Shown here piece after piece: positions 1 to 64,000 of a stretch of DNA of 64,000 nt (position 1 is its first letter; the number at the start of each line of letters is the position of its first letter). Origin of the DNA: Mesodorylaimus sp. YZB2_4 (Eukaryota > Nematoda > Enoplea > Dorylaimida > Dorylaimidae); the NCBI GenBank assembly GCA_030248295.1, contig JASANH010001517.1, positions 186,001 to 250,000 on the forward strand, in the 5' to 3' direction. The notes below the pieces were generated by a model, which worked only from the letters and a program-made list of their open reading frames with translations, was not told the DNA's origin and searched no databases. Position numbers and translations under genes: made by a program.

Positions 1-1473
1 TAAGATGCCTTGTCTGTCTAGCTTCCCCTTTCAGACTGCTCGCTTCTAAATCGATACTGTTACTCAGGCACACTACATAGTGGAAAGTTCCTGTTTATAT
101 TTATGACAATTTTGCTTCCTAACACGTGGCCGTTCATGCTGGTCTAAAAACTTATGGAGTGGCCTACGTACTCGTTTGTCAGTTGTCGCCTGTGGGTGCC
201 GGATCCTCTGGCGATCCGCTGGAGAGTGCTGGCGGATAGGCAGATGGCAGATGCACGCACAAAAGAAATCCTGTATATGCACAAATATGTGAAGAACTGT
301 ATGCAATGAACTTTGCGAAAGGTGACCAAGAAACGGGGTACTGACAGGCTACAGGCTGGGCAGGTACTTTCAGTTAGGGGAGCATGTGTCTTGGCGAGTG
401 GTGGGAGGTGTTTCAGAGAAATTGGGTAATCGACTTGGGAGGCGAATGAACACATACAGAAGGGGTCTTTTGGGTTTGCTAAGTAGAGATAGGCGCATTA
501 TCGCGTTGGCTCTATTTTAGTCTGTTGCATGGAAGTAATGTACGTAGTATTCTTCGAACAGAGGCTGTTCAAACAAGCGCGGCACCAAACACTATCCTAT
601 CTGTACGAATTTGTGCATAGCTGATGGCATCCGTACGATATGTGAGCCACTATTCGTAGCCGCATAGACCAGTCATTCCAAGCCATTCTGAACACTCTAT
701 TTGTCCATATTAGCCTATTGTTTTATTGCATTGTCTCATCACAAAACGGTGAAAAACCAATCCATCAGAAGTCGAAGGGGGATTTCTTTTGACATGTCTA
801 ACAATTTTCTTAGATGGATAGCATGACTGCTGTTAGGACAAACATGTCAAAGGGAACAAGCGACCAGCATTTTTGTTGAAGCTCGCGTGATACTGTGATT
901 ATCAGCAAGATTTTCTTGTCAGGACTCCAAATGGCTCGAAGTGCAGAATTGCACAAAGATTCCCAGGTCGAACTGAATTTTTTCTCCCAAGTCTTTTCTG
1001 CTTTTGAGAAATTCTGTCTCATAAGTGGCGCGCTTTGATACACTGTAGCTGCACAATGGGGACTCTGTGGAGTGCCAGAGCAAGTAATAGCAGAGCTGGC
1101 CATCTCATGCTCGTATGCGTCCAACAGCTCATCGATTTGATTAAGCCCCAAATAGGGACTGACCAGAGTAAATTAGTTGAAGGCCACTCTACATAGGTCC
1201 CTACTTCGTTGTACCACGCTTTGAACTAAGCTGTTGGCAGAGTACGGCGACGGCAACATTTTCCTGACACAGGAAAGGGGGTTCACGCTCCTAGGCATCT
1301 TATTCTCTAAAAGCCTGCTTGAAGACCCTGCGCTAAATTATTCAAAAATATTCAGCTTAGCTCTAACAAACCGGCAAATACTGGATTAAACAGGTTATCT
1401 TCGAAAGTCTAATTGGAGACAATTCTAGCAATGTATTCCTTCAATAAAAATTCTATACTTCCCAATCAAACTT
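1..1473. other. Intergenic region, no recognised gene
   Basis: No conserved domain is visible on either strand. The longest reading frame is on the minus strand, about 1151 to 810. It is open for about 110 codons but begins at a TTG, has no recognisable motif and no convincing splice partner. It could be an exon of an unknown gene or chance. The 3' end of the vWA gene starts at 1474. Confidence 0.5.
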
Positions 1474-3707
1474 CTAGATTTTTGTTGAGCTCTTGTTTTC
1501 TGCGGCCGCGGTCGTCGAACTCTGGCAAACAAACTCTCTGTCGAGGATATCCTGGAAATATTCAGCAATTCCTGAATTGATCAAATTCACGAATGACTTA
1601 GCAGTGAATTGAGTTGATCCTCGCGCTCCTCCGCAAATCAATCGTAGTACTTCCGACTGATATGTCTCATCATTTTTGAATGATTGGACAGTCAATTCCA
1701 GAATAATTACATTTTCTTTTCCAAGTTTTTGCGCCACTGGTGCTGGGTCTGGTCCAACGTCATGTCTGCAAAATTATTTTTCTGCTTGATTTTTAATCTC
1801 GTGTTTTAGCTTTTGAATACAACACTAGATTCAGATGCAAGCCCGCACGCCGCGGATCACAACTGTGGAGCTGCTGATAATATTGATCCAAGACTATGCA
1901 ATATATGTACTGTAGATAATGCATTTTTGTCATATCTACAAGGGAATGTGAAGAAATAATCTACACAGGCTTTTGGAAACGAGAGTTACCAGTGTATCTC
2001 TACAAATTCTGTCCATCGTCTCTGATTAATTGAAATTTCGTTTCCCGCAAAAATACTTATGACAAAAGGGTTACCGACACCTTACGCGAAAAGTGAGGGG
2101 TGTAATGTGAATATAGCTATCTATTATAGCTACAGTTGAAGTGAAACACTTACACTACACAAGGAGGCCCAACACCTCGCTCTACACAAATGCCCCTGTG
2201 CCATAACTTCGCTGTCGAACCCCCACAGCAAGGTGCGAGAAAACTTTTTTCACAAGAATTTTAGGCGGGAAACTTATTTTCAAACTTACGCATATTGAGA
2301 AACGTGGATCAAGTACACGGGAACACCGAAGGACTGCCGAGAGAAATTTGAAATTTCATGGTAGGCTGCTTCCAATCCTCTAAAAATGGCAAGACCTCAT
2401 TATCGCGGGTGGGAGAAAACTAGCACGCCAAAATACTCTGCCGTATTTCTTGCTCCTCCAAGATATTCTATTGCCCGAATACGATTTTGTAAATCGAAAT
2501 GACCTCTTGGTTCGAAAAGGTGAAAATAGGTTTTTGCAGTGCGGCCGTATCCGATCGCGGCCACTCTCGTATTTGTCGAGGAAATTGTAAATAGGTCCGT
2601 TAATTGGGATACAAAATTTTGTAGCTGAAAATTTCTTGTTTTTAGCAACCACATTTTATTGTCTTACCCGACTTACGAGCATAAAGTTAGGCGGATCCTG
2701 GTACATAGTCATGGATTCGTCAAGTAGAAAAACCAAATCCAGGGCGTCGCAGTAGTAAGGCACTGAAAAACCTGCGCTTCATGCAAGAGATGGGTCGGAA
2801 ATGCAGAATTCTCTTACGTGGCTTTGGATTAGGCTTCGTGAAATCAACTGGGCAACAGGAATCTGCGAGAAGTTGTTCAATCAAATCTTTTCGAAGTAGG
2901 TCTGTTACGTTGTTAGCAGCATAAACATTGTCAGCATTGAAGGTTAGACTGTATAAATAGTCCTCGTTAGCGTAGGGTCCAACTCCGATAGCGTACACTG
3001 CGATACCATGGTTGAGCATGTTGAATGTAACGTCCGTGGGATCACCCCTGTGCCTGTCTGTACTGAAGGATAAACGAGAGTTCAGTGACTGGACTTAAAT
3101 AAGGCAGCTTTTAGTTACATTTGGCCAGACGTAATGATAAAGACATATGCGGCTGTGGTTTTCGTCGCCCATTCATCAAATCGAGCGCCTTTCGAAAGTG
3201 TGAACACATCATTGAAAGTTAGGTCGAGCGCTCTAAAACATGAGCTGGTGCCTGTATACTGGTCCAAAAGACTTGTACATTCCACTTACGTGAACAGTGA
3301 CGCGTCGCCACCAGAGTAAGACAGACCCCTGATCGTAGTACCGATCGACACTGAATCGAAATCGTCTGCCAAATATGAATCCACTCGAGTGTTATCCATG
3401 TCACTGAAGTGCACTACCGCCACGTGAGTCTGATCTTTCGAGACTCCCAGTCCATTCAACACATTAACCAGGAATGGTTTGACCTAAAAGACTTTGTCGT
3501 CAAGAATTCACTCGTTTTCTGAGCCGAGGGCTAGCATGACTGACTCACATAAACCTCAAAATCGGATGGAGTAATAGCACTAGACTCATCAATTATAAAA
3601 GCCACATCTGCCTTGCATCGATTGCATGATTCCAGTTGCGAAACAGGCAAACTTTCAATACACACGCCAGAAAAAGTTAAGAAGAATATGGTGGCTAGTA
3701 GTTGCAT
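1474..3707 (-). CDS. Secreted protein with two von Willebrand factor A domains (8 exons)
   Basis: Predicted secreted adhesion or matrix-type protein of 455 residues. Exons, all with GT-AG borders and compatible phases, are 3707-3549, 3483-3290, 3232-3119, 3062-2818, 2762-2677, 2624-2437, 2379-2290 and 1765-1474, so the frame stays open throughout. Residues 1-18 form a signal peptide. The first vWA domain starts with ADVAFIIDESSA, a MIDAS-like motif whose fifth position is Ala instead of Ser. It ends near a CC pair in exon 4. The second vWA domain starts LDLVFLLDESMT (DxSxT) and runs to the end, with Cys near the C-terminus. vWA domains bind ligands through a metal at the MIDAS; the ligand here is unknown. 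The second domain is paralogous to the gene at 6794-9707, with the same intron positions. Exon borders are inferred from sequence and from that paralogue. Confidence 0.82.
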
Positions 3708-3776
3708 ATTGCCGAAAGTAGGAATTTTGTTAACAAAACGGGACTGGCAATAAGATATCAGAGCGCTAAAGCACAG

Positions 3777-3783
3777 TTATATA
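3777..3783 (-). promoter_or_regulatory. TATA box of the two-vWA gene
   Basis: TATATAA on the minus strand, about 70 bp upstream of the ATG at 3707. That leaves room for a start site about 30 bp downstream and a 40-nt 5'UTR. Confidence 0.5.
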
Positions 3784-5019
3784 AGAGTTTCGTCTTCTCC
3801 TAAGAAGCTTATACGTAAAAAGGATGCGATAAACTCTGAGTGTTTGCCTTCGTCTTTTGTCTGAGCACAGGCAGATATGCGATGGGCTAATACGCTTTCT
3901 ATATCATATGATTATTTACGCCGCGTGCACGTCAGGACAGATTAGTGGCACACAGTTTGATCGTGAACTTGCTCACGTCGTGAGAATCTGCCCTTTACTA
4001 TCGCACTATGACGCAGCTATTGACGACAAGCTAGCTACATAGCTTTAATGGTATCTATAGATATGCTAGGTGGGCACTAAATGTGCATTCATTTTTGCTG
4101 ATCGGACGAAACCCGCCCATGCTTTGTTACTCATCATTTCCTCCTTAACATAGTTTTTTCTGCTGACTGCACTTTTGACATGGCCAACGGTCAAAGCAAT
4201 CAGCACCTACAATATTTGGGTGCTTCGAAATTATAGAAAACACACGCTCTGGCTCTGATCTTTATGCAAACTGCACCGTTCTTCTATTCGGGTTCGAACA
4301 CCCATTGCAGGTCTCAGGCGCTCACAGGCTGCGTGTAAATATAAATTGCGGACGGGCGCCTAAACCAGACGGCGAGATAAGAAACAGTGCGATAAAAATT
4401 TTAAAAAAATGATGTCCGGAGTGCGCACACGCAGCTACCATAAATTTCACTTTTATATTCATAATTCCTGACGCCGCCCACTTTCAGCCTCCTGAGACCT
4501 GTGTGTACAGTTTAGTCGGCTCCACCTATGCTAACGTCGGAAGGGCAGGCCACTATCACAGAAAAGCGAGGCGTGCGAAAAAAGTTTACATTTTCCAGAT
4601 TCTCCGGCACTTTGACACTGTCATGATGTCCAGTGGGGTATAGTTAGCAACATGTCAGTCATGCATTATCCAGCATCGACCGAGTCACCGAACCGGCCGA
4701 ACAGAACCACCGAACCAAACAAACGATTTCGAATCTCCTCTTTCATTGGTGAAAATGCGGTTATTTTGTTTAAGATTTTGTTTCAGCTAAGAATTTCGCT
4801 GTCCCTTTTTCTTAATTATGTGGTTCTTCTCTCATTATCTTCAAAATTTTAATTTAAAAAGTGGTTAAAAGGGACTGACTTCTAAATATTTTGGTAATAT
4901 CGGGTGCGCCATAAAGAAAGACCCTCACAGGAATGGCTAGTTTTCTTCGGAAGCAGCCGTGTTTTGAACTTGACACTAAACCAGGCAGATAGATCATTCA
5001 ATTCTGCAGCAGTGAGTCC
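3784..5019. other. Intergenic, no gene seen
   Basis: Only short reading frames without motifs. It includes a CCGAACC-rich repeat copy, listed separately. Other parts show nothing recognisable. Confidence 0.5.
4660..4855 (+). repeat. Interspersed repeat with CCGAAC-rich head, copy 1
   Basis: Begins with CAGCATCGACCGAGTC and several CCGAAC/CCGAACC steps, then a T-rich tail. A related copy lies at 30128-30370 in the same orientation (CAGCATCGACCGAATC), and a reverse-oriented head at 6318-6440. It is non-coding; the family was not identified. Confidence 0.6.
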
Positions 5020-5345
5020 ACTTGGTGTCTATCATAGTCTGCAGTTGCTTGTACAAAGGAATGAAAAGTCAAGACCTCAGAAATTTGGTTACACCACTGG
5101 TCATTTTGGGTAAAGGTACAGTCAGTCATTCCGTTTATATATGGAACTGGTATGGGTCGCTGATAAATACGGAAGAAATATTTAGGAACAACTGGATCTT
5201 TCAACAAGAGGGCGCGAAGGCTCATGTCAACAAAGATTCACAGAAATGGTGCAGGATCATTTCCCTGATTTCATCGAAGCTAAGCGTTGGCCTCTGAATA
5301 GCCCTGATTTAAACCCATTAGACTACTCAGTTTGGGGCCATTCAT
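5020..5345 (+). pseudogene. mariner/Tc1-like transposase C-terminal fragment
   Basis: The translation has the second-Asp region as FQQEGAKAH (usually QQDGAPAH). After a frameshift near 5255 it continues as the mariner block SPDLNPLDYSVWG around the third catalytic Asp. The first Asp region, N-terminal DNA-binding half and inverted repeats are not visible. The catalytic Asp in QQDGA has become Glu and the frame is broken, so this is a dead fragment. Confidence 0.85.
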
Positions 5346-6793
5346 AAAGGTCGACCGCACAAAATCTCGATATTTTGGCTCCCTTCCCCCTCACCCCTAG
5401 AAATGGTCAACCACTTCAGCCATACCCCCCCCCCCCCACGTAGTTTTGTCAAATCTTATGCTTTCTTGAGCTCGACAAGGTGCCCTCTCCTTCGAAGCCA
5501 AATCTTTTTTTATTCATGGAGCGGCTTTCTATTTTGTAAAAGCCTCCACAAACTTTTCTCCATATTTTTAAAAAGTTTTGCGGGTTCGGCCGCGTCGGCC
5601 CAGTTCTCCATGGGACTTCCATGGGAATCATATTAGCCGGCCGGCAGTCATGATATGATAAACTGAATAAAGGTTTCAAAATCAAACCTGAAAGAGGGCA
5701 GTAAAGCCTGAATAGCGACCACTGCATGCAAAGCTGCAAAAGAAACTTCTCTTGTGGGCTGTACTGGCGACATTGGAGAACAACAATAAGAGGGCAAAAA
5801 GAGTAGTCTCGAGTAGAGTTTCCAGGCCAGTTTCCCAATTCTTTGCTCCTTGGGTGGGCGGCGTCCGCCATTTGACAGTAGCAAGGGTGTCGCCCAGAGC
5901 CAGGTGTCCAAAGCCAGCGACAAGCTACTAAACTGCCGTCCTCCGTCGAAATAGAACCTCGGCCTCGCAGTCAGGGTTGATGGCCTCTTCGGGAAGAATT
6001 TACTCATGCAACTGAGATCGAGTAAAGTCCATAGCAACTTAAAAGCTGAATTAAAGGTTGCGGGGAACGAATTCGTTTGGATATTGTGAAAAAAGTCGTG
6101 AAAGTTGGTACTCTCGACTATATAGCGTTTCGAAAACGAATGGTGAATATATCGGCAAGTAATATAGATCAAACTGACTCAGCATTAAATGCTGAACACA
6201 ATGGTATAAAATTTACCACGATAACGTTCATAGTAATGCTGGCATAAGACGAAACATTAGAGGGGCATTCTTTATGGCACACCCAATATAGATGATGATT
6301 AATTTTATGCAGGATGTAAGATAGGAAATACGGCTAGGTTAGGTTCGGTCCGGGTTCGGTGAGATTTGAGAAAAAGTTCGCTAAGGCTCGGTTCGGTGCA
6401 AAAACCGTGTTCGGTCGAGGCTGGTACATGATATACTGGTACTATGATGCTGTACTGTAGACGACCGCACATACGGCGTAAGAAAGCAAAACGAGTACAA
6501 ATAAATGACAAAGCTGAATCAATACACAGCATATTCGTTTATCCAATGAGGCTAATTCAAAGTATCCAGCTGGAATATAGAGATATTCTTACGTCATCAC
6601 ACTGGAGAAAAAGTTACAAATGATCATAACATTATTGTTAGTAAAAAACCGGCCAGTATGAAAAAGTCAATATCCTGGAAGCAAAACTTTCCATTTCCTA
6701 CCAGGTTTTGATTTTAACTAAGAACACCAGAATTATAAGGCGCAAAATTCAACTTTTAGTTCATCATTCGCAAAACATGTTCTCCTTGCTTTT
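5346..6793. other. Intergenic, no gene accepted
   Basis: Contains a C-run at 5426-5438 and two overlapping minus-strand frames of 140 and 174 codons (5449-5871, 5648-6172) with no motif, signal or splice context. I regard them as chance frames. A reverse copy of the CCGAAC-rich repeat lies at 6318-6440. Confidence 0.4.
6318..6440 (-). repeat. CCGAAC-rich interspersed repeat, inverted copy
   Basis: Repeated GGTTCGGT steps on the plus strand are the reverse of the CCGAACC head at 4660 and 30128. Only the head is clear. Confidence 0.5.
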
Positions 6794-9707
6794 TCAAGCA
6801 TGCCCACTCAACCTTACGCATGGAAACTGGCGCACAATCGTTTGAAATTTCTCCACGATGCCGGAATATTCTACATCAGTATAGTCAGTAGCATTGTATT
6901 GCATCGACCCTGGACCACCCGCGGATACAATTTCTTGCGTCTCAGATTGGAATATATGGTCGTTTTGAAAAGATAAGACCGAAACAGCAAAAATTGGCAC
7001 TTTTAGTTTTCCAATTTCCTTTGCCAAAGTGGAGGGATCGTCGCCGACGTCATGGCTGAAAAAACCTTGAGTAAAAATATCATATTGTACCACTTGTTGA
7101 GCGTTAGAAAGGGTCATGCCCTGCAGTATTTGTGAGGCGGGCTAACACAATTAAGGCTGTTCGAAACCAGTACCAGCTAGGTTTTTTCTAAAAGCTACAG
7201 GAAGTTTGCAGTCTTATAAAGCTGCTGCCATTCCAGAGAGTTATGCTGTGAGTTAAAAAACGTACAGATAGAAACTGACCGCTGCAGCCGCGGTGGTGCA
7301 TCGGTTCAGCATTTGCCTCCCCGTATTGCTAGGGAGCGAGTGGCTATGCTCGTACCAGGTTCGATCCACGGTGACGGAGGCCGGTTTGCGAAGCATGAAC
7401 CCTCGCTAAACCTTGCTCGTGTAACCAGCGCACTCAGGCGGCGGGAGATAGCAGAGACCGAAGTCCCTAGGCAAAAAACTTAAACTGGAGGTAGGCAAGT
7501 CTCGCGACTATACCTGCCCTAGAAACATCAACCAGAGAGGTTGACGTCTCCCAGCCAGGGGAGCGTATCGATTACTCCCGACCACCAGGGTTGTTGGTTA
7601 CATTCCTCCTACCATTGGAAAAATGGCGTCCCTGCAATTCTCCAACTGGGAGAACCAACACTCCAGCGGTGGTGCCTTATCAGCGCTAAGTGTTCCCACC
7701 GTCGCGCTACAAGGAGCATTAAACGCTCGCCGAATCTTCACCTGGCGGGGCAGGTTTCGCCCGCGGGTCCCTGGTGCCTCAGTGGAGGCAGCCCAGACCA
7801 AAGTCTGGTAGGGAGTAAACCTGCAGGGAACCCCAGGCCACAGCAAGCGCAACACTACCCTGTCCGGCATTCACTACTACCACCTGGGCTCACCCCCTAG
7901 TCCATAAGGGACTTACATCCGAAGAAGGCCCGTCGGTTCGTGACGCCAGAGTAACCAGCGCACCCAGGCGGCAGGAGATAGTCAACCCGAAGTCAAAAAC
8001 TCAAACTGGAGGTAGGCAAGTCTCGCGACCACGCCTGCCCTAGAAACATCAACCAGAGAGGTTGACGTCTCCCATCCAGGGTAGCGTATCGATTACTCCC
8101 GACCGCCAGGGATGCTGGTAACTCACGCCAGGCCGTGGGTGACTCACCCGGTACCCTAGAGGTCCCCCGAGTGGGGAGACGGACGCCAAACGAGTAGACA
8201 GTCTCGCTTGTTTAACACCGACAGGGTTCAAATCCCACCCGCCATCGTCCAAGGACGTCGGTGTCCAGTCCAGGATGCCCTCGCGTGGAGGTGCTCCTAG
8301 CGGAGGCACGCGGAGGTACCTTTTCTCTGTCTGCTGGTCACCGCACAGCCTTGCATACAAGGTATGGCAAGCCATGCGCCAATCTAGGGCTTAAACATCA
8401 ACCCGAGTGGTTGACGTCTCTCATTGTCAGCCAGGGGAGAGTATCGATATCTCTCCCACTCGCCATGCCCCCCCCCCCCCCATGCGCGAGGATTACAGTC
8501 AGCTATAGGCAACACGAGCTTCGGCCCACAAAATTAAAAAAAAATAAGAAAACAGCCAACCCCTTCCTTGATTTGCGTGGCAAGTTGGCCTTCCAAGTGG
8601 GGGCTCATATAATTTGTAGGCCGGGCTTTTGTGGTAGCATAGAGGCATTGCAAGTGCAGTAATTACATACGTTGGATTTATTACACGTGCCGCGATTAAG
8701 ATTTATAAATCCTCACATGCATCCCACCTCACCTATAAACACCCTTTGAAATCCTAATCCCACCTACATTCGTAGGGATAAACATGCGAAGTATGCGAAG
8801 TACAATATCAAAAAAGGTGAAATGCTGTATTACCGAGTAGAAATATACCTATGTATACAGTATGTATACTGCGCTTTATATGGGTACATACGAGTATATA
8901 TAAATGTTTGTCCATCCTCATCATACCACTTACAAAAGTGCCTATTACAGTATTCTAGGACTTTCATGCAATTGCGGATGTCTGATAATGACTAATATCT
9001 TACTTATCGTTAGTTGAACAAGAACATATAAATGCACGTGACCTGGCCGAAATCCCATCAGCCCCATAACTTATAGCCCTTATAGAACTTATGAGAAGTG
9101 AGGGTACAATGTACAGTATAGTTGGACTCACGCATATTCCGCAATGTGAACCACGTAAACGGGGACACCAGCCGACTGACGAGAATAAAGAAGAATTTCT
9201 TGATGAGCTTGTTGCAAGCCACTGAAACTCCAGTTAAAATATTAAAAAAATGAAAAGTTTTTGACTTACGCTGATGTATCTCTAGCACCGCCTAGAAAAT
9301 TCATTGAATTGATCAGATTTTTCAGGTCGGCATAACTTTTTGAATCATTCAAGTTAAAATGCGAAATAGCTGTTCGGCCATAAGCTACAGCTGCCACGCG
9401 AGTATTGTCTGGCCCGATATTAAACCAGCTCGTTAAAGCCAGCAGGAAATTTTGAAGCTAAAATTTGATGCCATTAAATCAAATTTAAATAATCAAAACA
9501 ATACGAAAATCTTACTGTATAGAAATTATTTGGATCCTGTTGCAGAACTGTTTCCGATTCGTCCAAAACAAAGATCACGTCAATGACGTCACAATAATAA
9601 GGGGCTGCCCAAAACTGTTGATGACTCGTTCCGATTGCATCGGATAAGCGACCACTACTCACTGCCAGAATCACAAAAAAAATCAGCGCGTTGGTGCTGA
9701 AAGCCAT
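6794..9707 (-). CDS. Secreted single-vWA-domain protein (4 exons, one 2.1-kb intron)
   Basis: Predicted secreted vWA protein of 243 residues. Exons are 9707-9516, 9457-9270, 9221-9132 and 7055-6794. All borders are GT-AG and phases fit. Exons 2 and 3 are exactly the same lengths (188 and 90 bp) as exons 6 and 7 of the paralogue at 1474-3707. There is an N-terminal signal peptide (MAFSTNALIFFVILAVSSG). The MIDAS motif is VIFVLDESETV (DxSxT), and the last exon begins HDVGDDPS, matching HDVGPDPA in the paralogue. The 2076-bp third intron is unusually long because it carries a composite tRNA-derived SINE. This gene corresponds to the second vWA half of its neighbour, which fits tandem duplication with loss or gain of one domain. 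Ligand unknown. Confidence 0.8.
7281..8470 (+). mobile_element. Composite tRNA-derived SINE cluster inside the vWA intron
   Basis: The head at 7281-7380 resembles a tRNA gene, with a pol III B box GGTTCGATCC near 7358. It is followed by a module beginning GTAACCAGCGCA(C/T) and running to a CTCCCGACC(A/G)CCAGGG end. That module occurs twice, about 7422-7600 and 7951-8122. A tail module at 8120-8400 contains GGGTTCAAATCCCACC. Reverse copies of the middle module lie in the introns of two SEC14-like genes, and the head plus tail recur at 34540-34915. It is non-coding; the local frames of 90-133 codons are accidental. Confidence 0.75.
8471..9131. other. Remaining intron sequence of the vWA gene
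   Basis: Contains a 13-bp C-run at 8467-8480 and AT-rich sequence with TATAC/TATGTA runs near 8845-8900. Nothing coding is recognised. Confidence 0.4.
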
Positions 9708-9920
9708 TGCTCACAGAATTCTTACGACGATCTGGACCGTCATAACGTTATGAACAAAATAAGGCGTGTCCGTGCTGCGCGTTATTGCAAAGCATGTTGG
9801 CCTACAAACGATCCGTCAAGTTCGGGCTATGAGATAACTGGGGGAGATAAGGGGCTGAATAAAATGGGTAGATACCTGACCGGCACATTAAAAAATGAAG
9901 GAGTCAACAATTAAGGCATG

Positions 9921-9967
9921 ATTTTTTGAGTCATTCAAGTTAAAATGCAAAATAGCTGTTCGGCCAG
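9921..9967 (-). pseudogene. Fragment duplicate of a vWA exon
   Basis: About 50 bp nearly identical to part of exon 2 of the vWA gene (9335-9385), including CATTCAAGTTAAAATGC and AATAGCTGTTCGGCC. It lies upstream of that gene and has no other exon around it. It is a small duplicated scrap, not a functional exon. Confidence 0.7.
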
Positions 9968-10029
9968 AAGTATCATTGGGCGATCACATAGTTCGAAACT
10001 TCGGTAAATCCTCATTTGTATTCACAGGC

Positions 10030-10135
10030 CACCCATCACCATCCGAGTGAGTCGGTGCCCCCATGTTTTACGATGCTTGAGGTGCTTCTTATGGGGACAG
10101 AGAGAGAAAGTGCTGTGGCGGTCCCCACACGGGCT
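10030..10135 (+). mobile_element. Degenerate SINE tail fragment
   Basis: Resembles the SINE tail at 8255-8350 and the reverse of 34560-34645: a gatgc-t(t/g)gaggtgctcct-like block, then a tggcggtccccacacg-like block (compare GCCGGTCCCCGCACAGCC). Heavily diverged. The rest of 9711-10429 shows nothing else. Confidence 0.45.
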
Positions 10136-10542
10136 TACTTATTAGAAGGTGACTGCTGGCCAGCTAAAGGCGTTTCTTCTAACGTCTTGAAACGGAAAAC
10201 GGATTTGTTTCTTGTTATTACCTCAATTTGGGAAATATTTCTCACCTTGTGGAGTGGCAGCAACCACCAGCAACCCTTCCCTGGTCACACTGTTAGTAAC
10301 ATCGAATAGCTACTATGCGATGCCTGTGCCAGAAGATACTCGTACATAGTTCTCGTGTTTCTTCAAAACTACAGTACTTTACGTTCCAGACGAAGTCTGT
10401 AAAGTTCCGGGAGGGTTTTTTCAGCGCGACGCACGACAAAAGACAGCCAAGAAAAGACCGCGCGACAAATGACCGCGGTCAAAAGACCGCGTGCAATATG
10501 ATCGCAGAAACAAAAGACCGCGGCGACAAAAGACCGACAAAT

Positions 10543-10584
10543 TATGAAAAAACGGTCTTCTGCACAAAAGACCGTTTTTTCATA
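10543..10584. repeat. Perfect 17-bp inverted repeat (hairpin)
   Basis: The 17-bp arm TATGAAAAAACGGTCTT (10543-10559) is exactly complementary to 10568-10584, with an 8-nt loop CTGCACAA. It lies at the inner edge of the AAAGACCG repeat cluster and shares its CGGTCTT core. Confidence 0.85.
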
Positions 10585-10949
10585 TTTTGCCAAATATTAA
10601 TCACTGTCACATAAGAATAGCTGGCCAGGTGCAGCCAGCTCACGGTACTCATGAGGAATGATTGGTTCCTCCAGCGACCGCGGATTTGGCAAACTTTTAC
10701 GATTCCGCGTTCTTTGTATAGTGCTGTGCATACGTTACAGCTACGCCACTGACGGCAGTGCACCTTTCACTGCATCTGATCAACAGTTACCGCTGCAACA
10801 ATTTTATGCTTTGTTTCTTGTTCTTTCTTTTACACGTGATACTTTTCACCTGTTTTAGCTGTACCATGAGCTGTATGCGGGTGATCACGACTCCTTTGTG
10901 ACTGCGGCGTTAGCCTCGAATCAGAAACTCAAAATTCTGATTTGCACTC

Positions 10950-11309
10950 TTGCAGCTCCTTCCAAGCTGCACCAATGGGGGAGGAGAGAAACCTAGTGAA
11001 TGCTATTCATGCGGTGCAGAATCAGATACAATCGAGCATATGCTAATCACATGCCAACGTAATGCGGTTGTTTGGTGTAGGATACTTGCTCGATTTGAGC
11101 AAATCGAGCAGATCAGCCTCGACTGGACCAGTAACCACCTACTTTTTGGATTCGTTCAGCCTCAGCTCTCTCACGACATTCGTAAACAACTGAACGCTGT
11201 TGTTCTGCTTGCTAAGCATCACATATACTCAATCCGGTGCGAAGAATCAGTTACCTTCTCTGCTATCGCATTTGAGTTTGTGCTGAAGCAATATCTGTTG
11301 CGTGCATGA
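10950..11309 (+). pseudogene. C-terminal zinc-finger (zf-RVT) end of an L1/Tx1-like non-LTR ORF2
   Basis: About 110 codons, ending at TGA 11307-11309. The start of the reading shows ECYSCGAESDTIEHMLITC followed by W, the CxxC...HxxxxC...W pattern of the reverse-transcriptase zinc-binding domain (zf-RVT). It continues with HLLFGFVQPQL and the lysine/arginine helix LLAKHHIYSIR, the usual tail of L1-clade ORF2 proteins. No RT core precedes it, so it is a 5'-truncated remnant. Confidence 0.75.
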
Positions 11310-11852
11310 CACATGGCTCAACCTTTAAGAAGTGTGTGCCAATTCAAATCATTATGAAATGCGTGTATGTAGTGCAAATCTCCTTCTCCTTCCTGCCTTT
11401 CTTTTTCTTTCCTTCTTTTTTCTTTTTTCTCACATAAAAAAGACATTTCACAATTAGATCGACAAACTAGCAGTATCAACACCCTATCATCTGAACTTTG
11501 TTTATTTTTGGTCATTTTGTGTTTGGTCTTTTTTACACGCGGTATTATGACCAGCGGTCAATTTTTCGGGCAGTCTTATCTCGCTGCGGTCTTATGTTGT
11601 CAGTCTTTGTCATGTAACGGGCGCCATTTGAGCACCCTTTGATGGATTTTAATTAAATTTGACCTCAGCATGCGGGACATGGTATCGAGAATCCCACGAT
11701 GGGATTCCACGGAAATTTGTTCGGCTCGGGATATATCCATCAAAACCACCGTATAGAGCGTGGACCCCCGTACCAATACAGGCCCTCAACTTTCAACAGG
11801 GAAGGGTTGATGGGATAATGCGTCCCAAGCCCATTATCGGAAAGAAGCTGGC

Positions 11853-11859
11853 TATAAAA
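11853..11859 (+). promoter_or_regulatory. Candidate TATA box upstream of SEC14-like gene A
   Basis: TATAAAA lies 254 bp before the start codon at 12113. The intervening sequence has an upstream ATG at 11958. If this is the promoter, either the leader carries an upstream ORF or a 5'UTR intron was missed. The rest of 11621-12112 shows no gene. Confidence 0.3.
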
Positions 11860-12112
11860 TAAAGCATTTATGCTCAATTCGGGACGAAGGCTTATAGCTT
11901 TAAAACTTTTCTAAAACCTGTGAATGAATACTTTTCGGCTGCTAAAACGGAAAAACGATGTCATTAAATCTTTCCAGCACTTCAACAAAAGCACATGCAA
12001 GTCGGGTGAAAAGAAGAGGAATACATAGGTACATGCGTAGCTATCACCAAAGCACAACAAAAATCTGCATTCGCACAACCTACAAATCTGATGTTATTCG
12101 ATTGATACCAAA

Positions 12113-14306
12113 ATGTCGAACTTGCTGCCTCTTGTCAGTGAGTTGGAGAAAGAAGGCATCGAGAAGATCAGGGAAGTATTAGGGAACGAATTGCCACACG
12201 ATTTAGACACCGACTTCAATCTCCGAAGATGGGTTTGTGGCTGGAAAGGGGACATGAAGCAAATCGAACCCAGACTCCGCACATACATCCAAAACAGGAA
12301 GGCCCTCAAACTGGACGCTCCTGATCTGCTCGACCAACCAATTGATCCAATTATTCATCGAGGGTTCAAGCATTTATCGCTCAGCGTCCGCATAAATCCA
12401 TTGATCAATCCAATCGATAACACAGTTGTCGTTTATTATCGACTAGGAAATGTTGATTTGACCGGATTGACTAAAATATTTACACCGAGCGAGTATCTGT
12501 ACATGTCATTTCACATGTCTGAGGTCGTCCATCGACATATCATGCGTCAAGAAAAGATTAGTGGGAAACCCTCGGGTATTACTCTACTTTATGATTTGCA
12601 CGGAATTCACTACGGCGATTTCATCAATCCATCAGCAACGCACATGAAATTAGGCGCCTTGGCTATGGCTTTGCAGCAAGACTACTACTGCGATATGCTG
12701 CATCAGATCGTGTGCGTTCGTGTTCCCCCATTCATGAGCATAGTGTGGGAGATCATGAAAAGATTTCTGAATGAGGCTACTCAAAAGAAGTTCATTATAT
12801 TCACCGAGCACAAATTTCGGCAGCACATTTTCGATTACGTCCACCCATCGTGCGTGCCAGTGTCCTATGGAGGCGAGTACAGAGAAACTGACGACACCAC
12901 TGATCCGCGGTTGGCATATTTGCAGATCGATGCAGATATGGGCACTTCTATCCCACAACCAGTGGCAGAGTCGGAATATTTCAAATCGTCATGGATACCA
13001 GAGTGGACATGTGAGCACATCAAACCGAAGCGCACCCTGACTGTCGTCAGGTCTGTGAAAGATGCGGCAAAGACGATGCTCCGCTGGCAGTTCGAGGCCA
13101 ATTCCAATGTCGAATTTGCGGTTTATTATAAAAAAGAAGGTACACAAAAAGGGAAGGAAAGAATATTGCCCCTCCTTCCCGCCAGGCTTGACACGCCTTC
13201 CTCTGCCTTAGGAGAATTCCTCTGTAACCAGCATTCCTGGGCGGCCGGGTGATCGATTCTCTCCCTGGCTGGGAAACGTCAACCTCTCTGCTTGATGTTT
13301 CTAGGGCATGTAGAGTCGCGAGACTACCCTGGCTCCAGTTTGGAGTATTTGTTCCAGAGACTTCGGTCTTCACCGTCTCACGCCGCCTGGGCGCGCTGGT
13401 TACACCTCGGCTGACGATGAGTCACTCTCACTTCTGCTTCAATAGGCAAACAATTTTTGAAGGGAAAATTGAAATTACATATATTCCCTAGGACAGAGTA
13501 ACGGTGCGCTTGCGCTATCGAGAAATAAGCGTGCTAATGAGATACAGCGAGGAGCCTTTGTCGATCTGATTTGAGTGCCTTCAGACATTGAGTTTAGGAC
13601 ATAGAACGGGATATTGAGAGCGGAATGGGTAAACTTAATCCATTACTGCAAAATATTCGGGGATGGCCCATAATATACATACTAAAGTCAAAACTGTATT
13701 TTTTTCCATCCACTTACGATCAGCTTATAACTTTTGCTTATCCTACTTCATCATATATTTTCCAGATGGTGTAATGCAAAGAGGTTACACACTGACTTTT
13801 ATTGCTTTTGACTGATTGACCTTATGGTTTTCGCGCTAGCAGAGGTATCAGGCATCGAGGAGCCAATCGAGCATAATCAGGCGACCCAGTCTGTCGCTGC
13901 CATGCAGTACATAAGAAAGCATAAGCTGGCACTGCACCCTGTCATAAAGGGTATCATTACGGCCAGGAGTCTTGAGGGGCCTTGTGGCGTAATGGAAAAC
14001 GCGTCGGACTTCGGATCCGAAGATTGCAGGTTCGAGTCCTGCCAAGGTCGGCCACAAATTTTGTAGTTTCTACTGGGTCAGCACCTGTTTTCTACAGTAC
14101 ATATGACACCAGCAGTTGCATTTTCAGGCCAGCCACGGAAAATGGTGGCTCCGAAATTCACTCTGTGCACACCTCATTTCCCAGAAGAAAATCACCTGCG
14201 TTGTCGTGATCACGGCGTCGGTGACTACATTTTTGAATTTTCCAACCACAGCACTTCTTGGTTTAGTTTGAAATTATCTTATTGCATTATTGAAGCAGAA
14301 GGTTAA
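12113..14306 (+). CDS. SEC14-like CRAL-TRIO-GOLD protein, copy A (2 exons)
   Basis: Cytosolic lipid-transfer family protein of 401 residues. Exon 1 is 12113-13139 and exon 2 is 14128-14306, a phase-1 GT-AG intron of 988 bp. Residues about 10-65 are the CRAL-TRIO N-terminal helical region (DFNLRRWVCGWKGDM). About 75-250 form the CRAL-TRIO lipid-binding fold (ITLLYDLHGIHYGDF, then VCVRVPPFMSIVWEIMKRFL, then VPVSYGG). About 285-400 form a GOLD beta-sandwich split by the intron (LTVVRSVKDAAKT; second exon HFPEENHLRCRDHG...EFSNHSTSWFSLKLSY). Family members move or sense phospholipids or tocopherol-like ligands at Golgi and other membranes; the ligand here is not known. It is nearly identical to copy B from about codon 15 onward, while the first codons and 5' flank differ. 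The intron contains a tRNA-Arg gene and an inverted SINE. AATAAA at 14488-14493. Confidence 0.9.
13225..13410 (-). mobile_element. SINE middle module in intron of SEC14-like copy A
   Basis: Reverse complement of the 7422-7600/7951-8122 SINE module: GTAACCAGCGCGCCCAGGCGGC on one side and ATCACCCGGCCGCC on the other. The same insertion, in the same place, is in copy B, so it predates the A/B duplication. Confidence 0.7.
13978..14050 (+). tRNA. tRNA-Arg (anticodon TCG), copy A, intronic
   Basis: A complete 73-nt cloverleaf. Acceptor GGCCTTG pairs with CAAGGTC (one G-U), the D arm is GCG...CGC, and the anticodon stem TCGGA/TCCGA encloses loop CTTCGGA, so the anticodon is TCG reading CGA. The T arm is GCAGG-TTCGAGT-CCTGC and the discriminator is G. 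TTTT, a pol III terminator, follows at 14057. It lies in the same orientation inside the SEC14-like intron. Compared with copy B, position 5 and its partner 68 both differ (T-A here, G-C there), so pairing is kept. Confidence 0.93.
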
Positions 14307-14837
14307 GAGTAGGTTTATGTGACAGTCTCCGTACTGGTTGACTGTGAATGAAATAGAAGCGTGCTGGAGGAATCGGTGCTGGGAATCGGGCTCGGCCCAT
14401 CACCCCAAAGGACATGCCACAGATGTGTAACAGCTACTATCGATGCATCCAGTCCCTTGTTCGTCAATGAGGGGATAAAGCGATAGAATAAATTACTGAA
14501 CCGTCATCAAGTTATGAAGCAAACTCAAGAAAAGCAGAGAGGAGATGCGGGTAGAGGCTCCTGCAAGTTGCAAGGGAAGAAAACACAGTGGACAGGCAGC
14601 AGAGATCAGGCAAAGACCTATACACTGTCTACATTTGGTTCACAAGTAATTTCATGAATGTACTTATCGCGAAACCAACGCATCGAACGAATTACAGCCA
14701 TCATATCGACTTATTCATCAGTTCACCAACAATGTTTTCTGGGCGAAACGGACTGGGGTGTGAAACGGCGGGGGCGAAGTGTCCGAATGCCGTTTTCTGG
14801 ACCTATTCCAAAGCCAGGTTGCTGACCCGCCTTAAGT
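14307..14837. other. 3' flank of SEC14-like copy A
   Basis: Includes the AATAAA at 14488-14493. It is similar to the 3' flank of copy B at 27444-27660 (shared CGGGCTCGGCCCATCACCCC and GTAACAGCTACTATCGATGC). No gene. Confidence 0.6.
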
Positions 14838-16410
14838 TTTATTATTTCCAAAATGTCTGTTATGACGAGCTCGAAACTTTAAGGCCCCAATGCACACAGT
14901 GGAACCAGGGCTGAGGATTGCTGATCTACTTACCGTTAGCCACAAGGAAAAGGAGAGGTGCCCCTGTAGGAAGCTGGCTGTGGCTTCCTCAGAGCTATTG
15001 CGAAAGACAGAGGCAACACACGCTAGAGAGCAGTCCTTTACTAGCCACCTAGCGGGATCACGCAAGAAAAAACCACACACTAGCACACACACAGCAATAA
15101 CTGACCGAGTCACTCATGAGACGGCACGGCGCCGACCTGACAGGAAACAAGAAACAGGCTAGACAGGCAGACTAGGGTGCGGCCACGTCTTCCTGACATA
15201 CGTGTAGAAAAGAGTACTCAATGGCAAGCTAAGGCACTCGTTGACATGGAATGATGCATTTCACAACAGTACACCCCTCACACCTCGACATGATAGGCAC
15301 TGCACACAGCGTGTAATCGCTCGCACACATATCTATGCATGCATTGAGATGTCAGCATCCAAGCCACATAGCTTGTGTTCTGTGCACCTGCTGTTCAGAC
15401 AGGCTCCCTAAATGATACCAACTTTGCTGTTTCACATGAGCAACCTAAACAAGCCAAAGCTGGTGTGACGAAGCATTCGTACTGGAATTTGCCGCCAGTT
15501 CTGGTGTTTGCACATTTTTCCTGTTTCTTGCACCCGCATCGAGGCCGCGCCAGTTTCTGAGATGGATCAAAGTTCATCAGCGGCCAAGCGACAGGAACCA
15601 GAAATGTTTCTAGATCTAACACTCAGATTTTGTGCCAACCATACTGGTTTTTCTTTTATGACATTGTTTGTCTGACCTTGTACTCTATAGGCACGTGTAT
15701 TAGGAAAGGTATATAAGGAGGCGCATTTTCGTGTGTAAGTGAGTCTGTTCAATTTCGTATCCACGTGCGGCGGCTGTGAGTAAAGTTTCATCGACGATGG
15801 TCGTCCCGTTTAAGCGCTCGTTCAAGAGATTTCACCCTTATCAACGGCCAGTCACCGGTGAGCAATAAATCATTTATGTGGTGTGGTAATCAATAAACCA
15901 AACCCCTAGACGTTCTCAATCCAAGCCACATCACACCGGCGCTGCGAGTAAAGTGATATGGCTTATCGTTAGAGGCCTTGAGCGACACTGAAAAATCCTC
16001 CCCTTCTTCCAGCTTTATGTTCATGCTCATGGTTTATAATATCAGCAATGAGCCGCCCGATGATGAAGGGACACATGACACAAAATGACTTACCTTTGCC
16101 GCGAGTCACATTCGCTACTAACCATAAGGGCAAGCGCCACTACGCCTAGCCTGAGAGTTAGACACTGCTAGCCCACTATGTGGACCACAAGCACAGGATT
16201 GCATGGTCCTCGGCTCGTTGCCAGGATCAGTCGTCCTGTTGATATTCATGCAGAAAGAGCAGCTTCTGCTCAGACATATTTCCTGAACCGTGGTTGCGCT
16301 TAGCAGTGGCCGAGAAGACCAGCCATCCTAGGCCTTGGTTCCGCTGTGCATTGGCTGGTCTAAAAGTTTCGAGTCTGTCATAACAGACCTTTTTGGAAAT
16401 GTGCATAATC
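14838..16410. mobile_element. TIR element, long copy (about 1.57 kb)
   Basis: The left end reads TTTCCAAAATGTCTGTTATG and continues through GTGGAACCAGGGCTGAGGAT. The right end near 16300-16410 carries the reverse complement: CATCCTAGGCCTTGGTTCC, then CATAACAGACCTTTTTGGAA. About 95 bp of inverted repeat are shared with the shorter element at 21519-22206. A palindrome GTCTGTTATGACAGAC sits near each end. The interior has no recognisable transposase, so it is probably non-autonomous. Superfamily and target duplication unresolved. Confidence 0.65.
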
Positions 16411-16667
16411 ATTAGGCTAAACACCCGCAGTCATCTAGCACTCGAAAGGACTTATTGAAAAAGGAAACACTTATTTATGGAATTTTCATGACATTTTGGA
16501 AATAATAAAGCCGGTTTTTTTGCTACACACTAGTTTTGCCCGAAAAACCGCATGTCCTCGCATGGATAAGCTGAGAGAATTGGGTGACTTGACTACTACG
16601 CCTTCTTCCAAACCATTGAAAACAGAACCATACAACGGAATGTGAACCTGGACCCGACAGAACCTGA
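16411..16667. other. Flank sharing sequence with the outside of the second TIR element
   Basis: 16478-16545 (TTGGAAATAATAAAGCCGG, then CACTAGTTTTGCCCG) resembles 22199-22260 just outside the right TIR of the shorter element. The TIR elements may therefore extend further or sit in a common repeat. Confidence 0.4.
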
Positions 16668-19600
16668 ATCGAGGATACGTGGTCATAGGACTCATGGAAT
16701 TTCTGTAATATGAACATATATATAAAAGAAAAAACCGATGTCTAGTTTTTAACATGGCGGGAAATTCAAACTGAGGGATTTAACACTTCATGCGCATTTT
16801 TAAAGCTGTCTCTGCACAAGAATGACGATGACAGTTGTACTTGAAAAATAAAACGATACTAGAAAATAATTTTGAAAAAGGCGCGGAATTCAAATTAAAG
16901 AACTTTAAAAAACGGTGTTTATATAGAAAAGGCGTGAAATGAAGAGTGACTGACAATAACAGCGGACGTTAGACGGACCGGTTTGGGGAAGCTCGCATCT
17001 TTCCCTCATACTTTTGCGAACACAATATGCAGTGGATACAAGGGAGAGTGAGTCTAAAATCATGTGCATGGGAATCATGAAAAAGAAGTAAAAGCATTAG
17101 ACTCACAAGACTACGCAGTAGCATCGAACAACATTTTAATGGGGGAATTAAAAATCAAGCTAAAAAATCATTTTTGACCGCCACAAAAGTTGTCATGTCT
17201 TAAATAAAGAGCGATATGTTTTAAGAAAGCGTTCTTCCTGCGCATTGTTATAAAAAAACTTGGCAATGAAACGGCGAAAATGCAGGTTATAATTAAGGAT
17301 AGAGGATGCACTGAAAACGAGGTTAAAATGTTATGCCGTGAATGGCATCGTGAAAAAATTGACTAGAGATAATGCGGCAACTTTTTTTATAAAATTGTTG
17401 TGGGAAATTTGGTTACTTGAGTACTGCTTGTCACTCACCATCAGATTTGACTCGGGCCAAACATGTTGGAAGTCAATGAGACTAAAATAAAAGGGATCCT
17501 CATGGCATACAGAGCTGAACTCACAATCAGTCTACAGTGCAACGCCTAGTCTAAAGGAAAGGTTGTACCCCTGAAATACTAGTACTAAGACACGTGCAAA
17601 CGAGTGCCTAACCTAAGCTAAGCCAGAGAGAGAGTTTTAGTAGAAGACTCGTCATGGTTCGAGCGACAAAACAATGGCCACTGATTTTAATATCTTGCGC
17701 ACGCGTAGAAGCAAATTTTGTAGAATGGCGCTACTTGCACTCAAGGTTGCATGTGCTCGAACACGGCCAGTCCTCGAGGGGGTATATTAGGTGGGTGGAG
17801 AAGAGTCAGGACAGAAAAAGGAGTGAAATTAGCAAAAGATTCATGAAATGAAACTGGGAAAGGTACTATCTGTTTTCTTTGGGAATGTACTGTACACGCA
17901 GCATATGCGGCAGCGTAAAGAGCGTGTATATTCTCAAAAAACAGGTTATAGTACATGTGGTTTGAGGCGCCTTCTGACAAGTGAGCAAGCCAGTCCAGGC
18001 TGACAAAAGGTGATCAAGAAAGATCCTGCCTGGCTCTGGCTGGTCACATGTCCTCGCGGTTTTAGGGTTCACAAGTAGACCATAACAACTAGCCTCATTT
18101 ATGTCACCAGCCATGCCAGATGCTATTCTGAGCAATGCTGATGCACTAAGGTATTGCTCAGGAAGCAGCGGATCTTGCATGCTTCTGCTTGATGCTTTCG
18201 TGATCGCGATAAAATCAAGCAGGAGGAGCAAGTCCGGCACCTTATTTCGCATTGCCTATCCATACATCAGGGAGTGCGCACGAAATAGGGACTGAGACGT
18301 CCTCTCCCATTTGTATCAAATATATTCTGGTCGAATGTTCACTCGCTCTCTGAGAATGCCAAGGATATGCAAATCTTGCAATACAGCGTCTGGCGCCAGA
18401 GTGATAATCCCTTCACTTATGGACAATAAACTCCAAAAGGTGCACAGCCGTTTAACACTCCAAAAATGTGAGGGCCTCAAGAATGGGTAGCTACTGTAGA
18501 TCTAGCTGGGTGGCTTCTGCTGACCAGACGTATGAATCTCGCAGGTACGTACTCAAGTAAAACTTTCCTGCAAAGCATAATCGCTAAGGGATCCTAGAGA
18601 GAGCTTGTTTCACGACTCCCAAATGCTTTATTATGGACCCGTTTACAAGTTTATGAAATTACAGCGTTTCAGCTTTGAGCCCCACTGTTCACTGGGCGCT
18701 GTACCAAACAAATACCGTATACAATAATGAAAAACTGGGGTATCCACTGCACAAGGTAATATAGATCAGGAAAAGAAGATTATCCTCTCCTATCGACTCC
18801 CCACCGAAACGAGGCAACAGAAAGACAACGCGCTTGCGATCCAAAAGCAGTGTCAGCAAAGGCTAGCGTGGACACATCGACAGGTCCACGCTTATACACG
18901 CAAGAAATAGATCATTTCCCGATGTATAAATCATAAGATGGAGCCAAATCTCATGAGCAGTCATAATAAAAGAATTTACTCGGCTTCAAATAGTTGTGAT
19001 TACAATTTTCCTGCCTGAAGTTGCATATCCCAGTTCTCAGGCAATCTGGCAGACGACAGAACTCATGACTCACTGACACGACAAAGAGCTAAAACTCTGA
19101 ACACTGTTTTTAGAATATGCCCTAACAGGGACTGAACGAGAGCAAAAAGTTTTCCTGCATGTAAACTGAAATATTATCTGCCACTATACACTTGTGTGTT
19201 CAACATTCCGAGCATGTGTTACCTCGGCTCCTTGCCGTATGCTGCTTCGGCTAACTGCTGGATTATCTGAGGATACGTGGGGAGCATCTGCAGCAGGAGA
19301 ACACCAGTGCCCACGGAGCTCCTCTGCAGACCCGAATTCCATCCTTTGGATGAGTCATTGAATTCGTCTTCACTTTTTAAAGTAATATTTATAAGCACTT
19401 ATAAATTCCATGCATTGGGTCTACAGCTCCAGGCTCGAAAAACATTCCAGTGTCTGAATTTCGTTGTGCCCCATTGCTGCTAGAAGGTCTTATGAAGCTG
19501 TACATTCATCAAAATTCCAGCCTGAGCAGGAGATTGCGCAATTGAAAGAGAGACCTGTCCTGCAAGTATAATTACATTTTTCACAACACAGTCCCTGAAA

Positions 19601-19855
19601 TATCCACTATTTAAGAGCTGCAGATGTGAGCATTTTCTAGCAGTCGCCTTCCCAAGCTGGTGACATAAATGAGGCCAGTTGTTATGGTCTAGAGTACTTG
19701 TCAACCCTAAAACCGCGAGTACATGTGACCAGCCAGTAGCCAGGCAAGATCTTTCTCGATCACCTTTTGTCAGCCTGGCCGTCTCCAAAGGCGCATCAAA
19801 CCACATGTACTACCTTTCCCAGTTTCGTTTCATGAATTTTTTGCTAATTGTAATT
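16668..19855 (+). repeat. Long dispersed repeat, copy 1 (about 3.2 kb)
   Basis: Near-continuous similarity to 56205-58828 and, more diverged, to 59930-62700. Shared blocks include GGTCATAGGACTCATGGAAT, GGCGGGAAATTCAAACTGAG, CAATACAGCGTCTGGCGCCA and TCCCAAATGCTTTATTATGG. An inverted pair of about 200-bp arms lies inside it: 17945-18115 reads as the reverse of 19640-19830 (both contain GATCACCTTTTGTCAGCCTG or its complement). It has many stop codons, no reading frame is conserved between copies, and it looks non-coding. Confidence 0.75.
19640..19850. repeat. Right inverted-repeat arm of the long dispersed repeat
   Basis: GGTGACATAAATGAGGCCAG ... CACATGTACTACC. It is the inverted partner of 17945-18115 and the direct counterpart of 62505-62690. 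The arm ends in CACATGTACTAC, whose complement GTAGTACATGTG also opens the repeat units at 55460 and 58833. Confidence 0.7.
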
Positions 19856-20979
19856 TCTTTTGGCGCAAGCGAAAGCTCTGAGCAAAATATTTAGCTCGTC
19901 AGGCCAACTACTCAGCAAATGTCAGCGGCCGATTTCCTGCAAATTTTTAAAAACCTTTCTGCCTCTCGTGCAAAAAAACCTGCTTTTCTTGGTTCCTCTG
20001 GTCTTTTGTGCAAAAAAAACCAGAACCAGGAGGTTGGAAGGCGGATCTAAAATCATAAGCCTGAACAGCGAGTTCAGAAGAGCCCTGCAGGTTTTTCTCA
20101 TGTTTCTGTCGCCTTTCTGACTCAAGAATTTAAAAAACCAGCAAGATTTTAGGCGCTGCATTGCTGATCAGCTGACCATAAGGGTCCAATATTTTCAGCA
20201 GAGCTTTCTTCCACACCAGGAACTTGGGAATTATCGACTAAGCATGTCAAGTTCAACTTACTGGTTGGCAAATCTTTCAAAGATCAAGGAGATATAACTT
20301 AATTTTTTTTATAAAATGATTGAAATTAAAGAAACCCTCCTTTACGTTTTTTCACCTTATTATACTGGCTGATTCTCAACATAATACTCGCCCAGCAGGA
20401 TGACAAAATATGGCTCTAACACGCAATCACGATAACTCGAACCAGCAATTCGTTTAGCTGCGTTTCGTTTCTCTTTGAGATCTGTGCGAACATCCCCGAA
20501 CAAGATCACTAATTTTTATAAATGTAGTAATTCGAACTGAATTTAACTGATTCTAAAAAGATTCAGTTACACTCAAATTCAGTTTTGGCGAAGGGCTTTA
20601 GTTTCAGTTTCAATCAACTGTATCAACGCTAAACAGAACACTCAGGACCCGCAAATTTTATCAGGTTGTTATTAGCTTTAATTTTCCTCAACAATATTAC
20701 TTCACATCAAATAAAATATGTCCTGCCCATGGAAACTCTTTCCACATCATTTATATTCGTTCGCATATTCTCAATTTATTATCGGCAAATTTATCCGTGA
20801 ACAGCAAACATATCTTCGCGAGAGCACGCTGATCGTGAGCCTAGCCAATCAATGGCGCTGCACCTCAACCCGTTCAGTTCATGTTTCTAAACTCCGCACC
20901 AAAAAAAAACAGAAACACCAGCGCCAGCTAAATTCAAAAAAACTGACATTTAAGACATTTATAACTCAAGAACCTCTGA
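19856..20979. other. Gene-free region
   Basis: Includes a stretch at 19920-20150 related to 63475-63660 (shared forms such as GCAAAAAAACC, GAATTTAAAAA and AGGCGCTG). Otherwise AT-rich with no recognised feature. Confidence 0.45.
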
Positions 20980-21450
20980 GCCAAAAAGTTGATTTTTCGC
21001 CAGCTTTTCAAGATAGGTCAGATCTGCAACCGTGTCGATTTTTATCAAAATCCGTCCTGTACCTGACGAGCGACGGATTAAAAAAGCCAAAACAGTGACT
21101 ATTTTCAGGAATCACTTTTCGGAAATTTTAGCTTCAAAAAAATGACCGTCAAAAGGCAGAGTAGGAAAGTTTTAGCTTTCAGAAAAACTAACATTTAAAA
21201 CTGTACGACCTCTGGTTGTTGCTCCAGGCAGATGTTGTCTCCTCCTCATCCTCCTCGTCTTCTGCCCCTGAACAAGAAATCGCGTATTCTGGAACTCAAC
21301 GAGGCCCCGACGGATTTTAATAAAAATTGGCACGATTTTAGACTCGGCGGATTATAAAAAGTTTGCGAAGAACACCTGTTCGTCCACCTGTTCTCGAGTT
21401 ATTAGCCGGCGAAAATCGTCCTTTAACCAGTGGGCGTCTGGTTGGCTGGT
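20980..21450 (+). repeat. Direct repeat R, copy 1
   Basis: About 450 bp matching 23028-23475 in the same orientation, including GAACAAGAAATCGCGTATTC, AACTGTACGACC and GTTCTCGAGTTATTAGCCGG. It has a CCTCCTCATCCTCCTCGTC tract. Each copy is directly followed by a different piece of SEC14-like exon 1. Confidence 0.75.
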
Positions 21451-21483
21451 CTAATCGTAAGCAGGCACGTGCCTGCTGATTGG

Positions 21484-21522
21484 GGGCTTTAGCCATGGCG
21501 TTGCAGCAAGACTATTATTTCA
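21484..21522 (+). pseudogene. SEC14-like exon 1 scrap (pseudogene D, 5' piece)
   Basis: About 39 bp matching the CRAL-TRIO region coding for ALAMALQQDYY (GCCATGGCGTTGCAGCAAGA). It breaks off where the TIR element begins. It continues, after a small gap, at 23485. Confidence 0.75.
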
Positions 21523-22206
21523 ATATTTCCAAAAAAGTCTGTTATGACAGACTTAAAACTTTTAGACCAGCCAATTCACAGAGCGGATAACCAGGGCTTA
21601 GGATGGCTGGTCTACTCGGCCACTGCAAATCGCAACAACGGCTGATTAGGAAAGGTGCTCAAGCTGCTTCTTCTGCATGAATATAAGCACCACGACTAAT
21701 CGTGAGGGTCATTGAAAGATCCAGTTCGTCGTCTACATAGTGGACTCGAAGTGTGTGCCTCTCGGGTTGAATGCGCACTACTAGCGAGTGTTCAACCCCC
21801 GGCTACGCAAATCATTCCTGATGTTCTGAAACATGACCATGAACATACACTGGGAAGGAGAAAGACTGTTGCGAGTGTTACTCAAGGCTTGGGATCTGCC
21901 GATAAGCTGTACCACGTTACTCGCAGCGCTAGAGCTTTAGCGTATTCAGGTTGCCATCGTGTGAAACAGCTGTTATCCTTTGGGGAGCCTGTCCAAACAG
22001 CAGCAGCACACAGACTATGTGGCTTTGGTGCTGAAATCGACAAGCATCTGTGTGTTAGTGATTACACACTGTGTGCATTAAGCAGCATGAGAGGACCTTG
22101 TCATCGTGCGGCCGAGTAGACCAGCCATCCTAAGCCCTGGTTATCTACTCTGTGCATTGGCTGGTCTAAAAGTTTTGAGTCTGTCATAACAGACTTTTTT
22201 GGGAAT
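21519..22206. mobile_element. TIR element, short copy (about 690 bp)
   Basis: About 95-bp inverted repeats: the left end 21519-21615 contains GTCTGTTATGACAGAC and AACCAGGGCTTAGGATGGCT, and the right end 22110-22206 has their complement. It is the same family as 14838-16410. The interior frame 21712-22119 (135 codons) shows no known domain and I do not call it a gene. It sits inside a broken SEC14-like copy, so it inserted after or during the decay of that gene. Confidence 0.75.
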
Positions 22207-23027
22207 AATAAGACCGTTTTTCGTTCTTGTTACAAACTAGTTTCGACAAAAAAAAAATTTGTAGAAACGAGGGCAGCTCAAAAAGTTCGTAGCCTAACCA
22301 CATTTTAATTGAAGCTATACAAATCCATAATTATTCTTTTACGACATAACATCTCCTGAGACCAGTGCACTTGTTTACACTTTCGTGCAACGCGTGAATA
22401 TCGGTTAAAAAGAAGGATTACTCACACCCCTCAAAAACCGCTTACGTCGCTGATTTCACTTCCTCATCACTCAAAAATCTTTTCCCCCAATAAACTTTTT
22501 TTGGGGTTTTTCGAATAGGTAGTAATCGCTGGGTGCCTGGTCTGGACTGTATGGTGGATGATCAGTTTGTTTGAATCGCTATTCATCGATAGCAGCCAGG
22601 GCAATTTCTTGCAGGGGTTCCAAGGGGATGTGTGCCAGTGTAAATTAAAAATTTCACTGCTGCAGCTCATGCGGAAGGTACTCAGGGCACGAACTTTTTT
22701 AACTCCCTCCGTATATGTCGACACCAGGAAAAACATTACTTCTTTTATGCGCCTATCATATCCGATAGCTTATCCCCTACTTGAAAACACATTCCAAGAT
22801 CACCACCATGTTCTTTGTTCACTGTAAGGTGCCTCTGCCATGCAAAAAAACCAAAGCAAAAAATTAAGTCAAGTGATGGAGTCGATCCGCGCACCTCGTG
22901 GTTAAAAACAAATTTCCTACCAACTGAGCTATATTGGCTCAGTTGTGAGGACCCTCTTTTACGTCATGTCCAACTGCCCTTGCAGCGGGAGAAGACGCTC
23001 AACTCTGAACGAAATATTTTCAATAAT
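22207..23027. other. Gene-free stretch with a tRNA-like relic
   Basis: 22872-22945 on the minus strand resembles a decayed tRNA or tRNA-derived SINE head: TAGCTCAGTTGGTAG (A box) and a poor B box GGATCGACTCC. The stems do not fold cleanly. Nothing else recognised. Confidence 0.4.
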
Positions 23028-23475
23028 CGATAACTCAAGAACGGATTTACCAAAAGCTGTGTTGTTGTTTTGCAAGCTTCGCAAGATAGGTCAGGTCCGC
23101 TATCGTGTCAATTTTTATCGAAATCCGTCCAGTAGCTGACGAGCGATGGATGAGAAAGGAATATCAAAAGGCAGATTCCGGAGGCTCAAGCTTTCAGAAA
23201 AACTAAAATTTACAACTGTACGACCGCTGGTTGTTGCTCTAGGCTGATGTTGTCTCCTCTTCCTCCTCCTCCTCGTCTTCTCCCCCTGAACAAGAAATCG
23301 CGTATTCTGGAACTCGACGACGGCTGGATGGATTTTGATAAAAATTGGCAAGATTGTAGACCCGGCCTAATCTGCAAGGTGTGCGAAAAATCAAAACTTT
23401 TTGTCAAACCGTTCTCGAGTTATTGGCCGGCGAAAATGGTCCTTCAGCATTGTGCGTCTAGTTGGCTGATATGCT
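23028..23475 (+). repeat. Direct repeat R, copy 2
   Basis: Second copy of the 450-bp repeat at 20980-21450. It contains TCTTCCTCCTCCTCCTCGTC and ends GTTCTCGAGTTATTGGCCGG... just before the second SEC14-like fragment. Confidence 0.75.
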
Positions 23476-23484
23476 ACGCCATAG

Positions 23485-23914
23485 CGTCTCTATTCGTGCC
23501 CCAAAACTTATTAGCATAGTGTGGGAAATCATGAAAAAAACTTTCACAAAACCACTTCAGATAAGTTCTTGACGTTCACTGAACACAAATATAGAGAGCA
23601 CATTTTTGACTACATCCACCCATCGTGCGTGCCAGTGTTTTTTGGAAGCGAATATAGAGAAACTGAGAAGACACCGACTCCCAGCTCAAATATTTGCACA
23701 TCGATGCCGAATGGGGCACTTCTATTCCGCAACCAGTGGCAGAATCTGCATATTTCAGATCATCATGGACGCCAGAATGGATTCATGGGCACATCAAACC
23801 GAAGCGCACCCTGACTGTCGTCAGGTCTGTGAAAGACGCAGAAAAAACGGTGTTGCGCTGGCAGTTCGAGACCAGTGCCAATGTCGACTTTACTGTTTAT
23901 TATGCGACGGAAGG
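23485..23914 (+). pseudogene. SEC14-like pseudogene D, 3' part of exon 1
   Basis: Matches exon 1 of the intact copies from SIVWEIM through SCVPVFFG, GTSIPQPVAES and LTVVRSVKDAEKT to the exon's end. The splice donor is preserved (GAAG|GTAGGT at 23914/23915). At least two frameshifts (about 23540 and 23690) break the frame, and no exon 2 is found before 25239. The decayed fourth member of the cluster, closest in wording to copy C (YREHIFDYI). Confidence 0.85.
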
Positions 23915-25238
23915 TAGGTAAGGCGGAAGAAGACAGTGTTGCCTAGTACTTTTTGAGTTGCTTCTGTCCGGTCTGTAGAAAAGTGCTTGGGGGGGGGGGA
24001 GGCGAATTGGAACTGTTCAGGTAGGCTTTTGTGTTCTGCCACAGCAATATTTTTTGATAATTCCAAACCATTAGATCCTTAAGTGATCCAAGTTTTCGAA
24101 TCTTCTTACCTCCAAATTTTCGTATGCATTTTTCCTGACAGATATTGTCTAATGTTTGTTGAATTCTCCTTCGAACTTGCACATTGCCTTGCCCAGGGTT
24201 TCAGTGGGGCTAATGTTTAGTTGGAATACCACACAATCGAGAAATTCTTTAGTCGTCACTATGATCATGCTTTACCACATCAAAACACGGATATACGCAC
24301 CCGAGCGTGAAGGGACACATACTCACGCCTAACCTACCTGGGCGTGGGTGCTGGCGGCTTCATCATTGCATGTTGAACCTTCTGCATACTGAACACAAAC
24401 GTTACTTTCACCGCGACGGCCATGTAAGCAGGTATACTAGGCATCAACGGTGGGTATACTCGCACTACTCGTCACACGGCTTGTCCAGATATGCTTGCCA
24501 TACCAGTGCTTATTTGTATGCAGGCTAGATGTAAAGCCAAGGGCGGGGGGGCAGCCGAACTACATCGACGCAAGCTACGTATATTAAAAAGGCACCCATC
24601 AGCAGCTTCGGATGAATATCAAAAGGGAACATAAGACCTCGAGCTAGTGCACCACATCATGGATTCCCCGACGGTGAAACGCCCTAAGGGCAATGGTAGC
24701 ATAACCAGCAAAACTTTGCTCATGCACCTGCACTTTACAAGTTCTCTGTATCCGTACTCGAATTAGTACATGAGACTGTTCTCCACCAGTACATCCCAGC
24801 CCTGCACTTCTCCTAGTGTCTACAGCAGCCACCAGTGCGATACTCTTATCAGACATCGGTGCTACTAAATGCTCGTCTGGTGCACTTCTCAGTGAAATAA
24901 ATCTGTTATCGCATTAGGAGAACGCACAGAAGCTTTAAAATCATAGACCATAGAACAGTAAAGACAGCTAAGCACCTGATAAGCAATTGATTTTCGGATA
25001 TGATTCTGCATACAGAAAACAGTGCGGCTGTTCTTACACTTCAAGCCTCACACTTGACCGATTCTCCACCAAAGGTAGCATCCTGTTGCACTTGTAAAAT
25101 AATGCAGATAAGAAAATGATAAGGCACTAAACCTAGCAGGTTTGTCAAACTTTTAGCGAACGACTAAATCAAAACTAGTTCCTTCTCAAACCCCCATCCG
25201 TCGAGTAGTAAAATTTACAGCTTCGGCTCCCTGCAATA
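23915..25238. other. Intergenic, no gene seen
   Basis: Contains a G-run at 23990-23999. 24245-24340 resembles the short repeat at 57013-57095 (CCACATCA, GTGAAGGGACACAT). No supported gene. Confidence 0.45.
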
Positions 25239-27443
25239 ATGTCTAAATTTCTGCCCCCTATTAGTGAATCAGAGAAAGAAGGCATCGAGAAGATCAGGGA
25301 AATATTGGGGAACGAATTGCCTCACGATTTAGACACCGACTTCAATCTCCGAAGATGGGTTTGTGGCTGGAAAGGGGACATGAAGCAAATCGAACCCAGA
25401 CTCCGCACATACATCCAAAACAGGAAGGCCCTCAAACTGGACGCTCCTGATCTGCTCGACCAACCAATTGATCCAATTATTCATCGAGGGTTCAAGCATT
25501 TATCGCTCAGCGTCCGCATAAATCCATTGATCAATCCAATCGATAACACAGTTGTCGTTTATTATCGATTAGGAAATGTTGATTTGACCGGATTGACTAA
25601 AATATTTACACCGAGCGAGTATCTGTACATGTCATTTCACATGTCTGAGGTCGTCCATCGACATATCATGCGTCAAGAAAAGATTAGTGGGAAACCCTCG
25701 GGTATTACTCTACTTTATGATTTGCACGGAATTCACTACGGCGATTTCATCAATCCATCAGCACCGCACATGAAATTAGGCGCCTTGGCTATGGCTTTGC
25801 AGCAAGACTACTACTGCGATATGCTGCATCAGATCGTGTGCGTTCGTGTTCCCCCATTCATGAGCATAGTGTGGGAGATCATGAAAAGATTTCTGAATGA
25901 GGCCACTCAAAAGAAGTTCATTATGTTCACCGAGCACAAATTTCGGCAGCACATTTTCGATTACGTCCACCCATCGTGCGTGCCATTGTCCTATGGAGGC
26001 GAGTACAGAGAAACTGACGACACCACTGATCCACGGTTGGCATATTTGCAGATCGATGCAGATATGGGCACTTCTATCCCACAACCAGTGGCAGAGTCGG
26101 AATATTTCAAATCGTCATGGATACCAGAGTGGACATGTGAGCACATCAAACCGAAGCGCACCCTGACTGTCGTCAGGTCTGTGAAAGATGCGGCGAAGAC
26201 GGTGCTCCGTTGGCAGTTCGAGACCAATGCCAATGTCGACTTTACGGTTTATTATAAAAAAGAAGGTACCTACAAGGAAAATGAAGAATATTGGGAAATG
26301 AAGGATATTGCTTCTCCTTCCCGCCAGGCTTGACTCGCCTTTCTCTGCCTTACGAGAATTCCTCTGTAACCAGCATTCCTGGGCGGTCGGGAGATCGATA
26401 CTCTCCCTGGCTGGGAGACATCAACATCTCTGCTTGGTGTTTCTAGGGCATGTAGAGTCGCGAGACTAACCTGGCTCCAGTTGGGGGTATTTGTTGCAGA
26501 GACTTCGGTCTCGACTATCTCCCGCCGGCGCGCTGGTTACACCCCGGCTCACAATGAGTCACTCTCGCTTCTGCTTCAAAAGCCAAACAATTTGTGAGGG
26601 TGAAATTGAAATTACATATATTCCCTAGGACAGAGTAACGGTGCGCTTGCGCTATCGAGAGATAAGCGTGCTAATGAGATACAGCGAGGAGCCTTTGTCG
26701 ATCTGATTCGAGTGCTTTCAGACATTGAGTTTTGGACATAGAATGGGATATTGAGGGCGGAATGGGTGAACTTAATCCATTACTGCAAAATATTCGGGGA
26801 TGGCTAATAATATACATACTAAAGTCAAAACTGTATTTTTTTCCATCCACTTACGATTAGCTTATAACTTTTGCTTATCCTACTTCATCATATATTTTCC
26901 AGATGGTGTAATGCAAAGAGGTTACATACTGACTTTTATTGCTTTTGACTGATTGACCTTATGGTTTTCGCGCTAGCAGAGGTATCAGGCATCGAGGAGC
27001 CAATCGAGCATAATCAGGCGACCCGTTCTGTCGCTACCATGCAGTACATAAGAAAGCATAAGCTGGTACTGCACCCTGTCATGAACGATATCATTACGGC
27101 CTATAAGCGTGAGGGGCCGTGTGGCGTAATGGAAAACGCGTCGGACTTCGGATCCGAAGATTGCAGGTTCGAGTCCTGCCACGGTCAGCCACCCATTTTG
27201 TAGTTTCTACTGGGTCAGCACCTGTTTTTTTTTGTACATATGACATCAGCTGTTGCATTTTCAGGTCATTCACGGAAAATGGTGGTTCCGAAATTCACTC
27301 TGTGCACACCTCATTTCCCAGAAGAAAATCACCTGCGTTGTCGTGATTACGGCGATGGTGACTACACTTTTGAATTTTCCAACCGCAGCACTTCTTGGTT
27401 TAGTTTGAAATTATCTTATTGCATTATTGAAACAGAAGGTTAA
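25239..27443 (+). CDS. SEC14-like CRAL-TRIO-GOLD protein, copy B (2 exons)
   Basis: A 401-residue lipid-transfer-type protein. Exon 1 is 25239-26265 and exon 2 is 27265-27443; exon lengths (1027 and 179 bp) are identical to copies A and C. The CRAL-TRIO N region, CRAL-TRIO domain (VCVRVPPFMSIVWEIMKRFL) and GOLD domain are all intact. The first 14 codons (MSKFLPPISESEKEG) differ from copy A (MSNLLPLVSELEKEG), but the following kilobase, the intron, the nested tRNA and part of the 3' flank are nearly identical. This indicates a recent duplication or a gene-conversion tract starting near codon 15. AATAAA at 27625-27630. Family function: cytosolic lipid or lipid-signal carrier with a GOLD protein-interaction module; specific role unknown. 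Confidence 0.9.
26366..26545 (-). mobile_element. SINE middle module in intron of SEC14-like copy B
   Basis: Same inverted SINE module as in copy A (13225-13410), with GTAACCAGCGCGCCGGCGGG on the minus strand and a small deletion relative to A. Confidence 0.7.
27115..27187 (+). tRNA. tRNA-Arg (anticodon TCG), copy B, intronic
   Basis: A 73-nt cloverleaf in the intron of copy B, same orientation as the host. Acceptor GGCCGTG/CACGGTC, anticodon loop CTTCGGA (TCG), T arm GCAGG-TTCGAGT-CCTGC, discriminator A. TTTT follows at 27196. The acceptor differs from copy A by a paired change (G5-C68 instead of T5-A68) and has full pairing apart from G2-U71. Both copies look functional. Confidence 0.93.
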
Positions 27444-28567
27444 GAGTAGGCAGGTGTGACAATCTCCGAGACTGGCTGATTGTGAATGAAATAGAAGCGT
27501 GTTTTGGAATTGATGCTGGAAATCGGGCTCGGCCCATCACCCCACAGGACATGCCACAGATGTGTAACAGCTACTATCGATGCATCTCATCACTTGTTTT
27601 CCAATGAGGGGTGATAGATCGAATAATAAATCAATGAAGCGATAGAGTAGGTTTCTAAAGCATCATCAAGTTAAGGAAATAAATAGTTTAATTGGCTGAC
27701 ACGGAAAATATCTCATCAAAAAGTGATATTGTGCTTTATAAATGGTTAATACAACAACGTAAACAGCGAGAGGCGAAGAAAAATTATAAATAAAATACTG
27801 CGAATTTTATTCAATTTTTTTAAACAAAGTCTTGTTCACCTGGTTGTTAGCCTTACGCACTTGCTGTCTGCTCGAAGCGCCTGGCGCCATCGGATAGTTT
27901 GCGTAAGCAATAAAAACTAGTGTGGGTGTAGTTTTCAGTGTGTGCTTTTGAGATTGAGAAGAACATTGAGAACTCAATATTTCGTGCTGTGATTGTAGTG
28001 ACAAGCGTGGTGCATGAGGCACACCCTAGTTATCGAGTTGAAAAGCTGACCACTGCTGGCCACGTGAATGAGGGCAGCCAAAACTATGAACCAGAGTAAA
28101 AGCTACCGAAGGGAGCAACACAAGCCATTTAAAAAACAGCGGGCTTCTCACTGCACCGAGACACTACTATGTAAAAGCGGAGCCAGATTGAGAGATTTGT
28201 GCCGAATATGACCGAAATAAATTTAGCTCAAAGTTAGGCAAAACAGTTCCACCTTCCAAAAGATTATCAGAAGGTGGTCGGCATATGAACGTATAAACAT
28301 ATGCCAGCGCGGCTACGTGTCCATAAACGGCGCGAACTGGGATACCTGGCTAACAATGGAAGACCAGACCAGTCCTAGCACGTCCCCGTTCATCATTCGT
28401 TAGTCAGTTGTGACAACAGAAGATAAAGCGGCCATACCACCAATGTGCCAGGCAACCGCTTAGCACTTTCAGATAAAACTAGTTCTCAATTTTCATCAGC
28501 TGGCGGCTGACATTCTTTATAGAACATTGCTATACATTTTATGACATTGTACAGTTAGCCGTTAAGA
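27444..28567. other. 3' flank of copy B and intergenic sequence before copy C
   Basis: 27444-27660 is homologous to the 3' flank of copy A. The rest (27660-28567) is AT-rich and shows no gene; the minus frame 27807-28022 has no motif. Confidence 0.5.
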
Positions 28568-30768
28568 ATGGAGAAATTTCTGCCTCTTGTCAGTGAGTCG
28601 GAGAAAGAAGGCATCGAGAAGATCAGGCAAATATTCGGGGACGAATTGCCCCATGACATAGACACCGATTTCAATCTCCGAAGATGGGTTTGTGGCTGGA
28701 AAGGGGACATGAAACAAATCGAACCCAGACTTCGTGCGTACATCCAAAACAGGAAGGCCCTCAAATTGGACGGCCCCGATCTTCTGGACCAACCTCTAGA
28801 TCCCATTGTCCGTCGTGGGTTCAAGCATTTTTCCATCAGTGTTCGCGCAAATCCCTTGATCAATCCAATGGACAACACAGTGGTGTTGTATTATCGGTTG
28901 GAAAATGTTGATTTTCCAAAATTAACCAAGATGTTTACTCCCAGCGAGTACTTGTATTTAACATTTCTGATGTCAGAAATGCTTCTTCGACAAATCCTTC
29001 ATCAAGAAAAGATCAGTGGAAGGCCGTCTGGAGTTACCCTACTTTATGATTTATATGGAATTCATTTTGGCGATTTCATGAATCCATCAGCGCCGCACAT
29101 GAAATTAGGGACCTTGGCCATGACGCTGCAGCAGGACTACTTCTGCGATTTGATGCATCAGTTCGTGTGCGTTCGTGTTCCCTCATTCATGAGCATATTG
29201 TGGGAAATCACAAAAAAGTTTATGAACGAAGCTACTCAAAAGAAATTTCTGATGTTTTCTGAACATAAATATCGGGAGCACATTTTTGACTACATCGATC
29301 CATCGTGCGTGCCAGTGTTTTTTGGGGGCGAATATAGAGAGACTGAGGAGACCACTAATCCCCAAATGAAATATTTGCACATCGATGCAGATATGGGCAC
29401 TTCGATTCCACAACCGGTGGTTGAATCAGAGTATTTCAAATCCTCGTGGACGCCTGAATGGATTCATGAGCACATCAAACCCAAGCACACTCTGACTGTC
29501 GTCAGGTCTGTGAAAGATGCGGAAAAAACAGAGCTGCGCTGGCAGTTCGAGACCAATTCCAATATCGATTTTGCAGTTTACTACGAAAAAGCGGGTAAGT
29601 GGTCATTGGCCACTGGAGTTTGGGTGGCCAGAAGTGATGTCCAGCTATGGTGTCTTTATAGGGGGAAAAATATTTTCTAGGGGCTATATCAAAACTTCTT
29701 TGTTTCCTTTTTTGGCCCATTTTCTCGTTCCAGGCGAGGCTACCTTTTTATTGTTTTGGAAAACAGGACTTGACTGTTGAGCCTAGTTATGCTGCCGCCC
29801 GTGACGGATGTATGTTCACAATCAGAGAGAGCGCGTAGAGCTCTTTTTACGCGATTTTGGTTCCCCAAACCCGCCAGCGCCCGTGAGGGGACCTGGATTA
29901 AAGACTCCGCCATACTGTACATATATCTACGTAATGGCTTTCGGCTTTCGGCTTTCGCCCTGAAGAGATAAAAAGTGGCTCAGCCATCGTCGGGCGTGCA
30001 GGGCGTTATTAAATAAACCCAGTTTCTCTGACGGCTGGGATTCGAACCCAGGTCGACCAGCTGCTATGACAGACGCCTTCACCACTTTTGCCCTGTTTTC
30101 TCGTTTGTTGCTTCCCAGTGCGAGTCTGTTGCACCAGCATCGACCGAATCCCTGAACTGGCTGAACCAAACCACCACACTGGCGATCTTTTACCGAACCG
30201 AGTCAGCTTTTTTGGACAGAACCACTGAACAGAACCAATGCATTTGGAATTTCCTGCGCACATTCGTGAAAATGCGAATATTTTGCTCCAGATTTCAGTT
30301 TTGCGATGATTTTCTTTTTTTTTCTTACTTGTGGTTCTGTCTTTATTGACTTCAAAATTTGCATTCCAAAACTGGTTCAACGGGATTGACTACTAAAACT
30401 TTGAAATTATAGGTGATGATAAACTGAATGTAGGATATAAGATGTATGAAAACATGGGAAATTCGGTTCGGTTTAGTCGATGCTGGGTTGCGTGGCGAGG
30501 ATAAATATATGAGACGGCAGTTTTGGTAGCCTCGGAGGGAGCTGTTTTCTGCATGCACCTACAGTAACTAATATTGCTCTTTACTGTAGGTCAGCCCCGG
30601 AAATTGGTGATTCCGAAATTGACTCTCTGCACGCCTCACTTTCCAGAAGACAATCATTTATTCTGCCGCGATCACGGCGAAGGTGATTATATCTTCGAGT
30701 TCACAAATCATAGCACTACTTGGTTTAGTTTGAAATTATCCTACTGTATTGTGGAAAGGGAAGTGTAG
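28568..30768 (+). CDS. SEC14-like CRAL-TRIO-GOLD protein, copy C (2 exons)
   Basis: A 401-residue paralogue, exon 1 28568-29594 (donor GTAAGT) and exon 2 30590-30768, with the same lengths and phase as A and B. It is more diverged: EKFLPLVSESEKEG start, VNPLINPMDN-type CRAL-TRIO core, VCVRVPSFMSILWEITKKFM, and GOLD start LTVVRSVKDAEKTELRW. The final exon has HFPEDNHLFCRDHGEG and SYCIVEREV. The 995-bp intron has no tRNA-Arg. It instead carries a tRNA-like SINE head and a CCGAAC-rich repeat. Together with A, B and pseudogene D it forms a local lipid-transfer family of about 18 kb. Confidence 0.9.
29985..30110 (-). mobile_element. tRNA-derived SINE head in intron of SEC14-like copy C
   Basis: On the minus strand, AGTGGTGAAGGCGTCTGTC resembles a pol III A-box region. 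CTGGGTTCGAATCCCAGCC is a near-perfect B box in a T-arm-like hairpin. It does not fold as a full tRNA. It occupies about the position that holds the real tRNA in copies A and B, but in the opposite orientation. Confidence 0.6.
30128..30370 (+). repeat. CCGAAC-rich interspersed repeat, copy 3
   Basis: Starts CAGCATCGACCGAATCCC, with CTGAACC/CCGAACC steps and then a T-rich tail (ATTTTGCTCCAGATTTCAG, compare 4780-4800). Located in the intron of SEC14-like copy C. Confidence 0.55.
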
Positions 30769-30999
30769 GATCAGCAGTGATTGCTGTTAGCCCGTGGTCT
30801 ATGTCAGAATGAACTTTGGACACAGAGGGACTTGATTTTACTGCTGAGCGGAGGGCGCTGAATTGTATTTGGGGATCATTTGCTAATTTTCGCGAAAAGC
30901 AAAAAGTCGATCTACCACCTCACAAAAAGACATGCGCACAAGTTCCTTCTTCTATGTACTCGCCATTTGCCAGATAAATTAACTTTCGACCAACGAATT

Positions 31000-31200
31000 T
31001 TAACCGCCAGACCAGTTGCCTCTGACCTAGTGCTTCAAGTTGGGCAGGCAATGTAACCAAGCCTGGCAGGCGTAGGAGGGAGCGTGGTCGGCAGAACACA
31101 CACTCCAGGCAAGTCTTGCGACTACCTATGGCCGAAACATCAACCCGAGAGGATAGCCATGGCCTACCAGGCACGAGGGTTACACTAATCGCAAGAGGCT
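31000..31200 (+). mobile_element. SINE-derived sequence
   Basis: AGGCAAGTCTTGCGACTACC and GAAACATCAACCCGAGAGG match the SINE middle module of 7480-7560. It is followed at 31240-31440 by GGGGCCGGTTTCACAATG-type sequence of unknown family. No gene in 30769-31636. Confidence 0.5.
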
Positions 31201-31636
31201 TGTAAAATTTCCAATCCACTAAGCTGGATTACACAGACCTGGGGCCGGTTTCACAATGAGGGGGTTAAAGCTTGTGCCTAGGTGTTGCAAAACCAGTCCT
31301 TGGCTCCGCCCATTTCTCCGCACATCTACCGGTCCATGGCCGAAGGGAGATGCGGGGTACATGATTTTAGTCGCTCTCATTGTCAGACCCCCGTTCCGCA
31401 GTACTGTAGTGATCAAACATAGCACTCCACAACAGACTACCCCGAACTCATCCGACTCCCTTATTGACCGCTGACCTTTATTTGCCTTTTATTTCTTTGT
31501 TCATGGCCTCAGCGAAACACCGAAATTTACTGTCTAGCATAACCCTATGCATATCTGTTCCCCACGGCATAACAAGAATACATAACCGAATAAAAGTTTC
31601 TAAAGTTATAAAATATTTGGTTTCCGTAAGACATGA

Positions 31637-32248
31637 TTATCGTGTGGGAAACCTGTCAGGGAAAACTTTACACTCACAAAACACAACAACGTTATACTTA
31701 ACAAACTCCCAAGCCTCCACTAAAATCGGTTCGTCTTTGTCCAGAACATCGTAGGGTAACATGTCCACATTATTGGCCGTGATCTCGACGCAGGTACCGG
31801 GTAGACGTCGCAGAACATTGACCAGGTACGTTCGAGGTCTGCAATAATATGTCCCGAAGAAGCACCGGTCGCTCGTACATTTCTTAGAATTCAAATATCG
31901 TGGATAATGATCAAGACCCAAATCGACCACTTCCGGCACCGTATCGCAAGTCCATGGTTCCTTCCAATTCCGTCTTCTATGTCGTCTACCCGATGTACCG
32001 AAATCATCCGCCATGTCCAAGCTGGCTAATTGGGGTCCTAATGGAGCAGAGTTTGATTTCCTCGGGTCGGCCATACTCATGTAACGAGCATCGAATGCTT
32101 CGCCTAATCGTCGATGTAAAGATTCATCGGGCATCGGTCGGCAATATCGCTGATTTGAAACGTGCAGGCCCAAACCTAGCACCAAATCCAGATTCGAACA
32201 AATGAAGGTCGATAATACGAGTAAATGTAAAAATAATAACCCGAGCAT
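31637..32248 (-). CDS. Trunk/PTTH-like cystine-knot ligand, single exon
   Basis: Secreted signalling ligand candidate of 203 residues. The start chosen, ATG at 32248-32246, puts MLGLLFLHLLVLSTFICS at the N-terminus as a signal peptide; an upstream in-frame ATG at 32311 would bury it. A basic stretch GRRHRRRNWK (a possible furin-type site) precedes the C-terminal domain. That domain reads VDLGLDHYPRYLNSKKC, CFFGTYYCRP, YLVNVLRR and ends FCECK. DLG..YPRY..., spaced Cys pairs and a final CxC are the pattern shared by trunk, PTTH and noggin-like cystine-knot ligands. In insects trunk/PTTH activate the Torso receptor kinase; whether that receptor exists here cannot be seen. AATAAA on the minus strand at 31482-31477. 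Assignment rests on pattern recognition only. Confidence 0.68.
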   Translation of the reverse strand: MLGLLFLHLLVLSTFICSNLDLVLGLGLHVSNQRYCRPMPDESLHRRLGEAFDARYMSMADPRKSNSAPLGPQLASLDMADDFGTSGRRHRRRNWKEPWTCDTVPEVVDLGLDHYPRYLNSKKCTSDRCFFGTYYCRPRTYLVNVLRRLPGTCVEITANNVDMLPYDVLDKDEPILVEAWEFVKYNVVVFCECKVFPDRFPTR

Positions 32249-32771
32249 GGCCTCTGCATTGGATAAAATAACAGACGAAGAATAACGTAAATTATGCGGC
32301 ACAATGGTCATCGCACGCACGAGGTCAACAAAGCAGCCGCTTCAACAAATCGACATTAGTGACCAATCGGTCACCTCTTCCCGCCAAGGTTGTTGTCTGT
32401 ATGCCTGCGCATCACAAAATGGCGCCAAATTCAAATGGTTGTAGGATTTAAGAATTATAGTAATATTGAGTTTTTATCAGTGGGCAATAATGGATACAGT
32501 CTGATAAATGTGTAAGCTGATAAGTCAGTAATATTCATCATTAGTACTCATATTCTGATTAGTATTCATATGCTCTTCCTCCCACCACCAAACAACCGGC
32601 ATCAATGCAAGTGCTACGATGACAAGGTGACTGCAGAAAATGGGGTCTTTGCGCGACAAGCCATGATGACAGGCTGCAACATACTTCACACTGCTTACAA
32701 CAAAGCGGAACCGAGACAGTATCTGGTCACTTTGCATTGCTCCTCCCGTCGGGGGTGGTCGTGTCTGATTC
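32249..32771. promoter_or_regulatory. Divergent intergenic region between ligand and membrane-protein genes
   Basis: About 520 bp separate the divergently transcribed trunk-like gene (minus) and the membrane-protein gene (plus). Both promoters should lie here. I see no clear TATA box near either start. Confidence 0.35.
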
Positions 32772-33652
32772 ATGCTCGGCACATTGTTTTGTCACCTACA
32801 GTATTTGTCAACAGTCGTTGCCTTGGAAGAAATGGCGCCATCGCTTGATCGCAATATGAAGCCTTCAGTTTGGCTATTAGCGTCGTTCACGAACACTTGG
32901 TCGAGCTTAGCCCTGACGGTACTGTCATCCATTTTGTTTTCGGCGTTGGTTTGGTTGTTGTTGGGTTTGTGCGCGTGTTGTGGGGCCGATAAGACCAAGA
33001 AACGCCATCGCCGATTGCAGGAATTAGCTGATGCTGCTGTTCCTCCGCCGCCTGATGCAGTGAGTCTCCTCTCAACTACGACCGCTTCCCGTGTGTCTCT
33101 AGATCGGAGTGGAATGGACGTTTGGAAAGGAATGTCAAAAAAAGAAAAAGCAAAATCGAGGAGCAGGAAGAAACAAAGACGCACAAATAAGGACAAGATT
33201 TCTGTGATTTCTGAAAAAAGGACACGAGGACACGCGGACACGACAGGAGCTACTGATGAAGAAACAATCTCCTCGAGGCTGTCAGGCACAACGGCGATTT
33301 ATAAAGATAAGAAACCGTCGAAGTATCGGCGTAACATGGACAACGGAGACGCATCGACCGAAATAAACAACAAAACGGTGTTTACTCCACGAATAACTGA
33401 CGTGTCGACCATCCGTACTCGAGATACGATAAATACTCGGCCAAGAAAATATATCGCAGTGAGTTGAATTTACCCAGACTACGACAATTGAATTTATCAT
33501 TGCTGTCTTTGTTCTGTTTACAGTTCTCGAAAGAGTCAAATGCGGTAAATTACGTGACATTGCATCCAGCTGCTTCACTGGTACACAATATTTTTCATAA
33601 ATTCCAAAAAGAATGCTACCCGAGTCTTACTTTTTTTATAGCCCGGTGCTAG
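32772..33652 (+). CDS. Unrecognised single-pass membrane protein with basic tail (2 exons)
   Basis: Not recognised. Exon 1 32772-33458 joins exon 2 33524-33652 through a 65-bp GT-AG intron in phase 0 (GCA|GTGAGT ... TTTACAG|TTC), giving 271 residues, or 251 from the second ATG at 32832. A hydrophobic segment LALTVLSSILFSALVWLLLG followed by CACC (possible palmitoylation) anchors it. The long tail is very basic and Ser/Thr-rich (KKEKAKSRSRKKQRR), suggesting a type III or tail-out topology with a charged cytoplasmic domain. If the intron is retained, translation stops after two more codons, so the 231-residue form is possible. No family can be named. Confidence 0.6.
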
Positions 33653-33659
33653 AATGAAA

Positions 33660-34120
33660 AACCAACAATCAGTGGCTCGATATATCGAACTACCATCGAT
33701 CACTACAAAATATACGAATGATCGCACCTTGGGCCATTATCGAACTTTACATCTTGCCGACTCGCGTGTCTTCGACAAACCGCAGACTACCTGAGGTAAT
33801 GAGCGTGGGTAATATTTATTGTAGCGCAAGAACACTTCAAGTCGCTACGGTCGATCCTAACTGCTGTAAAATCCAATCAAGTTTCGTGTCATATGCATCC
33901 GAAACGTTCGTCGTCATGTTTTATTACATGCCAAACGCCTATGTGCACTGGAGGGAGAACAAACGAAACGAATTACTGGACCACGAGTCGAACACTCGCC
34001 CGTAACCGCACTAGGCATGAAAGGGGGACTCTAACCCACCGGCTCTGTCCGGCCTGTTCGCACAGCGTATAAGCGAATGGAGCCGTGACCTCGGAGTCCA
34101 GTCTGCTCGCCTAATGTTCA
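33660..34120 (-). repeat. Inverted-repeat arm 1 (SINE-like)
   Basis: 33890-34108 is the reverse complement, with mismatches, of 35535-35760. Paired blocks include GACTCCGAGGTCACGGCTCC, GAGTGTTCGACTCG and AAACATGACGA(C/T)GAACGTTT. The GTTCGACTC piece resembles a pol III B box, so this may be another SINE family. Confidence 0.65.
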
Positions 34121-34539
34121 AATCAATGATACCGTATCCGCACAAAAAAAGGAAAGCAAGCAAATGCGTACTTACTGTAATTTACTACCAATGCCAGAGG
34201 TGCTTGGAGCTTGGTGATAAGCAAAAGTTCCATGTGACTGACCAAAATGATCGAGTGATGAATCCTGACGGCGTTCATGCCCAGTTCTGAACTCCCTGTA
34301 ATCGACCGGCGGTCGAGGTTTTGAAAATCGAGCGCGAAATCATCGAACGCACTGGCCGTGAAGGGCTGAAGCCATTGCAAGCGTACGGACAAGGCGTTGC
34401 GTCGATATCCTGCTCAGGCTGATCAAGAAGCAGTTGAATTGGCTTTTCATCCTTTCAAGCAAATGAGAAGTAGTCTCCATTTTTTTTTAATTTCTGTGGG
34501 CCGAAGCCCGTTTTTGCTTGTAGCCGACCAGCAGTCAAA

Positions 34540-34915
34540 CCTTATAAGCAGGGCTGTGCGGGGACCGGCACACACAGCAGCTTCCCCCTGCGTGTCTCCA
34601 CTAGGAGCACCTCCACGCGAGGGCATCCTAAACAGGACACCGACTTCCTCGGACGATGGCGGGTGGGCTTTGAACCCTGTCGGTGTTCGACACCGAGACT
34701 GTCTATCCGTTTAGCTTCCGTCTCTCCACTCGGAGCGCCTCGGCGGTACCGGTTGAGTCACCCACGTCCTGGCGTGCAAGGTCAGCAGGGTTTATGGTTC
34801 GCAAACCGACCTCCATCGCTGGGGATCGAACCCAAGACTAGTCCAGCTACACGCTCTAAATCAATACGGAGAGACGGATGCTTAACCGCTGCACCAATGC
34901 TGCCGCAGAAGTAGT
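34540..34915 (-). mobile_element. tRNA-derived SINE, near-full copy
   Basis: On the minus strand it starts with a tRNA-like head near 34915 (GGTGCAGCGGTTAAGC, then B box GGGTTCGATCCCC). It continues through the tail module shared with 8120-8370 (ACACCGACAGGGTTCAA, CATCGTCCGAGGA, GCCCTCGCGTGGAGGTGCTC). The repeated middle module is missing. Confidence 0.75.
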
Positions 34916-35111
34916 CTTCATGGGGAGGAGATGTAGTCCTAAGTGTGACGTGTTCCTTTGTGACTAAGTACCCATCTTTATGGCTCTGGCTAGGAATGTC
35001 ATCCCTATCGCGGACATCAATGACCCACCTGCCCCATATCAGCTGACGATGCGGGGTCGAGAAGCCTTTACCACTGACCTGGATCATCCTTGAGCTAATG
35101 AGAACAAGTTA

Positions 35112-35375
35112 TTGCACAATGCAAACAACATTCTCATCTTCGCCTCGGAGTTGGACCTCGAAGTTATGAACTCGTGTGAATACTGGATTGGAGATGGCAC
35201 ATCGAGTTCTTCCCATCCGAACTTCATCAACTCTACACAATTCATGCGCTTTGCAAAATATTGCTGCGCGCAAATCGAGGTTGCTACGCGAAATAGCTGC
35301 TTTACTGGTCGGTCCAATGAAGCCTTGATGCAGCTGATCGAGAGACATGTGCGTTTTATGATGCATCGTCTGTAA
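35112..35375 (+). pseudogene. Possible MULE/FLYWCH-type transposase fragment
   Basis: An 87-codon frame beginning NNILIFASELDLEVM and WIGDGTSSSSHPNF resembles the start of MULE transposase domains, in which ILIFA...L..L......W..DGTF is followed by the catalytic region. It then loses similarity. It probably represents a short relic; too little remains for a firm call. Confidence 0.4.
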
Positions 35376-35534
35376 TTCTAACGCTACTCGCATGTAATTT
35401 GCATCTTTTTATATCGTATAGTCTACAGCTCGAAGTTTTCCTGGAAAAAAAACTAAGTTGACAGCCCAAAGTACCTATCGCATCTAATGCGTTCAAAATT
35501 CGCGACTAGGTCATCTTTCACATCAGTCGAATAG

Positions 35535-35770
35535 GCTGGACTCCGAGGTCACGGCTCCATTAGCTTAACCATTGGGTGAACAGGCGACAGAGCCAGTAGG
35601 TTAAAGTTCTCCTTTCATGCCAGGTGCGGTTACGAGTGAGTGTTCGACTCGCGGTCTAGTGACTCGTTTCGTGTGTTATGTGCCCCTTCACCCTTCAGTG
35701 CGGATAAGCGTTTGGTATGTGGTAAAACATGACGATGAACGTTTTTGATGCATATGACACGAACTTTTAT
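35535..35770 (+). repeat. Inverted-repeat arm 2 (SINE-like)
   Basis: Partner of 33890-34108, in opposite orientation, 1.4 kb apart. A second family copy rather than a palindrome is equally possible. Confidence 0.65.
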
Positions 35771-35802
35771 AGGATTTTATAGGACGGGCGAACACCCAAG
35801 AC

Positions 35803-35873
35803 ACAACCCGGCCACGAACCCGGCCACGAACCCGGCCACGAACCCGGCCACGAACCCGGCCACGAACCCGGCC
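35803..35873 (+). repeat. 12-bp minisatellite, about six units
   Basis: Tandem CCCGGCCACGAA units, nearly perfect. In reverse it reads as an Arg-Gly-Arg-Val repeat, which I take as accidental coding. Confidence 0.9.
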
Positions 35874-35879
35874 TGGTTT

Positions 35880-37441
35880 CACTCATCGTGCCTCTAACTA
35901 TTTAGCACATAACAGCATCGTAGCACATAACCAGTACGTACTGTAGATTGCATGCTGGTGTGCACTTGCAGACGTCAATCTGCTTTATACAGCGTCTTGA
36001 GGAATTTTGTGTTAGTGAAGGAGACATTGCATTTTTATGTTTTCCATGCAAAGTATATAATAGAAAGGGTTGAGAGTCGAGGTCATTTATCTTGAGAACA
36101 TGAAAGTATTGCCTGATCAATTTATTTGTAGTTCCAAAAGAATTCATATTCCTATATTTGTTGGTCCCTCACTCATAGGCGCCACTTCCAGTGCCCTTTT
36201 TTCATTGATAAATGCCATGCTGAAAGCCCGTTGGCACAGAAAGCATAATACGAGCAGATGACTTCGGATACTTTTATGTACACCATGCTAAACATTTGTG
36301 AGCAATGTTACAAATTTAGTTATCATTCTCAATTTTTTAAAAGAAAAACTGCCTGATTTAGGGTGAAAATGGTGATTAATTTGTGATAGACCGTGGCTCA
36401 GATTTACACCAGAAGTCATTATTGTATTAGCCCCTCACTCATAGGAATAGTGGTTGCATTTTTAATTTTTGGTCTGATTCGATCGAATTTTGATAAAATC
36501 CAATCCAGTCCAGTCTCCATCGGATAAACTGGTTGATCTCGAACCTTATGACCATCCTAAATTTGTGTGATGTCATAAAACTATGAAAGTACCCCCCAGG
36601 TGCACAAGGCCATCAATCTGTTTTAGGAACATGTGATGCGGAACAATCGATGCAAGAATTGATCAAGTATTGGAAGAATAACAAATTGTACTAGTATTGC
36701 CCTTGTGCTGTGTGTATCCACTGAAATTACTACTTCACTTGCACTGTGGAATGATACGCTTCTCACCAAGTTCCACAAGAAAATATCTGCAGAACCTCGG
36801 TATTGATGGCCTACTTTCACTATTGTAGGGTCAACTATTAGTGTGTAACGAGTTGGATTGGTGGTGCAGCCATTAATGGCGAGCTATGCAGCTGACAATA
36901 CCAAAGTATCTTGCTCTTTTGATATCGTTATCAAATTTGTCAATATCGGTTTCATCATTCCGTCTTATGGAGTCTTGATTTATGGCCTCTGTCAGCTAGC
37001 CGCACCCATTTTTGACGCAGCTATGTTTTTATTCGACCTGGTTTTATCTGATGCAATATTATAACCGTCTGCTCTGCAGTCCATCACATGTGCATAGCAT
37101 GTAGAGCACTAGCCAACATTAAGTCAGACGGTAAGTTCGCACATGGAATTGAATGTCGCAACTTTTTTATAGCGCGTGCTTCGTACATTGAAGAAAGAGT
37201 TTGAACATAAACATCAACTAATTCTGTAAATACTGTAAATCAGCCTCATTTTGAGCTGCACATAACGTCAAAAAATAGCGGCCGCACCCACTATCTGCAT
37301 GTCATCCTTGTTCTACTTATTCGCTTACTCATTCTTATCACTAAGAAACCTTGCCAAATTTACCAGTCCCTTGTGCTTTGGCAAAAACTTACGCTGACGT
37401 CAAGTATTTTATTACTTGTGCTCATTTTATTCAAAATAAGT
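35880..37441. other. Intergenic, no gene seen
   Basis: Frames of 60-80 codons only. Two short stretches share CCCTCACTCATAGG (36167 and 36432). 36858-37064 encodes hydrophobic runs but has no gene context. Confidence 0.45.
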
Positions 37442-37602
37442 CTTATCAGTTTTTTGAATGACCCAATGTACTTGAATACCAATACGTGGCCTGGCCCAAT
37501 GATCAGTTTTGAATGATGAAAGCATTGACGATACTGTCAAGGACGAGTGATGGTCCTGTTTACGTAAACGTGTAAGCAAGATGATAAGCCATGGCTATAT
37601 AA
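37442..37602 (+). promoter_or_regulatory. Trypsin promoter: TATA box and two GATA sites
   Basis: TATATAA at 37596-37602, about 72 bp before the ATG at 37674, so a start site near 37626 leaves a short leader. TGATAAG occurs at 37582-37588, and inverted (CTTATCA) at 37442-37448. Extended GATA sites are usual in intestinal protease promoters of invertebrates, which suggests gut expression. Confidence 0.6.
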
Positions 37603-37673
37603 GGACCTTTGGGTGAGGCTGGAGACAACATCGGTCGGTACTCGAATGGTTGCTAGCAGAACTTTAAGCCAAG

Positions 37674-38640
37674 ATGAAAGTCATCATCGCCTTAATCCCG
37701 ATTCTTGCCACCTGTTTGGCAAGTCCAGTCCCCGTGCAGGATAATGCCAAGTGTGGTGTTCCAGCCGTCAAGCCAGACACAACCAAGATTGTCGGCGGCA
37801 AGGATGCCATTCCTTACAGCTGGCCCTGGCAAGCAGCTTTGTTCAAGAAGCCAATTTTCGGTAGTGCGTATCAGTTCTGCGGTGGAAGTATCATCTCGCC
37901 GCAATGGGTCATGACGGCGGGACATTGCTTCTATGGTGATGACAAGAACCCGCAGAAGTATTCGGTCAAATTGGGTGTGTTCAACAAAGCGAAAGCTGAT
38001 GAACCAGGAGAGCTGGTCTTGGGTGTCAGCGAAATCCATGTCAATCCTAATTACGACCCCAGCAAGATCGTATATGACATAACATTGCTGAAGGTAAAAA
38101 TATTTTTGCCTAGCGGGTTTGACGAGCTCGTAATTGATGATCATTTTTAGTTGGAACAAGCTGTGAATTTCACTGATCATATTTCTCCCGTATGCCTGCC
38201 AGGCCAAGGCGAAGATTTGCCGGGTGCAGGAAGCGATACATACGTCACTGGCTGGGGAGCGACGTCACGTAAGAATACTTGTTTTTCAAAGACGACCCCC
38301 ATATACTAAATCGTTTCCTTTTTCAGAGGGTGGCCAGGATAGTCCCACTCTGAAACAAGTGTCCGTGCCAGTTGTATCCAATGACAAGTGCCAGGCAGCT
38401 TATCCCGGACAAATCTACAATGACACCCAATTCTGCGCTGGTTACGACAAGGGTGGCAAGGACTCGTGCCAGGGTGACAGTGGTGGACCAGTCGTTTATC
38501 AAGCGTCTTCTAAAAAGCCGTGGAAACAACTGGGCATCGTTTCTTGGGGATACGGATGCGCCCAGGCCAAGTATTACGGAGTGTATAGCAAAGTGTCAGC
38601 TTATATCGATTTCATCCATCAGTTTGTAAACGATTTATAG
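37674..38640 (+). CDS. Trypsin-like serine protease zymogen (3 exons)
   Basis: Secreted digestive-type S1 protease of 283 residues. Exons 37674-38093, 38151-38268 and 38327-38640 are joined by 57- and 58-bp GT-AG introns. Signal peptide about 1-16, propeptide with a Cys that can link it to the catalytic chain, and activation site TK|IVGG before Ile39. The catalytic triad is His84 (MTAGHCF), Asp135 (YDITLLK) and Ser231 (GDSGGP). Asp225, six residues before the Ser, is the S1 pocket residue of trypsin. With SWGYGC and YGVYSKV this predicts cleavage after Lys/Arg. Length and cysteine pattern are normal. It stands alone here; a sequence like its 3' flank without the gene is found at 53637-54180. 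Confidence 0.96.
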
Positions 38641-38689
38641 AGTTAGGATCACTATAGATTCGTAGACTTCATTTGGTGTCAATATGGTG

Positions 38690-39200
38690 TGAATATGTAT
38701 CTAACCGAATTTGCTAGGACTTTGGTTAACACGGTGGCCTTTTTGTCGAGTTCGATTACTGTTGGCTTGTGAATTTTTTAGATATGTCTCTCTGCACCCC
38801 TGGTGTAATAAAGCAAACTTGCAATGGATGGTGAACGAAGAGGAGCGTACATCCATACGTAGTTTATAACACTGTCCAAGTATGCGGCCTCTCTTCGCGT
38901 TTATTATAAATAAGAAAATCAGAATTCGGATGAATGATTACTCAAAAAATTTTCAATAATTTATTTGCTCAACACTCCCGGAGGCTAGGCAAGAAATGGT
39001 CAATCATTAAAAGTTTCTATTTCTCCTGATGGCCTCCCGATTTGTTGTCAGCTACAGCCTCATACGTCTGGGCTATAGCAAAAAAAAATAACCGTAATAC
39101 AAGCACTGTAGAAAATATCTTAAGAGCATATTTTTTGGAATTATCGGTTTGAAAATCAGAAATTCTGTTTTGCAATCAAAGTAAAAGTGCGGAGTCTCAG
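38690..39200 (+). repeat. Trypsin 3' flank duplicated at 53637-54180
   Basis: Shares TGTGAATTTTTT, TGTCTCTCTGCACCCCT, TGAAAATC(A/T)GAAATTCTG and TTTTGCAATCAAA with 53637-54180 in the same order and orientation. Confidence 0.75.
38807..38812 (+). terminator. Polyadenylation signal of the trypsin gene
   Basis: AATAAA 167 bp after the stop codon, in CTGGTGTAATAAAGC. Confidence 0.65.
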
Positions 39201-39483
39201 GGAAGACAAAGAGCTAAGTATAAGCTAAGATACTTAGCAATAAGCAATAAAAGCATGCTGTATGCTCTTTTATCCGTTTCACTATTGTGTAACATGGGTC
39301 AGTATCACCGACTTAGCATCTAATTGTAAGATCAGTCTGTCGCGGAATGTGAGGAGCTTGCACAACTCTCCTTCCACCGCACCTAACCTTGTAACACTGA
39401 CGAATAAAAGAATAAACAATCTTTAGCCTTTGCTATTACATTTTCCCACGTGTCTGACCAATACATCAAACGAGTTCCGCTTG

Positions 39484-39895
39484 AACTGATCGTATACATA
39501 TTGGGACAGATTGGCCTTTGGTAGTAACGGGTTAGACACTGGTCGGGCCTGCAACTTCGTCTGCAACAAACTCACTGACCATGAGCTACACAGACATTGC
39601 AAAAGCTGCTCTCCGTTTACCAAAATATAGCGACAGAAGACAGAAACCCATGTAGATAATTGGGTTGCCGGATACGGGTTGGGATTATGGGAACGGAGGA
39701 CGGGGAAAATCCTAGACGCATTGACTATGAGAATGAGACTTCACACACACTTATGTACTCTCAGACCAGCAGGCCTGGAGCTTTTGTAATGTCTGTGTAG
39801 CTCATGGTCAGTGAATTTGATGCAGGTGAAGTTGCTGGCCTGACCAGTCTCTATAACGTTTACTACCAAAGACCAATCTGTACCAACACTGATAC
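39484..39895. repeat. Hairpin element: about 120-bp inverted arms
   Basis: Left arm 39484-39607 and right arm 39773-39895 are inverted copies. Both contain ACTGACCATGAGCTACACAG or its complement, and GACAGATTGGCC / GGTCTTTGGTAGTAA. The spacer is about 165 bp. No coding potential; it resembles a foldback element. Confidence 0.7.
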
Positions 39896-40264
39896 AAGCA
39901 GAGAATAAGTGGAATTTGGTTGACGTATTAGTCAGAAAACACTAAAGATTGTTTAGACTTTTACCCATAATAAAGACTTTGCAAACAGGACATCGAAGAT
40001 TTGCGAAATAGGTACGCTCTACCCCTCTGTCATACTATTAGTCAGCACTGAAAACAAAGCATCAGCGTCGCAGAATGAGACCCGCGTCCGCAGGAAGGTC
40101 TTCCTGACAGCGCTTGATCGTGCGCAAGAGCTCGCTTGATTTTGCTTGTTCAACGGGAATGGCTCAGGAGGGTCATTTAGGGCAAGGCGTGGCAAAGCCA
40201 GCGACATACTTACCCATCACGAAAAATCATCAAAAGTTTAGAAGTCTTGCGGCCAAACCATCCT

Positions 40265-40865
40265 GATGAATCATCATCATCATCATGTTTTACTGATACC
40301 TGAAACACTAAGAGTGCACTCGAGCAGGTACAGACACGAAAGAAAGAAAAATTTACGTGTTGCAGAACAAAAAATTTTCAAAAACACTTTAAGCTATCGC
40401 AGATTTAAAACGGTCAAAATTACACAAAGCTATATCCGAATCAACGCTATTCCATAGTTTTATACCAGAATAAATGAAACTCTGCTTGAATGATTTTGAG
40501 AAATGTTTTGGCATCAAAAGATGGTGTACCTGAGAATTACGATCACTACGCTGGCATGTATCAGAAAGGTGAATTAAACGACTGCTACAAAAATCATGTA
40601 AGCCATGATAGAACTTAAAAAATTGAGAAAGCTTAAGCTGTTTGCGCCTGTTACAGAGAGAAGTCCACTTGGCTTGTGTCAAGGCATTATCATCATGCGT
40701 AATAGTAAAAATATTCAAAAAAAGCCTAAACGCATAAAATTGGGCACGCTCAAGCTCAGCAATATCCATTTGAAGAATTAGATCCCAAGCAGCTGACCCG
40801 TATTCCAGCACTGAGCGGATACAAGATTCATAAACACTACCGAAAATAGATGGATTTATGTGCAT
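40265..40865 (-). pseudogene. 5'-truncated non-LTR retrotransposon, RT C-terminus
   Basis: About 155 codons from 40865 down to 40389. YESCIRSVLEYGSAAWD, ELERAQFYAFRLFL, RRKQLKLSQFFKFYHG and IKLWNSVDSDI are the conserved blocks after the RT core in jockey/CR1/L2-type elements. A short 3'UTR ends at a CATCAT run near 40270-40285 (ATGATG on the element strand), a common non-LTR tail. The upstream coding part is absent, as expected from incomplete reverse transcription. Confidence 0.85.
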
Positions 40866-41460
40866 TCCATTTTCCTTGAGAAGAATGGTCGGGTACTCGA
40901 AATTTACACGTTGTACTCATTACAGTAATTACCAAGACTTTTGTTACTGAGCAAGGCTTTATGCAAAAGAAAAACATGGACACTCTAAAACAAGGTTTTA
41001 GGTAAATTCCTTTTTAGCTCGATTCGTCTCAGGTAAATGAGTAAGTTCCTAGTATAATTCGTTTGCGTAAGTTCACTTCTGTCAGACAGTAAAATATTTG
41101 TACTCTAGATTTATTTTTAATATCAACAGTAAATCAAGAAAAGATCTTTCATAGTCATTTGGAAACCCGTTGGCCATTCTCAGAGGCAAGGATGAGTTCC
41201 AAGAAGCATGCCATGCTATATCGCACTTCTATCCACAAGTAAGCACTTCGATCTAAAACCATCTTTGATCTAAAATTGAAAAAGAACTGTCCGAACTGAT
41301 GACAAATTATTATGCATTGTACAAAAAATTATTCTACAGAAGTTACAGCACAGTAAAAAGTCGCTAGATGAGATCACGCGGCTAAGAGAGTACACTCATG
41401 TACGCTGTCCAAATATGGCCAGCAACACACAAGCGCTCCAAACACAACAGTGATTCAGGT
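40866..41460. other. Intergenic, no gene seen
   Basis: No motif or repeat recognised. Confidence 0.4.
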
Positions 41461-41491
41461 GAAACTTTATTGGTGATTGTACAAATAATAA

Positions 41492-42598
41492 TTACTGGTT
41501 CTGCCAGGCTTCTCGAGCGTCATTATTTAACCCCTGTGATTGGCCACCACCCAGCTCTGATCCTGCATTGCAGCGCGAGAAAAGCTGATGGATAGGCAGC
41601 ACACTGAGATAGGCTTCCCTAGTCTTCTTACTGGCCGCAATTTGGACTAGAAAGTCCATTGTATCAGCTACTTCGATGCCCAGGTCTACGAATGGGGCAT
41701 TAAATGTGCCCCAACAAGCCAACCAGTCGCGAGGAGCAGCCAAAAATATGACAGTGAACGCCGAGTTTGGTGTTTGATTAATTAGGCCCAGACAGCTTTG
41801 GCATATAGCCAAAATTTAAAAAGCCCTTTCGGCCGCAGCATGCTTTCTCTGCTCATTATCAACTGTCATTTTTTCAAGCTTTTTCGTGCGTCGGCGCAAG
41901 GCGGCGACCAAAAGAATATTGAAAACCATCAACATGATCACGGGAAACACTCTTGCAGCCGAGCGCAGATAACCAATGCTTTGACCCCAAACAGTGAAAA
42001 GTACGCTAGTATTGGTTGACCGGATGACGAATATTTCGTCTCCATCGCTTGTGTGATTTGCTGCACTGTCGAAGCTTGATCTAGCGTACACTTCGAACAC
42101 CCATCCGTCCCACACGTTTAGAATTACAGCCAAAGCTAGGCAAGCTGTTGCGGCTGATATGTGGTACAATTTGGCATTTTTCTTTTCGTATTCTACTGGG
42201 CTCCATAAGGAGAACACTCGATCAGCTGACATGGAAAGTGTCAACAGTAATGAGTTCATAGTAAATATGGCACTAATAGGCATGATGATGTGGGCGGTAA
42301 AATACTGCAAATTGTATATTCTCATAAAACCAACCACGCCTTCATTGAGAAATCCACTGCAGTCATAAACGACTATAAAAAGCATTTCAGTGAAAATTTC
42401 GGAAATTTTACTGACTGTTAAATAGATTTGATAAATGTAAGCGTCTTCTTTTTTGGATTGCTGATAAAAACTTATCAGCGAAACTATGTGTCCGCTTAGA
42501 CCCACTAAAAAATAAAGGGGTGGCAAAATCCTGTAGGCGATAAACCTAAGATAATAAATGGCCATTTGAATAAATTCTTTGTCACACAGATAATCCAT
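41492..42598 (-). pseudogene. Rhodopsin-type GPCR with one in-frame stop
   Basis: A seven-transmembrane receptor reading frame with start ATG at 42598-42596 (the frame is open further upstream but begins at GTG). TM1 IAYRILPPLYFLVGLSGH lacks the usual Asn of GN. A DRV (DRY-like) follows TM3 (LTLSMSADRVFSLWSP), TM5 is FPVIMLMVFNILLVAAL and the third loop is basic (RRRTKKLEK). A TAA at 41818-41816 interrupts the start of TM6. The same frame then continues without breaks through TM6, a TM7-like DTMDFLVQIA and helix-8-like SKKTREAYL to a stop at 41492. One base (TTA to TAA) would explain it. Ligand class is not identifiable, though the look is neuropeptide-receptor-like. It is either a young pseudogene, a polymorphism or an assembly error. 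AATAAA on the minus strand at 41471-41466. Confidence 0.7.
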
Positions 42599-43305
42599 GA
42601 TTACCACTCTCGCCTTTTATTGTGCATAAAGATTTTATTGGTCAGTAGGCGTTGAGCGCCATGGTCTTCCGAGTGTCTTGACTAATTTCGAAGGGGATAC
42701 TCAGTGATTCGAGCAAGAGGGGAACAACATCAGAGTGCGAATGCTGGAAACCAAAGGAGGGTTCAACTCCATGACGAATAATCTGCATTTGGTTTGCTCA
42801 AGCTGCAATAGTGAGCTTTTGATATGGCGTCTAAGCTATGTGAATACTTCGAATAATGATCCTGCTCTCTGTGCTATGACAGTTGAATTGAAAAGCCAAT
42901 GAGGCCGGTTAGTAGTCGTTCAGTGCATAGAGCGCCAGACAGAAAGGCCAAAAAAGGGCGTGCCAGCTGCACAGAATTGCGAAAGATGGCAGTTCTTACT
43001 AAAAGTGTAGCTCTCATTGGCGTATACTCATCATCCTATGTAATTAAAACATCATCGTCAGTGTCCAGTAGTCTCGCGCACTTGGCGTCGCGCATCTCTT
43101 ATTGAGGGAATACAATGATAGACCCAAGGGACTAACGATAAGAGATGAGTTTGTGAGTTTGGGCCTCATTTTTCACTGACTCCATGTACAACTTCTCTTT
43201 GATTCCACTTTTTTCACCTCACAGGTAGATGCAGTTATTTTCAGATCATGGCCAGATAGGGGGCCATAAAATTTGGGCTTCTTGGTTAGATAGCGCTGGT
43301 GTGAT
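42599..43305. other. Intergenic, no gene seen
   Basis: Between the GPCR and the LTR element. Only short frames. Confidence 0.45.
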
Positions 43306-43473
43306 TGTAGTATGTTCACCCGCCACGCGCCAAGCGACTTTACTAGACGGCGACCCGGGACAAGACTACTTATCGTTAGTTAGTCCATATCGGCACACAC
43401 GACGAGACCAGACACAAAAAGTTGAAGGGCATGATTAGAACCAGTTATAAGTAAACATCACGTTATCACTACA
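43306..43473 (-). repeat. 3' LTR of the outer element (168 bp)
   Basis: TGTAGTA...CACTACA on the plus strand, with TG/CA termini. Nearly identical to 52777-52938; it has an extra 6 bp (ATCGTT region) and three substitutions. Confidence 0.9.
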
Positions 43474-43551
43474 TCACACCCTCACCAAATTCTCACACGT
43501 CCCCGTGTGACGCAAAAAAAAAGAAACGAGGGAGGAAAAAAAACAAACAAA

Positions 43552-44572
43552 TCACCATAAGTCACGCTTGGACCGATGACGTCGATCATGTTGGGCACGA
43601 GGAAGTGTCTGAGTCGAATAGGGCGAACGTGGTCTTGATGAGCGGAAACGATCGTAACGAGGTGGAGGGCTGGGCGTGGGTGTGGACTGGCGGAGGGCTC
43701 GAGGTCTGGATCGGGACCGTGACCGTGATCGCGTTCGGGACGAGGCACGTAGCTGTGCGCTACGAGCGGGCTGTACGGTATCTCTGGAAGGACCCAATCG
43801 AAGGAAGGACCCAAGGAGGACCCAATCGAAGGAAGACTGACCCTTCCCGTCGCCTACCAGGCGTAGTCACGGCAGGAGACGTCGCTCGCCCGTCGGGCGT
43901 GTCATCGAGGACGACATCCACTGTACCCAGCGACGAGCAATCTGAACGGACTTCGACGTCCTCGAGCAACTGTGGTGATCCATCCGTTGGTGCCTGAGAA
44001 TGGTCACGCGCCTGATCCGACAGGGATTGATGTTCACGTTTCCGCACCCGACTCCGGACTAAACGTGGAATGGCTTCACGTCGGACCATGCCCTGGAATG
44101 CCAAGAATCGTTGACACAGCATATTAAAGCGAGAAACAGACAAATTCGCCTCTCAAAATCGACAAGCTGCCCACACGTAATAAGAGTGCTCGAAGGCTCG
44201 GAGTTGTCCTAGGGAGAGCCTCGAGTTATCAAAATCCAGCAGAGTGCGTATGGCAGGGGACCTGTAGAACTGATGACACTCCCGCAATAAAGCCTTCTCC
44301 CGCTGAGAAACCCTATCACTCTCCAAAGGCTGTTCCCAAAATTCTGGAAACCTCGGGTCCAAATCACTCTCGGCTGGGCCCACCAAGGGCGGTATAGAAT
44401 GAGCTGACTGAGGCGCCGTCACTGGCACTCCCGACGGCTCCCTGTGATGAGTACAGTCGACCAACGAAGCTCGGCCCGGACGACCCGAACCAAAACTCGA
44501 TTCGCCTCCCAGGCATCGTCCAGGAGACCCGAATCGATGCCATCGTTCCTGGCACCGCCACCGGAAACTCAT
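43552..44572 (-). pseudogene. 3' ORF of outer element with Arg/Ser-rich C-terminus
   Basis: Unrecognised ORF downstream of the integrase. It starts at ATG 44572-44570, which follows a splice-acceptor-like TTTTGTTTTAG, so a spliced subgenomic RNA is conceivable. About 140 helical codons (SQREKALLRECHQFYRSPAI) run to a single in-frame TGA at 44155-44153. The same frame then continues (LSVSRFNMLCQRFLAFQG). A frame change near 43800, at a 28-bp partial tandem duplication, leads into a tail rich in RSRSRSRSRPR and Pro. It could be a displaced gag/nucleocapsid, because no gag precedes the protease, or an accessory RNA-binding protein. Confidence 0.5.
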
Positions 44573-44740
44573 CACTAAAACAAAACGCAAAAACAAGGAG
44601 TTCGTTAAATGATTAGGGTGGAAACAGGGCCCTCACACCCAAACATCGTAATTCCAACTAGAAAGAAAAAACGTCAGCAGTGGATAGACCCGGTGTAAAA
44701 CAAATGCACACAAAACACACAGCAAGGTCATGCGACTGGT

Positions 44741-46620
44741 TCAGTCGCTAGCATCGATGTCCGCTTGACGTGCTTGCGCTGCGGCGAACTCCTCCAACTG
44801 AGCCATGGCTGTGCGAATCGCCTTTTTCTGAGAAGCATGCATCGCCTTCGTCTCGAAATATGGCTCGATGTCTTTCAGGTGCACAAAAGCCTGGCGATCA
44901 CGATCATTTATAAAATAAACTAATATCCAAGGACCCTTTGTACGCGGTTTTAGACATTTGGCTTCCGACTATGGCAGTACACGAGCAGGCCACCAAGGAA
45001 TATATTTGAGTTTAGCCCACACCAAAGAGCCAGGTACTAATTGCGAAGTCTGCCCACCGGGCGTGATATTCGTGCCGTGACTCTTCGATTCCTTGATGTT
45101 CACCCACTGATCGTTCTCAGATTCTGGTTCGTCCTCCGGACGTCCTGACACTGACCCCCGATATAGTTGCAAGTGATTCACGTGAATGAGCTTGTCAGCG
45201 CCAGCACTAAGCAGCGGACGAATGCATGCGGTCACTTGCGATGGCATTGCGACAATACGATATGGACCCGAAAAACGATCACATAGTTTGGCAGACAAAC
45301 GTCGTGGTGCTGCATTCCTCCTAATCATGACTAATGAGCCGACTTTAAAAGGAATTTCATGGGCTGCCCTGTTATACTGCTTAGCCTGCTGTTCCTGAGC
45401 TGCGGAAATCGATTTGCGTACTTCGGTGTAAGCATCGGCTAAACGTTTTTTCAACTGCACTACATAGTCGTGGGCTAAGTATTGCTGCGAGTCATCTGAA
45501 CCAAAGGCGCGATCGAAGGGGAACGGCAACTCTCGGCCATAGACCAGTGAGGCTGGTGAGTAACCCGTGGATGAGTGCAAACTCGAGCGAAAGGCAAATA
45601 AGGCAAACGGGCTGAATAAGTCCCAGTCTTCCTGATGAGCACTTGCGTAGACTGCAATACTGTCGATCAAAACCTTGTTATACCGTTCGACTTGTCCATC
45701 GCACTGTGGGTGATATGCTGTAGTGGATAACTTGCGGATGTCCAGAAAGCGACAAATACCACGAAACAGATCGGATGTGAATTGAGACCCTAAATCAGAC
45801 AATACTGTACGCGGGCATCCAAAGCGACAAATAATATGCTCCACGAAAATCTGTGCGATGGTTTCAGTTCTGCAATCAGGCATTGCGACTGCTTCCAGCC
45901 ACTTTGTAAATGCATCGATAAGCACTAAGATGTACTGATTGCCGGCGCGTGTAGTTGTCATTGGTCCAACGATATCCAAACTGATACGTTCGAATGGATT
46001 ACGCACTGGGATCGAAACCAAAGGTGCTTTCCCCCACTTATGCGGCGACTTACGACGAGCACAAATCAAATAAGTACGGCAGTAGTTGTGCACATCCCTA
46101 CGCATCGATGGCCAGTAGACACGGTCCATAAGACGAGCCAAGGTGCGTTCTTCTCCCATGTGACCCGCCAGAGGATCGTTGTGAAATGCTGCCAAGACTT
46201 CCTGCTTCAGACTAGATGGTAAGGCAAGAACTGAGCTTGTGATACCACGAGATTTGCGACGGCGCGGAAAGCAAAAGCAAAAACGAAGAACTGAGCCCTT
46301 ATCTCCCTGCAGAAAGTATGACTCTGCCAACTTCGCCAGTTCCTCTCTCTCCCCCTCAACGCAGGTACCAGCCTCCACAAAATCGATAATACGCTTCAAA
46401 AACGGATCTTCTTCTTGCTCTCTGCGCAGCACTGTATCATCAAAAATGCCAATTCGTCCTCCGCCACGCACTCTTCCCCGTCATCTCCGACAGATATACC
46501 CGAATCTATAGGTGCCAGCGTTGCGTGGGTGATACCCGAGATCATGCGAACCATGCTCGAAGAAGGCTCTGCAGTAGGAAGGCGGGACAATGCGTTCGCG
46601 TGACCCTGAGCTGTACCGCC
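44741..46620 (-). pseudogene. Outer element: RNase H end, integrase and C-terminal PWWP-like domain
   Basis: Reads from the RNase H tail (GHANALSRLP near 46600), through a frameshift about 46440, into integrase. The zinc-binding part is H-N-D-P-L-A-G-H then C...C; the first Cys of the CxxC appears replaced by Tyr (CRTYLICARRK). Core DDE: LDIVGP, LSDLGSQF and GQVERYNK with 35 residues between the last Asp and Glu. GPY/F module: FSGPYRIV. After the GPY/F comes GSLVWAKLKYIPWWPARVLP, the hallmark of a PWWP domain. Then an in-frame TAG (44971-44969), then WILVYFINDRDRQAFVHL and IEPYFE in the same frame, ending at TGA 44743-44741. PWWP domains bind methylated H3K36 nucleosomes, so this module could target integration. 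Confidence 0.8.
44815..45030 (-). other. PWWP-like domain at integrase C-terminus (outer element)
   Basis: SLVWAKLKYIPWWPARVLP carries the signature W-A-K-[LM]-x-x-x-P-W-W-P-A-x-V. After the TAG the remaining beta strands match the domain's second half (VYF...AFVHLKDIEPY). About 70 residues, a normal PWWP length. Confidence 0.72.
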
Positions 46621-46785
46621 GAAGTCATTGGTTGCCCATATTCGGTCACGTTTGGGGCATGAGGCTCAGTGTGCAGTGGCTGGGTCGCAGTTGAGCGTAG
46701 GTCTGACTGGAATCGACTCGTTACAAGTCAGCGACTCGATCGACGACACCACTGCGCGTCACTACAAGGAGCTCTTGGATCGCTA

Positions 46786-46808
46786 TGTCACGCTTAAGTT
46801 TGTATCTC
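46786..46808 (+). repeat. 5' LTR remnant of the inner element
   Basis: TGTCACGCTTAAGTTTGTAT and three more bases match the first 23 bp of the 3' LTR with one mismatch; similarity then stops abruptly. Confidence 0.8.
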
Positions 46809-46944
46809 ACATTCCAGCATTATCTTATGCTGCTCCAATTGCCTCTCTTCCTGCCGTTTTCGTTCCTCAGCCTCTCTCTGCCTGTCTTCTAGTTGCCTTT
46901 CTTCCTGGCGTTTCCGCTCCTCAGCTTCGCGGCGCCTGTCCTTA
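46809..46944 (-). pseudogene. Inverted coiled-coil (gag-like) fragment inside the inner element
   Basis: On the minus strand this reads as a charged coiled coil with an imperfect repeat (REAEERKRQEERQLEDRQ, then again REAEERKRQEERQLEQ). Such Glu/Arg-rich coils are common near the gag of Ty3/gypsy elements. It lies opposite to pol and directly between the LTR stub and pol, so the 5' part of the element was inverted and mostly deleted. Confidence 0.55.
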
Positions 46945-49900
46945 AACTGAAGGGAGACGGCCTCGTGCCAGTGATGGTAGCTAATACAGCTACGGACGAT
47001 AAGGTATTGCATAAAAATACGCGAGTCGGCCAGTTCACGGTCATCGATAAGGGTGACCAAGTGGTGGCAGCTTGCGGTTCTGCCGAGGGTAAACCGGTGT
47101 CCATTATGGACCCAATCGCGAAGATCGATTGGAGGGAGTCAGAGTTGACTGAGGATCAACGGAAACGCGTTGTTAGCGTATTACGTCAATACGAAGATGC
47201 TTTTGCTGAGCATGAAGGTGATATCGGAAAGACGACGTTGCTACAACACAAAATCGTGTTGACAGGGGCGCCTCCGCCCAAGATGAGAGCTCGGAGAATA
47301 CCAGAGGCAGTGAAGCCAGAGGTTGAGCGGCAATTGAAGGTGATGCAAACGCACGGTTGGATCAAACCGTCGTGCAGCCCAGTATCGGCTCCGCTAGTTA
47401 TAGTGCCAAAGAAGGATGGAGGCACTAGGATTTGTATTGACTTCCGGGCATTGAATGCTGCAACAAAGAAGGACTTGTACCCCATGCCACGCGTAGACGA
47501 AGCGTTGGATGCATTGGGAGGTGCGAAATGGTTCACAAGTTTGGACCTTCAGAGTGGGTACTGGCAGGTACCACTGAGCCCAGAGTCACAAGAATGGACG
47601 GCATTTTCAGCGCCAGGTGGACAATTCGAGTTCACAGTAATGCCATTTGGGTTAGTGAATGCGGGAGCGACATGTGAACGACTACTGGAGATGGTCCTAT
47701 CGGGCCTGCAGTGGGATCACTGTTTGGTTTATATCGATGATATACTGATCTACAGTAAAACGTTTGACGATCACTTGCGGCATATCGGCAATAAGTTTGA
47801 TCGGTTAGTGAAAGCGGGCTTGAAGGTTAAGCCATCAAAATGTCACTTCGCGAGGGCTGAAGTACCTTTCCTGGGTCATGTGGTCTCGAAGGCTGGGATC
47901 AACATGGACGAGAAGAAGGTTGCAGCAGTGCGGAAGTTTCCAGGCCCACAGAACATCAAGGATGTGTGGCGGTTCCTGGGTATGTGCAACTTCTATCGGG
48001 ATTTCATCCCTCGATTTGCCATGATAGCGGCTCCGTTGTACAAACTGCTATGCAAAGATCAGAGCTTCGTCTGGGATACCCAGTGCGAGGACGCGTTTAT
48101 GGCGTTAAAGGAGATGTTGGTGTCCAAAGCGATCTTGCGGTTCCCTGATTTCAAAAGGCAGTTCATACTGCAGACAGATGCGTCGAATGTCGGCATCGGG
48201 GCAGTGCTGTATCAACAGCATGGGAACGACAAATGGGACGTAGCATACGCGTCAAGGACGCTAACGAAAGCTGAAAAGAATTATTCAGCGCTGGAGAAGG
48301 AATGCTTAGCGGTTGTTGAATATGTTAAGCACTTTCGACCATACCTTTATGGGGCAAAGTTCCTGTTGAGGACAGACCATCAACCGCTGAAGTGGCTGAT
48401 GGCACACAAGGAACCCACAGGTCGGATTGCACGGTGGGTATACCAGTTGTCGGAATACACGTTTGATGTAGAGCATGTACCGGGGAAGACCAATGTTGTG
48501 GCAGATGCACTTTCTCGAAGCCCGATGTGCATGGTTTGCCCAGTGGCTGTAGAGACAGTCGGACAAAAAGCAGTGGAGTTGTCGGACCAGACACTTAAGG
48601 ACGCACAGAGGGCAGATCAGTTCTGTCGGGCGCTAATTGACTATTTGGAACAAAGAATGTTGCCCAAAGATCCGCGGGATGCGAGGCGGCTAAAAAAGCT
48701 TGCGCAGAGCTTTAGTCTTTCGGAAATGGGCGTATACATTTTCCATTGGGGCAAGAACGGAGAAAAGAGGATTGGATACAGATGGTAGTTCCATTATCCT
48801 TGCAGCGCTTGGTGTTTGACGCACTGCATGGTGATGCCATGGCAGGTCATTTGGGTTTCACGAAGACCTTTGTCAAGCTGAGGCAACGGTTCCTTTGGCC
48901 AGGCATGTACAAGGACACTTTTCGCTGATGTCAAAGTTGTTTGCCATGTGCGAAGAACAAATCGTATGGTCAGACGGGTCGGGCACCCTTGAAACCACTG
49001 TGTGTGGAGAATCCGTTCGAGTTGGTGGCGATCGATGCCACGGTTCCATTCCCTACAGATAGGGATGGCAGTAAATACGTCGTAATCGTGAGCGACTACT
49101 TGACGAAGTACATCGAGGCGTTCGCAGTGCCAGACATCAAGGCAGCGACGGTAGCCCAGATCTTGGTAGACAAGATCATATGTCGGTGGGGAGCGCCACG
49201 ACGATTGCTGTCGGACAGAGGGGCTAATTTTACCTCAGCGTTGGTGCAGGGCGTGTGCGAGGCATTGCGCATCAAACGATCCCTGACGGTAGCGTACAGA
49301 CCTCAGACTGATGGTCAGGTGGAGAGAGTGAATCGCGTGTTTCGCGATATGCTGAGAATCTACGTAGACCAAGATCACCAGGACAATTGGAGTGGTTTTG
49401 TTCCGTTTGCCCGATTCGCGTACAATACGTCAGTCCATGAAGCGACGGGTGAGACTCCGTTCTTTCTGATGCATGGTTTTGATGCACGGTTGGTGATCGA
49501 TACGGGTATCTCGAGTTCGGCTAACAAATTTGGCAGCGCGATTGAATATCGCGATAACGTGGTGCAGCAGCTCGAGCGAGCTCGGAGGTTAGCTTATGAG
49601 AGCATAGAACGAGTGCAAGAACAGCGTAAGGAACGTTGGGATAAGAATACGAAACTGGAGAAGGAGTTTCAGGCTGGTGATATGGTGATGTATAAGCGAA
49701 TGCAAACACCGGCAGGCTTATCATCGAAGCTGTTGGGCTCCTGGACTGGACCCTATCGTGTCACGCAAGTGATATCGGCTCACAACTTGATTATCTGCCC
49801 GCAAGGAGGATTAGTTGGCGAGGAGAAGCGTGTTCACGTAGAACAGGTGAAGCGGTATGTGCCCGAGGTGGATAGGCCACGCAAACCAAGACTGCTGAAG

Positions 49901-50212
49901 GTCGGTGATGCAGTGTGAACCAAACTGAAGTACCACCCATATTTGCCAGCACGTATAGTGGATGAAACGGAATTCCCGGATAAGAGGCCTATAAAACCAA
50001 ATTGGGTTCGTGTTCACTTTTTCGGCGAGAAGAAGTACGGACTAGTCGAGCGCGATAACATCTTCGACTACAGGCAGTATAAGGAGGTGTTAGCCTCCAA
50101 GGCGGTAGGTTTGCCTCGTGCGATGCGAGACGCGGAGAGGTACTTGGAGGAGGAGAAGGACACGCGCAGTCGTGTGGCTTTGGTGAAGGAGAGACGGAAG
50201 TGGGTGCAATAG
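46945..50212 (+). pseudogene. Inner element pol: RT, RNase H, integrase, PWWP-like domain
   Basis: Open from 46945 to 48788 with the protease-RT linker (VPVMVANTATDDKVLHKNT), RT (APLVIVPKKDGGTRICIDFR; active site YIDD near 47730) and RNase H (FILQTDASNVGIGAVL to VADALSRSP). A frameshift near 48750-48788 leads to the integrase zinc region HGDAMAGHLG; a TGA at 48926-48928 sits just before CQSCLPC. Core: VAIDATVPF, LSDRGANF (Asp at 49214) and GQVERVNR (Glu at 49322), D-x35-E. GPY/F: WTGPYRV. A TGA at 49916-49918 replaces the Trp expected in GDAVxTKLKYHPYLPARIV, and the frame runs on through VRVHFFGEKKYGLVERDNIF to TAG 50210-50212. Three lesions make it non-coding now. Confidence 0.9.
49898..50089 (+). 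other. PWWP-like domain at integrase C-terminus (inner element)
   Basis: VGDAV, stop (in place of Trp), TKLKYHPYLPARIV, then WVRVHFFGEKKYGLVERDN and YRQYKEV. The strand order, P-Y-L-P-A in place of P-W-W-P-A, and the VxFFG motif with a following aromatic are the PWWP pattern. It follows the GPY/F module, as in the outer element, although the two integrases are clearly different families. Confidence 0.7.
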
Positions 50213-50356
50213 GAATCGGAGACGTCGGTCAAACTCAATCAACAGCGTACAATACGGTCGTACGATGTCAATGAAGATGGGCGACTTACGACGTCAATGA
50301 TCATGATTTTTGCGTTTCGATATTTTGTGTTTCGTGTAAACTGAGGGGGAGGTGAA

Positions 50357-50555
50357 TGTCACGGTTAAGTTTGTATCTCCCGCGTGGATATCATGTAGTG
50401 TAGTGTGCGTTATCGTAAAGCTTGCTCGCCAGGGCTACGGCTAGAGCAGGCGAACTGTGTAGAGTACGGAGGACCGTAATATAATTCTCGTCTAGTGCGG
50501 TTGGTCTCGAGATTACTCTTCTCCACACGCGGTCACGTCGGACAGCAACGTGACA
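50357..50555 (+). repeat. 3' LTR of the inner element (199 bp)
   Basis: TGTCACGGTTAAG ... CAACGTGACA, with a purine-rich tract (GAGGGGGAGGTGAA) directly before it and the GCTA duplication directly after it. Confidence 0.88.
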
Positions 50556-50855
50556 GCTATAAGGAACCACTGAAATCTATTCCTCCGCCAGCTAAGCAAG
50601 ATCCGTCGCGCGTGGAGAGATTGCGTTCAAAGTTTAACATTTCTACAGCATGTCTAACAGATGAAGAACAAGCAGCCTTCGTGGACTTGATGTGTCAAAA
50701 CGCAGACATCTTTGGTGAGTCGAATAAGGATTTGGGGTGTATGCCAGGCGTCCATCATTACATTGACACAGGAGATGCTGCACCAGTCAAACGACAGCCA
50801 TACGGGGTTCCGCAGGCCAAACAAGAGGAACTACGTCGTCAAGTTGAAGAAGGCC

Positions 50856-51193
50856 TGTAACGACGCTGTCTTACGCTACCGGGTCGACCAGGTTCCTATC
50901 CCCCGGCTACGGTATGAGGACCGCAACTAGGTCGGAGACTTACCAAGCTTCCAATGGTTCATCGCTGATGGCCTCGACCAATCTCACCCAACTTTACTCA
51001 AACTCTCGACACAGCCGCAAGTGCCCCGAATCAAAAACGAGAGACTGAGAGCGCGCAAGCTCTCCTCAGCTCTGCAGCTCTTCTTACCAGCCAATACTCA
51101 CGCGCCCACACGCAGACACACCTGAGACACAGACAATGAAGTGGCGCCACATTCAAACCCCCAAGACAACGGACATCTCACAACTTCATCACA
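50856..51193 (+). mobile_element. Probable solo LTR (338 bp) with GGCC target duplication
   Basis: TGTAACGACGCTG ... CTTCATCACA interrupts the RT frame between GAAGAAGGCC and GGCCTCAAGAATGG. GGCC flanks both sides, and removing the insert plus one GGCC restores the frame. TG/CA ends, non-coding content and a 4-bp duplication fit a solo LTR. No second copy occurs in this window. It is not a spliceosomal intron: joining at its GT...AG would shift the frame. Confidence 0.72.
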
Positions 51194-51407
51194 GGCCTCA
51201 AGAATGGTGTCTTGACTCACTCTTGCAGTCCGTGGGCGTCCCCGACTCTTCTAGTCAAGAAAGCTGATGGCTCCTGGCGTTTCTGCGTGGATTATCGCTT
51301 GTTGAACGCCGTCACCAAGAAGGACGTTTTCCCGCTACCTCACATTGAGACTCTTTTGAACAAGTTGCAAGGCAGCGTCATTTTCAGTGTTTGTGACATG
51401 CAACTAA

Positions 51408-52446
51408 CGCCCTCATCCCTCACCGAGGGTTCTCCTTCGATATACTGAAACTGTTCAAGCGTGCCACACGGTATGTGATCGGAGAGTGCTAACTCATTCT
51501 CTCCAAAATTGACCAAGCACACTGGAAAACGCTGAGCCTCATTCAATTTGACCAAACTCGCGGGGGCAGCTACATTAAACTGCTTTTGAAAATCGGATGA
51601 GGGTATGAAAACCATCAAATCCTTATTCGGACTCTCCGCCTGCGCCCAGAACAATTTCTGACTTCGGGGTGGAACGACCATGGACTCAGATGGACCACGG
51701 ATCAGACGAACATTGGCCGTAGCCCGACAAAGCTCTCGTTGGAAAAACGAAACCATAGTACCGCAAAACGGATCACGCATCAGACGAATCGACTTGGCGT
51801 AATACGATATATCGGCTCCAAACACGTGAAGAAAATCTGATCCAAGAATGCAACCCCGATACGTGCCACACATAACATGCATGGGCCATTCCACTGTGAT
51901 GCCTCTCACTGTGACTCCGATCAAGGCGATTCCCAACAAAGGCACGTCGTCTCCACTAGCTGCCTTACAACTCCAAATGCCCTTGTACAATGTGATCGGT
52001 GTGTTTCCCTGGCGCAATGAATCAATATGAATCAAAGATATCTCAGCTCCAGAATCAACCAAGGCTACAACCTCAACGCCATTCACTAAGATCGACAATT
52101 CTGGACCAGAAACCAAACGAGCCAATGATCCTGGTGACTCCGCGTATGTTACATTATAGGTGTGCGATATCATCTTACCCCGTGCAGGGGATGGAACATC
52201 AGGGAGCTGCTTCAACTGAATGCGAAAATACGCGCGAATACGACAGATAAGCTCATCGCGTCCCACGCGTGACTGATCCAACAGATTGTCCATCGAAATG
52301 TCTTTATGCAGACAGAAATTCACCAGGTACCGCAAAGGCAGGTCACTCAGATCCCGAAGAGCATACTTCCGTGCCAAGTCAACACCATCAGGACCAATAA
52401 CTACATTCGACTGGTCCGCCACCTCCGGCGGTGCATCGGTCGCCAT
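51408..52446 (-). pseudogene. Outer element protease ORF
   Basis: Start ATG 52446-52444, about 345 codons. The aspartic protease core is SILVNGVEVVALVDSGAEIS (active-site DSGA) with flap-side YRGCILGSDFLHVFGAD. The first 110 residues (LRDLSDLPLRYLVNFC) do not resemble a full capsid, so gag is short or absent. The frame ends at the inversion junction near 51405 instead of continuing into RT. Confidence 0.82.
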
Positions 52447-52761
52447 GCTGGCGTGAGTATCACAAATATTCGAGGATGTTGGAGATACGCCAAAAACAAG
52501 CTGCCAATAGTCCAGTGCGTGACGGTAAGGTGACGCTCCCCAAAACGCTACGCCTCAATCGCCGGCCTACACTCAATTAAGAAAACTTGTGTTACCTGGA
52601 AGGCGTCAGACACTGTTCCGATATCGAACGATTGAGATTGATGACTTGGCCGCACGAACGTCGAATCATAGAACCGATCTGCTTGTTCGATCAATTGATC
52701 GGCCCCCGGCCGTCTGATGGTTTCACCTTAAAAGGAAAGAGAAAAAAAAGGCAGCAAACGT

Positions 52762-52775
52762 GGGCCGACGCACCA
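52762..52775 (-). other. Candidate primer-binding site of the outer element
   Basis: On the minus strand, one base after the 5' LTR, TGGTGCGTCGGCCC begins with the TGG that pairs with a tRNA CCA end. The primer tRNA was not identified. Confidence 0.5.
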
Positions 52776-52776
52776 G

Positions 52777-52938
52777 TGTAGTACGTTCACCCGCCACGCG
52801 CCAAGCGACTTTACTAGACGGCGACCCGGGACAAGACTACTTAGTTAGTCCACATCGGCACACACGACGAGACCAGACACAAAAGGTTGAAGGGCATGAT
52901 TAGAACCAGTTATAAGTAAACATCACGTTATCACTACA
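52777..52938 (-). repeat. 5' LTR of the outer element (162 bp)
   Basis: TGTAGTACG ... CACTACA on the plus strand; partner of 43306-43473. Confidence 0.9.
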
Positions 52939-53464
52939 ATAACCATTTCGGCTTTGAAGCCTCTTCGTATGTATCTTATGATCAATTGATGCTAACTACA
53001 AATACCAGTGCATAAAAACTTTTTTGGCTGCAGGATGTCATTTACTGTAATCCATGCTTTAGCAACAACTGGCAAAGTGAATGCAGATAGCAACACCCGC
53101 ATAAAGCTAGGAGCAAAATCTACAGTAGAGGCAATTGTTTGATTTTGTCTCCTCAATGATGGGGCGCCTTACAGACAGACTAGCTGCAAGATTTCCGGTC
53201 CTCCTTGACATCAACGGCTTCACTGAAGAGGGCGGAGAAATGCTCCATAAAATAATTGACCCCCCTGAAAAAGGCAGTCAAAGTGCAGAATTTTTAATTA
53301 TTTTTCATAGGCTGCTAAAAGTGCATTATATTTTAAAGCATCCGCTGTTTATTGCCATTTAAGTTGTGAATTGTGACCTTTACCGGAATAATAGAATGTC
53401 TATAGCAAAGAAAAGCTATTCCGTAGACTATTACTTCATTTGTATGCCATGAACCCTGCACTCC
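52939..53464. other. Intergenic, no gene seen
   Basis: A 75-codon frame at 53135-53362 has no recognisable motif. Confidence 0.4.
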
Positions 53465-53636
53465 TGGCTATGGGTGACTCACCCTAAACAATAGCCAGTC
53501 TTGGCTGTCGAACATTGACAAGCCTCGGAACCCATCCGCCATCTGAGGAAGCTGGTGTCCAATCCAGGGTGACCATTTGCAGCAGCTCCCTGACAGGGTG
53601 CTGCCCTGTGGTCAGTCATCACTGTGCTGTGGCTGT
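53465..53636 (+). mobile_element. Degenerate SINE tail
   Basis: TGGGTGACTCACCC, CCATCCGCCATC and GGTGTCCAATCCAGGGTG match the SINE tail at 8140-8280, strongly diverged. Confidence 0.6.
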
Positions 53637-54180
53637 GAATAAGTACCTAACCAAATCTACTTAAGACTTTGGTTTCTTTGGTGGCCTTTTCTGTCGGGTT
53701 GATTAATGTTGACCTGTGAATTTTTTGAATGTGTCTCTCTGCACCCCTAGTGTAATAGCCAACTTGCATCGGAATGGCAAACGAAGAGGTACATATGTAA
53801 GGAGGAGCGCTGACTAACCCTCAACCTGCCCAAGTTCGTGGTATCTCCTTGCGTTTATCATCGTGTAAATACCCAAATCAGAATTGGATAATGATCACCC
53901 AAAACTTTCAATATCTTTGATCCAAAATTTATTTGTTGACCGTTCACGGAGACTTAGCAAACAGTTCCAATGCCTAGTTTTCGATCTCTTCGATTGCGCA
54001 GCCTGCCTATGAACTCGTTTTTTAGCTAAACCTTATAAATGTGTGCTATACCAAAATATCGTCAGTGGTGCAGATAACATCTTAGGGTAAAGGAGAATAT
54101 TTTTGATTACCACTTTGAAAATCTGAAATTCTGTTTTGCAATCAAAATAAAAAAGCAGAGTTTCAGGGATGACTGCAAAA
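53637..54180 (+). repeat. Orphan copy of the trypsin 3' flank
   Basis: Colinear with 38690-39200 (GTGTCTCTCTGCACCCCTAG, CTGAAATTCTGTTTTGCAAT). No trypsin coding sequence precedes it; a SINE lies there instead. It is probably the remains of a duplicated protease locus. Confidence 0.72.
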
Positions 54181-54580
54181 AGAAGAACGAAGAGTTAGAT
54201 TTAAAATTCATCCTGATTATGGATAGTGAGGGGAGATCCTCATAACAGAATCCAGAGAAAGACGAACTCGTGCGGATTCTTTTTGCGATCGCGGCGGATT
54301 ATGAGAAGTTTCAGTGTGAGGTGTACTGAAGCACTTTTTTTGCGTAACAGAGCAATTAATTTCGGCACAAAAATAAAACAGAGCAAAAATAAATGAAACG
54401 AGCATCAGATATGCGCTGTAATGGAGAATATACTATAAGTGGTATTGAATCAATATAGCGCTTGGAAATTCTCCATGATAACCTGTGGCTTCAGCGGCAG
54501 TCATTTTTTGCAAAAGCATGTTCCGGCTTTGCAGCGTGTATCGCAGAGAATGTCCCTTGCACTTTCCCTAAAGGAAGATA

Positions 54581-54865
54581 GTGATAAAGACCAACATAAA
54601 GTTAATACCTTTTCTTAGCAAGAAATTGAAGGATCAAACTTCTCGAGAAGTACAAGTAAAATGCCTGGGTGCCAAAACCTTCATCGTACTTGAGCTTGAA
54701 GCGACGAAGCCGCTGGTGTTAAGTCCGCATCACTTTTTCGTCACTGTTTGGAAAGGCTATTGCTGCAGACTAGAAGAACAATATACTAAATTCTTCTTTA
54801 GCCACGACTCTGTAACCGAGTGGTTCGCGGGCGCAGAAGGTCTCTATCAAATTATAGTAAAATAG
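54581..54865 (+). other. Uncharacterised 94-codon frame
   Basis: ATG to TAG reading frame with mixed, protein-like composition (VLELEATKPLVLSPHHFFVT, EWFAGAEGLYQIIVK). No domain, splice context or homologue seen. It may be an exon or chance. The rest of 54181-55113 shows nothing. Confidence 0.2.
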
Positions 54866-55113
54866 GTCTCGGAAGGGGCACAATAAAGGAAAGGAAGAGG
54901 TTTGATTTTCTTGACAATTCTTGACATGTTCTTGACAATTCAGTTCTTGGCATGTGCAGTTTCACTGAACGTCAAGCTCTATAGTACATATTTCTGGGAG
55001 AACCAAACTTTCAATGACACACGACAAAGAGACATTGTCATACCAACAGAATGATACATAGGAAAACTCATGTGGGTGCATGTCATTTACTGCTGTCACT
55101 CCCCTCACGTGAG

Positions 55114-55120
55114 TATAAAA
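55114..55120 (+). promoter_or_regulatory. TATA box of the small membrane-protein gene
   Basis: TATAAAA in GTGAGTATAAAATTACC, about 40 bp before a donor-like AACGTAAGT that opens a 50-bp 5'UTR intron (55158-55207, ending CTTTCTGTGCCCGCAG). Confidence 0.5.
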
Positions 55121-55238
55121 TTACCCAGAGAAATTTAGTATACTGCATTTTTTTAACGTAAGTCGTCCTGAGTAGGATCTACTGTATCTTGCTTTCTGTG
55201 CCCGCAGATCTGCGGTCCACCCTTATTGCTAGTATAGT

Positions 55239-55391
55239 ATGTCGAAAGGGAAAGCGCAAGATGACAAATCATCCCGTATTCTTACTTCTGCCGTGTTGAC
55301 AACGACCAGGAGAACGAGGAGCAGTGGAATAAAGTTCATGGCTTTTGTTAATCTAGTTTCGATTTTTCTCGGAGCAGTCGTCGTGTTCTGA
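55239..55391 (+). CDS. Small 50-residue membrane protein, unrecognised
   Basis: ATG 55239 to TGA 55389-55391. The first part is basic and Ser/Thr-rich (MSKGKAQDD, TTTRRTRSSG). The last 17 residues are hydrophobic (FMAFVNLVSIFLGAVVVF), so it looks tail-anchored or a single-pass microprotein. Support for a real gene comes from its context: a TATA box at 55114, a short leader, a perfect-looking 50-bp intron (GTAAGT...CCCGCAG) and 31 nt of leader before the ATG. Alternatively it is the first coding exon of a longer gene. I cannot name a family. Confidence 0.45.
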   Translation: MSKGKAQDDKSSRILTSAVLTTTRRTRSSGIKFMAFVNLVSIFLGAVVVF

Positions 55392-55456
55392 TACCAGGAA
55401 GTGTGCAGCTTGTTTCCTGGCAGCTATGGTATCCATGGGGGCGCGGTAGCGTCCCC

Positions 55457-58400
55457 CATGTAGTACATGTGCCACACCAACAACGATATCTCAACAGCCT
55501 GATGTCATGAAGCGATGAAATTTCGTTTATTAGTGTAACTTCACACTAGATTAAGTTCTACCAAAGGAATTTGCAAAATCTTTTTCCGTTCGGGCTCCAC
55601 TCATACTAGGGGTGCGAGGGTGAAAATCCCGACCAGGTTTCTTGTTTTTGCTATAACTTGCGAATCATGCAGCCAAAACCAATGAAATTTGGTGTGGACA
55701 TAGGGGACTAGTTGGAGAAGGCGCGTACCAAAAATCTTTTCGAAATCTTTACTGGTTATCCTTTTATGGGCAGAAACGTGCCCGCTTCATACATGTATGT
55801 ATGTATGTAGGTAGGTAGGTATGGAGCTGTGTGAGAGTGGGAGATCCAGCTATATGCTCAAACAGCAGGGTAACATCACTGCTGGTGCCTTTTGGCATTG
55901 ATTTTGACCAGTTATTGACCTAAATTGCTGTAGGGTGCTCAGAAGGGGGTCCACTCGGGTGGAATTATCATTTTTTGTACTTTTAGACCCGATAAAAACC
56001 GTCTGGAGAGGCCTAGGGCAACTTTCTATAGCTCAATCGAGTCAGGATAGTGCGGGGAGCAATTCCTGACCAAAAAATTTCACTTGTTACAAAAGTTGGA
56101 AGTTTTGGTTTTTGTTGGGGGTCCATTTGAGCAGAAAAACTGAAAAATTTGGAGACGCAGAAAAATTCTGCAGGATATGACTTGGTGGCTCATCGGGGAT
56201 ACAGGGTCATAGGACTCATGGAATTTCTGTTATATCAACATATATGTAAACGAAAAAACCTGTCTAGTTTTTAAAATGGCGGGAAATTCAAACTGAGGGA
56301 TTCAACACTTCTTGCACATTTTGAAAGCCGTCTCTGCACAAGAATGACGATGACAGTTATACTTGAAAAATAAAACGATACTAAAAAGGTTTAAAAAAGG
56401 CGCGAAACTCAAATTAAAGAACTGACTTTAAAAAACGGTGTTTATACAGAAAAGGCGTAATATGAAGAGTGACTGACAATAACAGCGGACGTTAGAGGGA
56501 CCAGTTTCGCATCTTTCCCTCATATTTTTGCGATTTAGGCGCAAAACGAGGTCGCTGCATGAGCTTCAATAAACACAATATGCAGTAGATACGAGGGAAA
56601 GCGAGTCTGAAATCCTGTACATGGAAATCATGTGAAAGAAGTAAAAGCATGAGACTCACAAGACTGCGTACTAGCATCGAACAACATTTTAAATGGGGAA
56701 TTAAAAAACAAGCTAAAGATCATTTTTGACCGCCACAAAAGTTGTCATGTCTTAAAAAAGAGCGATATATTTTAAAAAGCGTTCTTCCTTCGCATTGTTA
56801 TTGAAAAACTTGGCAATTGAACGGCGAAAACGCAGGTTATAATTAAGGATAAAGGATGCACTGAAAACGAGGTTAAAATGTTATGCCGTGAATAGCATCG
56901 TGAAAAAATTGACTAGAGGTAATGCAGCAACTTTTTTTATAAAATTGTTGTGGGAAATTTGGTTATTTGGAAACTTCTTGTCACCCACCATCAAATTTGA
57001 CTTGGGCACATCATGTTTATGTTCATGTTTTTCCACATCACCAAACGCTTATGCACACTCGAGGGTGAAGGGACACATTTCACACGAAACGATTTACCGG
57101 CCCAACAAGTTGGAAGTCAATGAGGGATCCTCATGACATACAGAACTGACCTAATGTTAGCTGACTCAGTGTGCAGTGCAACGTCTAGTCTGAAGGAAAG
57201 GTTGTACTTCCCTGAAATACTAGTACTAAGACACGTGCAAACGAGTGCCTAACCTGAGCTAAGCCAGAGAGAGTTTTAGAGGAAGACTCGTCATGGTTCG
57301 AGCGACAAAACAATGGCCACTGATTTTAATCTCTTGCGCACGCATGGAAGCAAATTTTGTAGAATGGTTCTACTTGCAATCTCGATTGCGTGTGCTCAAA
57401 CGCGGCCAGTCCTCGAGGGGGTATATTAGGTGGGTGGAGAAGAGTCAGGACAGAAAAAGGAGTGAAATTAGCAAAAAATTCATGAAATGAAACTGGGAAA
57501 GGTAGTACATGTGGTCTGATGCGCCTTCGGAGCAGGCCAGTCCAGGCTGACAAAAGGTGATCAAGAAAGATCCTGCCTGGCTCTGGCTGGTCACATGTAC
57601 TCGCGGTTTTAGGGTTGACAAGTAGACCATAACAACTAGCCTCATTTATGTCATCAGCCATGCCAGATTCTACTCTGAGCAATGCTGATGAACGAAGTTA
57701 TTGTTCCAGAAGCAGCGGATCTTGCATGCTTCTGCTTGATGCTTTCGTGATCGCGATAAAATCAAGCACGAGGAGCAAGTCCGACACCTTATTTCGCATT
57801 GCCTATCCATACATCAGGGGTTGCGCAATAAATAGGGACTGAGTCATCATTTCCCATTCGCATCAAATATATTCTGGTCGAATGTCCACTCGCTATCTCT
57901 GAATGCCAAGGATATGCGAATCTTGCAATACAGCGTCTGGCGCCAGGGTGATGATCCCTTCAGCTATTGGCAATTGACCCCAAAAGGTGCATAGCCGTTT
58001 AACTCACCAAAAATGTAATGGCCTAAAGAATGGGTAACTACTGCAGATCTAGCTAGGTGGCTTCTGCTGACCAGACGTGTAAATCTCGCAGGTAGGTACT
58101 ACAGTAAAACTTTCCTGCCAAGCATAATGGCTCAGGGACTCTAGAGGGAGCTTGTTTCACGACTCCCAAATGCTTTATTATGGACCCGTTTACAAGTTCA
58201 TGAAATTACAGCGTTTTAGCTTTGAGCCCCAGAGTTCACTGGGCGCTGCATCTAACAAGTACCATATAAAATAATGAAAAACTAGGTTATCCACTGCATA
58301 GGGTAATATAGATCAGGAAAAGAAGATTATCCTTTCCTGTCGACTCCCCACCGACACGAGGCAACAGAAAGACAACGCGCTTGCGATCCAAAAGCAGTGT

Positions 58401-58828
58401 CAGCATAGACTAGCGTGGACACATCGACAGGTCCACGCGTATACACGCAAGAAATAGATCATTTCCTAATGCATAAATTATAAGATGGAGCCAAATCTCA
58501 TGAGCAGTTATAATAAAAGTATTAAATTTACTCGGCTTCAAATAGTTGTCATTACAAGTTCCCTGCCTGAAGTTGCATATCTCAGTTCTCAGGCAATGTG
58601 GCAGACGACAGAACTCATGACTCACTGACACGACAAAGAGCTAAAACTCTGAACACTGTTTTTAGAATATGCCCCAACAGGGACTGAACGAGAGAAAAAA
58701 GTTTTCCTGCATTTAAACTGGAATATTATCTGCTACTATTCACTTGTCTGTTTAACATTCCGAGCATGTTTTACCTAGGCTCCTTGCGCTATTCTGCTTG
58801 GGGTAACTGCTGGATAATCTGAGGATCC
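55457..58828 (+). repeat. Long dispersed repeat, copy 2 (tandem unit 1)
   Basis: A 3.37-kb unit starting CATGTAGTACATGTGCCACA, directly followed by the next unit at 58830 that starts with the same words. Its body (56205-58828) matches copy 1 at 16668-19275 closely. It has a short ATGT/AGGT run at 55794-55822 where unit 2 has a long microsatellite. It lacks the right inverted arm. No conserved reading frame. Confidence 0.8.
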
Positions 58829-61800
58829 ATGTAGTACATGTGCCACACCAATAACGATATCTCAGCAGCCTGATGTCATGAAGCGATGAAATTTGGTTTC
58901 TTAGAGTAACTTTACACTGGATTAAGTTCTACTAAAGGAGTTTGCAAGATCTTTTTCCATTCGGGCTCCACTCATAACGTTACTAAGGGTGCGAGGGTGA
59001 AAATCCCGACCAGGTTTTTTATTTTTGCAATAACTCGCGAACCGAGTGGCCGAAACCGATAAAATTTGGTATAGATATGAGGGACTAGTTGGGGAAGGTG
59101 TGTTCCAAAAAATCTTTAAAAAATCTCCACTGGTTATCCTTCTATGGGTGAAAACGTCCCGCGTCATATATGTATGTATGTACCTATGTATGTATGTATG
59201 TACATATGTATGTATGTATGTACCTATGTATGTATGTATGTACATATGTATGGATGTATGTACCTATGTATGTATGTATGTACATATGTATGTATGTATG
59301 TACCTATGTATTATGTATGTACATATGTATGTATGTATGTACCTATGTATGTATGTATGTACATATGTATGGATGTATGTACCTATGTATGTATGTATGT
59401 ACATATGTATGTATGTATGTACATATGTATGTATGTATGTACCTATGTATGTATGTATGTACATATGTATGGATGTATGTATGTAGGTATGTATGTAGGT
59501 ATGTATGGAGTATGTATAGGTATGTAGTACTTATGACCCGATAGCACCATCGGGAGCTGTGTGAGAGCGGGGGATCCAGCTATATGTTCAAACGACAGGG
59601 TAACATCTCTGCTGGTGCCTTTTGGCCTTTATTTTGACCAGGTATTGCCCCGGATTGTTGTACTGTAGGGTGCTCAGAAGGGGGTCCACTCGGGTGAAAT
59701 TATCATTTTTTCCTTCATCATAAAAACCGTCTAAAGAGGCGCGGGGCAACTATATATAGCTTAATCGAATCAGGGAGGTGCGGGGAGCAATGCCTGACTT
59801 AAAAATGTTACTTATTACAAAAGTTTAAAGTTCCGGTTTTTGCTGGGGGGGTCAATTTGAACAGAAAAACCGAAAAAATTGAAAAACGCGGACAAAGTCT
59901 GCAGGATATAACTTGATGGCTCATAGATTGATCGGGATCGAAGGATTTATGGAAACGCTTATCAAATCAATAAATACACACGAAAAAGCTATATAGTTTT
60001 TAAAAGGCGGGGAATTCAAAAAATGAGAATCAACATTTTTTTGTTCATTTTGAAAGCTGTCTATGCGCAACAATGATAATAATACTTGAAGGATCAGGTT
60101 ATACAGAAAATTTTTAAAAAAGCGGGAAATTCATATTAAAAAATTCACTTTTAAAAAGGTGTTTATAGAGAAAAGGAGTATTATGAAGAGTGACTGACAA
60201 TAACAGCGAATGACAGAAAGAATGGTTTGTAAGAGCTCGCATTTTCCCTTATACTTGCGCGTGTCAGAAGCAAAACGGGGTCGCTGCATGAGCCATGCAA
60301 TGCGCCAACGTAATATTCATAGTTACACAGATACGGGAAAGTGGATCTAAATTCCTAGCCCTTTCCTTCCTAATGTGGCACTGAGAGCATGAAACTTACA
60401 AGACAGCAGCAGAGAAGAACACTGTAACGACGGGAAATTCAAATTCGAACTGAAACTTAAATTTATTAAAGATACAAACGAGGTCAAGTCAATAAGAGAA
60501 GAATAACATGCAATAAAAAAGTGTTCTTCCTTCGCATTGGAATCAAAAACTTGGCGAGTAAACGGCAGAAAATTCAGGTTATAATTAAGGATAAAGGATG
60601 CGCCGTCAAAATTTTTCAAAGTGTTATGCCGCCAATGACAGCATGCAAATATTGTAAGAAAAAAATGCTGCAAAATATTTGAAAAACTCTATGTTAATTT
60701 TTTACCAGCGCCTTTTAAAAATACTAAAGCATGTATTCTAAACGAAAGCTTGTCACCCACCAAAATAAAATATTTATTTTCCATACATGGGTAAAGGACT
60801 AATCTTAGTCAAGCTAATGTCACACTGAGGAATTTAGAGGAAGATTGAGAGGAGGGCGGCAGAGTTTGAAGAATGATGCTGTTTGCACTCAAGATTGCAT
60901 GTGCTCGAACGCGGCCAGTCCTCGAGGAGGTATCGTGGGCGGGTGGAGAAGAGTCAGGACTGAAAAATAACAACCATAACAACTAGCTTTATTTATGTCA
61001 CCGGGTGCGGCTGGTGACACTCATTAGACCTTGAATGACATTGCATGCAGATTGTTCATGGAATGGAGGATTTTGCATGCCTTGTATTTGATGGCTAATG
61101 ATAATCGACCACAAGAAGTAAATGCGGCACCTTATTTTGCGTGGAATAAGCCCATCTAAACATCGGAGAATACGCATTTCATAGTTTACTGAGCCATAGT
61201 TTCTTCTCTGCTATCACCAACAATTTGGTCAAATGTTCACTCGCTCTCCGAGAATGCCAAGGATGCGAATTTTACAATACAGCATTTGGCACCAGGGGAG
61301 TAATATCTTCACTCATTGACGATAGACCCCAAAATGTGCACACCCGTCCAACACTCCAAAAATGTCGGCCTCGAAAATGTTTAGATAATGTAGATCTAGC
61401 TTGGTGCTCTTGGCTGACCGGACCTCGAAGGTACGCACTTAGCATTCGCACAAAGCAAAATGGTTTAGAGAGACATAAGGGAACTTATCCCATGATATCT
61501 GTGTTTTATCATAAACTGGATCACAGTGCAACAAAATCACAACGTGTTTTAGCATTGAGCCCCAGAGTTTACAGAGCGCTACCAAACATGTACAACATAA
61601 GTATGAAGAAACTAGTTCAGCAAAGCAGGGAAATGTAGATCAGGACAAGATTATCCCGTCCCACCGACACGAGGCGACGGAAATTCGATTGCTCCAGTGT
61701 TCTTAGCAGTATCACTAAGGGCTTGCACGGACATACCGACTAAGGCTTATCCACGCTTGTCCGCCCAACATATATACATGATTCCTTCATGTCCGAGTCA

Positions 61801-62700
61801 TAGAGATGGAGCTAACTTTCATGAGCAGCTCTGATAGCAATTCGTAATAAATTACGCATATTGGCTTCAAATCGCTGTCATTATAATTTTCGCACCCAGC
61901 CCCGCATATCAATGTTCTTAGGCAAATAGGACGGACGACAGAACTGATAAACTCACTACAACAACTATGACTCCAAGTGTAAGCCTAACCCTTACCAGTG
62001 CGACTGACAAAAATGTTTTCCCGAGTTGTGTAACGTTAAAATGATGTCTTCTGGGATTCCTCCTGAGCGTTCACTATTTCAAGCGTGTGTTATATCGTAG
62101 CTCCTTGACCTATCTATTCAGCTTTGGATGGCCGCCAAATAAATCTTAAAGATGTGGAGAAAATCTGCATTAAAGGCTATTAAAGCTCATTCTTGCAATG
62201 ATTTAGCAAATCCTTTTTTACTTTTAAAGAGAATCTACTAATATTCATCAGCATAAACTCCATGTATCGGCTCGAAAGTGACAGGCATGCAATACTGTAC
62301 ATTCCTGCGTTCGGAAACTCGATGCGCCCAATAGCTGCAAGAAAGTGCAGCGAAGATGCAGATTCCTCAAAATTCCTGCCTAAAGCAGGATGATGAAATT
62401 AAAAGCGCTGTCCTGAGTGATAGCATTTTGCATAACATAGTCCCTGAATATCCGCTATACAAGAAGTGCAGATGTGAGCATCTTCTAGGAGCCACCTTCC
62501 CCAAGCTGGTGACATAAATGAGGCTAGTTGTTATGGTCTACTTGTCAACCCTAAAAACCCGCGAGTACATGTGACTAGCCAGTAGACAGGCAAGATCTTT
62601 CTTGATCACCTTTTGTCAGCCTGGACCGGCCTGCTCCGAAGGCGCATCAAACCACATGTACTACCTTTCCTAGTTTCATTTCATGAATTTTATGCTAATA
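58829..62700 (+). repeat. Long dispersed repeat, copy 3 (tandem unit 2, most complete)
   Basis: Head 58830-59170 matches 55458-55790. Then the microsatellite, then a more diverged body 59540-62130, and finally the right arm 62466-62700 (GGTGACATAAATGAGGCTAG to CACATGTACTACC), matching 19620-19850. Frames such as 61225-61638 are not kept in other copies and are not called genes. Confidence 0.75.
59169..59525 (+). repeat. ATGT microsatellite with 32-bp higher-order period
   Basis: Units of 16 bp, ATGTATGTATGTACCT and ATGTATGTATGTACAT, mostly alternate, giving a 32-bp period, with occasional GGATG variants. Frames on both strands stay open (Met-Tyr-Val-Cys or Tyr-Ile-His-Thr), but these are accidental. 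Confidence 0.95.
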
Positions 62701-64000
62701 AAGGATGTTTTTACTTTGTCACATGTGGTATGTAGGAGGTACATATCAGCAATAAGCCGCAAAAACGTTCTTTTCCCCTCTTACTATCCTGTAGCTCGGG
62801 TCAGTATCACCGACTCAGAATAATATCAGGAAGTGTGGTACAAAAGCCTGTTCTTCGCTTACAAAAATATAGAGACATATTTTCCGGGGGCTGCTGGGGC
62901 GGATTAAACTGAAAAGGACGAATTGAACCAGCCTGTAACCAATTGAATAACCTGTAACCAATTGAACCAGTCTGTAACCAATTGAATTAGAGACAGACAG
63001 GCGGTGGGAGGAGAGAAAACCCGGATTTTAAGTTCGTACCGTCAAATATCCGACTCGGATTGGATCAGGCCATCCGCTCGGATCCGAAAAAAACAACATC
63101 CGAAAATTCGGATCGGATCATCCGATCTGAGCTATCCGATCCGACATTCTAAGCCGATGGTGTTTGCAAAGACCGCTGGCAAACAACTAACTGTTGCGCA
63201 ATGTTTCTCCAACCATTTACGTGTGATGAATGAGATGAGATCAATATTTTGCATTGATACTCCCTTTCTTCTGCTTATGATTAGAGTTACGAGAACTTCT
63301 CACTATTATCATTTGAGATCAGAGAGAGCATGGATGACTCACACAGGAACATCGACAGCCGTCAAGTCGAACTTTACAAAACCTAAAATTTTGATGTGTT
63401 TCTAGTGCAAACAAAAGCTTTCTGCAAAATATCAGAGGTGTCTAGCCAACTAATCAGCAGTGGCGGTGGCCTAAAGTCCTGAGAATTTTTGAATTCTTGT
63501 ATGGTAAGAAGCCCAGCCGTTGAGAAAACACGCAAGGATTCTTTCCAAACCTGGCTTTCGACTTTCAGGCTTTGGGTTAAAAAACTTGGGTTTCAGGCAA
63601 AAAAACTGCAAGAATTTAAAAATTTCCCAGGTTTTCAGGCGCTGATCACAGCAGACCAATTGGTCAGACGCCCCCGATATTTTTCAGAGTCCCTCATTTT
63701 GCACCTGGAAAGAAATTACAATTTTTGGTTTTGGTGAGTTCGACGAACACTTGGCGAGGTTGCCTTGTCATATTTTGCAAATGTTCAGAGTCCGATGACA
63801 GAAATATTAGTGAGGAAACGAAGTGGAAATACCCGTTTTCAAAAAAACATTTGAAGTTATGGTCAGAGTCATTTATGAACAGCATGGATCTTCTTTTTTT
63901 TATCAGCTTGTAAAGTAGATCCCTGATGAGCAGTGTGGCTGAGAGGGGCTGCTTGAGCCATGGCACCATGAATAAATACTGTATGTTTATCCTTTCGAAA
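62701..64000. other. Gene-poor end of the window
   Basis: 62920-62990 repeats CCTGTAACCAATTGAA three times or so. 63035-63150 is rich in CGGAT/GATCCG words (ATCCGATCCGA). 63475-63660 resembles 19920-20150. Frames up to 133 codons overlap these repeats and have no motif. Confidence 0.5.

What the first reader, a model, noticed from the sequence alone, without database searches (positions are those of the whole stretch)
44741..50212. PWWP-like chromatin-reader domain fused to the integrase C-terminus in two Ty3/gypsy elements
Seen: after the GPY/F module, the outer element reads GSLVWAKLKYIPWWPARVLP and the inner one VGDAV-stop-TKLKYHPYLPARIV, later VRVHFFGEKKYGLV. Known: W-A-K-x-x-x-x-P-W-W-P-A is the signature of PWWP domains, which bind H3K36-methylated nucleosomes (as in LEDGF, the host factor that guides lentiviral integration). 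Chromoviruses carry a chromodomain in this position. Inference: this lineage uses a PWWP module to direct insertion to transcribed chromatin. Two clearly different elements have it, so it is a lineage trait rather than one accident. I am not aware of a described PWWP integrase group.
Basis: partly seen in the sequence, partly recalled or inferred. Interest (0 to 1): 0.88.

Follow-up and report, generated by a model that had tools for sequence, protein, structure and literature searches.

The report
Retrotransposon integrases tipped with PWWP domains
In a roundworm genome, many families of a virus-like jumping gene carry, at the tail of the enzyme that pastes them into DNA, a chromatin-binding module of the type that HIV borrows from its host to choose where to insert; which chromatin these elements prefer is not known.

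Summary
Both window elements are decayed Ty3/gypsy copies whose integrase (H2C2, DDE core, GPY/F) is followed by a PWWP domain, each now broken by one stop codon. The same 145 Mb genome (a nematode, nearest dorylaimids by COI) gives 146 PWWP matches; 116 lie behind integrase sequence, and 35 of 146 sit in stop-free frames of 1000 aa or more. Six deep integrase lineages show H2C2, rve and PWWP in one open frame, all over Pfam's cut-offs; a seventh is weaker. Three related gypsy lineages of the same genome end without the domain.

PWWP identity is secure (Pfam; MSH6, LEDGF, HDGF and NSD2 by sequence). H3K36me-guided insertion into genes is not shown: LEDGF's cage residues Y18/W21/F44 read I-W-F in the outer family and H-L-F in the inner one; among eight groups only C and one of two E members keep three aromatics. 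PWWP-bearing and PWWP-less copies crowd small contigs alike.

Best reading: a built-in nucleosome/DNA tether for the integrase, with methyl-lysine reading likely only in some families. Chromodomain and Tudor tips are published; ten paper searches gave no PWWP tip.

The parts
43306..52938 (-). outer Ty3/gypsy element (family A), rearranged: pieces 44100-46617 (-), 46617-46786 (+), 50556-50856 (+), 51193-51402 (+), 51402-52170 (-)
   Evidence: blastn against A-family pieces L014/L006; no target-site duplication seen
43306..43473 (-). 3' terminal repeat of the outer element (TG...CA)
   Evidence: direct repeats of 98 nt (98%) and 67 nt (99%); 94.6% over 168 with a gap
52777..52938 (-). 5' terminal repeat of the outer element
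46046..46219 (-). outer integrase, H2C2 zinc-binding motif (PF17921)
   Evidence: E 2e-20
45707..46000 (-). outer integrase, catalytic core (PF00665)
   Evidence: E 3e-12
45218..45334 (-). outer integrase, GPY/F (SH3-like) region
   Evidence: PF24626 E 0.0061, under its cut-off; GPY motif invariant across ten family sequences
44792..45031 (-). outer PWWP domain, interrupted by TAG at 44969-44971
   Evidence: 57.4 bits, E 2.3e-13, one TAG inside; pieces 20.7 and 22.6 bits
51343..52554 (-). outer element, Gag/protease frame
   Evidence: PF13975 gag-asp_proteas E 2.8e-6 at the cut-off of 28.2 bits
46942..50556 (+). inner Ty3/gypsy element (family B), 5'-truncated, lying inside the outer one; its next piece, 46812-46942, is inverted
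   Evidence: blastn against B copies L036 and L042
47403..47882 (+). inner reverse transcriptase (PF00078)
   Evidence: E 3.4e-35
48147..48458 (+). inner RNase H (PF17917)
   Evidence: E 7e-40
49010..49303 (+). inner integrase catalytic core (PF00665)
   Evidence: E 2.4e-12
49676..49780 (+). inner integrase GPY/F region
   Evidence: PF24626 E 0.22 only; GPY conserved in alignment
49904..50143 (+). inner PWWP domain, interrupted by TGA at 49916-49918
   Evidence: 40.5 bits, E 4.6e-8, one TGA inside; piece behind the stop 36.8 bits, E 5.7e-9

Best explanation
The two window elements are dead copies from a large, varied set of Ty3/gypsy families in a nematode genome whose integrase ends in a PWWP domain. 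Mechanism I think most likely: after reverse transcription, the PWWP at the integrase tail docks the integration complex on nucleosomes, mainly through contact with nucleosomal DNA and in some families also through a methyl-lysine pocket, so that the element carries inside its own integrase the kind of tether that lentiviruses take from the host protein LEDGF. Shown here: the domain architecture, its recurrence in open frames of many lineages, and signs of purifying selection in the few informative pairs. Inferred: nucleosome binding, and any effect on where insertion happens. H3K36me reading is plausible for groups C and E2 and doubtful for the families of the two window copies.
For: H2C2, rve and PWWP in one open frame, all over Pfam cut-offs, in six lineages A, B, C/E, D, F, G. 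108 of 146 PWWP matches lie behind an integrase by three queries, plus 8 seen in fetched loci. 35 of 146 in stop-free frames of 1000 aa or more. PDB relatives by sequence: MSH6 2.8e-8, LEDGF 4.1e-8 (family A); NSD2 5.6e-5 (family C); HDGF-related protein 3, 0.006 (window inner piece). Selection: PWWP dN/dS 0.06 (B pair L036/L046, dS 0.74) and 0.12 (F pair, dS 1.70). Same position as chromodomains in P0029 and P0053. Precedent, from passages: replacing LEDGF's chromatin-binding part redirects HIV-1 integration (PMC4176367; PMC8149907).
Against: No functional data. Cage incomplete in most families, and in LEDGF Y18A costs methyl specificity while W21A and F44A lose binding, perhaps by misfolding (PMC3663649, passages). 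Genomic distribution no different from PWWP-less relatives. PWWP diverges faster than the integrase (for example E1/E2 37% against 78% identity), which could mean loose constraint. The only structure model, of the broken inner piece, is poor (pLDDT 59.5). Of 13 pairs tested for selection, 2 were informative; 5 had undefined dS, 2 dS above 2, and 4 were near-identical, two of those with dN/dS 0.53 and 0.58.
Confidence: 0.68

Rival explanations
1. H3K36me3 reader in all families: the PWWP sends insertions into the bodies of transcribed genes, as LEDGF does for HIV.
For: Fold family and closest PDB relatives include LEDGF and NSD2; W21 and F44 positions are kept in most families; groups C and E2 have F-W-F.
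Against: Y18 position is I, V, L, H, Q, G or K in A, B, D, F and H; inner window family has L at W21, G has A there. Copies are over-represented on small contigs, 55 of 146 on contigs making 19% of the assembly (interpolated lengths), like PWWP-less ones, 11 of 28.
Confidence: 0.2
2. DNA- and nucleosome-binding clamp only: the domain strengthens target capture without reading a mark.
For: Net charge of the domain is +2 to +7 in families A, D and G and in the B copies other than B2 (0) and B3 (+1); LEDGF PWWP binds DNA through a basic surface (PMC3663649 and PMC4176367, passages).
Against: C and E1 domains are net negative (-2 to -3), F is 0 and +2; cage kept in C and E2 argues for a pocket function there.
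Confidence: 0.3
3. PWWP serves element or host biology other than target choice, for example holding integrase on host chromatin or binding a host partner.
For: Position at the very end of pol would suit any of these; nothing here tells them apart.
Against: Every known reader tip in this position that I saw in papers is discussed as a targeting device (PMC12477816, passages); no positive evidence found.
Confidence: 0.12
4. Artefact or chance: host PWWP exons next to dead integrases, or contamination.
For: At least one PWWP match (L066, C64) has no integrase in its 1.4 kb upstream and is a probable host gene; 26 of the 146 were not looked at singly.
Against: One continuous frame through integrase and PWWP in six lineages, conserved spacing, 39 of 40 fetched large loci with integrase similarity besides the PWWP.
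Confidence: 0.01

Closest known systems
Chromoviruses (chromodomain Ty3/gypsy elements)
   Same: Ty3/gypsy pol, GPY/F, then a chromatin-reader-type domain at the integrase C-terminus; P0029 and P0053 show it side by side.
   Different: PWWP instead of chromodomain. No chromodomain in the window or in the family proteins scanned. In the RT tree the three chromodomain rows plus one other form a separate starred branch, 99/84.
Reader-tipped Gypsy elements of stramenopiles (chromodomain and Tudor tips in Ectocarpus; Chronos in oomycetes)
   Same: Independent gains of a reader domain at the integrase tail outside chromoviruses (PMC12477816, passages; Chronos named there).
   Different: Different reader (Tudor, chromodomain), different hosts. 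Relation of these elements to mine was not tested.
LEDGF/p75 (PSIP1) with lentiviral integrase
   Same: PWWP as the chromatin-facing part of a tether for an integrase (PMC4176367, PMC8149907, passages); family A PWWP matches LEDGF at 4.1e-8.
   Different: LEDGF is a host protein that binds integrase through a separate domain; here the PWWP is part of the integrase polypeptide.
Metagenomic gypsy integrases with zf-CW (P0012) and PHD (P0013)
   Same: Another reader-type domain behind the integrase core in gypsy pol fragments.
   Different: Other domains; they group together (100/99) away from the PWWP lineages.

Membership tests
PWWP domain (PF00855) | Pfam score over the curated cut-off | tested here: met
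   Inner piece 36.8 bits against 25.6; genome copies 57.1 and 58.2 bits; six lineages over the cut-off. The outer copy's two pieces are under it apart and over it across the stop.
PWWP domain (PF00855) | five-strand barrel with helices | tested here: inconclusive
   Only window sequence was admissible; the broken 97-aa inner piece gave pLDDT 59.5. Foldseek: 49 of the 50 rows shown are PWWP domains or PWWP-bearing proteins, but none has E <= 0.001.
H3K36me-reading PWWP | complete aromatic cage (LEDGF M15, Y18, W21, F44) | tested here: not met
   Outer family I-W-F, inner family H-L-F at Y18/W21/F44; full aromatic set in C and E2 only (residue roles from PMC3663649).
H3K36me-reading PWWP | binding to methylated nucleosomes | not testable with these tools
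   needs protein
Ty3/gypsy (Metaviridae) | protease, RT, RNase H, integrase in this order with H2C2, DDE and GPY/F | tested here: met
   Pfam, one frame from RT to PWWP in L013, alignment
Ty3/gypsy (Metaviridae) | long terminal repeats | tested here: met
   Outer element, about 165 bp each; not seen for the truncated inner one
Chromovirus | chromodomain at the integrase C-terminus | tested here: not met
   No PF00385 in the scans; the genome's 70 chromodomain matches include none in a frame over 859 aa
Chromovirus | place within the chromovirus branch of RT | tested here: inconclusive
   Apart from the three chromodomain rows in the RT tree, but no named reference elements were in the tree

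The most novel reading that the evidence does not exclude
A radiation of nematode Ty3/gypsy families has built the LEDGF-type PWWP tether into its own integrase and has since diversified the pocket and exchanged the 3' cassette between families, so that different families in one genome read different chromatin states: an evolved set of reader variants on one integrase scaffold.
Probability: 0.3. Interest if true: 0.82.

Novelty: new variant of a known kind. Interest (0 to 1): 0.66.

Why it matters
Reader-tipped integrases are the cleanest natural cases of a mobile element choosing chromatin by a domain of its own. Chromodomain and Tudor tips are known; PWWP is the domain through which LEDGF leads HIV-1 to active genes, so an element with a PWWP fused to its integrase would be a natural counterpart of the engineered LEDGF tether swaps. 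Many families with different cage residues, plus PWWP-less relatives in the same genome, give a built-in comparison for asking whether the pocket decides the insertion site.

Tried and rejected
Chromodomain reading: no PF00385 in the window or family proteins scanned.

The PWWP might be just the SH3-like GPY/F module: rejected, GPY/F is separate and upstream in the alignment.

Relatives elsewhere: integrase+PWWP query gave 431 proteins, 120 listed, none of the 120 with PF00855 in its domain list and none matched by a PWWP profile of my own at E 10. A query by the GPY/F-to-PWWP part of a pol piece had 1228 candidates, none at E 10; since not even ordinary host PWWP proteins passed, that search was insensitive. 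IMG/VR: none. The tools say that records of this genome or near ones may be left out. So absence outside this genome is not shown.

One origin: INT tree without the PWWP-less host lineages put the 16 PWWP rows on one side of a branch, 63/89, not strong; with three PWWP-less host lineages the label needs 3 changes, one clade not rejected, p-AU 0.178, row H1 left out; RT tree: A, C, D, E, F, G together 99/97, B with P0001 and P0007 at 92/87, one clade not rejected, p-AU 0.27. Whether the PWWP domains share one host donor was not tested.

Insertion-site bias toward genes: no annotation; only the contig-size comparison, with contig lengths interpolated from about 60 known ones and 28 PWWP-less places chosen by me. 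Only 3 of those 28 were read to the end; for the rest 'PWWP-less' means no match, and C807 is doubtful.

Structure: model of the broken inner piece is poor.

Full report
What is there. The window lies at C151:186001-250000 of a 145.1 Mb assembly of 1067 contigs. On the minus strand a frame at 44972-46480 holds an integrase zinc motif, a DDE core and the first 19 residues of a PWWP domain, then TAG; the rest of the PWWP continues in frame to the end of pol at 44741. On the plus strand 46893-48785 holds RT and RNase H and 48929-49915 the integrase; after TGA (49916-49918) the piece 49919-50209 is a PWWP over Pfam's cut-off on its own, 36.8 bits. The genome search scores both places well over the cut-off with one stop inside each (57.4 and 40.5 bits). 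The outer element is framed by terminal repeats of about 165 bp (43306-43473 and 52777-52938; 98% and 99% in two ungapped blocks); its inner part is inverted and the 5'-truncated inner element lies in it. No target-site duplication was seen.

Host. A COI frame from the same assembly (mitochondrial code, contig C73) has as nearest named proteins Xiphinema rivesi (81%), Paralongidorus litoralis and Longidorus vineacola (80%), with unnamed environmental proteins up to 84%: a nematode, probably a dorylaimid. The COI lies inside a long contig and further fragments exist, so nuclear copies or misassembly are possible.

Not an accident. The Pfam PWWP model has 146 matches in the genome; only 150 of 173 candidates were scored. 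Three integrase+PWWP queries (families A, B, C) place an integrase directly upstream on the same strand for 108 of 146. Eight more were seen in fetched loci (L033, L038, L043; L056, L057, L063, L064, L065), some as remnants: 116 of 146. Of the other 30, four were looked at (L020 at a contig end, L061 without integrase, L066 a probable host gene, L068 with only a GPY/F-like region) and 26 were not. 39 of 40 large fetched loci (L011-L050) have integrase similarity besides the PWWP. 35 of 146 matches lie in stop-free frames of 1000 aa or more; 23 have a stop inside the PWWP.

Diversity. Family proteins A (L006, L004), B (L070), C (L034), D (L051), E (L052, L069), F (L055) and G (L057) each carry Integrase_H2C2, rve and PWWP over the cut-offs in one open frame. 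C and E fall together in trees, which gives six deep lineages. H (L065, L068) is weaker: rve 19.1 bits and PWWP 24.0 bits under the cut-offs in L065, PWWP 33.5 bits in L068. Across ten sequences the integrase and GPY/F are aligned throughout and the PWWP sits at the tail. Three relatives found by the family A query, at C657, C5 and C53 (L076-L078), have integrase and GPY/F but end in a disordered tail without PWWP (Pfam on two of them, L076 and L077). The host thus holds PWWP-bearing and PWWP-less gypsy families side by side.

Origin. In the RT tree A, C, D, E, F and G form a starred clade (99/97), and B sits apart with P0001 and P0007 (92/87, not starred); one PWWP clade is not rejected (p-AU 0.27). 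In the integrase tree with the PWWP-less host lineages, PWWP needs three changes and one clade is not rejected (p-AU 0.178). One gain with losses, or two or three gains, remain possible.

Is it kept by selection? Of 13 pairs, two are informative for the PWWP: B (L036/L046) dS 0.74, dN/dS 0.06, and F (L055/L056) dS 1.70, dN/dS 0.12. Two A pairs give 0.10 and 0.09 at dS above 2; five have undefined dS; four are near-identical. The F pair is odd: 89-100% nucleotide identity per 100 bases through the integrase to base 1200, 83% in the next block, then 62-77% through the PWWP and beyond, as if the 3' cassette had been exchanged by recombination. PWWP diverges faster than the integrase in several pairs (E1/E2 37% against 78%; C/E2 55% against 83%; B1/B2 45% against 80%).

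The pocket. LEDGF's cage is M15, Y18, W21, F44; Y18A reduces methyl specificity, while W21A and F44A lose binding, perhaps by misfolding (PMC3663649, passages). Mapped through the LEDGF match of family A and the family alignment, the Y18/W21/F44 positions read: A I, V or L-W-F; B H or Q-L or W-F (one L); C F-W-F; D H-W-F; E1 Y-W-L; E2 F-W-F; F Q-W-F; G F-A-F; H1 G-W-Y; H2 K-W-F. So the two families seen in the window have an incomplete cage. A and B often carry Y or F one residue before position 18, which might stand in. The structure model, of the broken inner piece only, is poor (pLDDT 59.5); Foldseek lists PWWP domains or PWWP-bearing proteins in 49 of the 50 rows shown, the exception being RBB1NT, but none is significant (best E 0.065).

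Distribution. On contigs numbered above 300 (19% of the assembly by interpolated lengths) lie 55 of 146 PWWP matches and 11 of 28 PWWP-less relatives (Mann-Whitney p 0.96). Both accumulate in small, repeat-rich contigs. This does not support gene-body targeting, but selection and assembly can produce the same picture, and the PWWP-less set was picked by me, with 3 of 28 read to the end.

How it most likely works. Shown: the domain, its place and its spread. Inferred: it acts as a tether that holds the integration complex on nucleosomes. Precedent, from passages: swapping LEDGF's chromatin-binding part redirects HIV-1 integration (PMC4176367; PMC8149907). I put methyl-lysine reading at about even odds for C and E2 and at about one in five for A and B.

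What is known. Chromodomain tips define chromoviruses. PMC12477816 (passages) reports chromodomain and Tudor tips in Ectocarpus Gypsy lineages outside chromoviruses and calls its Tudor tip the first in a transposable element. Ginger1 transposases, related to Gypsy integrases, can carry PHD (PMC2836005, passages). Ten searches of open PMC full texts gave no paper whose listing or passages describe a PWWP on a retrotransposon integrase; I read passages of nine papers, and subscription papers, preprints and repeat libraries were not searched. Hence: new variant of a known kind.

Noticed in passing
P0012, P0013 (environmental proteins): Gypsy pol fragments with a CW zinc finger (P0012, E 1.1e-13) and a PHD finger (P0013, E 5.1e-8) behind the integrase core; the two integrases group together 100/99. 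Two further reader types at this position.
   Followed up: partly
L055 against L056 (family F): Identity drops from 89-100% to 62-77% just before the PWWP and stays low beyond the stop codon: likely exchange of the 3' cassette between related elements.
   Followed up: partly
window 43482-44632 minus strand; L006:1935-2927: A-family copies have a 330-aa frame behind pol with a Ser/Arg-rich end and no Pfam match; in the window it is broken. Its position recalls the extra gene of C. elegans Cer1 (recalled, not compared).
   Followed up: no
window 46617-51402: Inner part of the outer element is inverted around the nested inner element; self-integration before insertion is one possible cause (inference).
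   Followed up: no
window 12109-14500 and 25234-27638: Duplicated 2.4-kb stretches, 93.6% alike, each holding a tRNA-Arg(TCG) gene.
   Followed up: no
window 37668-38640: Two exons of a trypsin-like protease gene.
   Followed up: no
G000 contigs C73, C273, C741, C47 and others: 15 COX1 matches, most fragmentary: probable nuclear copies of mitochondrial DNA or misassembly.
   Followed up: no
G000 contigs C85, C267, C58, C325, C1033, C460 and C151: Several PWWP matches lie within 10 kb of another on the same contig, as in the window, suggesting frequent nesting or clustering (not tested against chance).
   Followed up: no
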